A DNA stretch of 64,000 nt from Pseudoramibacter alactolyticus ATCC 23263. Lineage in GTDB: Bacteria > Bacillota > Clostridia > Eubacteriales > Eubacteriaceae. Both the position numbers and the translations under genes were made by a program. Below are positions 1-64,000 of this stretch, piece by piece. The notes below the pieces were generated by a model that was given only the letters and a program-made list of their open reading frames with translations, was not told the origin of the DNA and made no database searches. Positions within the stretch are counted from its first letter, which is position 1. Each line of letters opens with the position of its first letter. The stretch spans positions 2,173,484 through 2,237,483 of the forward strand of contig NZ_GL622359.1 in NCBI RefSeq assembly GCF_000185505.1, in the 5' to 3' direction.

Positions 1-5
1 CGTTT

Positions 6-768
6 TTATTTTTTATGTGAGGCATCGGGCTTCGGATTTTTCGGCCGGAGATTTTTGCAGCCAAAGCCACCCAATAGAGCGCTGGCTGCCAGTAAAAACA
101 GCCAGGGCGCAGCATCGTTAGCATCCCCAGTATGGGGAGATCGAGCTTTTGGGAAGTGAACCGAAGTTGCGGTCGGCCGCTGAAATGGTATTGATGTGTG
201 AGCCGGTGTCAGGGAGATGTTAAAATTGGTGGTAATCACACCGCCTTGATAGGCATCATCCGATTTGAATGCCAAAAACAGGGTGTGCCGGCCGGGTTTT
301 AGAGTCCTGAGATATTTGGGGTCTAACGTGAGGATGGTCGATCCGGATTTTAAGGCGTAATGTTTTGGATCTATGCGATGAGCGGCATCCGTCCCATTCA
401 GATAGGCCGAGGTGAAGTTGCGAAGATTGCTGTTGACCCGAAAGCGCAGTCCGACCGGGTTTTGGCGTGTCCAGGCGTTATTGGGACTTTCAAGCAAGGT
501 CAGCGGTTCCCTTGGATCGTGGCCAGCCGGCACCAGGACGATATCGCCGAAAGCGGGCAGCTCGGCACGGATAAAGCGCGCGAGGCGATTGGCAGTCAGA
601 TTGGTGTAATGGTTGCCGTTTTTGAGATAAACGTCGTAGGCGTATTTTTCTTGTTCGGGGGTCAATTCGATAACGGCTTTTAAGGGAGCGTCGGGCTTGT
701 CGAGGGTCTGGCCGTTGTCAGTGGCGCTCACGCGCAAATGGAGGCTTTCGCCGGCATCCGGTTTTTTT
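6..768 (-). pseudogene. 3' part of frameshifted BspA-like surface protein, with sorting-signal-like C terminus
   Basis: This reading frame continues the leucine-rich-repeat protein encoded just upstream. The two frames meet at an A7 tract (plus-strand T7 at 762-768). With one more A the upstream frame would read straight into this one, giving a single protein of about 1140 residues. The 243-residue open part has a beta-rich stretch. It ends in SPHTG (about residue 200 of the fragment), a hydrophobic segment and a Lys/Arg-rich tail, the order expected of an LPXTG-type sortase signal but with Ser in place of Leu. Read alone it has no signal peptide and only a TTG start without a clear ribosome site, so it is better seen as the 3' end of the upstream gene than as its own gene. 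Confidence 0.75.
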
Positions 769-3439
769 CTTTTACTGTGAGGACGAAATGGTGATTTTGA
801 TTGCCTGCGGTCAGCAGATTTTCCAACTGCTGAATTTCAATTTTGCGGTTATTTTGGGTGGTTTTCTGATAATCCAGGTCGACAAGCTGAACGTTGTTGT
901 TCTTGGCGAGAGCCGTGATGCTTGCGTTGGGATGGTGGGTGAAGACGGTGATTCGGTGCCCGATATTCAGGGAAAACACATCTCGACCGAGGTTTGTGCC
1001 GCCGGGGATATAAATGGAGCGAAGCTGGTTGGCTGATTTAAAGGCCTCATCGCCGACGGATTTCAGCGAAACGGGCAGTTCCAGATGGGTGATCTTCGAC
1101 CAGGCGGCGAAGCCCTGCATGCCGACGCTTTTGAGGGTTTCGGGCAGATAAAGCTCTTCAGCATTGGGGAAAAAGGCAGAACCGCAACGGGCGACATCGG
1201 TGATGTGGCGCGAATAAATCACATGCTTGGCATTATCCAGACCGGAAACCGCGTAGCTGTTAATTTGGGTGACGCCGTCCGGGATTTCGATAGATTTGAG
1301 GTTTTCGAGTTCATAGAAGGCCAGACCGCCGATCTTTTTGAGCCGCTTGGGGACATTGATTTCTTTGAGGGATTCGCAGCCGAGAAAAGCGGCGTCATCG
1401 ATGGTTTCAATGCTGTCGGACAGGTGAATTTTTTCAACTTCAAAGCAGTTGGCAAAGGCGGCGCTGCCGATGCGTTGAACCCCTTCGCTCATGGTTACGG
1501 ATTTCAGGTGGTCATGGACGCTGGCGACGCCGGGACCGATAGCAGTGGTCCCTTTTTCGAGGCGCAGGTCTTTAATGCCCGGCGCGGCATAGACAAGGGT
1601 GGTGCCTTCGTAGACGCTTCCTTCAAAGTCGTGGTATCGGGCGTTGCCCTTGGCAAAGACGATCTGTTTTAAAATGGACGTGTTGTGTGCATCGTTTATA
1701 TCGAAAAGCTTGGGGAAGCTGCCGTTGGCCGGCCCTTTAAAGCTTGCCGGAAAGGCGATGCGCGTCAAAGCATCGGTGCTGGTAAACGCTTGGGTGTCGA
1801 CGCTTTGAAGCCCCTCGGGAAGCTCGAGGGAGTGGAGACCGGCGCTGGCAAAGGCCGATCGCCCAATGGTGGTGAGCGCGCTGCCCTTGGCGAAGGTAAA
1901 TTTAGATAGAGCAGTGGTAAAGGCAAAGGCGTAGTCGCCAATGGTCCGGCATTTTTTTGGCAGGGTGAAGCTTTGCAGCTGGCTGCAGCCCGAGAAGGTG
2001 GCCGGTTCAATGCGGGTGACGGGGCTATCCGCGGGAATTGTTACGCGCTTGAGTGCCTTGCACCCTTTGAAAGCGCTGTCGCCAATCGCGGTGACTGAGG
2101 CCGGAACGCTCAGACTGGTTAAGGCCGTGCAGTTTTCAAAAGCGCTGCGGCCGATATGGTCGAGTTCCGCGGCATTAGAAGTATCCACCGATACGAGGGC
2201 GGTGCAGCCCTTAAAGGCGCCGTCTTCAATAGCGGTTACTTTTTTCCCTAAGGTGATCTGGGTGATGGCTTTACCCTGGAAGGCGGAGGCGGCTATTTTT
2301 TTGACGTTGTCCGGGATGGTGATCTTTGTATCGTGGCCGTAGTAATCGAGGAGAACGCCGTTTTTATCGATTTTGAACAGCTCACCTTCAGCAGCTTTGA
2401 CCGTCACGTTGACCGTGGCGAGATGGCCGTCGGCTGCAGCGGCCATGATGGTGAGACTGCCGGTTTTTTTGGTTTGGATGCGGCCGGTATCGTCGACGCT
2501 GGCAATGTCGGGATTGCTCGAGATGTAGTGCACCCGCGTATCAGTGGCATCAGCCGGTGCTTTTTTTAGGGTCAGGGTGTGGCTGTCGCCTGCCTGGAGC
2601 GTGAGACTGGAGGTGTCAAAGGCGAAGGTATTCAAAAATCGAAAAGCGGATTTATTTTTAAAGTTGATCTTCGTTTGGTTATTTTGGGCATAAATGGCAT
2701 CGTATTTGGTTTTGAGCGTGGAGGGATCGCCGCCATAATAGGTGGTGGCCGTCCAGGTTTCGGTGGGATTGGCGGGAATTACCGTCGCGTCATTTTCAAA
2801 ACGCACCCAAGTAAAAGCGGAACCCATATCGTCGGTCAGGCAATCGCCGATCGCGGTAACGCTGGCCGGCACATTTACCCCGCGCAGATTATAGCAGGAA
2901 GAAAACGGAGTCTTGCCGATGGTCTTCAGGCCATCGTTGAGGTGAACGGCATAAAGCTTACTATTGTAATAAGCGCTGTTGCCCAATGTTTGAAGACTGG
3001 CGGGCATTTTGGCAAATTCGATGCCGCTGGAATAAAAGGCTTTGTCGCCGATGCTTGTGATTCCTTCAGGCAGCGCGACATATTGAAGGGCTGAACAGCC
3101 ATTAAAAGCATTGCTGCCGATTGTTTTAAGCCCCTTTCTCATCGTAACCGTTCTTAGCGCGGAGCAATGATAAAAGGCGCTACTGTCGATGGTTGTGACG
3201 CTGTCCGGGATTTTAACCTCGGTGATGGGTTTGCCAGCAAAAGCTGAAGCGCCGATGGTTTTAACGCCGTCTGGAATGACGGCGACGGTGCCCGATCCGG
3301 TGTATTGGGTGAGTGTGCCGCTACTGTCGATGGCAAAATCGCTGTCGGCCTTTGCTGTGGGCACAAATATCTGGAGCATCGCCAGACAGAGAATCAAGGT
3401 GAAGATGCCGATTCGGTTGTGTTTTAATATTTTCATCAT
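728..3439 (-). CDS. BspA-like leucine-rich-repeat secreted surface protein (5' part of frameshifted gene)
   Basis: A large secreted protein, probably a surface adhesin or host-binding protein. Residues 1-32 form a signal peptide ending near AKADS. Two blocks of BspA/LRR_5-type repeats follow (about 40-255 and 355-850), with the recurring pattern of an aliphatic strand, TIGxxAF and a C-x-A/S-L turn. Between them, about residues 272-350, lies an Ig-like Big_2 domain. The start is the first of two ATGs behind GGAAGG. The last dozen residues are out of phase: the frame shifts at the A7 tract (762-768) and the true C terminus is in the adjoining 6-768 frame. BspA-like proteins are common in oral and gut anaerobes. 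The ligand cannot be told from sequence. There are no co-transcribed neighbours upstream. Confidence 0.85.
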   Translation of the reverse strand: MMKILKHNRIGIFTLILCLAMLQIFVPTAKADSDFAIDSSGTLTQYTGSGTVAVIPDGVKTIGASAFAGKPITEVKIPDSVTTIDSSAFYHCSALRTVTMRKGLKTIGSNAFNGCSALQYVALPEGITSIGDKAFYSSGIEFAKMPASLQTLGNSAYYNSKLYAVHLNDGLKTIGKTPFSSCYNLRGVNVPASVTAIGDCLTDDMGSAFTWVRFENDATVIPANPTETWTATTYYGGDPSTLKTKYDAIYAQNNQTKINFKNKSAFRFLNTFAFDTSSLTLQAGDSHTLTLKKAPADATDTRVHYISSNPDIASVDDTGRIQTKKTGSLTIMAAAADGHLATVNVTVKAAEGELFKIDKNGVLLDYYGHDTKITIPDNVKKIAASAFQGKAITQITLGKKVTAIEDGAFKGCTALVSVDTSNAAELDHIGRSAFENCTALTSLSVPASVTAIGDSAFKGCKALKRVTIPADSPVTRIEPATFSGCSQLQSFTLPKKCRTIGDYAFAFTTALSKFTFAKGSALTTIGRSAFASAGLHSLELPEGLQSVDTQAFTSTDALTRIAFPASFKGPANGSFPKLFDINDAHNTSILKQIVFAKGNARYHDFEGSVYEGTTLVYAAPGIKDLRLEKGTTAIGPGVASVHDHLKSVTMSEGVQRIGSAAFANCFEVEKIHLSDSIETIDDAAFLGCESLKEINVPKRLKKIGGLAFYELENLKSIEIPDGVTQINSYAVSGLDNAKHVIYSRHITDVARCGSAFFPNAEELYLPETLKSVGMQGFAAWSKITHLELPVSLKSVGDEAFKSANQLRSIYIPGGTNLGRDVFSLNIGHRITVFTHHPNASITALAKNNNVQLVDLDYQKTTQNNRKIEIQQLENLLTAGNQNHHFVLTVKEKNRMPAKASICA

Positions 3440-3499
3440 GGACCTTCCTTCAAAAAGATTTAGCAGAAAAATAAGCCATGGCTAACAAAACTTAAAATT

Positions 3500-3528
3500 A
3501 TATTAACAGCTTGACGGAGGGATGTCAA
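3500..3528 (-). promoter_or_regulatory. Sigma-A-type promoter for the BspA-like gene
   Basis: On the minus strand, TTGACA (3523-3528) and TAATAT (3500-3505) are separated by 17 bases, about 60 bases upstream of the BspA-like start codon. Confidence 0.6.
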
Positions 3529-3630
3529 TATTTTCAGGCTTAAAAATTTTAGAGAGGACTACGAATTGCCATTAAAAAACACCTTTGCCAATAATGGCAG
3601 AGACGTCAGGTTGAAATCTGCAATTTATCT

Positions 3631-3903
3631 TTACGACACGCGATTAATGGCCTCCATCTGGACGGGTTTATCTGCGCGGCCGGCCACCGCAGGTGAGTGG
3701 ATTACAACACTCACACATTTGCCTTGCCGGACCAGGTCCGTTAAAACGTCGCTGATAGCGGCCTGGGTGTGTGCGTCCAGGCTGCCGGTGGGCTCGTATG
3801 TCAGGATGATCTCGGACTCATAGGAAAGGGCCCGGGCGATGACGGCGCGCTGCTGACGTTTTAAATTGAGGTGATTGCATAGATCGGCGGCCGCCCAAAA
3901 AAC
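3631..3903 (-). pseudogene. ABC-transporter ATPase remnant (MacB/LolD-like C-terminal half)
   Basis: The minus strand encodes about 90 residues resembling the second half of a lipoprotein/peptide-export-type ABC ATPase. It has RQQRAVIARAL after the place of the signature motif, then ILTYEPTGSLD at Walker B and the D-loop, then VSVVIHSP near the H-loop. The signature LSGG is replaced by LNLK and the Walker B Asp is Tyr, so it could not hydrolyse ATP. The frame is closed by a stop at 3904-3906 and lacks the Walker A half. There is no start codon or ribosome site. It is a dead fragment lying between the BspA gene and the glycerol operon. The 85-codon plus-strand frame over the same bases is only its shadow. 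Confidence 0.7.
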
Positions 3904-3905
3904 TT

Positions 3906-3942
3906 AAAAAGGCCGTCACAGATTATCTGTGACAGCCTTAAG
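3906..3942 (-). terminator. Rho-independent terminator of the glycerol operon
   Basis: An inverted repeat of about 13 base pairs (AAGGCcGTCACAGA against TCTGTGACaGCCTT) just beyond the DUF1667 stop codon. On the minus strand it is followed by TTTTTAAG. Confidence 0.8.
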
Positions 3943-3956
3943 GATTCACCTTTGAC

Positions 3957-4316
3957 CTAAACCGCGGGCATGGTCTTAGTGGCCACGATGTCGATACCGG
4001 TGCCGCACACGTCTTTGAGCACCACGTCGCCCATTTTTACCGGGGCCTTCACGACAACCTTGGCGAGTTCCGTCATGCAGTCGAAGATCTTGCCCTTCGG
4101 AATTTCCCGGGCGGTTTTCACCGGCAGGCGGTGAAGCATGGCCCCTTTGATGACCACCGTCGACGGCACAATGCGTCTTGGGTCGGTCATTTCCTGGATG
4201 CCGTAGCGTTCGCCGTTCTTGCAGGAGTTGCCCGTGACCGTCCAGTTGTCGCCTTCCCCCTCAACGGTCAGGTGGCAGCCCATCGGACAGGCAATGCAAG
4301 TCATTTCTTTTTTCAT
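3957..4316 (-). CDS. DUF1667 cysteine-motif protein of the glycerol-3-phosphate oxidation set
   Basis: A 119-residue protein of the DUF1667 family. It starts MKKEMTCIACPMGC and has Cys at 7, 10, 14 and 32, a layout suited to binding an iron-sulfur cluster or zinc. The family is nearly always encoded right after the two flavin dehydrogenase-type genes found here. It is thought to act as a small electron-transfer or assembly partner of that complex, though its exact role is not established. It begins directly after the stop of the preceding oxidoreductase, with GGAGG upstream of ATG. A strong terminator follows. Cytoplasmic, with no membrane segment. Confidence 0.85.
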   Translation of the reverse strand: MKKEMTCIACPMGCHLTVEGEGDNWTVTGNSCKNGERYGIQEMTDPRRIVPSTVVIKGAMLHRLPVKTAREIPKGKIFDCMTELAKVVVKAPVKMGDVVLKDVCGTGIDIVATKTMPAV

Positions 4317-5585
4317 TTATTTAGCCTCCTTCGGTTCCACGACGAATTTGAGTTCGCCGTCGGGATATTGTTCCAAAACACTCTTCTTGATTTTGAAGTT
4401 GACCATTTCCGCCGGCACAAACTTCTGGGCACGCTTGGTGGCAATCTTTTCGCCGCCGATATAGGCGTTGATCACCGAGTCGGTGCAGACATTCCGAACA
4501 CGCATATAGCAGTTGACGTCGTCATCGAGGTTGGCCACGGTGATTTTTTCCGGCACCACGTTGCCGATGCCGTCGCCGTTGACCGTTTCGAAATTAACGT
4601 CTTCTTCCAGATGACCCTTCACGTAGCGGGCCGCGCCTTTGCCGGCAAGGGCCGCTTCCTGGGATACGAAGTCGACCAGATCGTGCACGTGGACGACGTT
4701 GCCCGCGGCAAAGACGCCGGGCAGATTGGTTTCGCACAGCTCGGAGATGGACGGCCCGCTGGTGCGGCGGTCGATTTCGACGCCGGCGCCCCGGGAAATT
4801 TCATTTTCCGGAATCAGCCCCACCGAAAGCAACAAGGTGTCGCAGGGAACGGTTTCCGTCGTGCCCGGGATGGGCTTCAGGTGTTCGTCCACTTGGGTGA
4901 TGTCCACCGCTTCCACCCGGTCTTTGCCGTGGATGAAGGTGATGGTGTGGGACAGCTTGAGCGGAATGTCGTAGTCGTCCAGGCACTGAACGATGTTGCG
5001 GGTCAGGCCGTTGGAATAGGGCATGATTTCGCAGACCGCCTTGACATGGGCGCCTTCTAAGGTCATGCGGCGGGCCATGATCAGGCCGATGTCCCCGGAG
5101 CCCAAGATCACGACTTCCTTGCCCGTCATATAGCCTTCCATGTTGATGAAGCGCTGGGCGGTGCCGGCGGTGAAGACGCCGGAAGGTCTGAACCCGGGAA
5201 TGCCGATGGCGCCGGCGGTTCTTTCGCGGCAGCCCATGGTGAGGATCACGGACTTGGCCTGAAGCGCCATATAACCGTCTTCTTCGTTGATGGCGTGCAC
5301 GGTTTTCACGTCGCCGTCCGCCGTCAGGTCGAGCACCATGGTGTTGAGCTTGTAGGGAATGCCGGCTTCCGCGGCCATGTCGATGTAGCGTTCGGCATAT
5401 TCCGGGCCGGTGAGCTGTTCTTTAAAGGTGTGCAGGCCGAAGCCGTTGTGGATGCATTGATTCAAAATGCCGCCGAGTTCGCGGTCGCGTTCGAGAATCA
5501 GAATATTGTCGACGCCTTCTTTTTGGGCTTCAACAGCAGCAGCAAGACCGGCGGGGCCTCCGCCGATGACTATAATATCGTACAT
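4317..5585 (-). CDS. NAD(P)/FAD-dependent oxidoreductase, partner of the GlpA-like dehydrogenase
   Basis: A 422-residue two-dinucleotide-fold flavoprotein. The FAD site IIVIGGGPAGL lies at residues 4-14 and a second GxGxxG (VVILGSGDIGL) near residue 160 should bind NAD(P). The CGSxxx-type redox disulfide is not evident, so it is not a classical disulfide reductase. Such proteins sit between a GlpA-like dehydrogenase and a DUF1667 protein in many clostridia and spirochaetes. It is likely the subunit that passes electrons from glycerol-3-phosphate oxidation to NAD or another carrier. ATG start behind GGGAGGAAG, 18 bases after the upstream gene. Confidence 0.85.
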   Translation of the reverse strand: MYDIIVIGGGPAGLAAAVEAQKEGVDNILILERDRELGGILNQCIHNGFGLHTFKEQLTGPEYAERYIDMAAEAGIPYKLNTMVLDLTADGDVKTVHAINEEDGYMALQAKSVILTMGCRERTAGAIGIPGFRPSGVFTAGTAQRFINMEGYMTGKEVVILGSGDIGLIMARRMTLEGAHVKAVCEIMPYSNGLTRNIVQCLDDYDIPLKLSHTITFIHGKDRVEAVDITQVDEHLKPIPGTTETVPCDTLLLSVGLIPENEISRGAGVEIDRRTSGPSISELCETNLPGVFAAGNVVHVHDLVDFVSQEAALAGKGAARYVKGHLEEDVNFETVNGDGIGNVVPEKITVANLDDDVNCYMRVRNVCTDSVINAYIGGEKIATKRAQKFVPAEMVNFKIKKSVLEQYPDGELKFVVEPKEAK

Positions 5586-5603
5586 AGTAAGACTTCCTCC
5601 CCG

Positions 5604-7085
5604 TTATTGATTATTTTTCGTTTTGCCATTGAGGATATAGCTCGTATCCTTGGCGTCGTACATAATGTCTTCCATGTCGCAGCCGAGCTCGCGGGCGAGA
5701 ATTTCGACCACGCGGGGCGAGCAGAAGCCGCCCTGGCAGCGGCCGGCCCCCGGACGGCAGCGTTTCTTCACGCCGTTGACGGTGGTGGCGCCGGCGTTGC
5801 GGTGGATCACATCGACGATTTCCGCTTCGGTGATGGATTCGCAGCGGCAGATGATCTTGCCGTAGCGCGGATCGGCTTCGATGGCTTTTTTCTTATCTTC
5901 GTCGGACAATTCGTTGAAGATGAGATGCGGCCGGGCCTTCGGGTTAAAGCTTTCGTTGATCGCCGGGGTGACGCCTTCCCGTTCGAGCATCGGCAGAATG
6001 ATGTCTTCCACACAGTAATAGGCGGCAGCCGGGGCGGAGGTCAGGCCGGGGGATTCGTAGCCGGCGAAGTTGACGAAGTTCTTAACCGGGGATTCTTCGA
6101 TGATGAAGTCGCCGTCGGTGGTGGTGTAGGTGTCGGCCACCGGAGTATTGCGCGTTCCGGCGTAGGAGCGGATGATTTTGTTGAAGTATTGGCCGAGGGC
6201 CGGGCAGTTCTTCAGCGCGTTTTCCTTGATGTAGTCGAGGCGGTCCCGGGTGGTGTTGATGTCGCCCTTTTCCACCGGCATGGCATCCGGCCCGATGAGC
6301 AGGTTGCCGTGGACGGTCGGCGAGACAAGGATCCCTTTCCCGACTTTGGTCGGGCAGGGGAAGATGACGTTGTGCACCAGATCGCCGATTTCCTTGTCGA
6401 AGATGAAGTACACCCCGCGGCGGGCCAGCAGCTTGAAGTAGGGATCGCCGATCATGTTGTAAATATCGTCGGCGTAGACCCCGGCCGCATTGACCACAAA
6501 TCTCGCTTCGACGTCTTCGGCTGTGGTTTCGATTTTGAAGGTGCCGTCGTCTTTTTTGGCGATATTCGTCACCAGGTGGTTGAGCTTGAGTTCAACCCCG
6601 TTGTCAATGGCGTTTTCCGCCACGCGAACACCCAGCTCGTAGGGGGAGACCAAACCGGCCGTGCCTGCGTAAAGTGCGCCACAGATGTCCGGGGCCAGGT
6701 TTTCTTCCATTTCGTGGACTTCGTCTTCAAACAGGATGCGCATGTTCGGCACGCCGTTTTCCAGGCCGCGTTTGTACAGCTCCTGCAGGGTGTACATTTC
6801 GTGTTCCGTGTGGGCGACGACCAGGGAGCCGGTACGCCTGAAGGGAACGCAAAGATCCCGGCAGACCTTTTCGTACATGATGTTGCCCGGCGCGTTGAAG
6901 CGGCCCTTTAATTTGTGGGGCACCGCGTCGAAGCCAGCGTGGACAATCGCTGAGTTGGCTTTGGTGATCTGGTTGGCCACATCATTTTCGCCATCCAGCA
7001 AGACGACGTTCAGCTGATAACGGGAGAGCTCCCGTGCTACGTAGGACCCGGCAATACCGGCACCTATTATAGCGATATCATACAT
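5604..7085 (-). CDS. GlpA-like FAD-dependent glycerol-3-phosphate dehydrogenase with BFD-type iron-sulfur domain
   Basis: A 493-residue protein that should oxidise glycerol-3-phosphate to dihydroxyacetone phosphate. The N-terminal DAO fold carries MYDIAIIGAGIAGSYVAREL at 1-20 (FAD binding). The C-terminal quarter has a BFD-like [2Fe-2S] domain with CRC, then CRPGAGRCQGGFC, giving the expected Cys spacing. Start ATG 7085 was chosen because AGGAGG lies 9-10 bases upstream. A longer frame to 7148 runs through the leader terminator hairpin and has no ribosome site. It follows glpP and precedes the NAD/FAD oxidoreductase and DUF1667 genes. The leader hairpin (7122-7173) suggests control by GlpP antitermination. 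Confidence 0.88.
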   Translation of the reverse strand: MYDIAIIGAGIAGSYVARELSRYQLNVVLLDGENDVANQITKANSAIVHAGFDAVPHKLKGRFNAPGNIMYEKVCRDLCVPFRRTGSLVVAHTEHEMYTLQELYKRGLENGVPNMRILFEDEVHEMEENLAPDICGALYAGTAGLVSPYELGVRVAENAIDNGVELKLNHLVTNIAKKDDGTFKIETTAEDVEARFVVNAAGVYADDIYNMIGDPYFKLLARRGVYFIFDKEIGDLVHNVIFPCPTKVGKGILVSPTVHGNLLIGPDAMPVEKGDINTTRDRLDYIKENALKNCPALGQYFNKIIRSYAGTRNTPVADTYTTTDGDFIIEESPVKNFVNFAGYESPGLTSAPAAAYYCVEDIILPMLEREGVTPAINESFNPKARPHLIFNELSDEDKKKAIEADPRYGKIICRCESITEAEIVDVIHRNAGATTVNGVKKRCRPGAGRCQGGFCSPRVVEILARELGCDMEDIMYDAKDTSYILNGKTKNNQ

Positions 7086-7121
7086 AATAAAATCCTCCTT
7101 GATGATAAATAAATTTATAAA

Positions 7122-7173
7122 TAAAAAACCGCACAAGACTTCACGCATTTAATCATCCGTGAAAAAAGTGCGG
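7122..7173 (-). promoter_or_regulatory. Leader terminator ahead of the GlpA-like gene, candidate GlpP antitermination site
   Basis: On the minus strand, CCGCAC (7168-7173 side) pairs with GTGCGG (7129-7134). An inner stem pairs TTCACG with CGTGAA, and six U residues follow. This is a complete intrinsic terminator lying between glpP and the dehydrogenase start. In Bacillus subtilis the glpD leader has such a terminator, overcome by GlpP with glycerol-3-phosphate. That this one works the same way is inferred. Confidence 0.65.
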
Positions 7174-7225
7174 CTCTCCATTGCCCGTTGATTGATTTAG
7201 TTGTTGAGGTCGTGCGTCGATGGGG

Positions 7226-7834
7226 TCAAGACCGCAGGTCTTTCGCGTATGCTAAGAGGGAATTGAAAGCGTCCCACAAAGGCTTATGCGACGTAGAGGA
7301 CGACAGGCTGCCCGCTTCCAGGCAGGTTCTGACTTCGTCTTCGGTTTCGATAAAGCCGCCGGTGATAATCGGCAGGGACAGTTCTTTGTGGACCCGTTCA
7401 ATCACCTTGGGAACGAGCCCGGGCAGAATCTCGACGGCATCGGGTTTGATCTTGCGCGCCGAGTTAAGGGTGACATCCATCGCGGACGAATCCAGAAGGA
7501 AAAGCCGCTGAATGGTCATCAGGCCCTCTTTGCGCGCCTGGGTGATCAGTGCGTTGCGGGTGGAGATCACGCCGGTGGGGCGAATCTTTTCCCGCAGGTA
7601 GCGGATGAAGTAATGGTCCTCCGCATAGCCCTTGAGCAGATCAAGATGCACAAAGGCGTATTTGCCGGCTGCATTCACGAGGTCCACCATGGGTTTCAAG
7701 TTGTAAATATTGCCGGTGAGTAGAAAGACGACCTGGCAGGGAGAATCCACCGCGGCGTGAATATCTCGCGGATTGCGAATCGCGGCGATCACCGGATTTG
7801 CTTCAAGCAGATGCTGACATTTTAAAGTCGCCAC
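7226..7834 (-). CDS. glpP: GlpP, glycerol-3-phosphate-responsive antiterminator
   Basis: A 202-residue TIM-barrel-like RNA-binding antiterminator. Family landmarks are easy to see: PVIAAIRNPRDI near the N terminus, VVFLLTGNIYNLKPMV, FVHLDLLKGY, GVISTRNALI, RLFLLDSSAMD, KPDAVEILPGLVPKVI and LPIITGGFIET. When loaded with glycerol-3-phosphate, GlpP binds leader mRNA of glycerol genes and prevents termination. The start is GTG (7834) behind GGGAGG. The gene sits between glpK and the dehydrogenase genes, and possible target leaders lie in front of both itself and the dehydrogenase. Cytoplasmic. Confidence 0.93.
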   Translation of the reverse strand: MATLKCQHLLEANPVIAAIRNPRDIHAAVDSPCQVVFLLTGNIYNLKPMVDLVNAAGKYAFVHLDLLKGYAEDHYFIRYLREKIRPTGVISTRNALITQARKEGLMTIQRLFLLDSSAMDVTLNSARKIKPDAVEILPGLVPKVIERVHKELSLPIITGGFIETEDEVRTCLEAGSLSSSTSHKPLWDAFNSLLAYAKDLRS

Positions 7835-7875
7835 CTCGGACCTCCCGTAAGCTATCAGATAGTGATTTGAATATA

Positions 7876-7965
7876 AAACCGTGTGAAGGCGGGGAGGTTA
7901 GCTCAATCCGTCCTGCGTCTGAGTGATGGCTGCGAGATAGCCTGGGCTAACCCTCCCGTTTCACG
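7876..7965 (-). promoter_or_regulatory. Long inverted repeat in the glpP leader, terminator-like
   Basis: On the minus strand GTGAAACGGGAGGGTTAGC (from 7964) pairs with GCTAACCTCCCCGCCTTCAC (to 7883) across a loop of about 45 bases. ACGGTTTTAT follows. This looks like a leader terminator upstream of glpP, perhaps under its own control. Function is inferred. Confidence 0.5.
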
Positions 7966-7969
7966 CACA

Positions 7970-8001
7970 AACTCTCCGACAGGAAGCCCCGTCGGAGAGT
8001 G
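7970..8001 (-). terminator. Perfect hairpin after glpK
   Basis: ACTCTCCGAC (7971-7980) and GTCGGAGAGT (7991-8000) form a perfect 10-bp stem with a 10-base loop, 54 bases beyond the glpK stop. Only TTTGTG follows on the minus strand, so termination is probably partial and glpP could be read through from glpK. Confidence 0.6.
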
Positions 8002-8054
8002 ATGTCTGTCGTTTTATTGAATACGACCAGAATGATAATTGAAATGAATCGCTT

Positions 8055-9563
8055 TTATTCTTCGACGTCGTCCGGATCGATCCAGTGCATGGAGCGACCG
8101 ACGGCCTTGGTCCAGCCCTTATAGAGTTTGGCTCTGGTGTCGGCATCCATCATCGGTTCGAAGGTTCTGTCGATATTCCAGTGATCGATGACGTCCTGCT
8201 GGTTGTCCCAGAAGCCGACTTCGAGACCGGCGAGATAGGAAGCGCCTTCGGCTGTGGTTTCGACGATGGACGGACGGTCGACCGGCACGCCGAGGATATC
8301 CGCCTGGAATTGCATCAAGAAGTTGTTGTTGCAAGCGCCGCCGTCGACTTTCAGCGTCTGAAGCGGTGTCCCGGAGTCTTTTTCCATCGCGTCCAGAATG
8401 TCGCGGGTCTGATAGGCGAGGGATTCGAGGGTCGCGCGGATGATGTGGTTCTTGTTGGCGCCGCGGGTCAGGCCGACGATCGCGCCGCGGGCATAAGCAT
8501 CCCAGTGGGGAGCGCCCAGGCCGGTGAAGGCGGGAACGACATAGACCCCGTTGGTGTCGGCCACTTTCTTCGCGAAGTGTTCGGAGTCGGGCGAGGTATC
8601 GACCAGGCGCAGCTCGTCACGCAGCCACTGAATGGCGGCGCCGGCGACGAAGATGGAACCTTCAAGGGCGTAGTTGACTTTGCCGCCGAGTCCCCAGGCG
8701 ATGGTGGTCAGCAGACCGTTTTCGGATTTAACCGGTTCTTCGCCGGTGTTCATCAGCAGGAAGCAGCCGGTGCCGTAGGTGTTTTTGGCCATGCCGGCTT
8801 CGAAGCAGGCCTGACCGAAGAGCGCCGCCTGCTGGTCGCCTGCGATCCCAGTGATCGGGATTTCGCCGCCGCCGAAGAGGGTGGTGGTCCCGAACATGCT
8901 CGACGAGGGCTGGACATCCGGCAGCAGGGACATCGGGCATTCGAAGGTTTCGCAGAGCTTTTCGTCCCATTTGAGGGTCTTGATGTTGAAGAGCATCGTT
9001 CTGGACGCGTTGGAGTAGTCGGTCGCGTGGACACGGCCTTCCGTCAGTTTCCAGAGCAGCCAGCAGTCGACGGTCCCGAAGGCCAGTTCGCCGCGTTCGG
9101 CTCTTTCGCGGACGCCTTCGACGTGGTCGAGAATCCACAGCAGCTTGGTGGAGGAGAAATACGGGTCGAGAATCAGCCCGGTATTGTCTTGCACGTAATC
9201 TGCAAAGCCCGGAATGGCCTGGAAGCGATCGGCATAGGACGCGGTCCGGCGGCACTGCCAAACGATGGCGTTGTAAACCGGTTCACCGGTCTTGCGGTCC
9301 CACACGATGGTGGTTTCACGCTGGTTGGTGATCCCGATGGCGGCAACATCTTCGGCAGTGGCGTTGATTTTGGCCATCGCTTCGGCACAGACGGCGTTCT
9401 GGGTGGCCCAGATCTGCATCGGATCGTGTTCGACCCAACCCGGATGCGGGTAGATCTGCGGGAATTCGTGCTGTGCGACACTGACAATCTGACCGTCGTG
9501 ATCGAATAAGATTGCTCGCGAGCTGGTCGTCCCGGCGTCGCACGCCATTACATATTTTGCCAT
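8055..9563 (-). CDS. glpK: Glycerol kinase
   Basis: Full-length 502-residue FGGY-family kinase that converts glycerol and ATP to glycerol-3-phosphate. The N-terminal phosphate-binding loop [13 protein letters not shown] is at 9-21. [12 protein letters not shown], the [13 protein letters not shown] adenosine-site region and [17 protein letters not shown] are typical GlpK blocks. The product is the inducer for GlpP, whose gene follows, and the substrate of the dehydrogenase encoded further along. Start ATG 9563 has GGGGG 9 bases upstream. No glpF facilitator gene is present in the window. Transcription probably begins from the promoter near 9811, leaving a leader of about 250 bases. Confidence 0.96.
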
Positions 9564-9810
9564 AATATAAACCCCCTATGTTTATAATATATGAATTTAT
9601 TTAACGCGCATGCGCGGTTAAATCACGGTGACGGAAGACGCATCGGAAGCCTTGCGGCGATGGAGAAATGGGTCGAAATGTCCGCGTCCGAATGGTGAAA
9701 AGCGTTCATAAAAAAAGGACAGTACTCAAATAATACAACGCGTCGTTGTTGGTACGGCCCTACTCCATTTCCTCCTGCCAGATTATGAAAGACATCCTCC
9801 GTCTTTTTTG
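9564..9810 (-). promoter_or_regulatory. Long glpK 5' leader
   Basis: About 250 bases between the likely transcription start and glpK with no gene. It holds an AAAGAC/GTCTTT hairpin, a run of seven U (plus-strand A7 near 9710-9716) after a GTAC-containing stem, and a near-perfect inverted repeat TTAACCGCGCATGCGCGTTAA (9601-9621 region). It may be a GlpP-controlled leader. I cannot show which hairpin is the terminator. Confidence 0.4.
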
Positions 9811-9817
9811 TATTCCC

Positions 9818-9846
9818 ATCATATCACATTTAAAAAAGTGTGTAAA
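9818..9846 (-). promoter_or_regulatory. Promoter of the glpK operon
   Basis: On the minus strand TTTACA (9841-9846) and TATGAT (9818-9823) are separated by exactly 17 bases. This is the best promoter in the long gap between the divergent glpK and dhaK genes. Confidence 0.65.
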
Positions 9847-10117
9847 GGGTTTACACCTCAAAAAAATTATTTCTAATAATGTTTCTAAATAACCCGTCGG
9901 CGCCATCTGCGTTTTGATGCGCGTGGCAGGCCTTCGAGGTGCGTTTTGACGCCGAAGGAGCATTCATCTTTTGGCCGATGCGATTAAAATCAGCGGCCGG
10001 AAAAAGCCAAATGCACCGCCGATAAATACGGATGATTTTTGGGGCGCGCAGCGAGAGGAGCGGCGGCGAAAAAATTCGCGGGATTTTGAAAAGAAATCTG
10101 CTAAGAAAATGATTACG

Positions 10118-10154
10118 TGTTATAATGAAATCAAATTAAAATCTCCAAGGAGGA
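10118..10154 (+). promoter_or_regulatory. dhaK extended -10 promoter and ribosome site
   Basis: TGTTATAAT (10118-10126) is an extended -10 element without a good -35. AAGGAGGA (10147-10154) lies 10 bases before the dhaK ATG. Confidence 0.6.
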
Positions 10155-10164
10155 TTTTTACGAG

Positions 10165-11157
10165 ATGAAGAAATTTATCAACGACGTCGAAAATGTCGAA
10201 AGCGAAATGCTCGACGGGATGTGTCTGGCAGAGCCGGATAAGGTCAGACGCCTGGAAGATTCCAACGTCATCGTTCGCGCCAAGAAAAAGGAAGGCAAGG
10301 TCGCTGTGATTTCCGGCGGCGGCTCCGGCCACGAACCGGCCCATGGCGGTTTCGTCGGCACCGGGATGCTTGACGCCGCCGTGCCCGGCCCGGTCTATAC
10401 CTCGCCGACCCCGGACGAAATCCTGAAAGCCATTGAAGCGGTTGACGCCGGCAAAGGCGTTTTCATGGTGATCAAAAACTATACCGGCGACGTGATGAAC
10501 TTCGAAATGGCCGGCGAAATGGCCGACGGGGTCGAAATCGCCCAGGTCGTCACCAACGACGATGTGGCTGTGGAAGATTCGCTTTACACCACCGGCCGCC
10601 GCGGCGTCGCCGGGACGATCTTCGTTCACAAAATCGCCGGGGCTGCGGCTGAAGCCGGCAAGAGCCTGGCGGAAGTTAAAGCCGTGGCCGACAAAGTGGT
10701 CGCCAACACCCGCTCCATGGGCGTCGCCCTGAAGCCGTCCACCGTTCCGGCCGCCGGTAAACCGGGCTTTGAACTCGGCGAAGACGAAATGGAACTGGGC
10801 ATCGGCATCCACGGCGAACCGGGGACCTCCCGAGAAAAACTCCAGCCGGCCGACGCCATTGTCGATCATCTGCTCGACAAAATCATGAACGACGATGTTG
10901 ACTACACCGACGGCTCCGAAGTGGCGGTCATCATCAATGGCTCCGGCGGCACCCCGCTGATGGAACTGTACATCCTGAATAAACGCGTCCACGATGTGCT
11001 GGCCGGCAAGGGCGTCAAGATCGCCAAGACCTATGTCGGCAATATCATGACATCTTTGGATATGGCGGGCGCCTCCATTTCGCTGTGCAAACTGGACGAC
11101 GAAATGAAAGCATTGCTTCTGGCGCCGGCGGATACGGTCGCCTTCACCCAGGACTAA
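10165..11157 (+). CDS. dhaK: Dihydroxyacetone kinase substrate-binding subunit DhaK
   Basis: A 330-residue DhaK subunit that binds dihydroxyacetone covalently through a histidine. SGGGSGHEPAHGGFVG (near 49-64) and the block TNDDVAVEDS are typical. The expected substrate His is His216 in GIGIHGEPG. It works with DhaL (next gene) and, in the PTS-linked system, with the phosphoryl donor DhaM. No dhaM is in this window. The product, dihydroxyacetone phosphate, is also what the GlpA-like dehydrogenase makes, so both divergent operons feed glycolysis. A hairpin terminator separates it from dhaL, which has its own promoter. Confidence 0.95.
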   Translation: MKKFINDVENVESEMLDGMCLAEPDKVRRLEDSNVIVRAKKKEGKVAVISGGGSGHEPAHGGFVGTGMLDAAVPGPVYTSPTPDEILKAIEAVDAGKGVFMVIKNYTGDVMNFEMAGEMADGVEIAQVVTNDDVAVEDSLYTTGRRGVAGTIFVHKIAGAAAEAGKSLAEVKAVADKVVANTRSMGVALKPSTVPAAGKPGFELGEDEMELGIGIHGEPGTSREKLQPADAIVDHLLDKIMNDDVDYTDGSEVAVIINGSGGTPLMELYILNKRVHDVLAGKGVKIAKTYVGNIMTSLDMAGASISLCKLDDEMKALLLAPADTVAFTQD

Positions 11158-11178
11158 TCGCCCAATCAAAAACATGAC

Positions 11179-11211
11179 GAATGGCAGGCCTCGGGTCTGT
11201 CATTCTTTTTT
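11179..11211 (+). terminator. Terminator between dhaK and dhaL
   Basis: GAATGgCAGgCC (11179-11190), a three-base loop and GGtCTGtCATTC (11194-11205), followed by six T. Confidence 0.8.
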
Positions 11212-11233
11212 GGCGCATTGTGGGCCGGCGGCG

Positions 11234-11261
11234 TTGCAATCTTTCGCCGATGGTTTATAAT
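11234..11261 (+). promoter_or_regulatory. dhaL promoter
   Basis: TTGCAA (11234-11239) and TATAAT (11256-11261) with 16 bases between. It lies after the dhaK terminator and 32 bases before the dhaL start, so dhaL can be expressed on its own. Confidence 0.65.
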
Positions 11262-11292
11262 GGGGTCAATACTCAAGAAAAGAGGTAATCAC

Positions 11293-11928
11293 ATGGCAGT
11301 GACAAAAGCAGATATTTTAGCATTTATCAAAGCGGCGGACGAACGCATTGAAACCCATCATCAGGAGCTGACCGATCTCGACCAGGCGATTGGCGACGGC
11401 GACCATGGCATCAACATGAACCGCGGCTTCAAAGCCGTGATGGAAAAGCTGCCCGGTGTTGAAGATAAAGCCATCGATGCGATTTTAAAGCAGGTCGGCA
11501 TGACGTTGGTGTCCACCGTCGGCGGGGCTTCCGGCCCGCTTTACGGCACCGCCTATATGCGCGCCGGCATGGCGATGAAGGGCAAGGAAACCCTCGCGGC
11601 GGAAGATATTTCCGCGATGTTTGAAGCGGCCATCGGCGGGATTCAGCAGCGCGGCAAGGCCGTCGCCGGCGAAAAAACCATGCTCGACGCCGTGATGCCG
11701 GCCAAGGAAGCTTATGACGCGGGGATCGCCGCGGGCAAGAGCATCGCCGAGGCCCTGGCCGACGCAGAAGATGCCGCCTGGAAGGGTGTGGCCTACACCA
11801 AGACCATCATCGCGACCAAGGGCCGCGCGAGCTATTTGGGCGAACGCTCCATCGGCCATCAGGATCCGGGCGCGACGTCCATCACCTACATGGTGCAGGC
11901 GGCGAGAGCCGTTGCCGAAGCCAAATAA
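11293..11928 (+). CDS. dhaL: Dihydroxyacetone kinase ADP-binding subunit DhaL
   Basis: A 211-residue DhaL-type subunit that carries the nucleotide and transfers phosphate to dihydroxyacetone held by DhaK. The magnesium/ADP site DLDQAIGDGDHGINM is near residues 28-42. GGASGPLYGTAYMRAG and DPGATSITYM near the end are further family blocks. Start ATG 11293 was chosen over an upstream in-frame start because the promoter (11234-11261) and the AGAGGT ribosome site lie between them. In PTS-dependent systems ADP stays bound and is rephosphorylated by DhaM, which is not encoded here. Confidence 0.94.
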   Translation: MAVTKADILAFIKAADERIETHHQELTDLDQAIGDGDHGINMNRGFKAVMEKLPGVEDKAIDAILKQVGMTLVSTVGGASGPLYGTAYMRAGMAMKGKETLAAEDISAMFEAAIGGIQQRGKAVAGEKTMLDAVMPAKEAYDAGIAAGKSIAEALADAEDAAWKGVAYTKTIIATKGRASYLGERSIGHQDPGATSITYMVQAARAVAEAK

Positions 11929-11953
11929 TTTTTAACCGATGCAAGTTTTAAAG

Positions 11954-12005
11954 CCGCCTTTTCAGGTCTTTTGCCAATCGTCAGGCCTGAAAGGGGGTTT
12001 GTTTT
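11954..12005 (+). terminator. Terminator after dhaL
   Basis: CCGCCTTTTCAGG (11954-11966) pairs with CCTGAAAGGGGG (11986-11997), followed by TTTGTTTT. The next 230 bases up to the methyltransferase stop hold nothing I recognise. Confidence 0.65.
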
Positions 12006-12235
12006 GTGTTGGGGCAGCGCTTTGATTTCATCCCTGATGCAGTCGCGCAGCACAAAGAATTCAGACCGGCATCAAAATACTTTGGTTGTTTGTGAGTTTT
12101 GATGGATTCGGTATGGATCGTTTTTTAATTTCATCTTGCTTTGTTCCGTCCAGGTTGTCGGCACCAAAAATCCATGTGTGGTATTTTTTATCTTAAATTG
12201 ATAAATCTCTTCATAAAAATGGCAAATTTAATCTG

Positions 12236-13240
12236 CTATTCATTTCTCAAAATATGGATATCGTGCATTCCGGTACTAAGAAGTGCGCTGCGATTTTCCA
12301 CAGAATGAAACCCGCCAATTTTTGCTGCATCGGCAACTTGACCTTTTATGACACCTATCGGCATTCCCTGTAAATTAAATGCCATATAACCTAAAATCAT
12401 ATCCCATGGTTCGGAATAATCCGGTTCAATTCCCTCATTTAAACACACAACAACGCCTCCGGGATTTAATGCCTTTTTTAACTTTGCGAAGAAATCCGCA
12501 CCGCCTGCAATGGCAAACAGCATAACGGCGGAGCAAATTATCAGATCATACCCGTTGCCGATATCATCGTTTATAAAGTCCCCGGTTTTAACGGAAATGC
12601 TATCTTGCAGATTGGAAAGCTTTACACTTTCTTCGATAAGCGGCTGCATATCCGGTCTATCAAAAAGAACGCCGGTACGATTACTTTCATCCTGTATAAC
12701 TGCAATTCCAAGACAACCTGCACCACAGCCCAAATCCAATATTTTGTGAATAGATTTATACTCGGGAAGGGATCGAAGAATTTCTAACAGTTCATATTGA
12801 CGTACCCCCGATTGAGCATCACGCATCGCATTGCCATAAGCTGCAAAATCCATAGATTGTTGTGTCTTTTCCTGCGGTTTGGGACCTTCCTTCACCTGCT
12901 GTGCCACATTTCCAAGGCTCATTCCTTGATTATTGCAGAAAAACATCAGCACGCTTCCCATATAGGCAGGCTTTCCCTTGATAAGATATTTTGCAGTCTC
13001 CGGCATATTACAAAATGTATCTCCCTTTCGTTCAATATAACCAAGGCTGTACAAGCCTTTCAAAAGATTGAAGGTGTTGCCTTCATCCCAATTCATTTTT
13101 TCAGACAACTCTTTTGCAGTGATAGGCTTCTCTAAATTAGAAAAGACATCTAATTCGATAGCACCCTGTATCAGTTGCTGATAAGCTGAGAGATACGGTA
13201 ACGCTGTAAGCTGTTCATAAATATTTGTTTTGTTAATCAT
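12236..13240 (-). CDS. SAM-dependent methyltransferase with N-terminal winged-helix dimerisation domain
   Basis: A 334-residue protein of the plant/antibiotic O-methyltransferase type. Residues about 15-85 form a winged-helix (PITAKELSEKMNWDEGNTFNL region). The Rossmann core carries the SAM motif ILDLGCGAGCLG, then DLIICSAVMLFAI and LNPGGVVVCLNEG. The substrate is unknown. It is the first gene of the AT-rich island and its base composition differs sharply from dhaL. It is oriented away from the nitroreductase gene. It might modify a small molecule handled by the island's transporters, but nothing proves a link. Confidence 0.75.
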   Translation of the reverse strand: MINKTNIYEQLTALPYLSAYQQLIQGAIELDVFSNLEKPITAKELSEKMNWDEGNTFNLLKGLYSLGYIERKGDTFCNMPETAKYLIKGKPAYMGSVLMFFCNNQGMSLGNVAQQVKEGPKPQEKTQQSMDFAAYGNAMRDAQSGVRQYELLEILRSLPEYKSIHKILDLGCGAGCLGIAVIQDESNRTGVLFDRPDMQPLIEESVKLSNLQDSISVKTGDFINDDIGNGYDLIICSAVMLFAIAGGADFFAKLKKALNPGGVVVCLNEGIEPDYSEPWDMILGYMAFNLQGMPIGVIKGQVADAAKIGGFHSVENRSALLSTGMHDIHILRNE

Positions 13241-13320
13241 AGTAATTTACCTCTTTCTTTATTTATAATTTTTTATGACATAACTTTTTCATTCTATATT
13301 ATTTGGCAAATACCGGTTTA

Positions 13321-13473
13321 TCAGTAGATGGCAGATTGTGGGGTTTCAAGCTCTGCAAAACCGTCCGAAAGTCTCTTTCTTGCAACTTCAATATATGGAT
13401 GTACAATGGCTTTTGCAGGACAGTGATGATAACACTCGGCACATAAAATATAATTCTTAGGATTACGCACCAT
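13321..13473 (-). pseudogene. Truncated 4Fe-4S ferredoxin-like fragment
   Basis: A 50-codon frame whose ATG (13473) overlaps the end of the nitroreductase gene. It contains CAECYHHCPAKAI, the pattern C-x2-C-x3-C-P of one ferredoxin-type cluster, and an Arg/Glu-rich tail. Only one cluster is present and the N-terminal half of a normal two-cluster ferredoxin is missing. It is probably the tail end of a lost gene, such as an EFR1-type flavodoxin-ferredoxin protein. Coupled translation with the nitroreductase as a tiny iron-sulfur protein is possible. Confidence 0.5.
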
Positions 13474-14245
13474 TTGTATTGTGTTGCTTATCACTTTCCT
13501 TCCGTTTATCATCAAAATAATAATGACCCTCATTGCCATACTCCCAGCTTCCACCTCCTGCTCCTAATTCAAAATGCAATTTAGCAATTCCAAGATCAAT
13601 CATCGCGGTTTCCGTCGGCATTGTAATGGAAGCAGTTACCTGTCCATCCTTATATTTGAATACAAATGGGCGTAAATTTCTTGCTGTCGGTGCAAGATAA
13701 ACGGCATCCATACCTCGCAAAAACCACTCCGGCACAGGCTCCTCCGCTTCTATTAATGCCTGCTTTGTTTTATGCTGCTTGTTCATCCCATATTCCATCA
13801 TTCGTTCTTTCAGTGAATGCTTTTTATCCGAATATCCGATTGCTATCACACAATCTAATGTGTCGTTTCCCTTGCATAATGTCATCGCGGCTTTTTTGTC
13901 ATAACTGGTTCCCACCCAGCAGGTAGATAGTCCCATTGCGGTTGCTTCAAGAATTATTTTTTCGCCGAAACGACCTGCTTTTTCCATACGATCTGGAAGA
14001 TCGTCACTTCCAATCATGGCAATGTAGTTTTGAACCCCCACAAATAGACCATAGCTTTTACGAAATCCGTTAAATAGTTCTCCTCCGTTTCCAATGACCA
14101 ATTTCATATTCAGTCCGGATTTTCTATTGTACAAAGCAATGCTATTTTCAAGCTGTTTCACATACTTAAAGTTAATAGGAACATCTTCGTATTTTCTGCG
14201 GGAACATCTTTTTTCCATGGCGGAAAGATATTTTTCGATTTCCAT
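13463..14245 (-). CDS. Nitroreductase-family flavoprotein (TM1586 type)
   Basis: A 260-residue protein of the putative TM-nitroreductase family. Residues near 15-22 (RCSRRKYED) and the later GLSTCWVGTSYDK and YLAPTARNLRPFVFKYKDG are the usual FMN-binding regions. LGIAKLHFELGAG is close to the C-terminal signature of the family. ATG 14245 has GGAGATC upstream. It is divergent from the AraC-type regulator gene, with about 170 bases between the two start codons, which suggests that the regulator controls it. The substrate is unknown. Confidence 0.75.
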   Translation of the reverse strand: MEIEKYLSAMEKRCSRRKYEDVPINFKYVKQLENSIALYNRKSGLNMKLVIGNGGELFNGFRKSYGLFVGVQNYIAMIGSDDLPDRMEKAGRFGEKIILEATAMGLSTCWVGTSYDKKAAMTLCKGNDTLDCVIAIGYSDKKHSLKERMMEYGMNKQHKTKQALIEAEEPVPEWFLRGMDAVYLAPTARNLRPFVFKYKDGQVTASITMPTETAMIDLGIAKLHFELGAGGGSWEYGNEGHYYFDDKRKESDKQHNTNGA

Positions 14246-14270
14246 AGTTGATCTCCTTTCACACAAAAGC

Positions 14271-14298
14271 TTGAAATGTCTTATTTTTAATATATAAT
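14271..14298 (+). promoter_or_regulatory. Promoter of the AraC-type regulator
   Basis: TTGAAA (14271-14276) and TATAAT (14293-14298) with 16 bases between, in the gap shared with the divergent nitroreductase gene. Confidence 0.55.
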
Positions 14299-14417
14299 TT
14301 GATTAGCCATGTCTAATTTTGCTTTATGTTACGCATCCGTGTCCTCAGTGTCAACAAAAGAATGTAACGGTTAGCTATCAGCCTAAAGGATTTGCCGAAT
14401 GGAGAAAATATAATTTT

Positions 14418-15404
14418 ATGAGCAAGCAATTAGAAAAAATGTACAGAGATATTTTTGCAGGCAGGGGTGTTATTCCATGTGAACCCGTACCGGGATTTAA
14501 TCCGAACGGCGAATTTTATAAAATGAATCCGGAACTTGGTAAAGGACACTGCTGGGTATATCAATGCAACCCATACGTGACTATCACCATTATGAATCAG
14601 ATTCACTATGAAGATACCTGTTGTGCTTTTAATCAACCGGAATATATTTGTGTCGGTTATTTCTACTCCGTTTCCGGTGAAATACTGACGCCTTACCGTC
14701 GTTTGACATCCGGAGCAATTCAGGCGTATGTAGGGAAAAAAAGTGAATATCGTATGATACTTCACAAACAAATTCCTATCAATAGTGTAAGCATTACCTT
14801 TATGCCCGAATATTACAAGAAACATTTAAGTGAACAATATCCTGACATTTATGAAAATCCTTCAGAAGCATTCATGCAGATAGACGGCTGTCCTGATTTT
14901 CCCGAACTGGTCATGGTTTTTAATCAAATCAAAAGCTATGTGGGAGACGGTATATCTGCAAAACTGTTTTATGAAAGCAAAGTGAATGAAGCACTTTCCA
15001 TAATTTTCGAAAAAGCAAAGAACCGGAATAGGGAACGTATTAGACATAGATTTTTAATACTCAATGATGATTTGGATGCCGTCGTATCTGTGGCTAATTA
15101 TATTAACGACCATTACGCTGCGGATATTAGGATCGATTTTCTTGCACAAATTGCATGCATGAGTAAAGCTAAGCTAAAATACATATTCAAGGATGTATAT
15201 CATATGAGTATTCAACAATATATTGTTACACGCCGTATTACATATGCTGAACATCTCCTTAGAGATACGGTGCTTCCGATATCTCAAATTGCTGAAATGG
15301 CCGGTTACAAATATATAAGCAGCCTGTCCGATATGTTCAAACGGCATACAGGCATGAAACCTACCGAATACAGAGAAAAAATGCAAATGATAATAGGTGA
15401 TTGA
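14418..15404 (+). CDS. AraC-family transcription regulator
   Basis: A 328-residue regulator. The C-terminal 100 residues carry two helix-turn-helix units: IRIDFLAQIACMSKAKLKYI in the first and ILPISQ-like PISQIAEMAGYKYISSLSDM in the second, followed by FKRHTGMKPTEYR. The N-terminal 220 residues are an unassigned sensing domain with conserved-looking Cys pairs. Start ATG 14418 is preferred (GGAGA upstream). The frame is open further upstream to 14319 and looks partly coding, including CPQCQQK, so the true start could be earlier at a non-ATG codon. It likely acts on the divergent nitroreductase gene. Confidence 0.8.
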   Translation: MSKQLEKMYRDIFAGRGVIPCEPVPGFNPNGEFYKMNPELGKGHCWVYQCNPYVTITIMNQIHYEDTCCAFNQPEYICVGYFYSVSGEILTPYRRLTSGAIQAYVGKKSEYRMILHKQIPINSVSITFMPEYYKKHLSEQYPDIYENPSEAFMQIDGCPDFPELVMVFNQIKSYVGDGISAKLFYESKVNEALSIIFEKAKNRNRERIRHRFLILNDDLDAVVSVANYINDHYAADIRIDFLAQIACMSKAKLKYIFKDVYHMSIQQYIVTRRITYAEHLLRDTVLPISQIAEMAGYKYISSLSDMFKRHTGMKPTEYREKMQMIIGD

Positions 15405-15621
15405 TCAGGTTATGTCACGACATGCGCCATTAAGGAGAATGGACAGATATCGTTACAGTGAAAAATATAAAGGAAACCGAGGAAATAAGCGTATAAAGCG
15501 TCGGATACTAATTGAGCAGGGCTTATGAAAAAGCGTCACAGTTATAAAATTGCGGCGCTTTTTTCTTTTGCATTTTTAAAGAAAAAAGATAATAAAATAG
15601 ACTCATATAGTCCGAACTATA

Positions 15622-15650
15622 TTGACCAAAAATAAAAAACATGTTAATAT
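15622..15650 (+). promoter_or_regulatory. Promoter of the TetR-ECF operon
   Basis: TTGACC (15622-15627) and TAATAT (15645-15650) with 17 bases between. The -10 element lies inside the 44-bp palindrome, so a bound repressor would block it. Confidence 0.7.
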
Positions 15651-15683
15651 ACCAGTGGTATATACCACTGGTATATTAACATG
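15640..15683. promoter_or_regulatory. 44-bp perfect palindrome, TetR-type operator
   Basis: Each half reads CATGTTAATATACCAGTGG then TAT toward the centre (15661/15662), and the two halves match without error. Inside are two 13-bp units, ATACCAGTGGTAT and ATACCACTGGTAT. The site covers the -10 region and ends within the sequence leading into the regulator's ribosome site, the expected layout for self-repression. Confidence 0.75.
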
Positions 15684-15693
15684 GAGGTATTCA

Positions 15694-16296
15694 ATGAAAA
15701 TATCAGAAACACAACAAAATATATTGAAGGTCGGCAAGCGTGAGTTCTTGGAAAAGGGCTTTAAGGATGCATCTCTTAGAAAGATTGTAGCAGAAGCAGG
15801 ATTTACAAAAGGAGCCTTTTATGGATATTATCCGGACAAAGCAGCTTTATTTGAAGCACTTGTTTCCGATGCAGCAGATGGTTTAATAGAGCAATTCAAA
15901 GCCGCACAGGATGCTCATTTTGATTTAATTCCTGAAAATAAAACTGATAAGAGCATGGAATTATCTACAAAATATCTTCTGCATTTTGTGAATTACATCT
16001 ATGATCATTTTGAAGAATTTAAACTTGTCATTTGTTGCTCCGAAGGTACAAAATACGCAGATTATATTCATGAACTTGTAGAACTGGACGTATCTCGCAC
16101 AGAAAAATATCACGCTCTGCTTAAAGAGAAAGGCAAGATGACAGGAAGTGTTAGTCATGAGCTTCATCACATGATTACCAGTGCATATTTTACAGCTGCA
16201 TTTGAAACAGTTGTTCATGACATGACAAGAGAACAGGCAATTAAATATGTTAAAGAACTTGCTGTTTTTTTAATTCCGGATGGGAAGGACTTTTAA
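15694..16296 (+). CDS. TetR-family transcription regulator of the ECF island
   Basis: A 200-residue TetR-type regulator. The N-terminal DNA-binding part reads ILKVGKREFLEKGFKDASLR, KIVAEAGFTKGAFYGYYPDK and AALFEALV, a classic TetR helix-turn-helix. The C-terminal ligand domain (about 70-200) is unassigned. ATG 15694 follows GGAGG that sits at the edge of the 44-bp palindrome. It is the first gene of a run of eleven same-strand genes with overlaps, so it probably represses the whole transport cluster until an unknown ligand binds. Confidence 0.88.
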   Translation: MKISETQQNILKVGKREFLEKGFKDASLRKIVAEAGFTKGAFYGYYPDKAALFEALVSDAADGLIEQFKAAQDAHFDLIPENKTDKSMELSTKYLLHFVNYIYDHFEEFKLVICCSEGTKYADYIHELVELDVSRTEKYHALLKEKGKMTGSVSHELHHMITSAYFTAAFETVVHDMTREQAIKYVKELAVFLIPDGKDF

Positions 16297-16322
16297 GGCT
16301 TACATAAGCCTTAAAAATTTTT
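16291..16322 (+). terminator. Hairpin after the TetR gene, partial terminator
   Basis: AAGGCTTA (16295-16302) and TAAGCCTT (16305-16312) followed by AAAAATTTTT. It overlaps the stop codon and may lower expression of the transport genes relative to the regulator. Confidence 0.45.
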
Positions 16323-16374
16323 ACACTTTAGTTAGTTGATACTAATATTATTATTTGAAAGGATGTAGTTAATT

Positions 16375-16974
16375 ATGAAGAAAAATGAAAATATACTATT
16401 AACAAGAGATTATATTTCAATAGGCATTTTTTCACTTATCTATTTTGTAATTGCATTTGTTATAGGTGGAATTGCACAGATGACGCCTGTAACTTTTCCG
16501 TTTATGCCTATGATAGTTGCTTTATTTGCAGGCAGCGTTTTTATGCTTTATACCGCTAAGATTCCAAAACGAGGTTCGCTCTCTATCCTTGGTATACTTG
16601 CCGGCATCTTGTTATTTGTTACCGGTATGTTTTGGATGATGTCTGTCTTCTTCGTTATATTCGGATTTATCGCGGATTTTATTTGCTCTACAGGAAATTT
16701 CAAATCATTCCGAAAGAATTTACTTGCATATTGTATATTTGCGCTATCTCCAATGGGTGCCTATATCCCTATGGTTATAATGCCTGCACAATTTGATGAA
16801 TTTATGCGGAGAAAAGGAGATGTTTCTTCTTTTGAAGGAATCATCAACGCTATTAGGGGAAATTGGTGGATTATTCCTTTGATGATTTTAGGAACCATTA
16901 TTTGTGCCGTAATTGGAGGCTTTATCGGTAAAAAATTATTAAAAAAGCATTTTGAAAAAGTGGGGATCATATAA
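16375..16974 (+). CDS. ECF transporter substrate-binding (S) membrane protein, Trep_Strep/MptD family
   Basis: A 199-residue membrane protein with about five to six hydrophobic helices, ending in KKLLKKHFEKVGII. The same ending recurs in the second S protein of this island (KHFEKTGIL), marking them as members of one family, the Trep_Strep S components. An S component captures the substrate in the membrane and docks onto the EcfT-EcfA module encoded next. The substrate of this family is not well established. The gene has a good ribosome site (AAAGGATGTAG) and abuts the EcfT gene (16975). Confidence 0.82.
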   Translation: MKKNENILLTRDYISIGIFSLIYFVIAFVIGGIAQMTPVTFPFMPMIVALFAGSVFMLYTAKIPKRGSLSILGILAGILLFVTGMFWMMSVFFVIFGFIADFICSTGNFKSFRKNLLAYCIFALSPMGAYIPMVIMPAQFDEFMRRKGDVSSFEGIINAIRGNWWIIPLMILGTIICAVIGGFIGKKLLKKHFEKVGII

Positions 16975-17679
16975 ATGGTTTTGGATCCCAGAACAAAGCT
17001 TCTAATTTTAGCAATAACAAGTATTTCCGTTTTTCTGAATGAAAGTATGGTCATAGAATGCCTTTTTACAGCAATACCAATATTGTTACTCTTACAGGCA
17101 AAAGAGTTTCGGACTGCTTCAAAGTACGGCTTATTTTTTGTCGCGTTATTGATGATACAGTTATTTGTGATATTCAAATTGCCTGTTACAGTAGGAGGCA
17201 TCATATATATGTTTGATGTCTATATAAGAAAACTGATTCCTTGTTTTATGCTTGGTGCGTTTTTAATACACACGACAAAGGTAAGCACTTTTCTTGCCGC
17301 ACTCAGTCGATTGCATTTATCTAAGGGTTTTACGATTTCGCTTTCTGTTACATTGCGATATTTTCCGACCATGGCTGAGGAGTGGAACTACATCAAGGAT
17401 GCGATGGCTCTTCGAGGTATAACTGCCTCATTAATAGGATTTATGCGTCATCCTATCAGAGTAATGGAGTATGTGTATGTACCAATGCTGGTATCTGCCT
17501 CCAAAATTTCTGATGAAATCACACAGGCAGCGATTACAAGAGGCATTGACCATGCAGGAAGACGTAGTTGTATGGAAAAAGTTTATTTTTCAATTTGGGA
17601 CGCTCTGATTGTAACGATATATATAGGAATTATTTGCATGATGTTTTTTGATTTTTTACGAGGAGGTGTATTTCTTTGA
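16975..17679 (+). CDS. ECF transporter transmembrane subunit EcfT
   Basis: A 234-residue CbiQ/EcfT-family membrane protein. It begins MVLDPRTKLLILAI, a normal EcfT start, and has five to six membrane helices. The cytoplasmic coupling helices contain the Arg/Gly motifs AMALRGI near residue 145 and AAITRGI near residue 185 that contact the two ATPase domains. It couples ATP hydrolysis to movement of the S component. It starts immediately after the S gene and overlaps the ATPase gene by four bases, so the three are surely co-translated. Confidence 0.87.
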   Translation: MVLDPRTKLLILAITSISVFLNESMVIECLFTAIPILLLLQAKEFRTASKYGLFFVALLMIQLFVIFKLPVTVGGIIYMFDVYIRKLIPCFMLGAFLIHTTKVSTFLAALSRLHLSKGFTISLSVTLRYFPTMAEEWNYIKDAMALRGITASLIGFMRHPIRVMEYVYVPMLVSASKISDEITQAAITRGIDHAGRRSCMEKVYFSIWDALIVTIYIGIICMMFFDFLRGGVFL

Positions 17680-19169
17680 TTGAATTTATAAAAAGCTCTT
17701 TTTCCTACAAGGATTTGGAAAAAAGCTCTTTACGGGAATTACACTTAAACATTCCAAAAGGTCAGTGTGTTCTTTTATGCGGTGCATCAGGATGTGGAAA
17801 GACAACTCTTACAAGGTTGGTAAATGGACTGATTCCCCATTTTTTTGAAGGCAGACTTTCAGGAAAAGTAACTATAAACGAAATGGATATTGCTGAAACT
17901 GAAATTTCAACTATTTCTGATGTCGTAGGTACCGTTTTTCAAAATCCGCGAACACAATTTTTCAATACAGATACAGACAGTGAAATTGTTTTCGGACTGG
18001 AGAACAGAACTCTTGATTCTAAAGAATTAAAACAGCACTTTGAAAAAGTTGTCAAGGATTTGCATATAGAAAAATTAAGAGGACGCAGTATTTTTGAACT
18101 TTCCGGCGGAGAAAAACAAAAAATTGCATTTGCATCTGTATATGCTACAAACCCGGATATTTTTGTATTAGATGAGCCTTCTTCTAATTTAGATTTTCAT
18201 TCAGTGATTGAATTAAGAAAGCTGATTGAAAAAATAAAGAAACAGGAGAAAACGATTATTATTGCCGAACATCGCTTGTGGTACCTAATAGATATTGCAG
18301 ACAGAGTTATTTTAATGAAGGACGGTCAAATTTTCAAGGACATGAGTATGCAAGATTTTAGAAAACTTTCTTCTGAACAGATACAAAATATGGGGCTTCG
18401 GTGTCGGAATTTTTCTGAAATAAAAACAAATATCAGTGCTGAAAAAAGTTCCGAACGCATTTTAGAACTGAAAGATATCAGTGTTAAATATAGAGATCGT
18501 ATAATCCTGCAAAATATTTCCTTTGCTGTAAATGGCGGAGAAATCATCGCAATTACCGGTGCAAACGGAGCGGGAAAAACCACGCTGGCACGTACTATAT
18601 GCGGACTGATAAAACAAAATTCAGGAAATATATTTATAAACAGCAATAAGTTGCCTGCAAAAGTACGCACAAAAAAATCTTACATGGTTATGCAAGATGT
18701 CGGGCATCAACTGTTTACAGATAGTGTAAAAACTGAATGCACACTTGGAACTAAAACCATAGATGATGCTTACGTTGATGAAACGTTATCGATGTTATCT
18801 CTTTCAGAATTGAAAGACAGACATCCCTTGTCACTCTCAGGAGGGCAAAAGCAGCGGCTCGCAGTAGCCATCAGTTTACTCTGTGATAAAGAAGTTCTTG
18901 TTTTCGATGAACCGACCAGCGGTCTCGACTTAAAAAGTATGCAAGAAGTAGGAGCTATGGTTGAGCGACTTTCCGAACAGGGAAAAATTTTGCTCGTTAT
19001 TACACATGATATTGAATTTATAAAAACAATATGTTCAAGAGTTCTGGTTTTGTCAGGTGGTCAAATGATTGCTGATTTAAAGGGAAAAGAAAAGGAAAAT
19101 ATAGAAAATTATTTTTTAACAGGAGGATATCGGAATGAATCAAAAAAACACATTACATCGCTTGTTTGA
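17676..19169 (+). CDS. ECF transporter ATPase with two fused ABC domains
   Basis: A 497-residue protein holding both ATPase halves that other bacteria encode as EcfA1 and EcfA2. Half 1: Walker A LCGASGCGKTT, signature LSGGEKQK, Walker B FVLDEPSSNLD. Half 2: Walker A TGANGAGKTT, signature LSGGQKQRL, Walker B LVFDEPTSGLD. All catalytic motifs are intact in both. It powers the EcfT-S module encoded upstream. TTG is the likely start at the four-base overlap with ecfT. Its end overlaps the following ABC gene by 35 bases. Confidence 0.88.
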   Translation: MIEFIKSSFSYKDLEKSSLRELHLNIPKGQCVLLCGASGCGKTTLTRLVNGLIPHFFEGRLSGKVTINEMDIAETEISTISDVVGTVFQNPRTQFFNTDTDSEIVFGLENRTLDSKELKQHFEKVVKDLHIEKLRGRSIFELSGGEKQKIAFASVYATNPDIFVLDEPSSNLDFHSVIELRKLIEKIKKQEKTIIIAEHRLWYLIDIADRVILMKDGQIFKDMSMQDFRKLSSEQIQNMGLRCRNFSEIKTNISAEKSSERILELKDISVKYRDRIILQNISFAVNGGEIIAITGANGAGKTTLARTICGLIKQNSGNIFINSNKLPAKVRTKKSYMVMQDVGHQLFTDSVKTECTLGTKTIDDAYVDETLSMLSLSELKDRHPLSLSGGQKQRLAVAISLLCDKEVLVFDEPTSGLDLKSMQEVGAMVERLSEQGKILLVITHDIEFIKTICSRVLVLSGGQMIADLKGKEKENIENYFLTGGYRNESKKHITSLV

Positions 19170-20880
19170 GTTTGCCGAATCTTGCAAAGGATTACTTACT
19201 GGCTCAGTTGTTTTTGCTGTCCTTGGAGCAGGTTTTGGTATCATTCCGTACATTGCGGTTTCACGAATTATTATTCAAATATGTGCTGGTGATTATAGTT
19301 TGAAGGCAATCATATTGATGGCGGTAATTGCACTTTTGGGTTATCTCTTACAACTCTGTTTATCAACCATTTCTACAATACGATCTCACAGAGCAGCGTT
19401 TACTGTATTGAAAAACATTCGTTCTGCACTTACGAAAAAACTGTCACGAGTACCTATGGGATTTGTTTTAGATACGCCTTCCGGAAAATTCAAAACTATG
19501 ATTGTTGATACTGTTGAAAAATTGGAATTGCCTCTTGCACACATGATACCGGAATTGACTGCTAATATCATGATTCCTGTTTTGATGTTTATCTATTATA
19601 TGGTACTTGATTGGAGACTGGCACTTATTGCCGTGGCAACATTTCCAATCGGAATGCTTTGCTATATGGGTATGATGAAGGACTATGAAATGCGTTATTC
19701 GAGAGTTCTTGCAGCAGCCAAAGCCATGGATGCCGCTACCGTTGAATATATAGGAGGGATAGAGGTTGTTAAAGTTTTTAATCAAAGCAGTGCTTCTTAT
19801 CGCAAATATGCTGAAGCGGTAAAAGAAAATGAAAAATCCAAATCGGAATGGTTCAAAAAGACAAATCCATACTATGCTGCAGGTATTGCAATAGCGCCTT
19901 CAAGTTTGATTGGAGTTCTCCCTGTCGGAAGCTTATTTTATATAAATGGAAGTATAAGTGCGGGAAGTTTTATTTCTTGTATTATTTTGTCCATGGGGCT
20001 AATTTCTCCGCTTATTCAGGCATTACGATATACAGACAGCTTCGCTATGGTAGATGCCACAGTTAAAGAAATCGGCAATCTTTTAGATACGGAAGAAATG
20101 AATCGACCGGAAAAACGAGTACAGCTTGATGGAGAGAAAATAGAATTCTCAAATGTCTCCTTTTCTTATAACGATAAGGAGGTTTTGCACAACATTTCAT
20201 TTTCAGCAAGTGAAAATGAAATGACAGCTCTTGTAGGACCGTCAGGATCAGGTAAATCAACCGTCGCACGATTGATTGCATCTTTTTGGAATGCAGGCAG
20301 GGGAATTGTAAAAATAGGTGGTATTGATGTACAAAATATACCGCTTTCACAGATCATGGAACATATTGCATATGTCTCTCAGGACAATTACTTGTTTCAT
20401 CTTTCCATACGGGAAAATATAAGGATTGGAAAGCCTGATGCTACAGATAAAGAAATAGAGAATGCAGCGAAAAAAGCAGCCTGCCATAATTTTATTACAT
20501 CTCTTCCAAATGGTTATAACACTGTCGTGGGAGACAGCGGAAGCAGCCTTTCGGGAGGAGAAAGACAGCGCATAGCTATTGCAAGAGCCATATTAAAGGA
20601 TAGTCCTATAGTAATTTTAGATGAAGCTACAGCATTTACAGATCCTGAAAACGAATCGATTATCCAGCATTCTATAAGCCAGCTTGTAGCCGGAAAAACA
20701 CTGATTGTTATTGCGCATCGTCTTTCCACTATTACAGCGGCGGATAAAATCATCGTTATGAACGAAGGAAATATTGAAGCTGATGGAAAACATCATGAGC
20801 TTATTGAAAATTGTGATCTCTATAGAGAGCTTTGGAATGCACATATAACTACCCTTGATACTAAGGAGGTGTCAGCATGA
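19135..20880 (+). CDS. Exporter-fold ABC half-transporter (membrane plus ATPase domains), first of a pair
   Basis: A 581-residue half-transporter. About six membrane helices fill residues 1-320. The ATPase domain carries Walker A GPSGSGKST, signature LSGGERQRI and Walker B VILDEATAFTD. It should form a heterodimer with the product of the next gene. Exporter-fold pairs usually expel compounds, but the YbtP/YbtQ and IrtA/IrtB pairs of this fold import siderophores. The position between two ECF importers makes import plausible here. ATG 19135 has GGAGGATATCGG upstream and overlaps the ECF ATPase gene. Confidence 0.85.
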   Translation: MNQKNTLHRLFEFAESCKGLLTGSVVFAVLGAGFGIIPYIAVSRIIIQICAGDYSLKAIILMAVIALLGYLLQLCLSTISTIRSHRAAFTVLKNIRSALTKKLSRVPMGFVLDTPSGKFKTMIVDTVEKLELPLAHMIPELTANIMIPVLMFIYYMVLDWRLALIAVATFPIGMLCYMGMMKDYEMRYSRVLAAAKAMDAATVEYIGGIEVVKVFNQSSASYRKYAEAVKENEKSKSEWFKKTNPYYAAGIAIAPSSLIGVLPVGSLFYINGSISAGSFISCIILSMGLISPLIQALRYTDSFAMVDATVKEIGNLLDTEEMNRPEKRVQLDGEKIEFSNVSFSYNDKEVLHNISFSASENEMTALVGPSGSGKSTVARLIASFWNAGRGIVKIGGIDVQNIPLSQIMEHIAYVSQDNYLFHLSIRENIRIGKPDATDKEIENAAKKAACHNFITSLPNGYNTVVGDSGSSLSGGERQRIAIARAILKDSPIVILDEATAFTDPENESIIQHSISQLVAGKTLIVIAHRLSTITAADKIIVMNEGNIEADGKHHELIENCDLYRELWNAHITTLDTKEVSA

Positions 20881-22631
20881 TTAATATGTTCAAACAACTC
20901 TTAGCTTTTTCCGGTACGGAAAGAAGAAATTTGATCCTGTCATTTGTTTTTCATATGTTTAATTCTTTATTTGAGATGCTTCCTATCATGGCTGTACTTA
21001 CGGTTTTGAATGGAATACTGTTGTCGCTTTCAAATGGCATCATGCCGGTTAAAACGATATGGATTTCCTTTTCGATTATGCTTTTAAGTATTTTAGGACG
21101 CATTTTCTTTACAAATCTTTCCTCGGTAAAAAGAACTCTCGGAAGCTTTTCTATGTGTTCCGGATGGCGCATGGAGCTTGGTGAAAAATTAAAACGAGTC
21201 CCTATGGGGTATTTCAATGAGCATAGACTTGGAGATATCACGGCAGCAGTTACTACAACACTTGGAGATCTTGAAACCAGCGCAGTTACCGTTATGGAGG
21301 CGGTAGCGGGAGGATTTATTCATGCTGTAGTGATAGGAATATGGCTTTTGTTTTATGAATGGGAAATTGGCGTCCTAATGTTTATTGGACTTATTGTTTC
21401 CCTTTTGATATATGCAGAAACACAAAAAGCCGGTGTGAAATATTCTCCGCGCAGGCAAGCGGCACAGGCAGGACTGGTGACAGGTATTTTAGAGTATATA
21501 CAGGGAATGACTGTGGTGAAGGCGTTCGGACTTGCCGATCGTTCGGACAAATCCGTGGACGCTACAATCAATGAAAGTGCAGAGGCAAACATTGCATTGG
21601 AAAAAGTTTTCTCCAGCTTGGCTGCCGTCTTTCAAATGATATTCAAATTTGCCAGATTTGCGATTCTCGTTGCTGCTCCGTACTTACTTATGAAAGGAGA
21701 AACGACACCTGAAAAGTGCCTTCTTCTTATTATCGCAAGTTTTATGATATATACGACCGTAGAGCTTGCCGGAAGCACCTCTGCTGTTGCAAGAGTTGTA
21801 GACGCCTCTTTAGATAGATTGGAAACTGTATCAAGAATGCCGTTTATTGATGAACATGGAACAGATCTTACGCCGAAAACTTACGATATTTCCATTTCGA
21901 ACATCTCTTTTGCATATGACGAAAAGGAAGTTATACATGACGTGAGTTTTTATATCCCTCAGGGGACAAGCTGTGCAGTAGTGGGTCCTTCAGGCTCAGG
22001 AAAGACAACTCTTTGCAGTTTAATTGCACGTTTTTGGGATGTAAAAGAAGGTGAAATTCTTTTGGGCGGCGTTAATGTCAAAGACTATACTTGCGACAGC
22101 CTTCTTAAGAATTTCTCTATTGTATTCCAAAGAGTGTATCTTTTTGAGGATACAATCGAAAATAACATTCTTTTTGGAAAGCCGCAAGCAACAAAAGCCG
22201 AAATGATTTCAGCGGCAAAAAAGGCGTGTTGTCATGATTTCATCTCTGCACTTCCTGACGGTTATCAAACAAAGATTGGAGAAGGAGGTTCGACACTTTC
22301 CGGCGGTGAAAAACAACGGATATCTATTGCGCGAGCAATTTTGAAGGACGCCCCTATTGTGATTTTGGATGAAGCCACGGCGAGTGTAGATCCTGAAAAT
22401 GAACGAGAATTGCAGCAAGCTATTTCGGAACTGACAAAAAACAAAACGCTTCTTATGATTGCTCACAGGTTGAATACAGTACGAGGAGCAGATCAGATTC
22501 TTGTTCTTGAGGATGGAAGGATTGTCCAAAAAGGGAAACATCATGAACTTATGCAGCAAGAAGGGCTTTACCGAAACTTTGTGGAGATCAGGGAAAATGC
22601 AATCGGATGGGAATTAGGAGGCCGGGCATGA
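20877..22631 (+). CDS. Exporter-fold ABC half-transporter, second of a pair
   Basis: A 584-residue partner of the preceding protein, with the same order: membrane helices (about 1-310) then an ATPase with Walker A GPSGSGKTT, signature LSGGEKQRI and Walker B VILDEATASVD. Both ATP sites of the predicted heterodimer keep their catalytic residues. The start overlaps the previous stop (ATGA), and its own stop overlaps the next start in the same way, so translation is tightly coupled. It is likely the YbtQ-like half if the pair imports a metallophore. Confidence 0.85.
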   Translation: MINMFKQLLAFSGTERRNLILSFVFHMFNSLFEMLPIMAVLTVLNGILLSLSNGIMPVKTIWISFSIMLLSILGRIFFTNLSSVKRTLGSFSMCSGWRMELGEKLKRVPMGYFNEHRLGDITAAVTTTLGDLETSAVTVMEAVAGGFIHAVVIGIWLLFYEWEIGVLMFIGLIVSLLIYAETQKAGVKYSPRRQAAQAGLVTGILEYIQGMTVVKAFGLADRSDKSVDATINESAEANIALEKVFSSLAAVFQMIFKFARFAILVAAPYLLMKGETTPEKCLLLIIASFMIYTTVELAGSTSAVARVVDASLDRLETVSRMPFIDEHGTDLTPKTYDISISNISFAYDEKEVIHDVSFYIPQGTSCAVVGPSGSGKTTLCSLIARFWDVKEGEILLGGVNVKDYTCDSLLKNFSIVFQRVYLFEDTIENNILFGKPQATKAEMISAAKKACCHDFISALPDGYQTKIGEGGSTLSGGEKQRISIARAILKDAPIVILDEATASVDPENERELQQAISELTKNKTLLMIAHRLNTVRGADQILVLEDGRIVQKGKHHELMQQEGLYRNFVEIRENAIGWELGGRA

Positions 22632-23212
22632 CATACAAAAGGTTTTATTCAGAAAAATTGGACTCACATATTTTGGAGAATATCGATGCCGAACACAAAG
22701 CAAAAATGAAGCTTCTTATGGAAGAAATCAACCGAGGAACATGGACAAAAAAACAAAAAAAGAGGCAACAAAACAGCATAATTTCAAATATAGCTTTATA
22801 CAGATGCTTTATAGATAATGGAGTATCAAAAAGCAAAGCAAAGGAATTGGTAAAAGAATATTCATTTCATATTGCCCGAAAGGCCCATAAGCTTTTGGAA
22901 ACGTTTTTTTGTATGCCGGGTTTTTTTGGATTATTTCGCTTTTTTATGAAAAAAGGAATGTCTGGTGATGAAATATGGGAAAGTAGAATTTTATCGAATG
23001 ACAACAAGTACTATCGCGTGGATGTGCTTAAATGCCTTTGGGCAGATACTTGCAAGTTTTTTGAATGTCCGGAACTATGTGAGATTTTCTGTTTATGTGA
23101 TCATATTGTATTCGGAAATATAAAGGGATTTGCATTTGAACGAAGTCAGACTTTAGGTATGAACGGTGAAAAATGCGACTTTTGTTTTATAAACAAGAAA
23201 AGGAACAATTAG
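22628..23212 (+). CDS. L-2-amino-thiazoline-4-carboxylic acid hydrolase (ATC hydrolase)-like protein
   Basis: A 194-residue protein resembling the ATC hydrolase family (PF14196). The diagnostic C-terminal part has FERSQTLGMNGEKCDFCF, with DHIVFGNI before it. Known members open the thiazoline ring of L-2-amino-thiazoline-4-carboxylate on the way to cysteine. In this cluster it could act on a thiazoline-containing compound brought in by the neighbouring transporters. ATG 22628 overlaps the ABC stop and has TTAGGAGG upstream. An earlier in-frame start lies inside the ABC gene and is not needed. The family call is by motif, and the enzymatic role here is unproven. Confidence 0.65.
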   Translation: MTYKRFYSEKLDSHILENIDAEHKAKMKLLMEEINRGTWTKKQKKRQQNSIISNIALYRCFIDNGVSKSKAKELVKEYSFHIARKAHKLLETFFCMPGFFGLFRFFMKKGMSGDEIWESRILSNDNKYYRVDVLKCLWADTCKFFECPELCEIFCLCDHIVFGNIKGFAFERSQTLGMNGEKCDFCFINKKRNN

Positions 23213-23956
23213 ATGAAAAAAGCTGAAAAAATATGGTCTAAGGACGCCCCAAAAATGAAAGCATTTCTTCTGCAAGAAATAAAAGAAACAGGATTGGCAT
23301 GGAAAACTTTGATAGAGCAGTACCTTGAAGATTATCAAAATGGAAAAATTTTAGATGTCGGCTGTGAAACCGGATTTATCTCATTGCTTCTTGCACAAAT
23401 AGGTTTTGAGGTCATCGCAATAGACAATAATGCCGCAATGCTCAAGGAGGCTGAAAAAACATCTGAGGAGTTGGGATTTTCAAATAAAATCACTTTTATG
23501 CTTAAAGACGCAGCGTCAATGGATGATTTTACCGTTAATACTTTTGATGCAGTGATTTCAAGACATGCTTTTTGGCTGTTTAATAATCCGAAAAAGGTTT
23601 ATGCGGAATGGTACAGAATTTTGAAATCAGGAGGTTGTATGTTGAACTTAGATGCTAATTGGCTTTTTCCATTTTGGGGAGAGGAACAGGCAAAACTCTT
23701 CCGGTCAGATGAAAACATTTTAAAGGAACGCTATGGCGAATTTCAGGATTATTATCATGATACAGATATGATGGAGGAATTGAAAAAATTACCTTTGAGT
23801 TATACGAAACGTCCTGAATGGGATTTGAAAATATGTAAGCAGATAGGATTTAAAGACATCAAAATGGAAATTCTTTCTCAAGAAAAGTACTGTAATCCCT
23901 TTATGGCACTCAGATATCGTACTATGCCGACATTTTTGATTAAAGCAAAAAAGTAA
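23213..23956 (+). CDS. Class I SAM-dependent methyltransferase
   Basis: A 247-residue methyltransferase. SAM motif I is ILDVGCETGFISLL near residues 43-56, followed by VIAIDNNAAML (motif II). The motif VISRHAFWLFNNP marks the catalytic-face strand, and EWYRILKSGGCMLNLD completes the fold. It starts at the base after the previous stop. It is in the middle of the transport operon, so the substrate may be the transported compound. Similar enzymes sit in siderophore uptake and synthesis loci, but sequence alone does not reveal the substrate. Confidence 0.78.
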   Translation: MKKAEKIWSKDAPKMKAFLLQEIKETGLAWKTLIEQYLEDYQNGKILDVGCETGFISLLLAQIGFEVIAIDNNAAMLKEAEKTSEELGFSNKITFMLKDAASMDDFTVNTFDAVISRHAFWLFNNPKKVYAEWYRILKSGGCMLNLDANWLFPFWGEEQAKLFRSDENILKERYGEFQDYYHDTDMMEELKKLPLSYTKRPEWDLKICKQIGFKDIKMEILSQEKYCNPFMALRYRTMPTFLIKAKK

Positions 23957-23976
23957 CATTTATGGAGGAAAAACAA

Positions 23977-24591
23977 ATGACAAATGAAAAAAAACAAGTA
24001 TTAAAATGGGAAATTAAAGATGTGATTACTGTGGTTCTTTTGAGTCTCTTTCTTATTTTTATTCAATTTCTTGTAAATATGGTATGCATGGCGAATCATT
24101 TCGTCAGTATGGTTTTATCAATCGGCATTACGATGCTTTTGTGTGCACCGGTGTATTATTTGCTTTTGTGTCGGGTAAAAAAGCACTTTGTTACCATTAT
24201 TTATATGAGTATCATAGGCATTATATATATTCTGATGGGAAACTGGTATCTTTTTCCGTATTTTGTTGCAGTCGGCGTTATATGTGAGATTATCCTGTGG
24301 AAAAATTGCTCGAAAAGAAATCCAAAACAAGTTATGGCGGCATGGACTGTAGCGAGTCTTTTGTATAATGGCGTCAATTTACTTCCTATTTGGTTCTTTT
24401 GGGAAACCTATTACAGCTTTGCAAAAAGCAGCGGAATGGATCAAAGCTATATAAACTCATATGTCCACTACTATAAAGAGCCGGGATGGATTATATTCAT
24501 TGCGATTTTCACTACAATATGTGGGTTAATCGGAAGCCTGATAGGTAAAAAAATTATTGGAAAGCATTTTGAAAAAACAGGAATCTTGTAA
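23977..24591 (+). CDS. Second ECF substrate-binding (S) membrane protein, Trep_Strep family
   Basis: A 204-residue membrane protein with several hydrophobic helices, like the S protein at 16375. They share a length of about 200 residues and the ending GSLIGKKIIGKHFEKTGIL against GGFIGKKLLKKHFEKVGII. Start ATG 23977 is chosen because GGAGG lies 8-9 bases upstream. An ATG at 23962 would place that site inside the gene. It opens a second complete S-T-A module, so the island has two ECF importers with related but different S components, perhaps for two forms of one substrate. Confidence 0.8.
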   Translation: MTNEKKQVLKWEIKDVITVVLLSLFLIFIQFLVNMVCMANHFVSMVLSIGITMLLCAPVYYLLLCRVKKHFVTIIYMSIIGIIYILMGNWYLFPYFVAVGVICEIILWKNCSKRNPKQVMAAWTVASLLYNGVNLLPIWFFWETYYSFAKSSGMDQSYINSYVHYYKEPGWIIFIAIFTTICGLIGSLIGKKIIGKHFEKTGIL

Positions 24592-25286
24592 TGAACGGAA
24601 TTTCATTATCTGTCATAACAAAAATATGGGGGTTCCTTTGCGTGATGATTGCTGTTTCCCTGGGGAAAAATGTCATCCTTAGTTGTATGCTTACAATTAT
24701 CGCTTGTTTGTATCTTGCTGTACAGGGAAAACTGAAAATCATATTTAACTATGGCGTATTTTATATGATACTTGGGGCTTTACTTTACACTATAAAGTAC
24801 TATGGCTTTCATTTATTTATTTTTTCTGAATTTTATGTACTGATGCTCTGGAATCTTTCACCTGTTATTTTGATATCGTGGGACTTGGTTACAACACCCC
24901 CTGGAAAGATTTCAGCATTCCTAAGCAGCATTCACATTCCTACCTCTGTTATTCTGGGGGTACTTGTGGTATTCAGATTTCTCCCAACCATAAAATCGGA
25001 GCTGAGGAGTGTGTTTTTGTCCATGAAAAACAGGAATTTAACAAATATCAAACAAATAATTAAAACACCTGCAAAGACATGCGAATATGTGCTGATTCCT
25101 CTTCTCGTCAGAATTTTAATGATAGCAGATCAGCTTTCTGTCTCTGCCATTGCAAGAGGTTGCGAATCTCCGGGAATACGAAGTAGCTATTATGAGAATA
25201 GGGTCGGAATAGCAGATATATTCTTAATGATTTTATGGGGAGTTTCGGTATCGTGTTATTTGTGGATTGGAGGCATTAAAATATGA
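24591..25286 (+). CDS. Second ECF transmembrane subunit EcfT
   Basis: A 231-residue EcfT-family membrane protein matching the one at 16975 in length and layout. It has five to six hydrophobic helices and the Arg-containing coupling segments SMKNRNL near 142 and SAIARGCESPG near 185. The first differs from the usual A-x-x-x-R-G/R pattern more than in the other copy. It overlaps the S gene by one base (TAATG) and the ATPase gene by four. It is the coupling subunit of the second ECF module. Confidence 0.82.
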   Translation: MNGISLSVITKIWGFLCVMIAVSLGKNVILSCMLTIIACLYLAVQGKLKIIFNYGVFYMILGALLYTIKYYGFHLFIFSEFYVLMLWNLSPVILISWDLVTTPPGKISAFLSSIHIPTSVILGVLVVFRFLPTIKSELRSVFLSMKNRNLTNIKQIIKTPAKTCEYVLIPLLVRILMIADQLSVSAIARGCESPGIRSSYYENRVGIADIFLMILWGVSVSCYLWIGGIKI

Positions 25287-26683
25287 TCGATTTAAAGAAT
25301 GTTTCCTTTCGGTATTCTGATAGTAATTATGGTGTTACAAATATAAATTTAACGATAAAAGCTGGTGAATGCGTGGTTATTACAGGGAAATCCGGCTGTG
25401 GAAAAACGACAATGACACGGCTTGTCAACGGTCTTGCTCCAAAATATTACAAGGGAACAAAAACAGGTAATATACAAATTGCAGGCAAAAATATTGAAAT
25501 GATACCGGTCTATGATATCGGCAGAGCTGTCGGCAGCATATTTCAAGACCCGCAAAGACAATTCTTTTCGTCAGAGCTTGAAGGAGAAATTGCATTTGGT
25601 TGTGAAAATTATGGTTTCTTAAAATCCGACATTCAAGAAAGAACCAAAGAGGCCATTCATAAGATGAGATTAGAAAGTATAGGAAATATATCTCTAGATT
25701 TACTTTCAAGCGGTGAAAAACAACGAACAGCCATAGCCTCTGTATATGCTTTGCATCCACAGATTTTTGTATTTGATGAATCAACAGCGAATCTGGATAA
25801 AGGTGGTATCGCTCAAATGAAAAATATTCTTGTGGAGTTAAAGCAAGCCGGACATACATTGCTAATTGCAGAACACCGCATAAATTGGATAGGAGAACTT
25901 GCAGACAGATATTTATATATGGAGGACGGGCAGATACAAGGGCAGTATTCATCCTTGGAACTTAGTACAATGAATGAACGTGAACGCATTGCAAAGGGTC
26001 TCCGGTGTTTTTCAAATACACCTTTTGCAAAAATACCCGCCCCGTCTCGAACAGATAATATTGCAATAAGAGCAGAAAATATATCTCTCAAAAAAAGCAA
26101 AAAACAGATATTGAAAAATGTAAACATTTTTGTTAATGAAAAAAGAATCACTGCCATTACAGGAAGTAATGGTGCTGGAAAAACAAGTTTAGCTTTAATT
26201 TTGAGCGGATTGGAAAAATTAAAAGAGGGTAGCATTTACCTTTATGGAGAAAAAGCAAGATACCGAAAGCTTCGTACAAATATTTATTATTGTTCAAATG
26301 ATACAGGAACACAATTTTTCACTGAAAGCGTTTCAAAGGAGCTGTTGCTTGGCTCGAAACACAGTGCGGAGAACTTGGAAGCGGCAAAAAAACTGCTTAA
26401 AAATATGCATCTGTACGACTATAAAGATTCCCATCCGACCTCATTATCGGGAGGACAAAAGCAACGACTTGCAGTATGCTGCGCACTGCTGTCAGGTGAA
26501 AAAATCTTGATACTTGATGAACCTACCAGTGGTTTGGATGCGGAAAATATGTGTTTAATAACAGAGGCATTAAAAACAGCAGTAAAACAGGGAAAAACAA
26601 TTTTGGTCATTACTCACGATGAGGAATTTATAGCTGCCTGCTGTGAGTACAGAATAAATATGGACAAAATATTAAAAAATTAA
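25283..26683 (+). CDS. Second ECF ATPase with two fused ABC domains
   Basis: A 466-residue double ABC protein. Half 1: Walker A TGKSGCGKTT, Walker B FVFDESTANLD and a signature that reads LSSGEKQRT, with Ser in place of the first Gly. Half 2: Walker A TGSNGAGKTS, signature LSGGQKQRL, Walker B LILDEPTSGLD. The altered signature of half 1 would weaken but need not abolish one composite ATP site. It overlaps the EcfT gene by four bases and is followed 13 bases later by the MATE pump gene. Confidence 0.85.
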   Translation: MIDLKNVSFRYSDSNYGVTNINLTIKAGECVVITGKSGCGKTTMTRLVNGLAPKYYKGTKTGNIQIAGKNIEMIPVYDIGRAVGSIFQDPQRQFFSSELEGEIAFGCENYGFLKSDIQERTKEAIHKMRLESIGNISLDLLSSGEKQRTAIASVYALHPQIFVFDESTANLDKGGIAQMKNILVELKQAGHTLLIAEHRINWIGELADRYLYMEDGQIQGQYSSLELSTMNERERIAKGLRCFSNTPFAKIPAPSRTDNIAIRAENISLKKSKKQILKNVNIFVNEKRITAITGSNGAGKTSLALILSGLEKLKEGSIYLYGEKARYRKLRTNIYYCSNDTGTQFFTESVSKELLLGSKHSAENLEAAKKLLKNMHLYDYKDSHPTSLSGGQKQRLAVCCALLSGEKILILDEPTSGLDAENMCLITEALKTAVKQGKTILVITHDEEFIAACCEYRINMDKILKN

Positions 26684-26696
26684 GGAGGGTTTTAGA

Positions 26697-28052
26697 ATGG
26701 ATGTTCGTGATAAATTACTTACGGAAAATCCTTGGAAATTGATGATTCATCTTAGTTTACCGGCAATTTTAGGTCAACTAATTGTAGGGCTATACGCCTT
26801 TGTTGATTCAATCTATGTTGGGCAAATGGTGGGAACTGATGCTATGAGTGCAGTTTCGGCGGCATCACCGTTTGTGCTTATCAATAACGCGATTGCAGTA
26901 CTGTTGGGAATAGGCTCAGGCTCTGTACTTTCACGAGCAATCGGGAAAAAAGATCAAGAAATCGTTGATAAGATTATAGGAAATCTTACTTTTTTGGTAA
27001 TTGTGTTGTCATCAGCAGTCATGATCATAGGCATTACATTCGCTCCTGAATTTTTGCGATTATCTGGTGCCGATGGTGATGTGTTGCAAATGGGGGTTTC
27101 CTATTTAAGAACAGTATATCTCGGCTCAATATTTGTAAATTTTATGCAAGGTGCAAATATGGTAATTCGGGCAGAGGGGCGTATGAAAGTTGCGATGGGA
27201 ATTATGGCAGCCGGCGCTATTATCAATATTATATTAGATCCTATATTCATTCTTCTTATGCCTTCTCGGGGACCACAAGCTGTTGCGGTCGCAACTGTGT
27301 TTTCTCAATTAATTCAAGCTTTGGTAACCTTAATATACTTCTTGAAAAAAAGCCCGGTGGTTCGTTTTCATGGAATAAAGCCTGCAAAAGACTTAGTACC
27401 TGAAATATTTTCTGTAGGGATGAGTGCTATGCTCATGCAAATTATGATGCTTGTTCAAATGACAGTTGTATATAATACGGCGGTGCAATTTGGTGGAGAA
27501 AAGCAAATAGCACTTATGGGAGCAGCTCAAAGAGTGATGCAGCTTGCTTTTGTTCCGATATGGGGAATGAGTCAAGGAATGCAGCCTGCTGTTGGAACGA
27601 ATTTCGGAGCAAAAGAATTTATACGAGTTAAAAAGCTTACGAATGTATTTATTATAGGTTCTACTTGTCTTGCGGGGTTTTTCTTTGTTATAATCGAAAT
27701 TTTTTCAGCACAAATACTATCTGCGTTCATTACAAATATATCCATTGTAAATGTAGGATTATCTAACTTTCGACTTATGTATTGCCTATTTCCTACTTAT
27801 GGAGTGCTCATAATGACAGTTACTTATTTTCAGGCTATCGGAAAAGCAAAACAGGCGGGAATAGTAGTCATGTTGAGACAATTTGCACTTGTAGTTCCTT
27901 TAGTGTTGGTATTGCCTCGTTTACTAAAGGGTAATGTCCTCGGAGTATGGTTAGCCTTACCTTTGAATGATATCATTATCATTTTAATTACAATTATATT
28001 GCTAATTGGTGAATATAAGAATCTTATGCAGCTTGCACAAGGATCTGTATAA
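26697..28052 (+). CDS. MATE-family multidrug/organic-cation efflux pump
   Basis: A 451-residue membrane protein with about 12 helices. Early blocks PAILGQLIVGLYAFVDSIYV and GTDAMSAVSAASPF are typical of MATE proteins, and the two halves repeat the same fold (second half begins near MSAMLMQIMMLV). It exchanges protons or sodium for drugs or small organic molecules. It is the last gene of the TetR-led operon, 13 bases after the ECF ATPase with AAGGAGGG upstream. It may export what is left after the imported compound is processed, or protect from it. Confidence 0.88.
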   Translation: MDVRDKLLTENPWKLMIHLSLPAILGQLIVGLYAFVDSIYVGQMVGTDAMSAVSAASPFVLINNAIAVLLGIGSGSVLSRAIGKKDQEIVDKIIGNLTFLVIVLSSAVMIIGITFAPEFLRLSGADGDVLQMGVSYLRTVYLGSIFVNFMQGANMVIRAEGRMKVAMGIMAAGAIINIILDPIFILLMPSRGPQAVAVATVFSQLIQALVTLIYFLKKSPVVRFHGIKPAKDLVPEIFSVGMSAMLMQIMMLVQMTVVYNTAVQFGGEKQIALMGAAQRVMQLAFVPIWGMSQGMQPAVGTNFGAKEFIRVKKLTNVFIIGSTCLAGFFFVIIEIFSAQILSAFITNISIVNVGLSNFRLMYCLFPTYGVLIMTVTYFQAIGKAKQAGIVVMLRQFALVVPLVLVLPRLLKGNVLGVWLALPLNDIIIILITIILLIGEYKNLMQLAQGSV

Positions 28053-28640
28053 TGTCGTGAAAAACAATTTCCTTCAAAATCGGTACAACAATTTGCGGTC
28101 CAGGGCATTTTTGAAGTTAATCGCATTGCGTTAGGAATACCGACCGCGAAACGATATCCCTCAAAAACAATGAACCCCCAAATAATCCGCAGGATATTTT
28201 TTGATGGATTTCTTCGTTAATAATAAAATCGGGAATCTCATTTACATGCTTATTCCAGAGCCAAGCCATTCGCCCGTCGCCTGATACTTAACCTAATTCT
28301 TTTCAGTCAAGAGTTTATAATTATTCATACTTTATTTCCTTACTCCACCCATAAAAATTCTTTACAATAATTTTTTGCCATTTTTTTGTATTTTCGCCAG
28401 ATATTTCTATTTCTGCGATGCCTTGCAATGTGTCATCGTCGATTTTTTTTAAAAGATGCTCTACAAATACGCTTTCCCTTCTCCATTTGATGATGGCGGC
28501 CACAATATGAGTAAATATTTGCCCTATGATTATAAGATTTTACAAATAAAATGACAGCATTAAATGTTAAATCGATCTAAAATTTCATTGCGGATTGATT
28601 TGTAAGCTTTAAAAGCGGTGCATATGCGTTAAGATTTTAA
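28053..28640 (-). pseudogene. Decayed coding remnants at the island edge
   Basis: About 590 bases with no intact gene. The minus strand holds two broken frames that look protein-like. One is a 60-codon frame at 28321-28503 (ending YGWSKEIKYE). The other runs from about 28290 to 28110 and includes SGDGRMAWLWNKHV and NEEIHQKISCGLFGG. Stops and frame changes separate them. They may be pieces of one lost gene. I do not recognise the family. Confidence 0.35.
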
Positions 28641-28657
28641 ATGTGCAAAAATCAATT

Positions 28658-28731
28658 TGAAATTAAATTTCATATTGACAAATGACGGCGCAGCGCTTAA
28701 AATGAAACATATTTTCAAATTCAAATTGAGA
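28658..28731 (+). promoter_or_regulatory. zur promoter with candidate Zur operators
   Basis: TTGACA (28675-28680) and TAAAAT (28698-28703) with 17 bases between. A perfect 15-bp palindrome TGAAATTAAATTTCA (28658-28672) sits just upstream. An inverted copy of the CAATTTGAA theme (TTTCAAATTCAAATTG, 28714-28729) lies just downstream. Zinc-loaded Zur binding here would shut off the operon. The promoter also rules out the ATG at 28657 as the start. Confidence 0.55.
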
Positions 28732-28755
28732 CGGATTGGAAGCTTGAGGGCCGAT

Positions 28756-29193
28756 ATGGGGAGCAGAGGACAATACAAAACCAGACAGCGGGATGAGATT
28801 CTCGCAGCGCTGAAAAGTTTGGGGACCGGTCATGTGACGGCCGGCGATGTTTATGCCTATCTTTGTGCGGCGGGTCGGCCGATCGGGCGCACGACGGTTT
28901 ACCGCCAGCTGGAGCGTCTGGTGGACGAAGGCGCGGTGGAAAAATACAGCGGTGGGGGCCGGCATTCGGCCTGCTTTGAATACGTTGGCGAGGGAGCCCA
29001 CGCGGCCGGCGGCACCTGTTATCATTTAAAATGCGAGCGCTGCGGTAAGCTGATTCATTTGAACTGTGACGCGCTGGAGGTGATCTGCGACCATCTCTCT
29101 GCGGAGCACGGCTTCGCGCTGGATCCGAAGCGCACGGTTTTTTACGGGTTGTGCGAGGCGTGTCGGAGTCAAAAAGAAAACGGCGCGCCGTAG
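28756..29193 (+). CDS. zur: Fur-family zinc uptake regulator (Zur)
   Basis: A 145-residue Fur-family repressor. The winged helix includes TAGDVYAYL and GRTTVYRQLERLVDEG. The dimerisation part has HLKCERCGKLIHL, and the end has CEACRS, giving the two C-x2-C pairs of the structural zinc site. ATG 28756 was chosen because the promoter lies downstream of the earlier in-frame ATGs. The assignment as Zur, not Fur, rests on the zinc-type ABC transporter encoded next. It should repress znuACB when zinc is plentiful. GC content returns to the genome's normal level here. Confidence 0.85.
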   Translation: MGSRGQYKTRQRDEILAALKSLGTGHVTAGDVYAYLCAAGRPIGRTTVYRQLERLVDEGAVEKYSGGGRHSACFEYVGEGAHAAGGTCYHLKCERCGKLIHLNCDALEVICDHLSAEHGFALDPKRTVFYGLCEACRSQKENGAP

Positions 29194-29235
29194 TCCGGGC
29201 GCCGGATTTGGGATTTCACAGGAAAGGAGCACACG

Positions 29236-29553
29236 ATGACAGCAAAAGCGTCCGAAAGAACCGTTTTAAGCGCGCGCCGCATCGTCAGCCTGCTGATCGC
29301 GGCGACGGTCGCTGCCTTTTTGTTTTTTGTCATCGCGGAAGCGGGGCACGACTGCAGCGGCGATCATTGCCCGATTTGCGCCTGTGTGGCCCAGTGTGAG
29401 CATCAGCTGGCCCTTTTGGGTGCCGGCGGCAGCATCGCGGCTGCGGTGACGCCCTGTGGCCTTTGGCTTTTGCTCGTGCTGGCGATGCGGGCGGCGGGGC
29501 GCCCCGCCGCAGGTCAGACCCTGGTGACGGCCAAGGTGCGCCTGGACGATTGA
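29236..29553 (+). CDS. Small membrane protein with Cys/His-rich motif
   Basis: A 105-residue protein with two predicted membrane helices (about 16-35 and 63-85). Between them is a Cys/His-rich loop, HDCSGDHCPICACVAQCEH, on what is probably the outer face. Small proteins with this H-D-C-x4-C-P-I-C pattern occur next to metal transport genes in clostridia. A role in metal binding or sensing is a reasonable guess, but the family has no settled function that I know of. The gene follows zur, with AAAGGAG upstream of ATG, and precedes znuA. Confidence 0.75.
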   Translation: MTAKASERTVLSARRIVSLLIAATVAAFLFFVIAEAGHDCSGDHCPICACVAQCEHQLALLGAGGSIAAAVTPCGLWLLLVLAMRAAGRPAAGQTLVTAKVRLDD

Positions 29554-29629
29554 GCTTCGGAGGTTCAAACGAAAAAATCAAATCGAGAGCAGCAGACACC
29601 ATTCATTTTCAATTTCGGAGGTTTAACAA

Positions 29630-30655
29630 ATGACAACAGCGAAACAAAAACGGGGCATCAGAGCCCTGATCGTGCTCGTGCTGATGGCGGCGCTTTGCTT
29701 GCCGCTGCTGGCAACGGGCTGCGGCAAAGCAAACGAATCGAAAAAAAGCACAGCCGGCGGTAAAAAGTTAAAAGTGGTCGCCACCGTTTTCCCGGAATAC
29801 GATTGGGCGAAGCAGATCCTGGGCAAGCGGGCGGCTGATACCGAACTGACCCTGCTCCTGAAGAACGGCACGGACCTGCACAGTTATCAGCCCAGCGCCA
29901 AGGATATCGCCAAAATTGCCAACTGCGACGTGTTTATCCACGTCGGCGGCGAATCCGACGGCTGGGTAAAGGACGCGCTGAAGGAAGCCAAAAATAAAAA
30001 CATGCAGGTCATCAACCTGATGGAGGTCATGGGCAAGAACAAAAAGCAAGAGGAAGTGAAGGAAGGCATGCAGGCCGAGAAGGAAGACGAAAAAGAGGGC
30101 GAGGAAGGCGAAGAAGAAGTCGAATACGACGAACACGTGTGGCTGTCGCTGAAAAACGCCAGAACGCTCTGTGCGGCCATCGAAAAGGCTCTTGCCAAGG
30201 CCGACAGCGCCCACGCTGACACCTATGCGAAAAACCTCAAGGCCTACGACGCCAAACTGGCGGGGCTCGATAAGGATTACGCCAAAACCGCGGCCTCGGC
30301 GAAAAATAAAACCCTTGTCTTTGGCGACCGTTTCCCCTTCCGCTACATGGTCGACGACTATAACCTCGATTATTATGCGGCGTTCGTCGGCTGCTCGGCG
30401 GAATCCGAGGCGAGCTTTAAGACCATTGCTTTCCTGGCGAAGAAGGTGGACGCGCTGAACCTGAAATACGTGATGACCATCGAAAACAACGACCACAAGA
30501 TCGCCAAGACCATCATCAAAAACACCAAGAAGAAGAATCAGAAAATCCTGACCCTCGATTCCATGCAGTCCACCACGTCGAAGGACATCAAAGGCGGGGC
30601 CACCTACCTGAAGGTGATGCGGAACAACCTCAAGGTTCTGCGGAAGGCTCTTTGA
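29630..30655 (+). CDS. znuA: Zinc ABC transporter substrate-binding lipoprotein
   Basis: A 341-residue cluster A-I metal-binding lipoprotein. The lipobox ATGC puts the lipidated Cys at 31. Ligand-type residues include His in TDLHSYQPS, His in EYDEHVWLS, and the Glu/His pair near MTIENNDHKIAK. Normal ZnuA proteins carry a His-rich flexible loop. Here that loop (about residues 137-168) is instead packed with Glu and Lys (KEDEKEGEEGEEE) just before the DEHVW ligand. It delivers zinc, or possibly manganese, to the ZnuBC complex encoded next. Zur gene and promoter lie upstream. Confidence 0.88.
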   Translation: MTTAKQKRGIRALIVLVLMAALCLPLLATGCGKANESKKSTAGGKKLKVVATVFPEYDWAKQILGKRAADTELTLLLKNGTDLHSYQPSAKDIAKIANCDVFIHVGGESDGWVKDALKEAKNKNMQVINLMEVMGKNKKQEEVKEGMQAEKEDEKEGEEGEEEVEYDEHVWLSLKNARTLCAAIEKALAKADSAHADTYAKNLKAYDAKLAGLDKDYAKTAASAKNKTLVFGDRFPFRYMVDDYNLDYYAAFVGCSAESEASFKTIAFLAKKVDALNLKYVMTIENNDHKIAKTIIKNTKKKNQKILTLDSMQSTTSKDIKGGATYLKVMRNNLKVLRKAL

Positions 30656-30690
30656 TTTTTAACCGATTTTGATATGGACAGGAGAAACGG

Positions 30691-31446
30691 ATGAACCGTC
30701 AGAAAGCAATCATTCCAACAGCGCCAGCGGCGGCGCCGGCGCGGCAGATCGTCTGCGAGGACGTGACGCTGGGCTACGGCTCACAGGCCGTGGCATCCCA
30801 CATCGCCTTTGAAGTCCGCGCGGGAGATTATCTGTGCATCGTCGGGGAGAACGGCGCCGGCAAGTCGACGTTGATGAAAACTTTGCTGGGGCTTGTGCCG
30901 CCTCTCGGGGGCCGCATTGTCTTTGCTCCGGGGCTGAGCAATCGGGACATCGGTTATCTGCCTCAGCAGACCGAGGTGCAGCGGGATTTTCCGGCTTCGG
31001 TGCGGGAGATTGTGCTTTCCGGCTTTCAGCGGCGGGGACTTCGCCCTTTTTATACCCGGGCCGAAAAAGCCCGGGCGGCAGCGAACATGGCGCGCATGGA
31101 CATCGCGGATATGGCGCGCCGCTGCTATCGGGAGCTTTCCGGCGGGCAGCAGCAGCGGGTGCTTTTGGCCCGGGCCCTGTGCGCTGCCGGCCAGATGCTC
31201 CTGCTGGACGAGCCGGTGGCGGGGCTTGACCCCAAGGTTACGACGGAAATGTACGCCCTGATTGCCGAGCTCAACCGTCAGGGGCTGACCATCATCATGA
31301 TTTCCCACGATATCGATGAGGCGGTGACCTATGCGAGTCATATTCTCCACGTGGGGAGCCGTCCGTTTTTCGGCACCCGGGAGGCGTATCTGGCCAGCGA
31401 TATCGGCCGGCGCTTTGTGGATTGGCGGGGAGGTGAAGCCCGATGA
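30691..31446 (+). CDS. znuC: Zinc ABC transporter ATP-binding protein
   Basis: A 251-residue ABC ATPase with Walker A GENGAGKST, signature LSGGQQQRV and Walker B LLLDEPVAGLD, followed by the switch His in IMISHDIDEAV. Length and block spacing match ZnuC/AdcC-type proteins. It overlaps the permease gene by four bases. AGGAGAAACGG precedes ATG. It supplies energy for zinc import through the ZnuB permease. Confidence 0.92.
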   Translation: MNRQKAIIPTAPAAAPARQIVCEDVTLGYGSQAVASHIAFEVRAGDYLCIVGENGAGKSTLMKTLLGLVPPLGGRIVFAPGLSNRDIGYLPQQTEVQRDFPASVREIVLSGFQRRGLRPFYTRAEKARAAANMARMDIADMARRCYRELSGGQQQRVLLARALCAAGQMLLLDEPVAGLDPKVTTEMYALIAELNRQGLTIIMISHDIDEAVTYASHILHVGSRPFFGTREAYLASDIGRRFVDWRGGEAR

Positions 31447-32276
31447 TGACAACCATCAGCCTGTATATGGGCCACGCCTTTGTGCGCTACGCACTGGTGG
31501 TGGGGGTGCTCATTGCGCTGTGCTCGTCGCTGATCGGCGTGACCCTCGTGCTCAAGCGCTTTTCCTTTATCGGCGACGGGCTTTCCCATGTGGCGTTCGG
31601 CGCGATGACGGTGGCCACCGTCATGAAGCTGACCAACAACATGGTGCTGATGATGCCGGTGACCGTCATCAGTGCGATTCTGCTGCTGCGCACCGGCCGG
31701 AATGCGAAGATCAAAGGTGATGCGGCCATCGCGATGATCTCGGTGGCGTCGCTGGCCTTTGGCTATCTGGTGATGAATGTTTTCTCCACCTCAGCCAATC
31801 TCTCCGGTGATGTGTGCAGCACGCTTTTCGGCTCCACGGCAATTCTGACCCTCTCCCATGAAGAGGTGGCATTGTGCGTGGGGCTGTCGGTGCTCGTGAC
31901 GGCGGTCTTTATCTTCTTTTACCATCATATTTTCGACGTGACCTTTGATGAGGCCTTCGCCCGTTCTGCAGGCACGCCGGTGGATGCCTACAACCTGCTC
32001 ATCGCAGTGGTGATCGCGGTGATCATCGTGCTGGGGATGAACCTGGTGGGCTCGCTGCTCATTTCGGCGCTGATTATTTTTCCGGCACTGTCGGCCATGC
32101 GGGTGTTTAAAAGCTTTCTTTCGGTAACGATCTGCTCGGTGGTCGTCTCGGTGGTCGGCGCCTTTTCGGGCATTTTGATTTCGGTGTGCGCCGGGACGCC
32201 GGTGGGCTCCACCATCGTGGCCGTCGACCTCGCGGTGTTTGCCGTTTTCTGGCTGGTCGGGAAGGCGGTGGGCTGA
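31443..32276 (+). CDS. znuB: Zinc ABC transporter permease
   Basis: A 277-residue ABC-3 family permease with eight or so membrane helices. LVLKRFSFIGDGLSHVAFGA near the N terminus is the family's most typical block, and NLVGSLLISALIIFPA falls near the middle of the second half. Four-base overlap with znuC. Its stop shares bases with the next gene's ATG, so the lipoprotein gene downstream belongs to the same operon. Confidence 0.92.
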   Translation: MMTTISLYMGHAFVRYALVVGVLIALCSSLIGVTLVLKRFSFIGDGLSHVAFGAMTVATVMKLTNNMVLMMPVTVISAILLLRTGRNAKIKGDAAIAMISVASLAFGYLVMNVFSTSANLSGDVCSTLFGSTAILTLSHEEVALCVGLSVLVTAVFIFFYHHIFDVTFDEAFARSAGTPVDAYNLLIAVVIAVIIVLGMNLVGSLLISALIIFPALSAMRVFKSFLSVTICSVVVSVVGAFSGILISVCAGTPVGSTIVAVDLAVFAVFWLVGKAVG

Positions 32277-32770
32277 TGAGATGGATGAAAGGCGCACGGC
32301 GAAGAGGGGCGGCCCTGTTGCTGCTGTCTGTGATGTTGACGGCGGTGCTCGCCGGCTGCGGCGGTGCACCGTCCGACACTGCCGGCGCGGCCAAAGGCGG
32401 TGAGACCGACAGCGTCGCCGCGGCCAACCGGAAAAAAGAAACTCTCGACCTTTCGGTGATGAGCAGCACCGCGGTATACGCCGAGGTGTCCAACATGATG
32501 CAAAAGCCCAAGGCCTACGAAGGACGGCGGGTTCGCATGAAGGGCCGTTTTAATGTGCTGGAAGAAAACAAGCGGGTATACTTTTCCTGCATCATCCAGG
32601 ATGCGACGGCGTGCTGCTCTCAGGGCATCGAGTTTGTCCTCGCCGGCAAGCACGCCTATCCGGCGGATTATCCGGCCAAGGACAGCGAAATCACCGTCGA
32701 AGGTCGGTTCAAAACCTATCGGGAAAAGGGCGCGCTCTATTGTCACCTAGTGGGTGCCAAGCTTTTGTAG
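32276..32770 (+). CDS. Lipoprotein of the zinc operon, OB-fold-like
   Basis: A 164-residue lipoprotein. The signal peptide ends VLAGC, with lipidated Cys at 28. The mature part has a short disordered linker, then a beta-rich domain with KPKAYEGRRVRMKGRF and DSEITVEGRFKTYRE, resembling small OB-fold domains found in membrane-anchored proteins of zinc loci. It starts at the overlapping ATG of the znuB stop. A role at the cell surface in metal delivery is inferred only from position. A terminator follows. Confidence 0.7.
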   Translation: MRWMKGARRRGAALLLLSVMLTAVLAGCGGAPSDTAGAAKGGETDSVAAANRKKETLDLSVMSSTAVYAEVSNMMQKPKAYEGRRVRMKGRFNVLEENKRVYFSCIIQDATACCSQGIEFVLAGKHAYPADYPAKDSEITVEGRFKTYREKGALYCHLVGAKLL

Positions 32771-32804
32771 GGCGCTACAAGTGAAACAGAAACACAGAAT
32801 CATT

Positions 32805-32832
32805 AAAAAAGAAGGCGCAGGCCTTCTTTTTT
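32805..32832 (+). terminator. Terminator of the zinc operon
   Basis: AAAAAGAAGGC and GCCTTCTTTTTT around a four-base loop. Confidence 0.8.
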
Positions 32833-32868
32833 GATGACCAGGGATCTTTAAAAATACCGGCGCCAATC

Positions 32869-32896
32869 TTGACGTCATTTGTGGCAGCGATATAAT
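32869..32896 (+). promoter_or_regulatory. Promoter of the RFGRG-motif gene
   Basis: TTGACG (32869-32874) and TATAAT (32891-32896) with 16 bases between. GGAGGGG precedes the ATG at 32934. Confidence 0.65.
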
Positions 32897-32933
32897 GATA
32901 TCAACAATACACGAAAATAAGGAGGGGATTGTC

Positions 32934-33212
32934 ATGAGAAATCAAAATGAGCGAAAGGACCAGAAGGACTCATTAGAAAAGCGGGTGACGGCAACGTCTG
33001 ACGGGGCGGCCAGACAGGCAGCCGAAGCCAATCCGTCGGCTAAGATGCCGGAGCGATTTGGCCGGGGCGCGGCGGAGGAACAAAAGTGCGAGGAGGCGAC
33101 GACGCCGGCTGAACGTTTTGAACATGGCAGTGAAAATCCAAAGTCAGACGAAGCTCCAAAGACGAAAGGCGTGACAAAGCCCAGACGCTTCGGCCGGGGA
33201 CCGAAATCCTGA
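32934..33212 (+). CDS. Small charged protein with repeated RFGRG motif
   Basis: A 92-residue, highly charged, probably unfolded protein, with no membrane segment. A short motif recurs: PERFGRG (about 41-47), AERFEHG (near 61-67) and PRRFGRG at the C terminus. Such repeats could bind RNA, DNA or a partner protein. It has its own strong promoter, a textbook ribosome site (AAGGAGGGGATTGTC before ATG) and a strong terminator, so it is very likely a real single-gene unit. I do not recognise the family. Confidence 0.7.
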   Translation: MRNQNERKDQKDSLEKRVTATSDGAARQAAEANPSAKMPERFGRGAAEEQKCEEATTPAERFEHGSENPKSDEAPKTKGVTKPRRFGRGPKS

Positions 33213-33221
33213 AAGACCGGC

Positions 33222-33266
33222 AAAAAAAAAACGATCCGCTCACTCAGTGAGCGGATCGTTTTTTTG
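33222..33266. terminator. Bidirectional terminator
   Basis: A long inverted repeat around CGATCCGCTCACT and AGTGAGCGGATCG with A and T runs on its two sides. It serves the RFGRG gene on the plus strand and the 113-residue gene on the minus strand. Confidence 0.85.
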
Positions 33267-33278
33267 CCAAGCCCGGAT

Positions 33279-33620
33279 TTAAAAAGTTTCGTTAATCCAG
33301 GGGGAAATCTGCCAGACGTAGCGGGTATCTTCCGGATCGTTGAGCGCTAAAATGGCGTAGTTTTTGCCGATGAAAACGGCCTTGTCCCCGGGCGCTTCCT
33401 GATATTCCACGCCGGTATCGCCGTAATAAACGGCCTCGGTCATATCCTTCAGCGGGACGACGGATTTCTGATCGTATTGCCGGAAGCGGTTGAATTCGCG
33501 AAAGGCTTCCGCTTGCATCGCCTCGCTCAGCAAATGCTTCTGAGATTCTTCCTTGACATCGATAATTAAAACATCGGTGGCATCTTCGGTTCTGCGGACC
33601 AGTGCTAAAACGTATTTCAT
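33279..33620 (-). CDS. Hypothetical 113-residue protein
   Basis: A small soluble protein beginning MKYVLALVRRTEDATDVLII, with an alternating beta/charged pattern and TRYVWQISPW near the end. No motif is recognised. GGAGGGGAGGCC lies upstream of ATG on the minus strand, and the gene ends at a bidirectional terminator, so it is likely real and monocistronic. Confidence 0.65.
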   Translation of the reverse strand: MKYVLALVRRTEDATDVLIIDVKEESQKHLLSEAMQAEAFREFNRFRQYDQKSVVPLKDMTEAVYYGDTGVEYQEAPGDKAVFIGKNYAILALNDPEDTRYVWQISPWINETF

Positions 33621-33705
33621 GATGAGGCCTCCCCTCCATGCGATCGTTTTTTAAATTATAAACTATTTTAAAAGGCTTGTCACGAAGGGCGGATTAAAAA
33701 TTAAA

Positions 33706-33732
33706 TTAAAAAAGCCCTGCATCTGCAGGGCC
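33706..33732 (-). terminator. Terminator of the amino-acid-binding protein gene
   Basis: GCCCTGCA (33714-33721) and TGCAGGGC (33724-33731), followed on the minus strand by TTTTTT. Confidence 0.8.
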
Positions 33733-33744
33733 GCCAATGAGGGC

Positions 33745-34566
33745 TTAGTCGTAGGTCTTGATCTTGTTGTTGATCTTCTGACGGGTCAGGTCTTTGCCGA
33801 ACCATTTTTTGGTCAGTTTGCCGTAGGTGCCGTCTTTTTTGAGGGCTTTGAGCGCGTCGTTGATTTTGTCGCGCAGGGCGGTGTCCTGCTTGCGGCAGAC
33901 AACGGCCACCGGCTCGTTGGACAAAGTGCTCGAAGAGACCTTGTAGGTATTCGGCTGCTGTGCCACATAGAAGTTGGCCACCGGTTCATCGGTCATGATG
34001 TAGTCGATCTGGCCGCCCCGCAGCGCGGTGAAGGCGTCGATCATGGAGTCGAATTCCTTGAGGGTCATTTTGTTGCCGTCCTTTTTGAAAGCCTTGGCCG
34101 CGTAATCCGCGGTGGTTTCGAGCTGGACGCCGACTTTCTTGCCGTCAAGCTGCTTGATATCCGTGGCCTGGGCGCCGCCGGCCGGGGAGACGATCACCAC
34201 GCCGTTGCCCAGATAGGAATCGCTCATGGCGAAGCTCTTCTGGCGCTTGTCGGTGTTGGAGACGCCAGCGATGATGCATTCATACTGGCCGGAATTGAGC
34301 CCGTTGAAGATCCCGTCGAAGGAGGTGTTGGTCCATTTGGCCTTCACGCCCATTTTCTTGGCGAGGGCGCGGCCGAGGTCCACGTCGAAACCGACGAGCT
34401 TGTTGTTTTTATCCTTATATTCGAAGGGGGTGTATTCGGCGTTGGTGCCGATCTGCAAAACCCCGTCGTCCAGGGCGCTTTTTTGTTTGCTGCCGCAGCC
34501 CGTCGCAAAACCGATCACCGCGACGAGGCAAGCGGCGAGGGCAATCACTGTGAGTTTCTTTTTCAT
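33745..34566 (-). CDS. Amino-acid ABC transporter substrate-binding lipoprotein (solitary)
   Basis: A 273-residue periplasmic-binding-protein type 2 (SBP_bac_3) lipoprotein. The lipobox FATGC puts the lipid on Cys24. LQIGTNAEYTPFEYKD, GFDVDLGRALAKKMG and DYIMTDEPVANFYV are standard blocks for polar amino-acid binders. There are no permease or ATPase genes beside it. It has its own terminator and a TATAAT-like -10 (34596-34601 on the minus strand), so it stands alone and must share a transporter encoded elsewhere. The bound amino acid is not evident. Confidence 0.88.
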   Translation of the reverse strand: MKKKLTVIALAACLVAVIGFATGCGSKQKSALDDGVLQIGTNAEYTPFEYKDKNNKLVGFDVDLGRALAKKMGVKAKWTNTSFDGIFNGLNSGQYECIIAGVSNTDKRQKSFAMSDSYLGNGVVIVSPAGGAQATDIKQLDGKKVGVQLETTADYAAKAFKKDGNKMTLKEFDSMIDAFTALRGGQIDYIMTDEPVANFYVAQQPNTYKVSSSTLSNEPVAVVCRKQDTALRDKINDALKALKKDGTYGKLTKKWFGKDLTRQKINNKIKTYD

Positions 34567-34603
34567 GAATGAACTCCTCTCTTAAAACTCTCTTGATTAT
34601 AAA

Positions 34604-34632
34604 ACAAAGGCCGGCAAAAGACCAGCCTTTTA
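34604..34632 (-). terminator. Terminator of the tyrosine phosphatase gene
   Basis: AAAGGCCGG (34606-34614) and CCAGCCTTT (34622-34630). On the minus strand TTTGTTTT follows and leads into the -10 of the binding-protein gene. Confidence 0.6.
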
Positions 34633-34659
34633 TGGGTAAATATGCAGGAAAATTTTATT

Positions 34660-35487
34660 TTATACAACGTCGTCGACCGGCGCGAGCAAATTGGTGCGGA
34701 TGGCGGCGAGATCCGCCGAGGCGAGGTCCGTCTGCTCGGTCAGGTAGCGCTCGACATCGCCGAAGTGCCCGCGGATAAAATCGAGCTGAGATTTAAGCCA
34801 GGCCGGCCGCACGCCGAAGAAGTCCCGCAGCTTGGCCCGTTCCTCCGGCGCGGCCATGTTAAAGCCGGTGGCCATGATGGTGCCCAGGCTTTCGTAGGCC
34901 CGCTCGAAGGTGAGGTTGCTCAGGGTGTAATCGGAGAGGATCACGGACTCCGGAACGCCGCAGATCAAAAGGATCAGCGCCGTCATAAAGCCGGTGCGGT
35001 CTTTGCCGTTGGTGCAGTGATAGAGCAGCGGAAAGGCCGCGGGGTCTGTCATCAGGTGGAGCACCCGGGCAAAATCCCGGGCCTTGTGTTCGACCTGGTA
35101 GCGGTAAATCTCCCGGAAGAAGCGGTCGATGCCGTCGGGATCGTCAAAATCGATGTCCCGGGCGGAGACCGGAATGCCCTTCAGCACCGGCAGGTTGATG
35201 TAGTCCGCGGTGGCGGGCAGACGGTCGCGCTGTTCGCCCGCCCGGCCGGTGTCGCGGAAGTCAATCACATGGCGCAGGCCGATGGCCTCGAGGGCGGCGA
35301 TGGCGTTGTCATCCCAGTTTGAGAGCGCCTCGGCGCGAAATACCAGCCGCCAACGCAGCTTTCGGCCGTCCCGGCCGGTATAGCCGCCGATATCCCGGAA
35401 GTTGATGGTGGTCTCGGGCAGCAGGATGCGGCGGTCGAGCTGAGACTCGTCGCAAAGAATCAGGTGCTCGGCGTCGTGATAATCCAC
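34660..35487 (-). CDS. Tyrosine-protein phosphatase (PF13350 type)
   Basis: A 275-residue protein-tyrosine/dual-specificity phosphatase. The catalytic loop HCTNGKDRTG sits near residue 160 (C-x5-R with the Lys-Asp insertion common in this family). INFRDIGGYTGRDGR near residue 28 is the family's N-terminal signature. It may act on phosphotyrosine or on phosphoinositides, as some secreted relatives do, but no signal peptide is seen. The GTG start at 35487 has no close ribosome site. It overlaps a small upstream gene (35460-35612), so translation is probably coupled to that gene. Confidence 0.85.
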   Translation of the reverse strand: MDYHDAEHLILCDESQLDRRILLPETTINFRDIGGYTGRDGRKLRWRLVFRAEALSNWDDNAIAALEAIGLRHVIDFRDTGRAGEQRDRLPATADYINLPVLKGIPVSARDIDFDDPDGIDRFFREIYRYQVEHKARDFARVLHLMTDPAAFPLLYHCTNGKDRTGFMTALILLICGVPESVILSDYTLSNLTFERAYESLGTIMATGFNMAAPEERAKLRDFFGVRPAWLKSQLDFIRGHFGDVERYLTEQTDLASADLAAIRTNLLAPVDDVV

Positions 35488-35612
35488 GGGCGCCGGCGGC
35501 TCTTGGTTTTTCCCTTTTTAAAACGGGTCCGCCGGGCGAGCATGGCGGCGCCAAAGGCCGCCGGACCAAACCCGGCGAGGGCTGTCGTGATTTTGCGGAT
35601 GATTTTTTTCAC
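35460..35612 (-). CDS. Small basic 50-residue protein upstream of and overlapping the phosphatase gene
   Basis: A GTG-started frame behind a perfect AAGGAG site. It begins MKKIIRKITTALAGFGPAAF, has one short hydrophobic helix (about 9-25) and a very basic tail (RRTRFKKGKTKSRRRP). Its end overlaps the phosphatase start by 28 bases. The ribosome site here and its absence before the phosphatase argue that this frame is translated. It could be a small membrane-associated protein or mainly a device for coupled translation. No family is recognised. Confidence 0.55.
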   Translation of the reverse strand: MKKIIRKITTALAGFGPAAFGAAMLARRTRFKKGKTKSRRRPWIITTPST

Positions 35613-35716
35613 AGAGGGTCTCCTTGGGTGCGTTGCAATGAATGGTTGTTTTCATTATTATAGCATAAACCGCGCCGGGGCCATCGGGGCCGCGGCGCAA
35701 AATTTTGGAGGTGCCC

Positions 35717-36889
35717 ATGCAGAAGGATCGACAGGGAATCGGCGTTTATGTGCACATTCCCTTTTGTGTGCAGAAATGCCGGTATTGCGATTTTTGTTCA
35801 TCCCGGGAGAATGCGGCAGCCATCGGCCGGTATTTTGACGCGCTCGTCGCCGAGATCCGGGCGGATGCGGCCGCGGCGGACCGGCGGGTAGCGAGCCTTT
35901 ATGTCGGCGGGGGCACCCCGTCCTTTGTGGACGCGGCGCAGATTGCCCGGGTGGTGGCGGCGCTGGAGGCGCGCTACGCTTTTTCCCTGCGGGATGCCGA
36001 TATCGAGGCGACCATCGAGGTGAACCCTGCCTCGGCGATGGCCGATAAGCTTGCGGCCTATCGCAGGATGGGCTTTAACCGGCTGTCCGTCGGCTGCCAG
36101 AGCACCGATGATCGGCTGCTTGCGCTGATGGGGCGGGCGCACCGCGCGGCGGATTTTTTCGCCACGGTGGACGCGGCAAAGGCTGCCGGGTTTGAGAACA
36201 TCTCCGCCGATGTGATCTTTGGCCTACCGGAGCAGCATTTGGCCGACGTTGCGGCGACCATGCGGGACCTGCTCGTCCTGCCGCTGACCCATCTTTCGGC
36301 CTACAGCCTGATCGTTGAGCCGGGGACGGTGTTCGACCGCTGGGAGCGGGAAGGCCGGCTCGCGCTTCCCCCGGAGGACGAGGAGCGCGCGATGTATGAG
36401 ACGGTGCGCCGGATGGCGGCGGATGCCGGGATGGCGCCCTACGAAATTGCCAATTTTGCCCGTCCGGGCTATGCGAGCCGGCACAACAGCCGGTATTGGA
36501 GCTTCGAGCCCTATCGGGGGTATGGATTGGGCGCGGCTTCTTTTGTACGGCCGGCGGCCCTGCCCCTGGGGGACGGAGATTGCCGGCGCTTTGCGAACAC
36601 ATCGGACTTGGCGGCTTATGGTCTCGCGCCGGGTCGGGCGCTGGCGGAGGATCACCGGCTGTTTCTGGCCGAGGCCAAGGGCGATTTCATGTTTCTCGGG
36701 CTCCGGCGCACCGCCGGCGTGCGCGACGCGGTTTTTCAGAAGCTTTTCGGCGCTTCCTTTTTTGAAGAATACGGCGCGGCCATCGCCGGGCTGCGGCGGC
36801 AGGGACTTGTCGAGGTGGCCGGTGATGCGCTGCGGCTGAGCCGCCGGGGATACGACCTGGCCAATCAGGTGTTCATGGCCTTTGTGTGA
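35717..36889 (+). CDS. hemW: HemW, radical-SAM heme chaperone
   Basis: A 390-residue radical-SAM protein of the HemN/HemW group. The cluster motif CVQKCRYCDF (C-x3-C-x2-C) is near residues 17-26, and SLYVGGGTPSFVDA follows. HemW-type features are Phe directly after the CxxxCxxC motif and no Cys-rich N-terminal extension, so it is a heme-handling chaperone and not the oxygen-independent coproporphyrinogen oxidase. It lies upstream of hrcA, as in many Firmicutes. ATG 35717 follows GGAGGTGCCC. Confidence 0.88.
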   Translation: MQKDRQGIGVYVHIPFCVQKCRYCDFCSSRENAAAIGRYFDALVAEIRADAAAADRRVASLYVGGGTPSFVDAAQIARVVAALEARYAFSLRDADIEATIEVNPASAMADKLAAYRRMGFNRLSVGCQSTDDRLLALMGRAHRAADFFATVDAAKAAGFENISADVIFGLPEQHLADVAATMRDLLVLPLTHLSAYSLIVEPGTVFDRWEREGRLALPPEDEERAMYETVRRMAADAGMAPYEIANFARPGYASRHNSRYWSFEPYRGYGLGAASFVRPAALPLGDGDCRRFANTSDLAAYGLAPGRALAEDHRLFLAEAKGDFMFLGLRRTAGVRDAVFQKLFGASFFEEYGAAIAGLRRQGLVEVAGDALRLSRRGYDLANQVFMAFV

Positions 36890-36958
36890 GCCGGCTTAAA
36901 TTAAACTGTAAATTTTTCAGAAAAAACGTCGGAAAGGGAAATTTACGCCGGAATCTTG

Positions 36959-36987
36959 TTGACAATTCAAAATCCCGGTGCTATATT
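36959..36987 (+). promoter_or_regulatory. Promoter of the hrcA-dnaK operon
   Basis: TTGACA (36959-36964) and TATATT (36982-36987) with 17 bases between, just ahead of the CIRCE element. Confidence 0.8.
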
Positions 36988-36998
36988 AAACACAGATA

Positions 36999-37025
36999 TT
37001 AGCACTCATACAAAAAGAGTGCTAA
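36999..37025. promoter_or_regulatory. CIRCE operator (HrcA binding site)
   Basis: TTAGCACTC, nine bases, GAGTGCTAA: a perfect match to the CIRCE inverted repeat, placed right after the -10 where bound HrcA blocks transcription. Confidence 0.97.
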
Positions 37026-37043
37026 TAAAGAGGCGGTGATAAG

Positions 37044-38087
37044 ATGAAGCCCAGAAAAAAGAAAATACTCACGGCGGTGATTCAGGAATATATCAATACG
37101 GCCGATCCGGTCGGCTCGCGGCCCCTCTCCAAGCATCACGAGCTCGGGGTCAGCCCGGCGACCATCCGCAACGAGATGGCCGACCTGGAAGAGATGGGCT
37201 ATTTGATTTCACCCCACACCTCCGCCGGGCGCATCCCGACGCAGAAGGCCTATCGCTATTATGTGGACGAGATCATGCAGATCCGCAAGCTCGCGGAGAG
37301 CATGCGCCGGGACATCCATCGGGGGTATCTCAAGGCGGGCCGGGAGATCGATCACGCCATCGCCCACACGGCCGATGCCCTGTCGACCATCACCAACTAT
37401 ACCTCGGTGGTGCTGTCGCCTCGGGTTTCGCGGTTCAACTGCAAGCATGTGCAGATCGTGCCGCTGATTCGCAACCGGGTGCTGATGGTGGTGGTTACGG
37501 TGGAGGGCATCGCCAAAAATGTGGAGGTCACCCTTTCCCAGAATGTGGATAATGAAATGGCCCTGCGCCTGTCCAACGCGCTTAACAGCATGCTCAAAAA
37601 CATCGCACTGCAGGATTTCGGCACGGACATGGTGGACAGCATTGCCGATTTGACCCGGGCAGAGACGGCGGTCCTTCGCGAAATGCTTCCGGTCCTTCAG
37701 GAGACCCTCCTCGAAGAGGAGACCGAAGTCACGGCGACGGGGTTTAAAAATCTGCTCAACTACCCGGAATTTAACGACGTGGACAAAATCAAGAATCTGG
37801 TGGATGTGGTCGAGGCTAAGCCCCTTTTGGCGAAGGTGATGGTGAACAGCATCACTCATACCGGTGACGACCGCAATCAGATCATCCACATCTCCATTGG
37901 CGACGAGAACGATAACCAGCATCTGAAGGAATTTTCGATCATCACTTCGACCTACGAGATGAACGGCAGCCCGATGGGCGCCTTTGGCGTGATCGGCCCG
38001 ACGCGGATGAATTATTCGCTGGTGTCTTCGGTGCTCGACGCCATCCGGGAGGAGCTCAACGACAACATCAACAAGCTATTGGAATAA
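37044..38087 (+). CDS. hrcA: Heat-inducible transcription repressor HrcA
   Basis: A 347-residue HrcA. The winged helix near the N terminus has GSRPLSKHHELGVSPATIRN and EMADLEEMGYLISPHTSAGR, and the C terminus has GPTRMNYSLVSSVL. It represses its own operon through the CIRCE element 19 bases upstream and depends on GroE for activity. First gene of hrcA-grpE-dnaK-dnaJ. AGGCGG precedes ATG. Confidence 0.96.
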   Translation: MKPRKKKILTAVIQEYINTADPVGSRPLSKHHELGVSPATIRNEMADLEEMGYLISPHTSAGRIPTQKAYRYYVDEIMQIRKLAESMRRDIHRGYLKAGREIDHAIAHTADALSTITNYTSVVLSPRVSRFNCKHVQIVPLIRNRVLMVVVTVEGIAKNVEVTLSQNVDNEMALRLSNALNSMLKNIALQDFGTDMVDSIADLTRAETAVLREMLPVLQETLLEEETEVTATGFKNLLNYPEFNDVDKIKNLVDVVEAKPLLAKVMVNSITHTGDDRNQIIHISIGDENDNQHLKEFSIITSTYEMNGSPMGAFGVIGPTRMNYSLVSSVLDAIREELNDNINKLLE

Positions 38088-38129
38088 CCGCGGCGATGAC
38101 CGCGGCGCAAACACACAAAGGCAGGAATC

Positions 38130-38690
38130 ATGGCAGAAGAAAAAGAACCATTAACTCAGGAAGCCGAACCGACAACATTGGAAGCGGAACCGACGGTGGA
38201 CACCGAGCAGACGGCCCGGGCCGAAACGCCGGAAGCACCGCAGGAGCCCTCCAAGGCGGACACGGCTCAGGAAGAAAATTACAAAGATCAACTGATGCGG
38301 CTGCGGGCGGACTTTGACAATTACAAAAAACGTACGAGCCGGGAAAAGGCCGACATCGCAGCCTACACCACCGAAGGCCTGCTCAAGAAGCTCTTGCCGG
38401 TGGTCGACAATCTGGAACGGGCCCAGGCGGCGGCCGAATCAGACGAGGACAGTCAGGTGGCCGAAGGGGTCAGGATGGTCTTTGACGAGCTGATGGGCGT
38501 GCTCAAAGACGAGGGCCTTGAGGAAATCGAAGCCGAAGGCCAGCCCTTCGACCCGAATTTTCATCACGGCGTGGCCGTGGCAAACGATCCCGAATCGGAC
38601 GACCAGGTGGTGCTAAACGTCTTTCAGAAGGGTTATACCTACAAAGACCGGGTGGTGCGCGCCGCGATGGTGCAGATCAATCAAAAGTAA
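38130..38690 (+). CDS. grpE: GrpE nucleotide-exchange factor
   Basis: A 186-residue GrpE. An acidic unfolded N terminus (1-50) is followed by the long coiled coil (QLMRLRADFDNYKKRTSREK) and the beta domain with FDPNFHHGVAV and GYTYKDRVVRAAMVQI. It releases ADP from DnaK. It lies 42 bases after hrcA with AGGAATC upstream of ATG. Confidence 0.95.
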   Translation: MAEEKEPLTQEAEPTTLEAEPTVDTEQTARAETPEAPQEPSKADTAQEENYKDQLMRLRADFDNYKKRTSREKADIAAYTTEGLLKKLLPVVDNLERAQAAAESDEDSQVAEGVRMVFDELMGVLKDEGLEEIEAEGQPFDPNFHHGVAVANDPESDDQVVLNVFQKGYTYKDRVVRAAMVQINQK

Positions 38691-38764
38691 GTGAAAAATC
38701 CGGTGCTTTTCAGCGCGATTCACAATAAAAAATATCCATTCAGACCATTTCAGGAGGCAATCAA

Positions 38765-40612
38765 ATGAGTAAAGAAAAAATTATCGGTATCGATTTAGGA
38801 ACAACCAATTCTTGTGTGGCAGTGCTCGAAGGCGGCGATCCCGTCGTCATTCCGAATGCGGAAGGGGCCAGAACCACCCCGTCGGTCGTGCAGATCAAAG
38901 ACGGCGAACGCTTGGTGGGCCAGGTGGCCAAGCGCGGCGCCATCTCCAATCCGGACGGCACCATCTCGTCCATCAAACGCCACATGGGCTCGGATTACAA
39001 AGTTAATGTTGAAGGCAAGGAATACACCCCGCAGGAGATCTCCGCGATCATTCTGCAAAAACTGAAGGCCGACGCCGAAGCCTATCTGGGCGAGGAAGTG
39101 AAAAAGGCCGTGATTACCGTGCCGGCCTACTTTAACGACGCCCAGCGTCAGGCCACCAAGGATGCCGGCAAGATCGCCGGTCTCGAGGTGGAACGCATTA
39201 TCAACGAACCGACGGCCGCATCGCTGGCCTATGGGCTCGAAAAGGACGCTTCCCAGAAGATCATGGTCTTCGACCTGGGCGGCGGCACCTTCGACGTCTC
39301 CATCCTTGAGCTGGGCGACGGCGTGTTTGAAGTCATGGCGACCTCCGGGAACAACCATCTCGGCGGCGATGATTTTGACAACAAGGTCATCGACTGGATG
39401 GCAGCTGAATTCAAGAAGGAAAACGGCGTCGATCTGAAGGCCGACAAGATGGCGCTCCAGCGTTTGAAGGAAGCGGCAGAAAAGGCCAAAATCGAACTGT
39501 CATCCACGCTGAAGACCGAAATCAACCTGCCCTTTATCACCGCGACGGCAGAAGGGCCGAAGCATCTGCAGATGGATCTGTCCCGGGCCAAGTTTGACGA
39601 ACTGACGGCCGATTTGGTGGACGCCACCCGCGGCCCGGTCAACCAGGCGTTATCCGACGCCGGCATCTCCGGCGCCGATCTGGGCCGGGTGATTCTCGTC
39701 GGCGGTTCCTCGCGGATCCCGGCGGTGCAGGCGGCCGTGAAGGGCATTACCGGCAAGGATGCGGATAAATCCGTCAACCCGGACGAATGCGTCGCCGTCG
39801 GGGCGGCCATTCAGGGCGGGGTGCTCGCCGGCGAAGTCAACGATGTGCTGCTCCTCGACGTGACGCCGCTGTCGTTGGGGATTGAAACCCTTGGCGGCGT
39901 GAGCACCAAGCTGATCGAGCGGAACACCACGATCCCGACGAAAAAATCCCAGGTGTTCTCCACCGCGGCAGACAATCAGACGGCGGTCGACATCCACGTG
40001 CTCCAGGGCGAACGGGAAATGGCCAGAGACAACAAAACTTTGGGCCGCTTCCAGCTGACGGGCATTCCGGCGGCGCGCCGCGGGGTGCCGCAGATCGAAG
40101 TGACCTTTGATATCGACGCCAACGGCATCGTCAACGTGTCGGCCAAGGATATGGGCACCGGCAAGGCGCAGAACATCGTTATTAAATCCACATCCAACAT
40201 GAGCGAAGCTGATATCGACAAGGCCGTGAAGGAAGCGGAACAGCACGCGGCGGAAGACAAGAAGGAAAAGGACCTCATCGAGGCGCGCAACAACGCCGAT
40301 TCCGCCGCCTATCAGGCCGAGCAGTCCCTGAAGGACATCGGCGACAAGGCCACGGCCGACGAAAAGGCGAAAGTCGAAACGGCGATTGCCGAGCTGCGGG
40401 AAAAGGCCCAGGGTGACGACCTTGAAGCCATCAAGACCGCGACCGACGCGTTAAACGAATCCCTTTATCCGATTGCGCAGAAGATGTATGCCGATGCGCA
40501 GGCGGCGCAGCAGCAGGCCGGCCAGGAAGCGCCCCAGGGCGGTGCCCAGGATCAGGGCGCGGCAGGCGGCGACGACGTCGAAGACGCGACCTATGAAGAC
40601 GTCACGGACTAA
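38765..40612 (+). CDS. dnaK: Chaperone DnaK (Hsp70)
   Basis: Full-length 615-residue DnaK. It has [18 protein letters not shown] at the N terminus, [14 protein letters not shown] and [20 protein letters not shown] in the ATPase domain, and the substrate domain ending in a Gln/Gly-rich tail with EDATYEDV, a common Firmicutes ending. AGGAGG precedes ATG. An 11-bp hairpin and a separate promoter lie between it and dnaJ. Confidence 0.98.
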
Positions 40613-40658
40613 CCGAACGGCATTAATCACAACAAAAGATCTGCCGCAGGGCAGGCGG

Positions 40659-40692
40659 AGAAGGGCAGCTTTTTCAGGGCTGCCCTTCTTAA
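40659..40692 (+). terminator. Hairpin between dnaK and dnaJ
   Basis: AGAAGGGCAGC (40659-40669) pairs perfectly with GCTGCCCTTCT (40679-40689). Only TAAAC follows, so it may attenuate or protect the dnaK message from decay and not terminate fully. Confidence 0.6.
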
Positions 40693-40717
40693 ACAAAGGC
40701 GATTTTAAAATGCCGGC

Positions 40718-40746
40718 TTTACAGATGCGGCCGGATGGCATAAAAT
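40718..40746 (+). promoter_or_regulatory. Separate dnaJ promoter
   Basis: TTTACA (40718-40723) and TAAAAT (40741-40746) with 17 bases between. There is no CIRCE here, so dnaJ may also be expressed independently of HrcA. Confidence 0.55.
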
Positions 40747-40780
40747 GGGGCGGCAACAAACGACGTGAGGTGAGAACGCG

Positions 40781-41935
40781 ATGAGTAAAGAAAAACGCGA
40801 TTATTATGAAGTGCTGGGCGTGGATAAAAACGCCAGCGCAGACGACATTAAAAAGGCCTACCGCAAGCTGGCTTTAAAATATCACCCGGACCGCAATAAG
40901 GGCGATAAAGAGGCGGAAGAAAAATTCAAGGAGGCCAACGAAGCCTACGAGGTGCTCAGCGACGACGAAAAGCGCCGCAACTATGATCAGTTCGGCCATG
41001 CCGGCGTGGACGGTCAGGGCTTTGGCGGCTTCGGCGGCGGTGCCGGTTTCGGCGGCTTCGAGGATATTTTCTCCGATATTTTCGGCGGCGGTTTCGGCGG
41101 CTTCGGCGGCTTCGGCGGCAGTGCGGGTTCGGCCCGGCGCGGGCCGAGCCGGGGCGCCGATATGCGCATCAATCTGCATTTGAGTTTTAAAGAGGCGGTG
41201 TTCGGCACCACCAAAAAGATCAAGATCAAGCGGCGGGAAGCCTGCACCCATTGTCACGGCACCGGCGCGAAGGACGGCTCCGGCGTGAAGACCTGCGACC
41301 GCTGCGGCGGCACCGGCCAGGTGACGATGCGCCGCCAGACGGCCTTCGGCATGATGGCCCAAACCACCGTATGCGATAAGTGCCACGGCGAGGGCAAGAT
41401 TATCGAAGAGCCCTGTGATTATTGTCACGGCAGCGGCCTGGAAGAAAGGGAACGCACCATCGAGATCAAGATACCGGCCGGGGTCAACAACGACTCCGTG
41501 CTGCCTCTGCGCGGCCAGGGCCACGCCGGGGCGAACGGCGGCGGCAAGGGCGATATTCTGGTGTATATGAGCATTGCGGCGGATCCGCTCTTCAGCCGGG
41601 AAGGCGACGACATTTATCTGGACATGCCCATCACCTTCAGCCAGGCGGCCCTCGGCGGCAATGTGGATGTGCCCCTGGTGGATGGGACGACCAAAAAAAT
41701 CAAAATTCCCGAAGGCACCCAGACGGGCAAGATTTTCCGCATGCGGGGCATGGGCGTGCCCAATGTCAACGGCTATGGCAAGGGCGACCAATACGTTACC
41801 GTCAAGATCGAAACCCCCCAGAAGCTCAATAAGCACCAGCGCGAGCTGCTTAAGAAGTTTGACGATTCGCTGGAGAGCAAAAACAAACAGCGGGGCAGCA
41901 GCTTTTGGAATAAGGTCAAAGAAGCGTTTCAATAA
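40781..41935 (+). CDS. dnaJ: Chaperone DnaJ (Hsp40)
   Basis: A 384-residue type I DnaJ. The J domain carries HPD in [11 protein letters not shown] Gly/Phe-rich linker follows (about 75-125). Four zinc-finger repeats CxxCxGxG ([32 protein letters not shown]) come next. It delivers unfolded clients to DnaK and triggers ATP hydrolysis. A strong terminator follows. Confidence 0.97.
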
Positions 41936-41974
41936 TTGGGCAAGCAATGAAAAGCGGCGGCGAATGAAAGATAT

Positions 41975-42012
41975 TTCCCCTTTACTGAACTATCAGTAAA
42001 GGGGATTTTTTA
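41975..42012 (+). terminator. Terminator after dnaJ
   Basis: CCCCTTTACTGA (41977-41988) and TCAGTAAAGGGG (41993-42004) form a 12-bp stem, followed by a T run. Confidence 0.9.
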
Positions 42013-42228
42013 TGCCCGATAGTTATGAACTTAGGATTGAACGCATTGAATAGTAGTGAACAATAAAAATGGTCGGAGACATCAAGCAGGATAAAGGAAA
42101 ACGACTTTCATCAGATTCACGAGTGGGTCAGCGTCGGCGGCGTCTGATATCATAATAGAACAAAATACGATGATGGATGCGCATGTTATAATCATTAAGG
42201 TTTTTAAGAAAGATCCGTCATAAAATTA
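42013..42228. other. Gap without a recognised gene
   Basis: Between the dnaJ terminator and the decayed tracrRNA-like copy. Base composition drops toward AT-rich. I see no convincing gene, promoter or repeat. Confidence 0.5.
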
Positions 42229-42335
42229 AAAAAGATCGGATCAATCAGGCCTTAATTCGCGCCATGCGATCAATTGGCCTATCGGGGAATCCTTATTGGA
42301 ACGCATTTTGTTATTGACGATGCTTGTTTAAGAAT
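42229..42335 (-). ncRNA. Second, decayed tracrRNA-like sequence
   Basis: Counting by hand, bases 42255-42319 match the intact tracrRNA gene (44312-44376) at about 51 of 65 positions without gaps. The match covers the anti-repeat core (TTGTTATT), the nexus region (AATCCTTATT) and the hairpin (GCGATCAA). Beyond this, bases 42306-42332 match the CRISPR repeat itself at about 20 of 27 positions, including its 3' part, where the active tracrRNA no longer does. A T6 run (plus-strand A6 at 42230-42235) is kept, but the terminator stem is poor and no -35/-10 is evident. Likely a relic of a duplicated locus. Confidence 0.65.
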
Positions 42336-42595
42336 TTTGGAAGATCCTATAATGGATCCCGGAAATCGGAGCTATTCATCTTTGCGTTGCCCCTCCTTGA
42401 AGAGGATAGGCGTTGGGGATTTCGGTATTCCGATGCAAAAATGGTTAAGACCGACTTCTTTGGAGCAAGACCAGCGATCTGCGCCAAAAGCAGTCCCATC
42501 GAGATGACCTGCAAAGAAACTTAATCTGGCGGCATTAAAGGTAAATTTCGGCTTGAGATAGAAGGCTTAAATTTTAATAATCGAAAGAATAAATT
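42336..42595. other. Gap without a recognised gene
   Basis: Short overlapping plus-strand frames (up to 77 codons) run over this stretch, but they overlap the tracrRNA relic, lack ribosome sites and have no recognisable motif. Nothing is called. Confidence 0.45.
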
Positions 42596-43693
42596 ATGAA
42601 AAATCATGAAGGTATGAGCTACGATATCGTAATCGTTGGAGCGGGACCTGCAGGTTCTACATTTGCAAGAGAAATTGGCAATAGGGGATTAAAGGCTGCG
42701 ATCATAGATGGACAAAGCGTTTCTCCAAACAAACCTTGCGGCGGACTGTTGGCCCCTGATGCCCAAAAACTTATGGCGGGATACGACCTTGTGCTTCCCA
42801 AGGAAGTTTTGGCAGATCCACAGATTTTTTCAGTAAGAACGATCGATCTTGAGAAGAATATTGAGCGCTTTTATCAAAGATATTATCTTAATATGGATAG
42901 ACATCAGTTTGATGCCTATCTTCTGTCATTGGTTCCCGAAGAAGTTGAACGGATTAACGGAAGAGTGATGAAAATAACTAAAATGAAGGAAAGCCATCAG
43001 CGCAGGGAATCCGACGACGGAAGATTTAAATTTGATGTAATAACGGAAGGCGGAAAAGCGGCTACCCTTACTTCCAAATATGTGGTAGGCGCAGATGGGG
43101 CGGCTTCAGTGGTACGAAAATCATTTTATAAGATTCCTATATTACGATATATGGCCATTCAGCAGTGGTTTAAAATCGATATGCCTCCTAAAACATATTA
43201 TTCTTGTATATTTGACGAAAAGACAAGCGAAAGCTGCTCATGGACCATACACAAGAACGGCTATTTTATATATGGCGGCTGCTTTAAACCCAAGGGCTGC
43301 AGACCGGCATTTGAAACGCAGAAAAAAAGACTTTCAGCGTATTTGAACTACGATTTTGGTGAACCAATAATGACGGAAGCCTGTTTGGCGTGCAGACCGA
43401 GGCGCATGAAAGACTTTGTCACCGGAAAAGACGGCGCATGGTTAATTGGCGAGGCGGCAGGTTTTATCAGTGCCAGTTCATTGGAAGGAATTAGTTTCGC
43501 CATAAAGAGCGGAAGCATGCTTGCAGACGCTTTTAACCGAGGCAAAGGCTCCCGTGAAATAACGTCAATCTATAAGAAAAAGGCCCTTTCTTTAAAGTTA
43601 AAACTGTTGACCAAAGTGATTAAACATAAAGTGATATTCACCCCTTGGATTAGGAAAATAATCATGAAAAGCGGCATCCAATCGATAAAATAG
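42596..43693 (+). CDS. Geranylgeranyl-reductase-family FAD-dependent oxidoreductase
   Basis: A 365-residue flavoprotein. FAD site YDIVIVGAGPAGSTFAREIG is near residues 9-28. PCGGLLAP near 47 and VGADGAASVVRKSF near 160 are typical of the GGR/digeranylgeranyl-glycerophospholipid reductase group. GAWLIGEAAGFISASSLEGI is the second FAD-contact block. Substrates in this family are isoprenoid double bonds or aromatic hydroxylation targets. The actual one is unknown. The ribosome site is weak. It stands alone between the tracrRNA relic and an IS30 fragment, in AT-rich DNA, so it is probably cargo inserted next to the CRISPR locus. Confidence 0.78.
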   Translation: MKNHEGMSYDIVIVGAGPAGSTFAREIGNRGLKAAIIDGQSVSPNKPCGGLLAPDAQKLMAGYDLVLPKEVLADPQIFSVRTIDLEKNIERFYQRYYLNMDRHQFDAYLLSLVPEEVERINGRVMKITKMKESHQRRESDDGRFKFDVITEGGKAATLTSKYVVGADGAASVVRKSFYKIPILRYMAIQQWFKIDMPPKTYYSCIFDEKTSESCSWTIHKNGYFIYGGCFKPKGCRPAFETQKKRLSAYLNYDFGEPIMTEACLACRPRRMKDFVTGKDGAWLIGEAAGFISASSLEGISFAIKSGSMLADAFNRGKGSREITSIYKKKALSLKLKLLTKVIKHKVIFTPWIRKIIMKSGIQSIK

Positions 43694-43839
43694 GGTTGTC
43701 TTTGAGTCCGCCTATTTAAAGCGTGCCGGCGTGCACAATGACCGGAATAAAGGCGATGCTGCGAAATCGGTTTTTGTCCTTTGCCAGTTGATTGCAAGGG
43801 ACTTTTTTTATTTGGCGAATGGCCAAGCCAATGCCAGGG

Positions 43840-43998
43840 CTTTGAATCGTACACTTCGCATGGAATTTTATGACCAGGGCATTTGCGATGTCGACGGTTC
43901 AGTTGATCGAATGCCTTTTGGATGTATTCATCTGGAATGTTTGTGAGATCTTTCCCTTTTGGAAAATACTTTAACCCATTGACTGACGTTTTCGTTGA
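43840..43998 (-). pseudogene. IS30-family transposase remnant
   Basis: About 50 codons on the minus strand resemble the C-terminal end of IS30-type transposases: VNGLKYFPKGKDLTNI, then DQLNRRHRKCPGHKIPCEV, equivalent to the usual NGL-RQYFPKG and LN-RPRKCLGYKTP-EV. The rest of the frame on either side does not match, and no terminal repeats were found. It is a dead scrap of an insertion sequence between the flavoprotein gene and the tracrRNA gene. The flanks (43694-43839, 43999-44282) hold nothing else I recognise. Confidence 0.7.
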
Positions 43999-44282
43999 AA
44001 GCGCGTTTTGAATTTTCCTGATTTTAGGACGGCCTTTGCAAACACGATTGCAGCAGAAGGCCAGAGGTCGTTTTTTAGTTCTGGCAATCGTCTGTATATT
44101 CGGGATAAAGAAAACCATGCGATGGCTGCGGGGTTCAGCAAAGCTTAAACGGTAAACGGAAAACTGCGCTATTTTATGTTTTGACGGTTAAGAAAAAATA
44201 TTTTTCATAATATAAAAGAAACAATATAATGATTGATAAAAATGATATAATAATAAAGGTTTTCATAAAAGCGTATAAAGTG

Positions 44283-44376
44283 CATAAAAAAATCTGCATT
44301 AGCAGATCTTTATTCGCACAATGCGATCAACTGTGATGTCGGATAATCCTTATTTGAACTCACCTTGTTATTTACG
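44283..44376 (-). ncRNA. tracrRNA of the type II-A CRISPR system
   Basis: Transcribed away from cas9. Its 5' part can pair with the CRISPR repeat over a long stretch. The lower stem is UCAAAU with GUUUGA of the repeat. The bulge is GAGU opposite GA. The upper stem is CGUAAAUAACAAGGU with ACCUUGUUAUUUACG. This is the same stem-bulge-stem plan as in Streptococcus pyogenes Cas9 guides (GA opposite AAGU). The nexus follows (AAUAAGGAUUAUCCG), then a hairpin UCGCAUUGUGCGA and the terminator stem AUCUGC-AUUA-like loop-GCAGAU with U7. The plus-strand stretch 44352-44390 looks like a CRISPR repeat because it is the anti-repeat. Confidence 0.88.
44286..44307 (-). terminator. tracrRNA terminator
   Basis: ATCTGC (44292-44297) and GCAGAT (44302-44307) around a four-base loop, followed on the minus strand by seven T. 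Confidence 0.88.
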
Positions 44377-44381
44377 CATTA

Positions 44382-44411
44382 ATTTTAGCATATAAAATAA
44401 AAAGATGTCAA
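44382..44411 (-). promoter_or_regulatory. tracrRNA promoter
   Basis: On the minus strand, TTGACA (44406-44411) and TAAAAT (44382-44387) with 18 bases between. Predicted start near 44376. The -35 lies only 25 bases from the cas9 ATG. Confidence 0.7.
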
Positions 44412-44436
44412 TTAGAGATAGAAAGGAAAATTGAAA

Positions 44437-46197
44437 ATGACATACTATCTGGGGTTGGATATGGGAACGGGTTCTGTCGGCTGGGCCGCAACTGATAAAA
44501 ATTATAAATTGATTCGCGCGAAAGGGAAAGATCTTTGGGGCGTTCGCCTTTTTCAAACAGCGAAGACAGCAGCGGAAAGAAGGAGTCATCGTGTTGCAAG
44601 ACTGCGAAGACAGCGGGAGAAAGTGAGAATCGGGTATTTAAAAACTATTTTTTCCGATGCAATTAATAAAGTGGATCCCGGTTTTTTTCAACGTTTGGAT
44701 GACAGCTTCTTTTATGCGGAAGATAAAAATATCAATCAACCGTACGCTTTGTTTGCGGATACCGGATATACAGATGTGGATTATTACCGTGATTATCCAA
44801 CCATTTTCCATTTAAGAAGTACCTTGATTCATGATACATCGCCCAAAGATGTGCGACTGGTATATTTAGCCGTTCTCAATATGTTTAAACACCGAGGACA
44901 CTTTTTAGCATCTAATTTGTCGGAAAATGGTGTTGATGATTTTGGAGACATCTATCAGCAGTGGTGTAAATCTGTGCCGAAGCCTGTCCAGATATCGGAT
45001 CCCGAAGCGAAGACAGAAAAAATCGAAAATATTCTTTCCAAGGCTGGCATTTCCAATACCAGGCGGTTGGAAGCACTCTTAGAAGTCTTTGGTATCAAGA
45101 GAAGAGATGCTTTTGCAGAAGTTTTAAAGCTGTGGTGCGGTCTCAAAGGGAACCTCAGTAAAATTTGGTCAGAGACTGATTTTAGTGATTTGGACAACAC
45201 AAAACCAGCATTGTCATTTAAAGACAGTAATTTAGATATGGTTTTGTCCCAATTAGAAGAAATTCTTCCAGACGAAGATTATTCATGGTTAATGCTAACA
45301 AAACAGATTTATGATTGGTCTCTATTGTCTGGAATGATGAAAGATGCAAGTGGCAAAAGTTATGATTATCTGTCGGATGCGCGGGTTGCGTCCTATCAAA
45401 AGCATTCGGAAGATTTAAAAACACTGAAACGGTTTTATCATGATAATCATTTATCTGCGGCTTACGATCAGATGTTTCGGGTCATGGGAAAAGATAATTA
45501 CAGTGCCTATGCGGGATCGGTTCAGTCAAAGAAGGAAGTCGTTCGTCGTGGTGCATCATGTGGCATCGAGGAACTTTATAAGCGAATAAAGAAAGATTTA
45601 AAACCGGTACCAGACTGCGAAACAAAACAAATCATTTTAGAAAATATTGAACGCGGAACTTTTTTGCCGAAACAGTTAACCCGAGATAATGGAGTTATTC
45701 CGAATCAGATCCATGTGCATGAGCTTAAAGCAATTTTAAAAAATGCAGAAAATTATTTGCCTTTTCTTAAAGAAGGCTCGGAACTAACGAATAGTGAAAA
45801 AATATTGCAGCTGTTTCAATTTCAAATTCCTTATTATGTTGGACCGCTCTATTCGGATGAAAATAATTATGCTTGGGTCGTTCGAAAAGAAGGGGGGCGT
45901 GTTTTTCCTTGGAATTTTGCTGAAAAAGTTGATGAAAAAGCTTCAGCGGAAGGTTTTATATCGGAATTGGTTGCCCGTTGTACTTATTTAGATAATGAAA
46001 AAGTACTGCCTAAGGCATCTTTGCTTTATGAAAAATTTATGGTCCTTAATGAACTCAATAATTTAAGGATAAATGGTGAGCGCATTTCGGTCGATATTAA
46101 ACAGGAACTTTATCAAAATTTGTTTACACGCGGCAAAAAAGTGACCCTCAAAAAAAGTGAGGGATTATTTGGTGGCCAAAGGATATTTTGCCTCTGA
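44437..46197 (+). CDS. cas9: Cas9, N-terminal part (gene split by frameshift)
   Basis: The N-terminal part of a type II-A Cas9. It has RuvC-I YYLGLDMGTGSVGWA with catalytic Asp at residue 8, then the Arg-rich bridge helix (RRSHRVARLRRQREKVRIGY near 50-70) and the recognition lobe. The true start is ATG 44437, with AGGAA 9 bases upstream. At about codon 571 an A7 tract (46150-46156) throws the frame off, and translation ends 14 codons later at 46197. With six A the frame would continue into 46157-48484, making a protein of about 1348 residues, normal for type II-A. As written, Cas9 would not be made as one chain. Confidence 0.92.
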   Translation: MTYYLGLDMGTGSVGWAATDKNYKLIRAKGKDLWGVRLFQTAKTAAERRSHRVARLRRQREKVRIGYLKTIFSDAINKVDPGFFQRLDDSFFYAEDKNINQPYALFADTGYTDVDYYRDYPTIFHLRSTLIHDTSPKDVRLVYLAVLNMFKHRGHFLASNLSENGVDDFGDIYQQWCKSVPKPVQISDPEAKTEKIENILSKAGISNTRRLEALLEVFGIKRRDAFAEVLKLWCGLKGNLSKIWSETDFSDLDNTKPALSFKDSNLDMVLSQLEEILPDEDYSWLMLTKQIYDWSLLSGMMKDASGKSYDYLSDARVASYQKHSEDLKTLKRFYHDNHLSAAYDQMFRVMGKDNYSAYAGSVQSKKEVVRRGASCGIEELYKRIKKDLKPVPDCETKQIILENIERGTFLPKQLTRDNGVIPNQIHVHELKAILKNAENYLPFLKEGSELTNSEKILQLFQFQIPYYVGPLYSDENNYAWVVRKEGGRVFPWNFAEKVDEKASAEGFISELVARCTYLDNEKVLPKASLLYEKFMVLNELNNLRINGERISVDIKQELYQNLFTRGKKVTLKKSEGLFGGQRIFCL

Positions 46198-48484
46198 TGA
46201 AGAAATCGATTTTTCCGGCGTGGACGATGGATTTAAAAATACGTTGAGCAGCCACCAAAAGTTTAAGGAGATTTTTGATGTTGAAGTGCTGAATGATTGG
46301 CAGAAATCGATGTCAGAAAAAATTATTTTCTGGGCAACGGTGTACGGTGACTCGAAAAAGTTTTTAAAAGAGCGATTAGAAGATGCTTATGGCAATGAGC
46401 TTGATCAAAAGCAAATCAAACGTATTTTAGGCTTGCGATTCAAGGATTGGGGACGTTTATCAGAAGCCTTTTTAAATCTCGAGGGAAAAAATTCAAAAAC
46501 AAATCAGTCTCAAACGATTATAGAGGCGCTTTGGAATGGCGATGGGACAAACAATTTTAATTTGATGGAACTGCTTAGCAGCCAATTCACCTATCGAGAC
46601 ACGCTTAAAAAAAGAGCACTAAAAGGCGAAAAGACTTTAACGAATATTACCTATGAAGATCTGTCAGATCTCTATCTTTCACCATCCGTAAGAAGAATGG
46701 TGTGGCAGACAATTTTAATAGTCAAAGAATTACGGCAAGTATTGGGGGCCGGCCCTGCTAAAATTTTTATTGAAATGGCACGGGACGTCACGTTGAAAGC
46801 GGGCACTCGGACAACCAGCCGGCGTCAGCAATTACTTGATTTGTATAAAAATGTTCAAACGGAATCCAGAAATTGGGTGGAAGAAATTGAAACACAGGAA
46901 GAGAGCCGATTTCGCTCCAAAAAAATATTTTTGTATTATACTCAAATGGGCCAATGCATGTATACGGGTGAACCGATCGTTTTTAAGGACTTGTTTAATC
47001 GGAATCTGTATGATATCGATCATATTTATCCCCGACACTTTGTAAAAGATGATAGCTTGATCAATAACTTAGTGTTAGTTAAAAAACAAGCTAACAGCCA
47101 TAAAAGTGATACCTTTCCCATTGAAAACAGCATTCAGCAAGCGCGTCGCGATTTTTGGAAATGGTTATCGGAAAAGGGGCTGATATCTCGGGAAAAGTTC
47201 AATAGACTGACGCGGCGAACCAGCTTTTCAGACGAAGAACTGGCGGGTTTTATCAGCCGCCAAATAGTTGAAACACGTCAAGGAACGAAAGCCGTTGCCC
47301 AGATTTTTGAGAATGCCTTACCGGACAGTGAAGTTGTTTATGTGAAGGCGGGAAACGTCAGTGATTTCAGGCATCATTTTAATCTATTAAAATGCCGGGA
47401 AATTAACGATTTGCACCACGCGCAGGATGCTTATCTGAATGTGGTGGTGGGGAATGTATACCACACAAAATTCACGAAAAATCCGATTAATTTTATTAAA
47501 GGCTATCGAAAGGACCGCAAGGCATATGCTTATCATATGGATCAGATTTTTGATCACCCGGTAAAACGTAATGATATCATCGCCTGGCAGACCGATAAAA
47601 ATCAAAGCATTGCGACGGTTAAGAAGGTGATGGCCAAGGGGACCCCGCTGGTCACCCGGATGAGCTATGAAGAACACGGCGAGTTGTCGAATCAGAATAT
47701 TTGTAGCGCAAAAGCAGCCCAAAAAGCAGAAGGAAAAGGCTATTTACCCATCAAAAATTCGGAGCGGTTGTCAAATACGCAAAGATATGGCGGCTATAAT
47801 AAATATGCAGGCAGTTATTTTTTCCTGGTCGAGCATACTTTAAAAAAGAATCGGGTCAGAACGATTGAAACAATGCCCTTATTTTTGCGAGATACGATTA
47901 AAACTTCGAAAGACTTGTTGAAATATTGTTGCGAATCTTTAAAATTAGAAGCCCCCTCCATTCGCGTAATGAAAATAAAAATGGGTTCACTTTTAAGCGT
48001 CAATGGAGCTTTTGTGTATTTGACGGGAAGAAGTGGGAAGAAACTAATCACGCCTAATGGCTTTCAACTGATACTCCCTCAAAAATGGCAAGATTATATT
48101 CGATTATTGATTAAAACAAAAGATTCACCTGACGATGTAGAGGGAATAAGCGGGGGAAAAAATATCGAGTTCTATGATATTTTGGTGGAGAAGCATACAA
48201 AGACATGCTTAAAGAACAGACCTAATCCCATAGGGGAAAAATTACGAGAATGGCGGAACGATTTTATAGCTTTAGACAATCAGAAACAATCCGATATTTT
48301 GCTGGAAATTCTGAAATTGACAACATTCGACAATTCGGGTGCTGATTTGAGAGCGATTGGCGGGAAGAATCAATCAGGAGTGAGTACGATCGGTAAAAAA
48401 ATATCAAGTCAAAAATCCGTGGTGCTTGTTCATCGGTCTGTCACCGGAATTTTTGAAAAACAGGTGGATTTATTAAGCATATGA
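46157..48484 (+). CDS. cas9: Cas9, C-terminal part with RuvC-II, HNH, RuvC-III
   Basis: Continuation of Cas9 in the next frame. It opens DYLVAKGYFASDEEIDFSGV, matching the usual Cas9 linker after the REC lobe. RuvC-II is IFIEMARDV with its Glu (about residue 774 of the joined protein). HNH is DIDHIYPRHF with His near 857 and NNLVLV with its Asn. RuvC-III is HHAQDAYLNVVVGN with His and Asp near 990. The PAM-interacting end completes it. All catalytic residues are kept, so the break is recent or an error in the sequence. Its stop overlaps the cas1 ATG. Confidence 0.92.
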   Translation: MRDYLVAKGYFASDEEIDFSGVDDGFKNTLSSHQKFKEIFDVEVLNDWQKSMSEKIIFWATVYGDSKKFLKERLEDAYGNELDQKQIKRILGLRFKDWGRLSEAFLNLEGKNSKTNQSQTIIEALWNGDGTNNFNLMELLSSQFTYRDTLKKRALKGEKTLTNITYEDLSDLYLSPSVRRMVWQTILIVKELRQVLGAGPAKIFIEMARDVTLKAGTRTTSRRQQLLDLYKNVQTESRNWVEEIETQEESRFRSKKIFLYYTQMGQCMYTGEPIVFKDLFNRNLYDIDHIYPRHFVKDDSLINNLVLVKKQANSHKSDTFPIENSIQQARRDFWKWLSEKGLISREKFNRLTRRTSFSDEELAGFISRQIVETRQGTKAVAQIFENALPDSEVVYVKAGNVSDFRHHFNLLKCREINDLHHAQDAYLNVVVGNVYHTKFTKNPINFIKGYRKDRKAYAYHMDQIFDHPVKRNDIIAWQTDKNQSIATVKKVMAKGTPLVTRMSYEEHGELSNQNICSAKAAQKAEGKGYLPIKNSERLSNTQRYGGYNKYAGSYFFLVEHTLKKNRVRTIETMPLFLRDTIKTSKDLLKYCCESLKLEAPSIRVMKIKMGSLLSVNGAFVYLTGRSGKKLITPNGFQLILPQKWQDYIRLLIKTKDSPDDVEGISGGKNIEFYDILVEKHTKTCLKNRPNPIGEKLREWRNDFIALDNQKQSDILLEILKLTTFDNSGADLRAIGGKNQSGVSTIGKKISSQKSVVLVHRSVTGIFEKQVDLLSI

Positions 48485-49380
48485 GTTGGCGAACCATTGT
48501 CATCACTAGTAATGCCAAATTGGACTATCAAATGGGTTATTTAGTGGTGAGAAGTCAGAAAACGACAAAAATATTATTGTCAGAAATCGGCACCCTGGTC
48601 GTGGAGAGCACAGCGGTTTCCATGACGGCTTATCTTTTGAGCGAGTTGACCAAGCACAAAGTTAACGTCATTTTTTGCGACGAAAAGCGCAATCCGTCAT
48701 CGACCTTGCAAGCATTTTATGGCTGTCATGATACCAGTGAAAAAATTCGCAAACAAATCAAATGGACAGATTATATCAAGTCAGCCGTATGGACAGAAAT
48801 CGTCACGGAAAAGATCAGAAAACAAGCAGCATTACTGAATGCGCTTGAAAAACCGGAAGCCAAAATACTCAAAGGCTATGTCGGTCAGGTGACATTAAAG
48901 GACGCAACGAATCGGGAAGGGCACGCCGCAAAAGTATATTTCAACGCATTATTTGGGAAAAAGTTTACCCGTTCGTTGGAGTGTTCGATTAATGCTGCAT
49001 TGAATTATGGTTATACACTTATTTTATCCGCTGTTTGCAGGGAGATCGTGTCGAATGGCTACATGACACAAATTGGCTTATGGCATGACAACATGTTCAA
49101 TCCCTATAATTTGGGTTCTGATTTGATGGAGCCTTTCCGACCATTGGTGGACCACGAAGTGTATAATATGCAGCCTCAACAATTTGAAAAGAATGAAAAA
49201 CACAAAATGCTGGATTTATTAAATCATACCGTACAAATAGATCGCCGCGATGTATTTTTGGGAAATGCAATTAAAATTTACGTTAAATCGGTGTTCGATG
49301 CCATTAATGATAAGGATATTGCCCTGATTAGGTTTTACAAAGATGAGTTATCGTTTTATGCGCGTGATCATTTTATTTGA
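48481..49380 (+). CDS. cas1: Cas1, CRISPR integrase subunit
   Basis: A 299-residue Cas1 of the type II group. The N-terminal beta part has [20 protein letters not shown], and the helical catalytic domain has [20 protein letters not shown] and [20 protein letters not shown] with the metal-binding His and Glu/Asp residues. With Cas2 it inserts new spacers at the leader end of the array. Type II-A adaptation also needs Csn2 and Cas9. ATG overlaps the cas9 stop, and the end overlaps cas2. Confidence 0.95.
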
Positions 49381-49663
49381 TTTACCAACGACCACGGCTG
49401 CTGATCGGCGAGATTATGCACAATTTCGAAAATTTTTAATTAAAAACGGTTTTTTTATGATGCAGGAAAGTGTGTATTGCAAATTGGCCCGGAATACGCC
49501 GGCGGCAAATGCCATTATTGAGGGAGTGCGCAAGCATAAACCCACCTCAGGATTAGTGCAGGCCATGAAAGTAACAGAGAAGCAGTATGCCGCAATGGAA
49601 TATATTGTAGGATCCAGCTCAAGCGAGGTGCTTAACACAGATGAACGATTGGTATTTTTATGA
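49358..49663 (+). CDS. cas2: Cas2, CRISPR adaptation subunit
   Basis: A 101-residue Cas2 (106 if the ATG at 49343 is used). [20 protein letters not shown] carries the first strand and the acidic residue of the ferredoxin-like fold, and [20 protein letters not shown] follows. It forms the central dimer of the Cas1-Cas2 integrase. Start 49358 is preferred by homology of the first strand, with GATGAG upstream. Either start overlaps the end of cas1. It overlaps csn2 by four bases (ATGA). Confidence 0.93.
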
Positions 49664-50337
49664 TTTTAGTGAATGAAAAATATGATTTAAAAATAGAGAT
49701 GCGGGAAAATAGATCATGCTGCCTTGTTGTGGAAAAACCCGAATACCTGGCAGATATGATGATGGATTTAATCGCACAAAGCCAAGGAGATGAAGGCGGT
49801 TTTGTGCTATCGGATCATGGCAGCCTTTTGCCAATAAAACATTATTTGGATTTGCAAACAGATATTTTTCATTTGGATTTAAATCAGCGCAAAGTGATGA
49901 AGGGGATCTATGCCGCATTAGAAGAGGTAGCTCAAGAAGAAGTTGAAGCCAAAGGTGAAATTACAACTGCGATTATTTCTGTATTGGAGCGGGTCACCAG
50001 CCGTGCGGCTTATGATAATCTGACATTTGATTTTGATTTTGAATGGGAAAATTTATTTAAATTTTTTCATCTCCGCATTGAGGAACAATCGTTATCTTTA
50101 GAAGAGAAACTTGCAGAGTATTTTAAAATCCTTTCTTTAGTCCTTCGGAAGCCGATCTTATGTTTGCTTCATGCACATATCTATTTTTCAGAAAAGCAAA
50201 TCCGTGAATTGATTCAACTGAGCAAATATCAAAAACTTCAGTTGTTATTTATTGAAGCACGGGAACCTAAAAAAATTCCGGATGAAGATGAAGATATTTA
50301 TATCTTAGATCAGGATCGGTGTGTTATTATTAAATAA
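49660..50337 (+). CDS. csn2: Csn2, type II-A adaptation protein
   Basis: A 225-residue Csn2. It defines the locus as type II-A. The predicted fold is the Csn2 alpha/beta head with a helical leg. [20 protein letters not shown] starts it, and the acidic [20 protein letters not shown] segment lies in the central helices. The C terminus [12 protein letters not shown] is a characteristic strand. Csn2 forms ring-shaped tetramers that thread DNA ends and support spacer capture. Last cas gene; the leader begins right after it. Confidence 0.85.
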
Positions 50338-50396
50338 AGAGATCGTGAATAAGCTGTTACCTGCAGTCATAAGGTTCGGTGAGAATCGATTTTGAG
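50338..50396 (+). promoter_or_regulatory. CRISPR leader
   Basis: Fifty-nine bases between csn2 and the first repeat. They end in ATTTTGAG (50389-50396) directly against the repeat, closely resembling the ATTTGAG leader-anchoring sequence that directs spacer insertion in streptococcal type II-A systems. Confidence 0.7.
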
Positions 50397-51165
50397 GTTT
50401 GAGAACCTTGTTATTTACGATACTTCTTTAGCTTCCTGGATCATGATGCACAGCGGATCGATGGTTTGAGAACCTTGTTATTTACGATACTTCTTTAGCG
50501 GCGCACCATGATACAAAAATATCACACCAGTTTGAGAACCTTGTTATTTACGATACTTCTTTAGCAAAATCATGGCTAAGTATAATTCATACACGCGTTT
50601 GAGAACCTTGTTATTTACGATACTTCTTTAGCAAATGAGAACCGTGGTAAACATAGACTCCGGTTTGAGAACCTTGTTATTTACGATACTTCTTTAGCTT
50701 TTCAGCGTCGCTGATATCCTCATTGGGCGTTTGAGAACCTTGTTATTTACGATACTTCTTTAGCAAAAGGTCTTTGAAATCATCAATAAGACATGGTTTG
50801 AGAACCTTGTTATTTACGATACTTCTTTAGCCCACATAACGGGCCTTATCTTCCGGCAACAGTTTGAGAACCTTGTTATTTACGATACTTCTTTAGCGTA
50901 CATGCGCCACGAAGAAGTGAAACAAGAGTTTGAGAACCTTGTTATTTACGATACTTCTTTAGCCAAGGGATCCGCGGCTGCGGCGTGCCCCGGGCGTTTG
51001 AGAACCTTGTTATTTACGATACTTCTTTAGCCCTGACACCCACAAGCGAGCTTGAAAGCTTCAGTTTGAGAACCTTGTTATTTACGATACTTCTTTAGCG
51101 ATGGCCAGTGTTTTAACCGGCACCTGCCGGTTTGAGAACCTTGTTATTTACGGTACTTTTTTGAC
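50397..51165 (+). CRISPR. Type II-A CRISPR array, 12 repeats and 11 spacers
   Basis: Repeats are 36 bases, starting GTTTGAGAACCTTG and ending CTTCTTTAGC. Starts: 50397, 50464, 50530, 50597, 50663, 50729, 50796, 50862, 50928, 50996, 51064 and 51130. The first eleven are identical. The twelfth changes ACGATACTTCTTTAGC to ACGGTACTTTTTTGAC and marks the old, distal end. Spacers are 30-32 bases and all different. The leader lies on the csn2 side, so transcription runs on the plus strand, consistent with pairing to the minus-strand tracrRNA. The repeat is AT-rich while many spacers are GC-rich. Confidence 0.98.
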
Positions 51166-51249
51166 ATAAGAAATATTTATTTGATGATATGTTGTATTGT
51201 ACTTGTAAAACGGATCAAAACCCGCCCTGCGAAAAAATTTAAATTTTGC

Positions 51250-51278
51250 TTGATGCCCGCTCGATTCTTTGCTATAAT
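51250..51278 (+). promoter_or_regulatory. tRNA-Gly promoter
   Basis: TTGATG (51250-51255) and TATAAT (51273-51278) with 17 bases between, 13 bases upstream of the tRNA. Confidence 0.75.
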
Positions 51279-51291
51279 CGTTCGTGTTCAA

Positions 51292-51365
51292 GCGGGTATA
51301 GCTCAGTGGTAGAGCCCTGGCTTCCCAAGCCAGTCGCGAGAGTTCGATTCTCTTTACCCGCTCCA
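51292..51365 (+). tRNA. tRNA-Gly (anticodon CCC)
   Basis: The acceptor stem GCGGGTA/TACCCGC, D arm GCTC-AGTGGTA-GAGC, anticodon stem CTGGC/GCCAG with loop TTCCCAA, and T loop TTCGATT all fit. CCA is encoded. The anticodon reads CCC, for glycine GGG codons. Confidence 0.95.
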
Positions 51366-51379
51366 TTTTCTGAAATTTG

Positions 51380-51417
51380 AAACCCGCATTTGTTGTAAGG
51401 CTTTGCGGGTTTTTAAT
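51380..51417 (+). terminator. Terminator after tRNA-Gly
   Basis: AAACCCGCA and TGCGGGTTT with a T run. Confidence 0.8.
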
Positions 51418-51654
51418 TTATACAGATTGTGCATTTGCTGGCAATAAATATAAATTATTTTAAAAAGATAATTTTTATCATTATTTACAATCTTTTTTTC
51501 AAATAATTTGTTTTTAACTTCCGAGTTCAATAAAAAATCAGGATCATGTCTCAAATCCCGAAGTATAATCTTTAACAAAGGGAGCCTTAAAGGGCTTTTT
51601 TATGTGTAGTGCTATCTTATTATTTTATCATCATCTGCGTGACATACGAAAAAA

Positions 51655-51671
51655 TTATCGTTTTTCGATAA
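51655..51671. promoter_or_regulatory. Inverted repeat upstream of the DUF2975 gene
   Basis: TTATCG, five T, CGATAA. A possible operator for the XRE regulator encoded in the same unit. No clear -35/-10 was found beside it. Confidence 0.4.
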
Positions 51672-51726
51672 AATAATGATGATAATCGTTAAAATATATG
51701 CTATCATTAACAAAAGGGAGGCTCGT

Positions 51727-52329
51727 ATGAAAAAACGCAGGGGAAATGTTATCCGATATGAAACAATAGGGATTTGCATCAAAGCATTGACGTACGCACT
51801 TTTGATTGCATTGATAATAAAATTGCTTGTCGGAATTTGGATAATGACAAAATCGCAAAACAATTTTATGGTAAGAAAACAATTTAGATTAACAATGATA
51901 TTCTTGCCGCCTGTCTTTTCACAAAATTTGTTAGGCTATCTTTTCACTAAAAAAATCGATATTTATCCCAAGACGGTTTTTATAATTGCATATATGGCCC
52001 AGATTGTCCGAATAGGAATTCTTTTCTGCATCTGTCATTCGATTTCAAAATGTTTTGATAGAGTATTGAATAATGAGACGCCATTTTATTTGGGGAGCGA
52101 AAAGATGTTTTTTAATGTTGCCGTGCTTGTAGTTTGTTACTGGATAGTGCCGTTTCTAATTAAATATTTATCATTTTTTATAAGTGGATATATTAAAGGA
52201 TATGTGTACGTGGATGTAGGGAATAATCATTTAATATTCATTTTCATAATGATAATGTTACTGGGGTTTTTATTTAAAACACAAGAATTTGGGAAGTTTT
52301 TGCAAAATGAATCAGACGAAACGTTGTAA
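51727..52329 (+). CDS. DUF2975-like membrane protein
   Basis: A 200-residue membrane protein with four predicted helices, about 18-40, 58-75, 85-110 and 130-190 (the last region likely two). The helix arrangement and the small XRE regulator encoded right after are the hallmark of DUF2975 pairs in Firmicutes, whose function is not settled. ATG 51727 has GGGAGG upstream. The DNA is AT-rich, unlike the core genome. The pair may sense a membrane signal, with the regulator controlling the unit. Confidence 0.65.
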   Translation: MKKRRGNVIRYETIGICIKALTYALLIALIIKLLVGIWIMTKSQNNFMVRKQFRLTMIFLPPVFSQNLLGYLFTKKIDIYPKTVFIIAYMAQIVRIGILFCICHSISKCFDRVLNNETPFYLGSEKMFFNVAVLVVCYWIVPFLIKYLSFFISGYIKGYVYVDVGNNHLIFIFIMIMLLGFLFKTQEFGKFLQNESDETL

Positions 52330-52333
52330 ATAA

Positions 52334-52570
52334 ATGGGAATTGTTTTGAGATTAGACCGAATTATGGCGGATAGAAAGATTTCTCTATCGGAATTGTCAG
52401 AGAAGGTTGGCATTACCAATGTTAATCTCTCAAAAATCAAGACGGGAAAGGTAAAAGCAATTAGGTTTTCGACATTGGATGCTATTTGCAGAAGTTTGAA
52501 TTGTCAACCTGGGGATATTTTAGAATACCAAGATGACGAGGAAATAAAAAAAGGATCAGGAGGGAAATGA
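52334..52570 (+). CDS. XRE-family small transcription regulator
   Basis: A 78-residue helix-turn-helix protein (Cro/C1 HTH_26 type). It reads IMADRKISLSELSEKVGITN then VNLSKIKTGKVKAIRFSTLD and ends CQPGDILEYQDDEE, almost the entire family domain. It follows the DUF2975-like gene by four bases without a clear ribosome site of its own, suggesting coupled translation. It may bind the TTATCG/CGATAA repeat upstream of the pair. Confidence 0.85.
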   Translation: MGIVLRLDRIMADRKISLSELSEKVGITNVNLSKIKTGKVKAIRFSTLDAICRSLNCQPGDILEYQDDEEIKKGSGGK

Positions 52571-52571
52571 A

Positions 52572-52796
52572 ATGCAATGGATCAGCAATCCAGAGAAGAA
52601 AAATGTTATTTTTAGAGGACCTTCTTGGTGCCCTCGTATGGGCGCAGCATGCCGCGGTAATAATCCGCCTTTTTGTAGTATAAAAACATCACACTGCAAA
52701 AAATTACAGGCCTGTGCGATATATTTCCACGGCAAGCAGGAGAAGCAAATGGAATGGTTGAATCATCCAGTTCTCAAGGTCTCGCATCCATTGTAA
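52572..52796 (+). CDS. Small Cys-rich protein
   Basis: A 74-residue protein. Cys residues at 20, 27, 35, 42 and 48 (WCPRMGAACRGNNPPFC, SHC, QAC) could bind a metal or form disulfides. No signal peptide is seen. AGGAGGG lies 8 bases before ATG. It is the third gene of the DUF2975-XRE unit. I do not recognise the family. It could instead be a chance frame, but the ribosome site and spacing argue for a gene. Confidence 0.5.
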   Translation: MQWISNPEKKNVIFRGPSWCPRMGAACRGNNPPFCSIKTSHCKKLQACAIYFHGKQEKQMEWLNHPVLKVSHPL

Positions 52797-52853
52797 AGCT
52801 ACAAATAAATTATTTTAAAATTTATTATATACTTTATCATAAGGGAAAAATTT

Positions 52854-52958
52854 ATGGCATGGAATGTTTTAATTCAAAAAAGGGACAAAATTATTATTGT
52901 GGTAACATATGATGATTCTATATATCCATTTTTTGATGAGATAATAAAATCAAAATAA
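52854..52958 (+). CDS. 34-residue open frame before the flippase gene
   Basis: ATG behind AAGGGAAAA. The peptide starts MAWNVLIQKRDKIIIVVTYD and ends IIKSK. It may be a tiny leader peptide or the leftover start of a lost gene. No family is recognised. Confidence 0.3.
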   Translation: MAWNVLIQKRDKIIIVVTYDDSIYPFFDEIIKSK

Positions 52959-52995
52959 AATGAAAAAAACAAAAAACAAAAAGTGGGATTCAAAC

Positions 52996-54468
52996 ATGGG
53001 CAAAGGATCCATAAAAAGAAATTTTCTGCTGAACAGCCTTTTGACGATTTCGTCTTTTATTTTCCCGATGATCACGTTCCCATATATTTCTCGGATATTG
53101 TTACCGGCGGCCATCGGCAGGGTCAGTTTCGCCACGTCCTTAGTGACGTATTTTAATTTGATAGCGCAGCTGGGGATTCCGACCTACGGCATTCGGGCTT
53201 GCGCTCAGGTTCGCGATGATAAATTGAAATTAACGCGGGTTGTTCAGGAGCTTTTGACGATCAATTTGCTGATGAGCGGGCTGGTGTATCTTTTATTTTT
53301 CGGGTTGCTGATTTTGGTGCCGCAGCTACAGGACGATCGAACGCTTTATTTGGTCATGGGTTCAGCCATTTTATTTAACGCGCTTGGAATCGACTGGATG
53401 TATCAAGGATTGGAGCAATATGCCTACATCACAAAGCGGTCGATCCTCTTTAAATTTCTCGCCCTCATCATGATGTTCGCTTTCATTCATCAGCCGAAAG
53501 ATTATATTATTTATGGCGGCATTTCCATTTTTGCCGCTTCCGCTTCAAATATTTTGAATTTTATCAATGCGCGGAAATTCATAGCGATGCAGTACGTCGG
53601 CGGGTATCGATTCAAAAGGCATTTTAAAGCGATCGGCATCTTTTTTGCCATGTCGTGCGCGACGATTATTTATACCAATTTAGATACGATAATGCTTAAA
53701 TGGCTGACGACCAATACCGACGTCGGCTATTATAATACGGCGGTAAAAGTCAAGACCATTTTGGTGGGCGTCGTGACTTCTTTGGGCGCCGTTTTATTGC
53801 CCCGGGCATCTTATTACGTTGGAAATCACATGCTAGAAGATTTTCGCCGGGTTAGTAAAAAGGCCATTAATTTCGTTATGGTTTTTGCCGCGCCCGTCAG
53901 TCTTTATTTTATTCTTTTTGCAAAACCGAGCATTTATTTAGTGTCGAGCGGCGCTTTTGCCGGTGCGATTAAGCCGATGCAAATCATTATGCCGACGGTG
54001 ATGCTGATTGGCATCACCAATATTCTGGGAATTCAAATATTGGTGCCCCTGGGGCGGCAAAAGACCGTCATGTGGTCAGAGATAGCCGGCGCAGGCGTGG
54101 ATTTTCTGGTCAATTGGCTTCTCATTCCCAAGTATGCATCGGCCGGCGCGGCATTCGGAACCCTGCTGGCAGAAATCGTTGTTTTAATCGTACAATTTGT
54201 TTCGCTGCGCCGCGAAATTAAATTGATGGTTCGGCAGATATATTTTGGAAAAATAGGTTTGGCGTTGCTGGCCGGCTGTATTTTTTCTTTTTGGATCTTG
54301 AAGATTAGCCCGATCTTTACCGCGCATTTTGGCAACATCGTGGGAAATCTTATCGTTCTGGCCCTATCCGTCAGTCTGTTTTTTGCTGGGTACGTCATGA
54401 TCCTTTTGTATTACAGAGAGCCGATGACCCTCTATATCAAGGACCAGATCACGGGCTTTCTGCCCTGA
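52996..54468 (+). CDS. Wzx/RfbX-type polysaccharide flippase (MOP superfamily)
   Basis: A 490-residue membrane protein with 12-14 helices. KRNFLLNSLLTISSFIFPMI then TFPYISRILLPAAIGRVSFA is the typical N terminus of Wzx flippases, which move lipid-linked sugar repeats across the membrane. IYTNLDTIMLKWLTTNTDVG is another family block. ATG 52996 is preferred (GTGGGA upstream); an earlier ATG at 52960 adds 12 Lys-rich residues. No glycosyltransferase genes are nearby, so it is an isolated flippase. AT-rich start, more normal composition later. Confidence 0.85.
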   Translation: MGKGSIKRNFLLNSLLTISSFIFPMITFPYISRILLPAAIGRVSFATSLVTYFNLIAQLGIPTYGIRACAQVRDDKLKLTRVVQELLTINLLMSGLVYLLFFGLLILVPQLQDDRTLYLVMGSAILFNALGIDWMYQGLEQYAYITKRSILFKFLALIMMFAFIHQPKDYIIYGGISIFAASASNILNFINARKFIAMQYVGGYRFKRHFKAIGIFFAMSCATIIYTNLDTIMLKWLTTNTDVGYYNTAVKVKTILVGVVTSLGAVLLPRASYYVGNHMLEDFRRVSKKAINFVMVFAAPVSLYFILFAKPSIYLVSSGAFAGAIKPMQIIMPTVMLIGITNILGIQILVPLGRQKTVMWSEIAGAGVDFLVNWLLIPKYASAGAAFGTLLAEIVVLIVQFVSLRREIKLMVRQIYFGKIGLALLAGCIFSFWILKISPIFTAHFGNIVGNLIVLALSVSLFFAGYVMILLYYREPMTLYIKDQITGFLP

Positions 54469-54590
54469 TTGGTCCTGGCTGGGAAAACCGACAGAGCTTG
54501 CCTTACAACTTTAACGGCTCAAAAAATTGATTTTTTTGTGCGGAGTCTGCCGGCGTAGGCGGGAGGCGATCGGCGGCTTCAAAATAGTTA

Positions 54591-54618
54591 TTGACATATG
54601 TCGAAAATGTGCTATAAT
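54591..54618 (+). promoter_or_regulatory. Promoter and palindrome of the DUF134 gene
   Basis: TTGACA (54591-54596) and TATAAT (54613-54618) with 16 bases between. GACATATGTC (54593-54602) is a perfect palindrome over the -35 and may be the site where the DUF134 domain represses its own gene. Confidence 0.65.
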
Positions 54619-54647
54619 CAAAGACAAGAAAACCAAGAGGTGGCAAA

Positions 54648-55418
54648 ATGGCGAGACCCTGCAAAAAAAGACGCATCGGCGGCACCCCCGGCTGCAGGCG
54701 CTTCGGCCCCGGCCGGGGCGGCTGTCCGGCCGAAAGCGCGGTGACCCTGAGCGTGGAGGAATACGAAACCCTGCGCCGCATCGATTACGAGGGGCTGAGT
54801 CAAGCCGACTGCGCGGCGGTGATGGCGGCGGGGCGCACGACGGTGCAGGCCATTTACCGTTCGGCCAGGAAGAAGCTCGCGACTGCCCTTGTGGAAGCCC
54901 GACCGCTGATCATCGGCGGCGGCGATTATATTCTAACGTCGGTCGCAGCGCCGATCAGCAAAGGAGAAAACATGGAACAACGCATTGCAGTCACTTATGA
55001 CGACGGACAGATTTTTCAGCATTTCGGGCACACCAGCCAGTTTAAGATTTACGACATTCAGGATGGGGCGGTGGCGGAAACCGCCGTGGTGGATACGAAC
55101 GGCCAGGGGCACGGCGCCCTGGGCGGTTTTTTGAAGAACGCCGACGTGGACGCGCTGATTTGCGGCGGCATCGGCGGCGGGGCGCGCATGGCGCTGGCGG
55201 ACGCCGGCGTCGCGCTTTATGCCGGCGTCTCCGGGGAGGCCGACGCGGCGGTGGCGGCCCTGCTGGCCGGCACCGCCGCCTATCAGACCGAGGCCAACTG
55301 CGATCATCACGGGGAAGGCCATCACTGCGGGCACCATCATCGCCACGGCGAGGGACATCCCCACGACGGGCAGCACCATTGCGGGCACGCCGGAGCCCAT
55401 CGGGAAACGCAGGCATGA
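54648..55418 (+). CDS. DUF134 DNA-binding domain fused to NifX/NifB-type cofactor-binding domain, His-rich tail
   Basis: A 256-residue fusion. Residues 1-90 are DUF134: MARPCKKRRIGGTPGCRRFG then a helix-turn-helix with GLSQADCAAVMAAGRTTVQA. Residues 109-215 form a dinitrogenase iron-molybdenum cofactor (PF02579) domain: AVTYDDGQIFQHFGHTSQFK through ICGGIGGGARMALADAGV. The last 40 residues are crowded with His, likely binding metal. In-frame ATG 54972 has its own AAAGGAG site, so the second domain may also be made alone. Relatives act in iron-sulfur or metal handling and not only in nitrogen fixation. The stop overlaps the next ATG. Confidence 0.8.
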   Translation: MARPCKKRRIGGTPGCRRFGPGRGGCPAESAVTLSVEEYETLRRIDYEGLSQADCAAVMAAGRTTVQAIYRSARKKLATALVEARPLIIGGGDYILTSVAAPISKGENMEQRIAVTYDDGQIFQHFGHTSQFKIYDIQDGAVAETAVVDTNGQGHGALGGFLKNADVDALICGGIGGGARMALADAGVALYAGVSGEADAAVAALLAGTAAYQTEANCDHHGEGHHCGHHHRHGEGHPHDGQHHCGHAGAHRETQA

Positions 55419-55846
55419 TGAGCGAAGACACAAGGATCCGGGCAGAACGGGCTGTGACCTTTAAGCACAGCGGGCATAATTGTTGCCAGGCGGTGCTTTT
55501 GGCTTATGCCGATCGGCTTCCGCTTTCGGAAGCCGTGCTGGATAACATCGGCCTGCCCTTCGGCTCGGGCATGGGCACCGGGGAAGGCACCTGCGGGGCG
55601 CTTTGCGGCGCCGAGATGGCGGCCGGGCTTTTAGGCCTCGGTTCGGCACGGCAGGGAATTTTCAGACGGTTCGTCGACGGCACCGGGACCGGGGCCAGCG
55701 TGTGTCGGGATTTAAAGGGAATCGCGACCGGCCGGCCCTTGTGCAGCTGCGACGATTGCGTGCGCCAGGGGGTGACGGCGCTGGCGGCTGTTTTGAACGA
55801 TGCCGAGGATGCGCCGCAGGCCTCCCCTCCGATTAAAATCAGATAA
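55415..55846 (+). CDS. C_GCAxxG_C_C family redox-type protein
   Basis: A 143-residue protein with the pattern that names the family. NCCQAVLLAYAD is near the N terminus. The block GTGEGTCGALCGAEMAAGLL is in the middle. VCRDLKG and CDDCV come near the end. Conserved Cys suggest iron-sulfur or disulfide chemistry. Such proteins often sit with DUF134/NifX-like or molybdenum-enzyme genes. The exact role is unknown. ATG 55415 (or 55418) overlaps the fusion gene's stop, so the two are one operon. Confidence 0.8.
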   Translation: MMSEDTRIRAERAVTFKHSGHNCCQAVLLAYADRLPLSEAVLDNIGLPFGSGMGTGEGTCGALCGAEMAAGLLGLGSARQGIFRRFVDGTGTGASVCRDLKGIATGRPLCSCDDCVRQGVTALAAVLNDAEDAPQASPPIKIR

Positions 55847-55891
55847 CCAATGGTTCAAAAGCCGCGTTTCGAATGAACGCTGAACTTGCAG

Positions 55892-56511
55892 GACGAAAGT
55901 AGACACGAAAAAAGCGTGTCTACTTTTTTCATGCTAAAATATTTTGAGAAGGGAGATCCATCTGAACGGAAAAAAGAAATGGGTCGCGGGCACTGGCCGG
56001 CAGACGTGAAACTCAAAGCGGTTAAGCAGCATTTACAGGCGCATCGTTTTATCCGGTCGACGCCTTCAGCAATGAGCTCCCCGCTCATAGTGTTGCAGAC
56101 AGACCCGGTCACAGCAAACCATGCGATGGCTGTCTTGCTGTCCCCAGTAAGCTTGCGGACACTAAAAAAGAGCAGAGCTCCCAATTGCTTTGCACGCCGC
56201 CCAGGAAGCCGTCTGTTCATCCCAGACCCGCTGCCCGGCGCATAAAGATTATGGCATCATGCGGTCCATGTCGCGAGGCGGCACGCCGTCAGCCGACACC
56301 CCCGCCATCGAAGCGTTGAATGGTCGGATCAAGGAAGAACTACACCGGAATTTTGATCTTGCTCATGCCGATAATGTCCCGGCGCTTCTGGCCAGTATGC
56401 TGCCTGCCGCAACGAAGAACGGGCTGCATCTGCCCTGAATTACAAAAGCCCTGTTCAATACAGAATCGAACAAGGCTTTTGATGCTTTTTTAGGGTCTAC
56501 TTTTTGTTGAT
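55892..56511 (+). mobile_element. Decayed, internally deleted IS3-family element
   Basis: Left terminal repeat at 55892-55918 (ACGAAAGTAGACACGAAAAA) matches, in inverted orientation, the right one at 56481-56511 (ACAAAAAGTAGACCCTAAAA on the minus strand). Between them are scraps of both transposase genes. Near 55990, WPADVKLKAVKQHLQAH is orfA-like. At 56250-56437, IMRSMSRGGTPSADTPAIEA is orfB-like. The ending LNYKSPVQYRIEQGF (to 56474) lies in another frame. At about 620 bases it is roughly half of a normal element and cannot move by itself. Confidence 0.72.
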
Positions 56512-56548
56512 ATGTTCACCGCAAAAAGGCTGCGAGGCTTTTGTTATT

Positions 56549-56950
56549 TTAATCGTTTGAGAATGTTTTTTTAAAAATACTTGCAGCCATGACTGCGTTC
56601 CAAAGAAGAAAAATCGCAATTATTTCCCGCAGGTTAACAGCCGAGTGCCAGACGAAAACGCGCAAACCCATTAAAATTGTGAGTACCGCGTTGAGCAGTA
56701 AAAATCCCGCGATTCTAAGCCCTTTTTCATGCAGATTATTTTCGGCGAGGGCGGTGAACACGCAAACTAAAAGCATGAGTCCCTCGAAAACAATCAGGTG
56801 CCGGATCCAGACGGACCAATGCACCGGCGCATGCAATAAGAAATTGCCGACCGCAGGAATGAGCAGACAAAATCCGGCGAGAAAGATAAACTAGTTCTTT
56901 CGAGCGGCCAATAGTTGTTTAAAACGGGGTGATAACATGGGCATTTTCAT
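56549..56950 (-). pseudogene. Small membrane protein with one in-frame TAG codon
   Basis: The minus strand reads a 133-codon frame. ATG (56950) follows GGAGG by five bases. Nineteen codons later comes TAG (56891-56893), and the frame then stays open with four hydrophobic helices (FIFLAGFCLLIPAVGNFL first) to the normal stop. The helices lie on both sides of basic and acidic turns, as in a real membrane protein. One base change (TGG, TAC or CAG, for example) would restore the gene. Family unknown. It may be a young pseudogene or a sequencing error. Confidence 0.6.
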
Positions 56951-57143
56951 CAGTGCCTCCAGCGACGGGACCAATGGGCGCGGCCGTAATATTTCTTCTT
57001 CTGAGCGTTTTTGTAGAAGTTGCAATAATAATGGTGATAAATGCGGCCGCCAGATCGTTGAGTGGTTATTGTTCCAGCATAAAAATATGAATTTTTCACT
57101 GGATCAATTTTTTTATGTATTTAATGAAGTCACCTTCCCCTGA

Positions 57144-57466
57144 ATATGTAAGATGCAGGGGACGACTCATCGAGTGATGCTTTATTTTTCAAGCATTTGA
57201 ACGCGAATGACCCTATCCCGCCCTCTTACAAAAATCGATGCTTTTTGTATAAACAACCTAACTTTAAAAAATAATAAAATAATAACGGCGATACGTCAAC
57301 AAAAAGATAAAAAAATGCCCACAAAAGATAAAAACACGTTAAGAATTGATGAAAGCAAACATGAAAAAGCAGTCTGTCCGCAGAAGTCGATGGCGCCGGT
57401 TTTAAACGACCGCACATAAGCGTTTGCCCAAAGTTGTAAACTTTGATTTAAATTTTTCTTCCGGGG
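57144..57466. other. Gap without a recognised gene
   Basis: AT-rich stretch upstream of the lysine operon. It has a CCCCTG/CAGGGG hairpin near 57140-57165 without a T run. Short open frames here lack ribosome sites and motifs. Confidence 0.5.
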
Positions 57467-57467
57467 C

Positions 57468-57496
57468 TTTTCAAGGCGGGGGCTTTCTGATAGAAT
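57468..57496 (+). promoter_or_regulatory. Promoter of the lysine operon
   Basis: TTTTCA (57468-57473) and TAGAAT (57491-57496) with 17 bases between, about 20 bases before the riboswitch. Confidence 0.5.
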
Positions 57497-57514
57497 AAAA
57501 ACCATCAATCGAAT

Positions 57515-57690
57515 ATGGAAAGATAGAGGCGCGTTTTTTAAGAGTATGCGGGGTGATCGCGGCAGGGCGAAGGGATCACCGCGGAAAGGAAAAGACGCCG
57601 AAGTGTCATCTGCCTGCTGTGGTGATTGCTGGGTCCGTCGAGAACATCGCCGGGACTGTCGCCGTCAGGCGGGGGGCTGTCAAATACAAA
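57515..57690 (+). promoter_or_regulatory. Lysine riboswitch (L box)
   Basis: The conserved lysine-binding core is plain. It has GATAGAGGCGCG (57522-57533), AAGAGTA (57540-57546), a GAAAGG turn, GCCGAAGTG (57597-57605), GCTGGGTC (57628-57635) and GGGACTGTC (57652-57660), in the correct order and spacing. It sits in front of asd-dapA-dapB-dapH-lysC and should shut the operon off when lysine is abundant, through the terminator at 57715-57741. Confidence 0.92.
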
Positions 57691-57714
57691 CAAACATAGG
57701 ATTTGATTTTGTGC

Positions 57715-57741
57715 GGCCGGTATCTTTACTGGTCTTTTTTT
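57715..57741 (+). terminator. Riboswitch-controlled terminator
   Basis: GGCCGGTA (57715-57722), loop TCTT, TACTGGTC (57727-57734), then seven T. It is placed between the lysine riboswitch and asd as the expression platform. Confidence 0.85.
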
Positions 57742-57783
57742 ACGAAGGGATTTAAATTGGGATCACAGGTAAGGAGGATCGCC

Positions 57784-58872
57784 ATGAAAAAATATAAAGT
57801 CGGAATTTTGGGCGCCACGGGCATGGTGGGCCAGCGTTTTGTGACGCTTTTGGTCGGGCACCCGTGGTTTGAGATTGCCGCGCTGGCCGCGTCGGCCAGG
57901 TCCGCGGGGAAATCCTACGGCGAGGCGGTGGCCGGCCGCTGGAAACTTGAAGGGCCGATGCCGGAAGCCGTGGCGGCCATGCCGGTGGCGGACGTGCAGG
58001 ACATCGACACCATCGCGGCGCAGGTGGATTTTGTCTTCTCTGCCGTCGATATGAAAAAGGACGAAATCCGCGCCGTTGAAGAGGCCTATGCCAAGCGGGA
58101 AATCCCGGTGGTTTCCAACAACTCGGCCCACCGCTGGACGCCGGACGTGCCGATGGTCATCCCGGAAATCAACGCCGATCACTACGCTGTTATCGGCGCG
58201 CAGAAAAAACGGCTGGGCACGAAACGCGGCTTTGTCGCTGTCAAGCCCAACTGCTCCATCCAGTCCTACACGCCGGCGCTGGCCGCCTGGCTTGAATTCG
58301 AACCCACCGAGGTGATCGTCTCCACCTATCAGGCGATTTCCGGCGCGGGCAAAAACTTTGAAACCTGGCCGGAAATGGCGGGCAATATCATTCCCTACAT
58401 CGGCGGGGAAGAAGAAAAATCCGAGCAGGAACCGCTCAAGGTTTTCGGCCGGGTTGCCGGTGACCATATCGAAAAGGCCGACGGCATGGTGATCACCTCC
58501 CAGTGCATCCGCGTGCCGGTGCTCGACGGCCACACGGCCGCTGTCTTTGTGAAGTTCCGCAAGCATCCGACGAAAGACGAGTTGGTCGGCGCGCTCAGAA
58601 ACTACAGCGGCGAGCCCCAGACGCTTAAGTTGCCTTCGGCGCCGGCGCAGTTCATCCAGTATCTGGAGGATGACGACCGACCGCAGGTCGCGAAGGATGT
58701 CGGCTTCGAGAACGGCATGGGCATTTCTATCGGGCGGCTGCGGGAAGACCGCGTTTACGACTGGAAATTCGTCGGCCTTTCCCACAACACGCTGCGCGGC
58801 GCGGCCGGCGGCGGGGTTGAAGCGGCGGAATATCTTTGCGCGAAAGGCTATATCGAACCCAAAGAAGCGTAA
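57784..58872 (+). CDS. asd: Aspartate-semialdehyde dehydrogenase
   Basis: A 362-residue enzyme that reduces aspartyl phosphate to aspartate semialdehyde. The NADP site is GILGATGMVGQRF near the N terminus. The catalytic Cys lies in KPNCSIQSYTPAL. Later blocks are YQAISGAGK and GHTAAVFVKF. The length fits the archaeal/fungal-type Asd subgroup (about 350-360 residues). ATG 57784 follows AAGGAGG, after the riboswitch terminator; an earlier in-frame start lies inside that terminator. First gene of the lysine operon. Confidence 0.94.
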   Translation: MKKYKVGILGATGMVGQRFVTLLVGHPWFEIAALAASARSAGKSYGEAVAGRWKLEGPMPEAVAAMPVADVQDIDTIAAQVDFVFSAVDMKKDEIRAVEEAYAKREIPVVSNNSAHRWTPDVPMVIPEINADHYAVIGAQKKRLGTKRGFVAVKPNCSIQSYTPALAAWLEFEPTEVIVSTYQAISGAGKNFETWPEMAGNIIPYIGGEEEKSEQEPLKVFGRVAGDHIEKADGMVITSQCIRVPVLDGHTAAVFVKFRKHPTKDELVGALRNYSGEPQTLKLPSAPAQFIQYLEDDDRPQVAKDVGFENGMGISIGRLREDRVYDWKFVGLSHNTLRGAAGGGVEAAEYLCAKGYIEPKEA

Positions 58873-58931
58873 CGAACGCGTCGGGCATCGACCGCACGGC
58901 CGATGCCCCATCACGAATTAAGGAGGAAGCA

Positions 58932-59822
58932 ATGGCTACTATTTTCACAGGTTCCTGCGTCGCCATGATCACCCCGTTTGATGCAAGCGGGCAAGTGGAT
59001 TACGACGCGATGAAGGCCAATATTGAACGGCATATTGCCGAAGGCACCGACGCGCTGCTGATCTGCGGCACCACCGGCGAAAGCTCGACGCTAAGCGACG
59101 ACGAGCACCGCGAAGTGCTCCGGGTGGCCGGGGAATGCATCGCCCGCCGGGTGCCCTTTATCGCGGGCACCGGCTCCAACGACACGGCTTATTCCGTCGG
59201 GCTGACCCGATACGCGAAGACCGTCGGCGCCGACGCGGCGCTGGTGATCAACCCGTATTACAACAAAACCACCCAAGAAGGGATCTACCGGCACATCAAG
59301 GCCATCGCGGACAGCTGCGAGCTGCCGCTGATCATCTATAACGTGCCCAGCCGCACGGGCTCCAATATCCTGCCGGCGACCACGGCCCGTCTGGCCAAGC
59401 TGCCGACGGTGCAGGCCATCAAGGAAGCCAGCGGCGACATCAGCCAGATTGCCGAAGTGATCGAGCTGACGGAAGCCGACGATTTCGACGTGTATTCCGG
59501 CAACGACGACCAGACGCTGCCCATCATAGCGCTGGGCGGCAAGGGTGTGATTTCCGTGACGGCCAATATCGCGCCGAAGGCCATGCATGAACTGGCCGCG
59601 GCCTGCCTGGCCGACGACATGGCGAACGCCCGGGCCCACATGCGTGAGACCAATATCCTCAACCGGGCGATGTTTTATGAAAACAATCCGATTCCGGTGA
59701 AGACGGCCATGGCGCTGATGGGGCTCGACACCGGTGTGATGCGGCTGCCGCTGGTGCCCATGGGCGAAGCCAACAAGGCCCGCCTGGTGGAAGCGCTCAA
59801 GGCGTACGGAGGGCTGATCTGA
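58932..59822 (+). CDS. dapA: 4-hydroxy-tetrahydrodipicolinate synthase
   Basis: A 296-residue TIM-barrel lyase/aldolase that joins aspartate semialdehyde and pyruvate. It has MITPFDASGQVDYDAMKANI at the start, LLICGTTGESSTLSDDEH (threonine pair and glycine loop), INPYYNKTTQEGIYRH and IIYNVPSRTG with the catalytic Tyr, and the Schiff-base Lys in AIKEASGD. ATG 58932 behind AAGGAGGAAGC. Confidence 0.97.
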   Translation: MATIFTGSCVAMITPFDASGQVDYDAMKANIERHIAEGTDALLICGTTGESSTLSDDEHREVLRVAGECIARRVPFIAGTGSNDTAYSVGLTRYAKTVGADAALVINPYYNKTTQEGIYRHIKAIADSCELPLIIYNVPSRTGSNILPATTARLAKLPTVQAIKEASGDISQIAEVIELTEADDFDVYSGNDDQTLPIIALGGKGVISVTANIAPKAMHELAAACLADDMANARAHMRETNILNRAMFYENNPIPVKTAMALMGLDTGVMRLPLVPMGEANKARLVEALKAYGGLI

Positions 59823-60589
59823 TGATGAAGGTGATTATTTCCGGCGCCGCCGGCCATATGGGCCGGGTGGTGGCCGATTGTGCGGCTGCGGCCGACGACG
59901 TGACCGTGGTGGCGGGGCTCGACCAGAAGTCTGGCGATGCCGGCGCCTTTCCGATTTACGCAGATTTCGACGCCTGCACGGAAGACGCCGATGTGATCAT
60001 TGACTTTTCGCACTTTTCCGCTTTTCCAAAGGTGATTGCCTTTGCCGAAAAACGCCGGCTGCCGCTGGTCATTGCGACCACTGGCCTCACGGACGAAAAC
60101 GAGGCGCGCATCGCCGAAAAGGCCAAGCTGTTCCCGATTTTCAAAACGGCGAACATGTCCCTCGGGATCAACGTTATCGCGGACGTGCTTCAAAGAATCT
60201 CGGGGCTTCTCACGCCGGGCTTCGACATCGAAATCGTCGAGAAGCATCACAACCGCAAAGTGGATGCGCCCAGCGGCACGGCCATTTTGCTGGCGGACGC
60301 CGTGAATGCCGGCATTGAAGCGGACGGCGGCGCTCCGAGGCGCTACACCTATGGCCGGAGCGGCCGCGACTGCAAGCGCACCCCGGACGAGCTCGGCATT
60401 CACGCCGTTCGCGGCGGTACCATCGCCGGCGAACACACCGTGCTTTACGCCGGGGATGACGAGCTGATCGAAATTAAGCACACGGCACTTTCCCGAAAAA
60501 TTTTCGGCAACGGCGCTCTGACGGCAGCCCGTTTTCTCATCACGAAATCCAACGGCCTTTACGATATGAGCGATGTGATCGGCGCGTGA
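59822..60589 (+). CDS. dapB: 4-hydroxy-tetrahydrodipicolinate reductase
   Basis: A 255-residue DapB. The nucleotide loop IISGAAGHMGRVVADCA is at the N terminus. The family signature EIVEKHHNRKVDAPSGTA carries the catalytic His and Lys. GEHTVLYAGDDELIEIKHTA is the C-terminal part of the dihydrodipicolinate domain. The ATG overlaps the dapA stop. Confidence 0.96.
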   Translation: MMKVIISGAAGHMGRVVADCAAAADDVTVVAGLDQKSGDAGAFPIYADFDACTEDADVIIDFSHFSAFPKVIAFAEKRRLPLVIATTGLTDENEARIAEKAKLFPIFKTANMSLGINVIADVLQRISGLLTPGFDIEIVEKHHNRKVDAPSGTAILLADAVNAGIEADGGAPRRYTYGRSGRDCKRTPDELGIHAVRGGTIAGEHTVLYAGDDELIEIKHTALSRKIFGNGALTAARFLITKSNGLYDMSDVIGA

Positions 60590-60638
60590 CCTGCGGATCA
60601 CCGGCAAGACAGAAAAACCATTTTGGAGAGCAGCAACA

Positions 60639-61370
60639 TTGACCAACGAAGAAATTAAAGCAAAATACGATTTAAAAGATCCCTATCAGATCGCGAAATA
60701 CATCAAGGAAGTGCAGAAGAGCACGCCGGTCAAGGCGTACCTGCGCGGCTATCTGCGGGAGCGGGACCTCGACGGATTCAATTATTTTGGGATTCCCTCG
60801 GCCTGCGTGGTGCTGGGCGAAAGCGACGCCGTGGCCGAACTCATCGAGGCGACCGCGTCCAGGCTGACCTTCTGCCAGGTGGAAAACGCGGCCCGCAATT
60901 CCGCGGTGCCCTTGCTCGACATGACGACGGTGGACGCCCGAATCGAACCGGGGGCCTATATCCGCGAAGGGGTGCAGATCCACAAGAATGCGGTCATCAT
61001 GATGGGAGCGGTGATCAACATCGGCGCCGTCGTGGGCGAAGGGTCGATGATCGACATGAACGCGGTGCTCGGCGCGCGCGCCACCGTCGGCAAGAACTGC
61101 CATATCGGCGCGGGCACGGTACTCGCCGGCGTGCTGGAGCCGCCCTCCAGCGATCCCGTCATGATTGAGGACGGGGTGGTCATCGGCGCCAATGCCGTCG
61201 TGCTCGAAGGCGTGCGCGTGGGCGCCAATGCCGTGGTCGCCGCCGGGGCCGTGGTCACCGAAAATGTGCCGGCCGGCGCGGTGGTGGCCGGCAGTCCGGC
61301 GAAGATCGTCAAGGAAAAGGACGAAAAAACCGAATCGAAAACCGAATTGCTCGGCGATCTGCGCGGCTAA
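60639..61370 (+). CDS. dapH: Tetrahydrodipicolinate N-acetyltransferase
   Basis: A 243-residue left-handed beta-helix acetyltransferase of the DapH type. Its N-terminal domain (EEIKAKYDLKDPYQIAKYIK) is specific to the acetyl branch of lysine synthesis in Firmicutes. The repeated hexapeptide region follows (about 90-220), with GAVINIGAVVGEGSMIDMNA and GAVVAGSPAKIV at the end. TTG start behind GGAGAG. It implies an acetylase route to diaminopimelate. dapL, dapE or acetyl-diaminopimelate deacetylase genes are not in the window. Confidence 0.93.
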   Translation: MTNEEIKAKYDLKDPYQIAKYIKEVQKSTPVKAYLRGYLRERDLDGFNYFGIPSACVVLGESDAVAELIEATASRLTFCQVENAARNSAVPLLDMTTVDARIEPGAYIREGVQIHKNAVIMMGAVINIGAVVGEGSMIDMNAVLGARATVGKNCHIGAGTVLAGVLEPPSSDPVMIEDGVVIGANAVVLEGVRVGANAVVAAGAVVTENVPAGAVVAGSPAKIVKEKDEKTESKTELLGDLRG

Positions 61371-61463
61371 GCGCCCGGTCGCCGGCCTTTTAAAGGCGGT
61401 GCTTCGGCGCCGCTTTTTGTGGTGTTAAGGAAGAAATCAAGACAAACGCAAAGGGAAAATCCG

Positions 61464-62666
61464 ATGAATACGATTGTTCAAAAATACGGCGGCACGTCCA
61501 TGGGGACGATCGACCGCATCAAGAATGTGGCCAGACGCATCATTGCCAAGAAGGAACAGGGCAACCGCATGGTGGTGGTGGTTTCGGCGATGGGCAAGAG
61601 CACCGATCAGCTGGTGGCCATGGCCTACGCCATCAACGACAGGCCGCCGAAGCGCGAAATGGACATGCTGCTCGCCACCGGCGAACAGGTTTCCATCTCC
61701 ATGCTTTCCATGGCACTGGCCGAAATGGGGCAGAAGGCGATCTCCTTCACCGGGCCCCAGGTGGGCATCAAAACCAAAGGCGTCCACGGGCGCGCCCGCA
61801 TCATGGACATCGACACCACCAAGATCACCCAGGCGCTGGCCGACGACAGCGTCGTGATCGTCGCGGGCTTTCAGGGGGTGAACGAGAACGACGACATCAC
61901 CACCCTGGGCCGGGGCGGCTCCGACACGTCGGCGGTGGCGCTCTCCTGCGTGCTGCACTGCCCCTGCGAAATCTACACCGACGTGGACGGCATTTACGGC
62001 GTCGATCCAAGGCTTTATCCCCCGGCGAAAAAGCTCGACGTGGTGAGCTACGACGAGATGCTCGAGATGGCCAGCCTCGGCGCCGGCGTGATGCACACCC
62101 GTTCCATCGAGCTCGGCCGCAAATACAACGCGGACATTACCGTGGCGTCGAGCATCCACGATGTGCCCGGCACGCTGATCACGGCCAGTGCCGCCGCGAC
62201 CCAAAAACCCATCACCGGGATGGCGGTCTATAACGACGAGATGATGGTCTCGATCAAAAATGTGCCCTACGACGTGAACATCTCGGCCCGGCTTTTTTCG
62301 GCGCTGGCCGCGGCGGGCATCAACGTTGACATGATCAGCCAGACCTCGCCCATCGCCGATCGGATGCACATTTCCTTTTCGGCCTCCCACGACGATATCG
62401 ACGCGCTGGAAAAGGCGCTGGCCGAATTCCAGGCGGCTTATCCCCAGACGGCCGTCGACCTGCGCGAGGACGCGGTGAAGATGTCGGTGGTCGGCAGCGG
62501 CATGAAGGCGCATCCCGGCGTCGCCAGCAAATTCTTCAGGCTGCTGTCGGCTCAGCACTTCCCGATTTTGATGGTCACCACCTCGGACATCCGCATTTCC
62601 TGCATGATTCCGGCGGAGGCCAGAGAGCGGGCGGTCATGGCGGTGGCCGACGGTTTTGAATTATAA
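61464..62666 (+). CDS. lysC: Aspartokinase
   Basis: A 400-residue aspartokinase, first step of the pathway. IVQKYGGTSMGTIDRIKNVA at the N terminus holds the kinase Lys/Gly loop. TLGRGGSDTSAVALSCVL and EIYTDVDGIYGVDPRL are the substrate-binding blocks. Two ACT domains fill about 260-400. The length and lysine-operon position suggest a lysine-sensitive (class II-like) enzyme. ATG 61464 behind AAAGGGAAAA. Confidence 0.95.
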   Translation: MNTIVQKYGGTSMGTIDRIKNVARRIIAKKEQGNRMVVVVSAMGKSTDQLVAMAYAINDRPPKREMDMLLATGEQVSISMLSMALAEMGQKAISFTGPQVGIKTKGVHGRARIMDIDTTKITQALADDSVVIVAGFQGVNENDDITTLGRGGSDTSAVALSCVLHCPCEIYTDVDGIYGVDPRLYPPAKKLDVVSYDEMLEMASLGAGVMHTRSIELGRKYNADITVASSIHDVPGTLITASAAATQKPITGMAVYNDEMMVSIKNVPYDVNISARLFSALAAAGINVDMISQTSPIADRMHISFSASHDDIDALEKALAEFQAAYPQTAVDLREDAVKMSVVGSGMKAHPGVASKFFRLLSAQHFPILMVTTSDIRISCMIPAEARERAVMAVADGFEL

Positions 62667-62676
62667 GGAGGGCGAT

Positions 62677-63159
62677 GTGGTTAATATTGAAAAACATCCG
62701 GTGGACAGCCTGTCCATCGACTGCGAAAGCCTGATGATTTCCCTGAAGGCGGTGCCCTTCAACAAAAATATCATGAGTCGTCTGCTGGACGATCTGGCCG
62801 CGGCCGGCGTCAACGTGGATGTGATTTCCCGGACGGCACCGGTGGGCGAGACCTTTGACGTGTCGCTGCTCGTGCCCGAGCGGGATATGGCCAGCGTGCG
62901 CGAGATCGCCAATGATCTCGGCAGCGATTTCAAGATGATCGGCATCACGGTCAACAAGAACATCACCCGGCTCAACCTGCACGGCATCGGCATGCGCACC
63001 CAGTCCGGGGTGGCGGCGCGCTATCTGCAGGTCTTCGCCGACAATGACATCCAGGTGATGATGGTTACCACGTCGGAAATCTGCATCTCCTGCATCGTCC
63101 GCAACGAGGACGCCAAAAAGGCGGCGACGGCGATTCAGGCCGCCTTTCAGTTACAATAA
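62677..63159 (+). CDS. Stand-alone aspartokinase-like regulatory (ACT-domain) subunit
   Basis: A 160-residue protein made only of the two C-terminal ACT domains of an aspartokinase. Blocks parallel those of LysC: VPFNKNIMSRLLDDLAAAGV with VPYDVNISARLFSALAAAGI, and VMMVTTSEICISCIV with ILMVTTSDIRISCMI. It lacks the kinase domain. In Bacillus aspartokinase II the small beta subunit comes from an internal start; here it is a separate gene. GTG 62677 behind AAGGAGGG, 10 bases after lysC. It probably pairs with LysC and adjusts feedback by lysine or threonine. Confidence 0.85.
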   Translation: MVNIEKHPVDSLSIDCESLMISLKAVPFNKNIMSRLLDDLAAAGVNVDVISRTAPVGETFDVSLLVPERDMASVREIANDLGSDFKMIGITVNKNITRLNLHGIGMRTQSGVAARYLQVFADNDIQVMMVTTSEICISCIVRNEDAKKAATAIQAAFQLQ

Positions 63160-63208
63160 TGTTACAGAATTTGGCCGCTGACGTCGTGCAAAGCGGGATG
63201 GGGTATGG

Positions 63209-63214
63209 TATAAT
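63209..63214 (+). promoter_or_regulatory. Extended -10 of the acidic protein gene
   Basis: TGGTATAAT (63206-63214) with a weak -35 (GTGCAA, 63186-63191). AGGAG lies 7 bases before the ATG at 63244. Confidence 0.6.
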
Positions 63215-63243
63215 TTTTCCAATTTTGAAGTAGGAGCAGAAAG

Positions 63244-64000
63244 ATGGCTCAAGATGAAATGAAAAAAAACCCGGCGGCCGCCGAGGCGCCGGTCGAAGCG
63301 CAGGCAGAACCCACGCCCGTTAGCGAAGCATCTCCTCCGGAGGCCGGCGGCGACACCGCTCGGTTTTTGGAAGAGGGGGACGCGACGGAAATGCCTGACG
63401 CGGGTGTCGAAGCGGCCGACGCATCAGCAGATGATGCCGAAAGTGCCGCCGATGAGGCAAACGCCGCCGATCGTGAGGACGCAGCGGCGGATGTCCCCGA
63501 TGCGGCGGATGAAGAAACGCAGATCGCGGAGGCGGTCACCGAAGCGCCGGACGAAACGGCGTCGGAGGCGGCGGAATCGGCCGATGAAACGGTGCCAGCC
63601 GAAGAGGAAGCGCTGCCGGAAGAGACGGCAACTGAAGCTGAAGCGGTAGACGCATCGACGGGCGGCGAAGCCACCGTCGAAACGGCAACAGAAGAAGACA
63701 CGGACTCCGACGGCGCGGGCGCGCCTGAAGAAAGCGCGGATAAGGCCGCGGATTTAGACGAAAGGGCCGGCGGCACCGACGCGGCGAATGAAACAGCTTA
63801 TGACGAAGAAACATTGGCAGAAGATTCGGACGCGGGCGACACCGACGCTGACGAAAGCGCGATAACCGAATCGTCAGACGCGGAGGCGGTTACCGAAGAG
63901 CCGGACGAAACGCCGTCGGAGGCGGCGGAATCGGTCGATGAAACGGTGCCGGCCGAAGAGGAAGCGCTGCCGGAAGAGACGGCAGCTGAAGCTGAAGTGG
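63244..64000 (+). CDS. Highly acidic, internally repeated protein (runs off the window)
   Basis: At least 252 residues, nearly all Ala, Glu, Asp, Thr, Ser, Gly, Pro and Val, with no hydrophobic stretch in the visible part. A block of about 39 residues recurs 118 residues later: EAVTEAPDETASEAAESADE (about residue 96) and EAVTEEPDETPSEAAESVDE (about residue 214), each followed by TVPAEEEALPEETA. The visible part is probably the unfolded N-terminal arm of a larger protein whose folded domain lies beyond the window, as seen in some FtsY, RNase or initiation-factor homologues. The identity cannot be told from here. Confidence 0.7.
   Translation, partial: MAQDEMKKNPAAAEAPVEAQAEPTPVSEASPPEAGGDTARFLEEGDATEMPDAGVEAADASADDAESAADEANAADREDAAADVPDAADEETQIAEAVTEAPDETASEAAESADETVPAEEEALPEETATEAEAVDASTGGEATVETATEEDTDSDGAGAPEESADKAADLDERAGGTDAANETAYDEETLAEDSDAGDTDADESAITESSDAEAVTEEPDETPSEAAESVDETVPAEEEALPEETAAEAEV

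Follow-up and report, generated by a model that had tools for sequence, protein, structure and literature searches.

The sequence at positions 42229-42335 of the window (the whole stretch of DNA analysed, 64,000 nucleotides long) is a decayed second copy of the tracrRNA gene of the adjacent CRISPR-Cas9 locus and of DNA neighbouring it, and no new function is needed to account for it. This relic corresponds to the active tracrRNA region at 44285-44391. The sequence-only reading had counted 51 identical bases out of 65 without gaps, a count that is exact (42255-42319), and the relationship it proposed held when the two segments were aligned with gaps: the local score was 70, against 17.7 ± 2.4 (maximum 31) for 2000 dinucleotide shuffles. 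We also searched with a covariance model, R1, built from 24 tracrRNAs (that of the active gene, that of genome G003 and 22 from related Cas9 loci) from which the relic was left out. R1 scored the relic at 31.3 bits at 42256-42318 on the minus strand (E 2.1e-6 over 1.4 Mb, 3.5e-6 in the genome); the active gene scored 72.3 bits, and these were the only two matches in a genome-wide search. Because the element is short, AT-rich DNA that resembles a tracrRNA by chance might be suspected; however, the alignment score of 70 (highest shuffle score 31), the R1 E-value of 2e-6 and the score of the adjoining flank, reached in 0/1000 shuffles, leave this explanation with a practically negligible probability.

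The tracrRNA body of the relic is damaged at several points. The nexus and hairpin 2 are present with one pair lost in each (the third pair in the nexus), and the stem of the Rho-independent terminator, strong in the active gene, is broken. No TTGACA promoter was called for the relic on the minus strand near 42320-42360. The duplex with the CRISPR repeat was computed at -13.2 kcal/mol for the relic versus -25.6 kcal/mol for the active gene over the same span, and at -19.4 versus -30.3 kcal/mol over the long span; relative to shuffled sequence, the core fold of the relic had a z of -0.56, no better than the shuffles themselves, and that of the active gene -2.62. Fourteen changes separate the relic from the active gene, seven of them in 30 columns that do not vary among relatives and seven in 33 that do. 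This 7:7 ratio of invariant to variable substitutions compares with 15:399 when 25 relatives are pooled (Fisher p 9e-7, a value that is overstated because the pooled relatives are not independent, in a test that rests on 63 columns). Taken singly, 24 of the relatives have 0-2 changes in invariant columns, and the remaining one (L042, of G002) has 5/31 plus 15 variable changes. An even spread of substitutions over invariant and variable columns is the pattern of neutral drift. Judged by sequence, the relic is evolving without purifying selection, although the non-independence of the relatives calls for caution here. Together with the homology of the copied flank, this bears out the earlier description of a decayed second tracrRNA.

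The homologous block extends further than had been noted, from about 42147 to 42335 and from 44206 to 44391, or ~190 bp, and takes in about 75 bp past the tracrRNA terminator that are common to both copies and to none of six relatives compared. The flanks of the two copies aligned with a score of 30.5, compared with 11.1 ± 2.5 for shuffles; flank homology in G002 and G003 (same genus), L035, L037, L038 and L043 was at chance level. Since no other sequence in the comparison has this flank, the two copies most likely split within the present lineage, and the earlier suggestion of a duplication of the locus gains support from the same observation. On the cas9 side, the similarity ends at the anti-repeat, short of both the promoter and the cas9 start of the active locus. 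The extended -10 element in the copied flank may represent a cas promoter.

The active type II-A locus lies beside the relic (Table 1). A promoter of similar arrangement, with TTGAC-like and TGnTAnnnT-like elements, is found beside the anti-repeat in relatives. The cas9 gene is split at 46120-46230 into overlapping frames of 588 and 775 aa around the A7 run, which may reflect a genuine frameshift or an error in sequencing. The genome holds one Cas9 gene and one array, and a search of it for a second of either found none. There were no further arrays with the present repeat in the genomes of the genus, and no self-targeting guide was found.

Table 1. Coordinates of the two tracrRNA copies, the active locus and tracrRNA matches in related genomes (window positions unless another sequence is named).
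Feature	Coordinates	Strand	Evidence
Relic copied flank, with extended -10 TGTTATAAT on + at 42184-42192	42147..42228	.	flank alignment
Relic tracrRNA body: anti-repeat core, nexus, second hairpin, broken terminator	42229..42318	-	R1 match, gapped alignment
Relic anti-repeat	42297..42332	-	+ strand 22/36 identical to CRISPR repeat, last 13 bases 9/13
FAD-binding protein gene (PRK11445 family), between the copies	42596..43693	+	
Active tracrRNA flank, homologous to 42147-42228, with TGATATAAT at 44243-44251 (+)	44206..44284	.	flank alignment
Active tracrRNA gene, perfect terminator hairpin	44285..44375	-	R1 72.3 bits
Active tracrRNA promoter: TTGACA, 18 nt, TGcTAAAAT	44382..44411	-	
cas9 (type II-A), frameshifted near A7 run at about 46150	44438..48484	+	TIGR01865 over both halves
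cas1, cas2, csn2	48481..50337	+	
CRISPR array, 12 repeats GTTTGAGAACCTTGTTATTTACGATACTTCTTTAGC, last degenerate	50397..51166	+	
G484 tracrRNA match	L184:5807-5867		
G551 tracrRNA match	L185:11077-11137		
G174 tracrRNA match	L187:7508-7578		

A flavoprotein gene and an IS30 scrap had been reported between the copies. The former is clear (NF008519, E 2e-119); the latter resembles the C-terminus of an IS30 transposase (43694-44118, minus strand), but the match is weak: 30 aa align to the terminal part of the IS30 profile (E 0.011). No convincing remnant of cas9, cas1, cas2 or csn2, and no convincing extra repeat, was found between dnaJ and the active tracrRNA. The order dnaJ then pgi is seen in G001-G004; here it is broken, and pgi lies elsewhere. 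Directly after dnaJ, the segment 41964-42041 recurs at seven places in G004, of the same genus, and at the one of these places that was scanned (L021) a helix-turn-helix transposase domain then follows; the segment is probably an insertion sequence end. The locus has a G+C content of about 35-44% between segments of 49% and 58%, and the low-GC stretch runs from dnaJ to the 58% G+C DNA (41936-54500). A lysine riboswitch lies at 57516-57687 (Rfam RF00168, 87.2 bits). A phage was considered as the source of the tracrRNA and gave no match, and a 40-bp match of the relic region in G001 had no other tracrRNA feature on reading.

We compared both anti-repeats with the CRISPR repeat. The sequence-only reading had found 20/27 matches between the relic and the 3′ part of the repeat, which is right, and had stated that the active tracrRNA has lost similarity to the 3′ half, which is wrong as counted: the active gene also matches at 20/27 when those 27 columns are counted, and over the whole 36-nt repeat each copy matches at 22 positions. 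The two do differ over the last 13 bases, where the relic matches nine and the active gene six. In the 12 comparable 3′ columns the relic agrees with the repeat at eight (chance about 0.003), whereas 18 functional tracrRNAs, among them the active one, agree with their own repeats at 2-6. The proposal that the relic reflects an older or longer tracrRNA found no support, as relatives have a short anti-repeat with the promoter at the position of the 3′ half; the functional tracrRNAs compared are all of the short form, and a longer ancestral form is therefore unlikely.

In samples of 61, 391 (genomes of the class) and 396 genomes (the family of G085), which partly overlap, two R1 matches occurred in the present genome only. 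At one related locus, L040, there is a second weak R1 match (9770-9821, 23.7 bits) at the expected position of cas9. Four genomes, G003, G174, G484 and G577, have a tracrRNA match with no Cas9 detected, and in G551 Cas9 is present as an N-terminal fragment only. The G003 tracrRNA (L031:8881-8942, 67.9 bits) is well preserved and lies between housekeeping genes; neither Cas9 nor matching repeats were detected in this genome. The usual promoter beside the anti-repeat is absent from the G003 and G484 orphans. In G577 (L186:9917-10242) the tracrRNA, a leader end and two abutting repeats are kept, and no cas genes were found. With four related genomes in this state, the loss of type II-A systems seems to end repeatedly in an orphan tracrRNA.

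We consider it likely that the relic is a dead pseudogene that arose by duplication of the 5′ end of the locus within this lineage. The tracrRNA gene of the organism's own type II-A locus and the DNA past its terminator, possibly with the cas promoter, would have been duplicated, the cas genes of the extra copy would have been lost or never copied, and the copy would then have drifted neutrally. The active gene would be the parental one, the duplication may have covered the whole locus or its 5′ end only, and the insertion sequence remnants may have had some role in the rearrangement; no cas gene remnants or duplication junctions of the extra copy were found. A different history, in which the relic is left from an earlier, independently acquired type II-A locus that the present one replaced, would fit the insertion sequence remnants and low-GC stretch around the locus and the broken dnaJ-pgi order. 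However, the flank matches the active copy and 0/6 relatives, as expected of recently split copies, and we hold this history to be unlikely. The replacement of an earlier cas9, as had been suggested, is possible to that extent, although the searches turned up neither a second cas9 or array nor the remains of a cas gene. The relic could also be an excision scar. Because the anti-repeat points the same way on the + strand as the CRISPR repeats, these elements form direct repeats on either side of the cas operon. Were they to recombine, the cas genes would be excised, and what stayed behind would be a promoter-less tracrRNA joined in register to the 3′ half of a repeat. That homology to the active gene stops on the promoter side of the anti-repeat, that the relic exceeds the 18 functional genes in its match to the 3′ half, and that the G003 and G484 orphans likewise have no usual promoter are all consistent with such an event. 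However, across the final 27 columns of the repeat the two copies match to the same degree, nothing recognisable as a spacer, a second repeat or an array flank follows the relic, and G577 has lost its cas genes yet keeps the leader end and repeats, so other routes of deletion exist. We regard excision as possible, if rather unlikely; it could also be the deletion step after a duplication, in which case it refines rather than excludes the duplication explanation. A homology of the cas9-side flank of the relic to the array flank, leader or array was not clearly above chance. A broader proposal treats type II-A cas operons that have a divergent tracrRNA as excisable cassettes: anti-repeat/repeat recombination would remove the cas genes and leave promoter-less tracrRNA-repeat hybrids, of which the relic and perhaps the G003 and G484 orphans would be examples. 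This proposal is speculative and distinctly improbable.

A working regulatory RNA would have precedents. The long tracrRNA tracr-L guides Cas9 to Pcas by means of an extended 5′ guide that matches Pcas beside a PAM (PMC11417352), and scaRNAs, described as bounded by a transcription start site and a terminator, are also known (PMC6199352); the relic could accordingly silence the cas promoter as a trans-acting tracr-L or, given the extended -10 on the + strand, be a scaRNA. Like tracr-L, the relic lies near the cas promoter and departs from the usual short tracrRNA form, but it differs in having no long promoter, no Pcas-matching guide and no constraint (PMC11417352). Like a scaRNA, it is a repeat-like small element outside the array and near cas9, but no terminator was called on the + strand in 42005-43987 (PMC6199352). 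No minus-strand promoter was called. Guide matches of at least 9 nt from the relic to 44150-44437 were absent, which disposes of a long tracr-L guide aimed at the cas promoter, as were matches of 12 nt to the array or the cas operon. The long regulatory tracrRNA form that the sequence-only reading had raised is thus unsupported, and we judge a regulatory role of either kind to be very improbable.

Returning to the pseudogene, comparable cases are known in mollicutes. Spiroplasma syrphidicola EA1 resembles the present genome in having, besides a type II system, a second tracrRNA without cas genes, a putative one that belongs to a cas-less second CRISPR locus (PMC6882279); however, an array is present there, whereas no second array was found here and the extra tracrRNA has decayed. 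Degraded type II CRISPR-Cas loci also occur in mollicutes (PMC6882279), with type II parts partially lost as in the present case, although here the extra copy survives as a tracrRNA 5′ block only, with a nearly complete locus beside it.

We conclude that the relic is a neat but ordinary fossil left by duplication and gene loss, and as such a record of type II-A loci coming apart. The orphan tracrRNA genes of G003, G174, G484 and G577 could mark past possession of CRISPR-Cas9, and they warn that a tracrRNA-like match is not evidence of a second working system.
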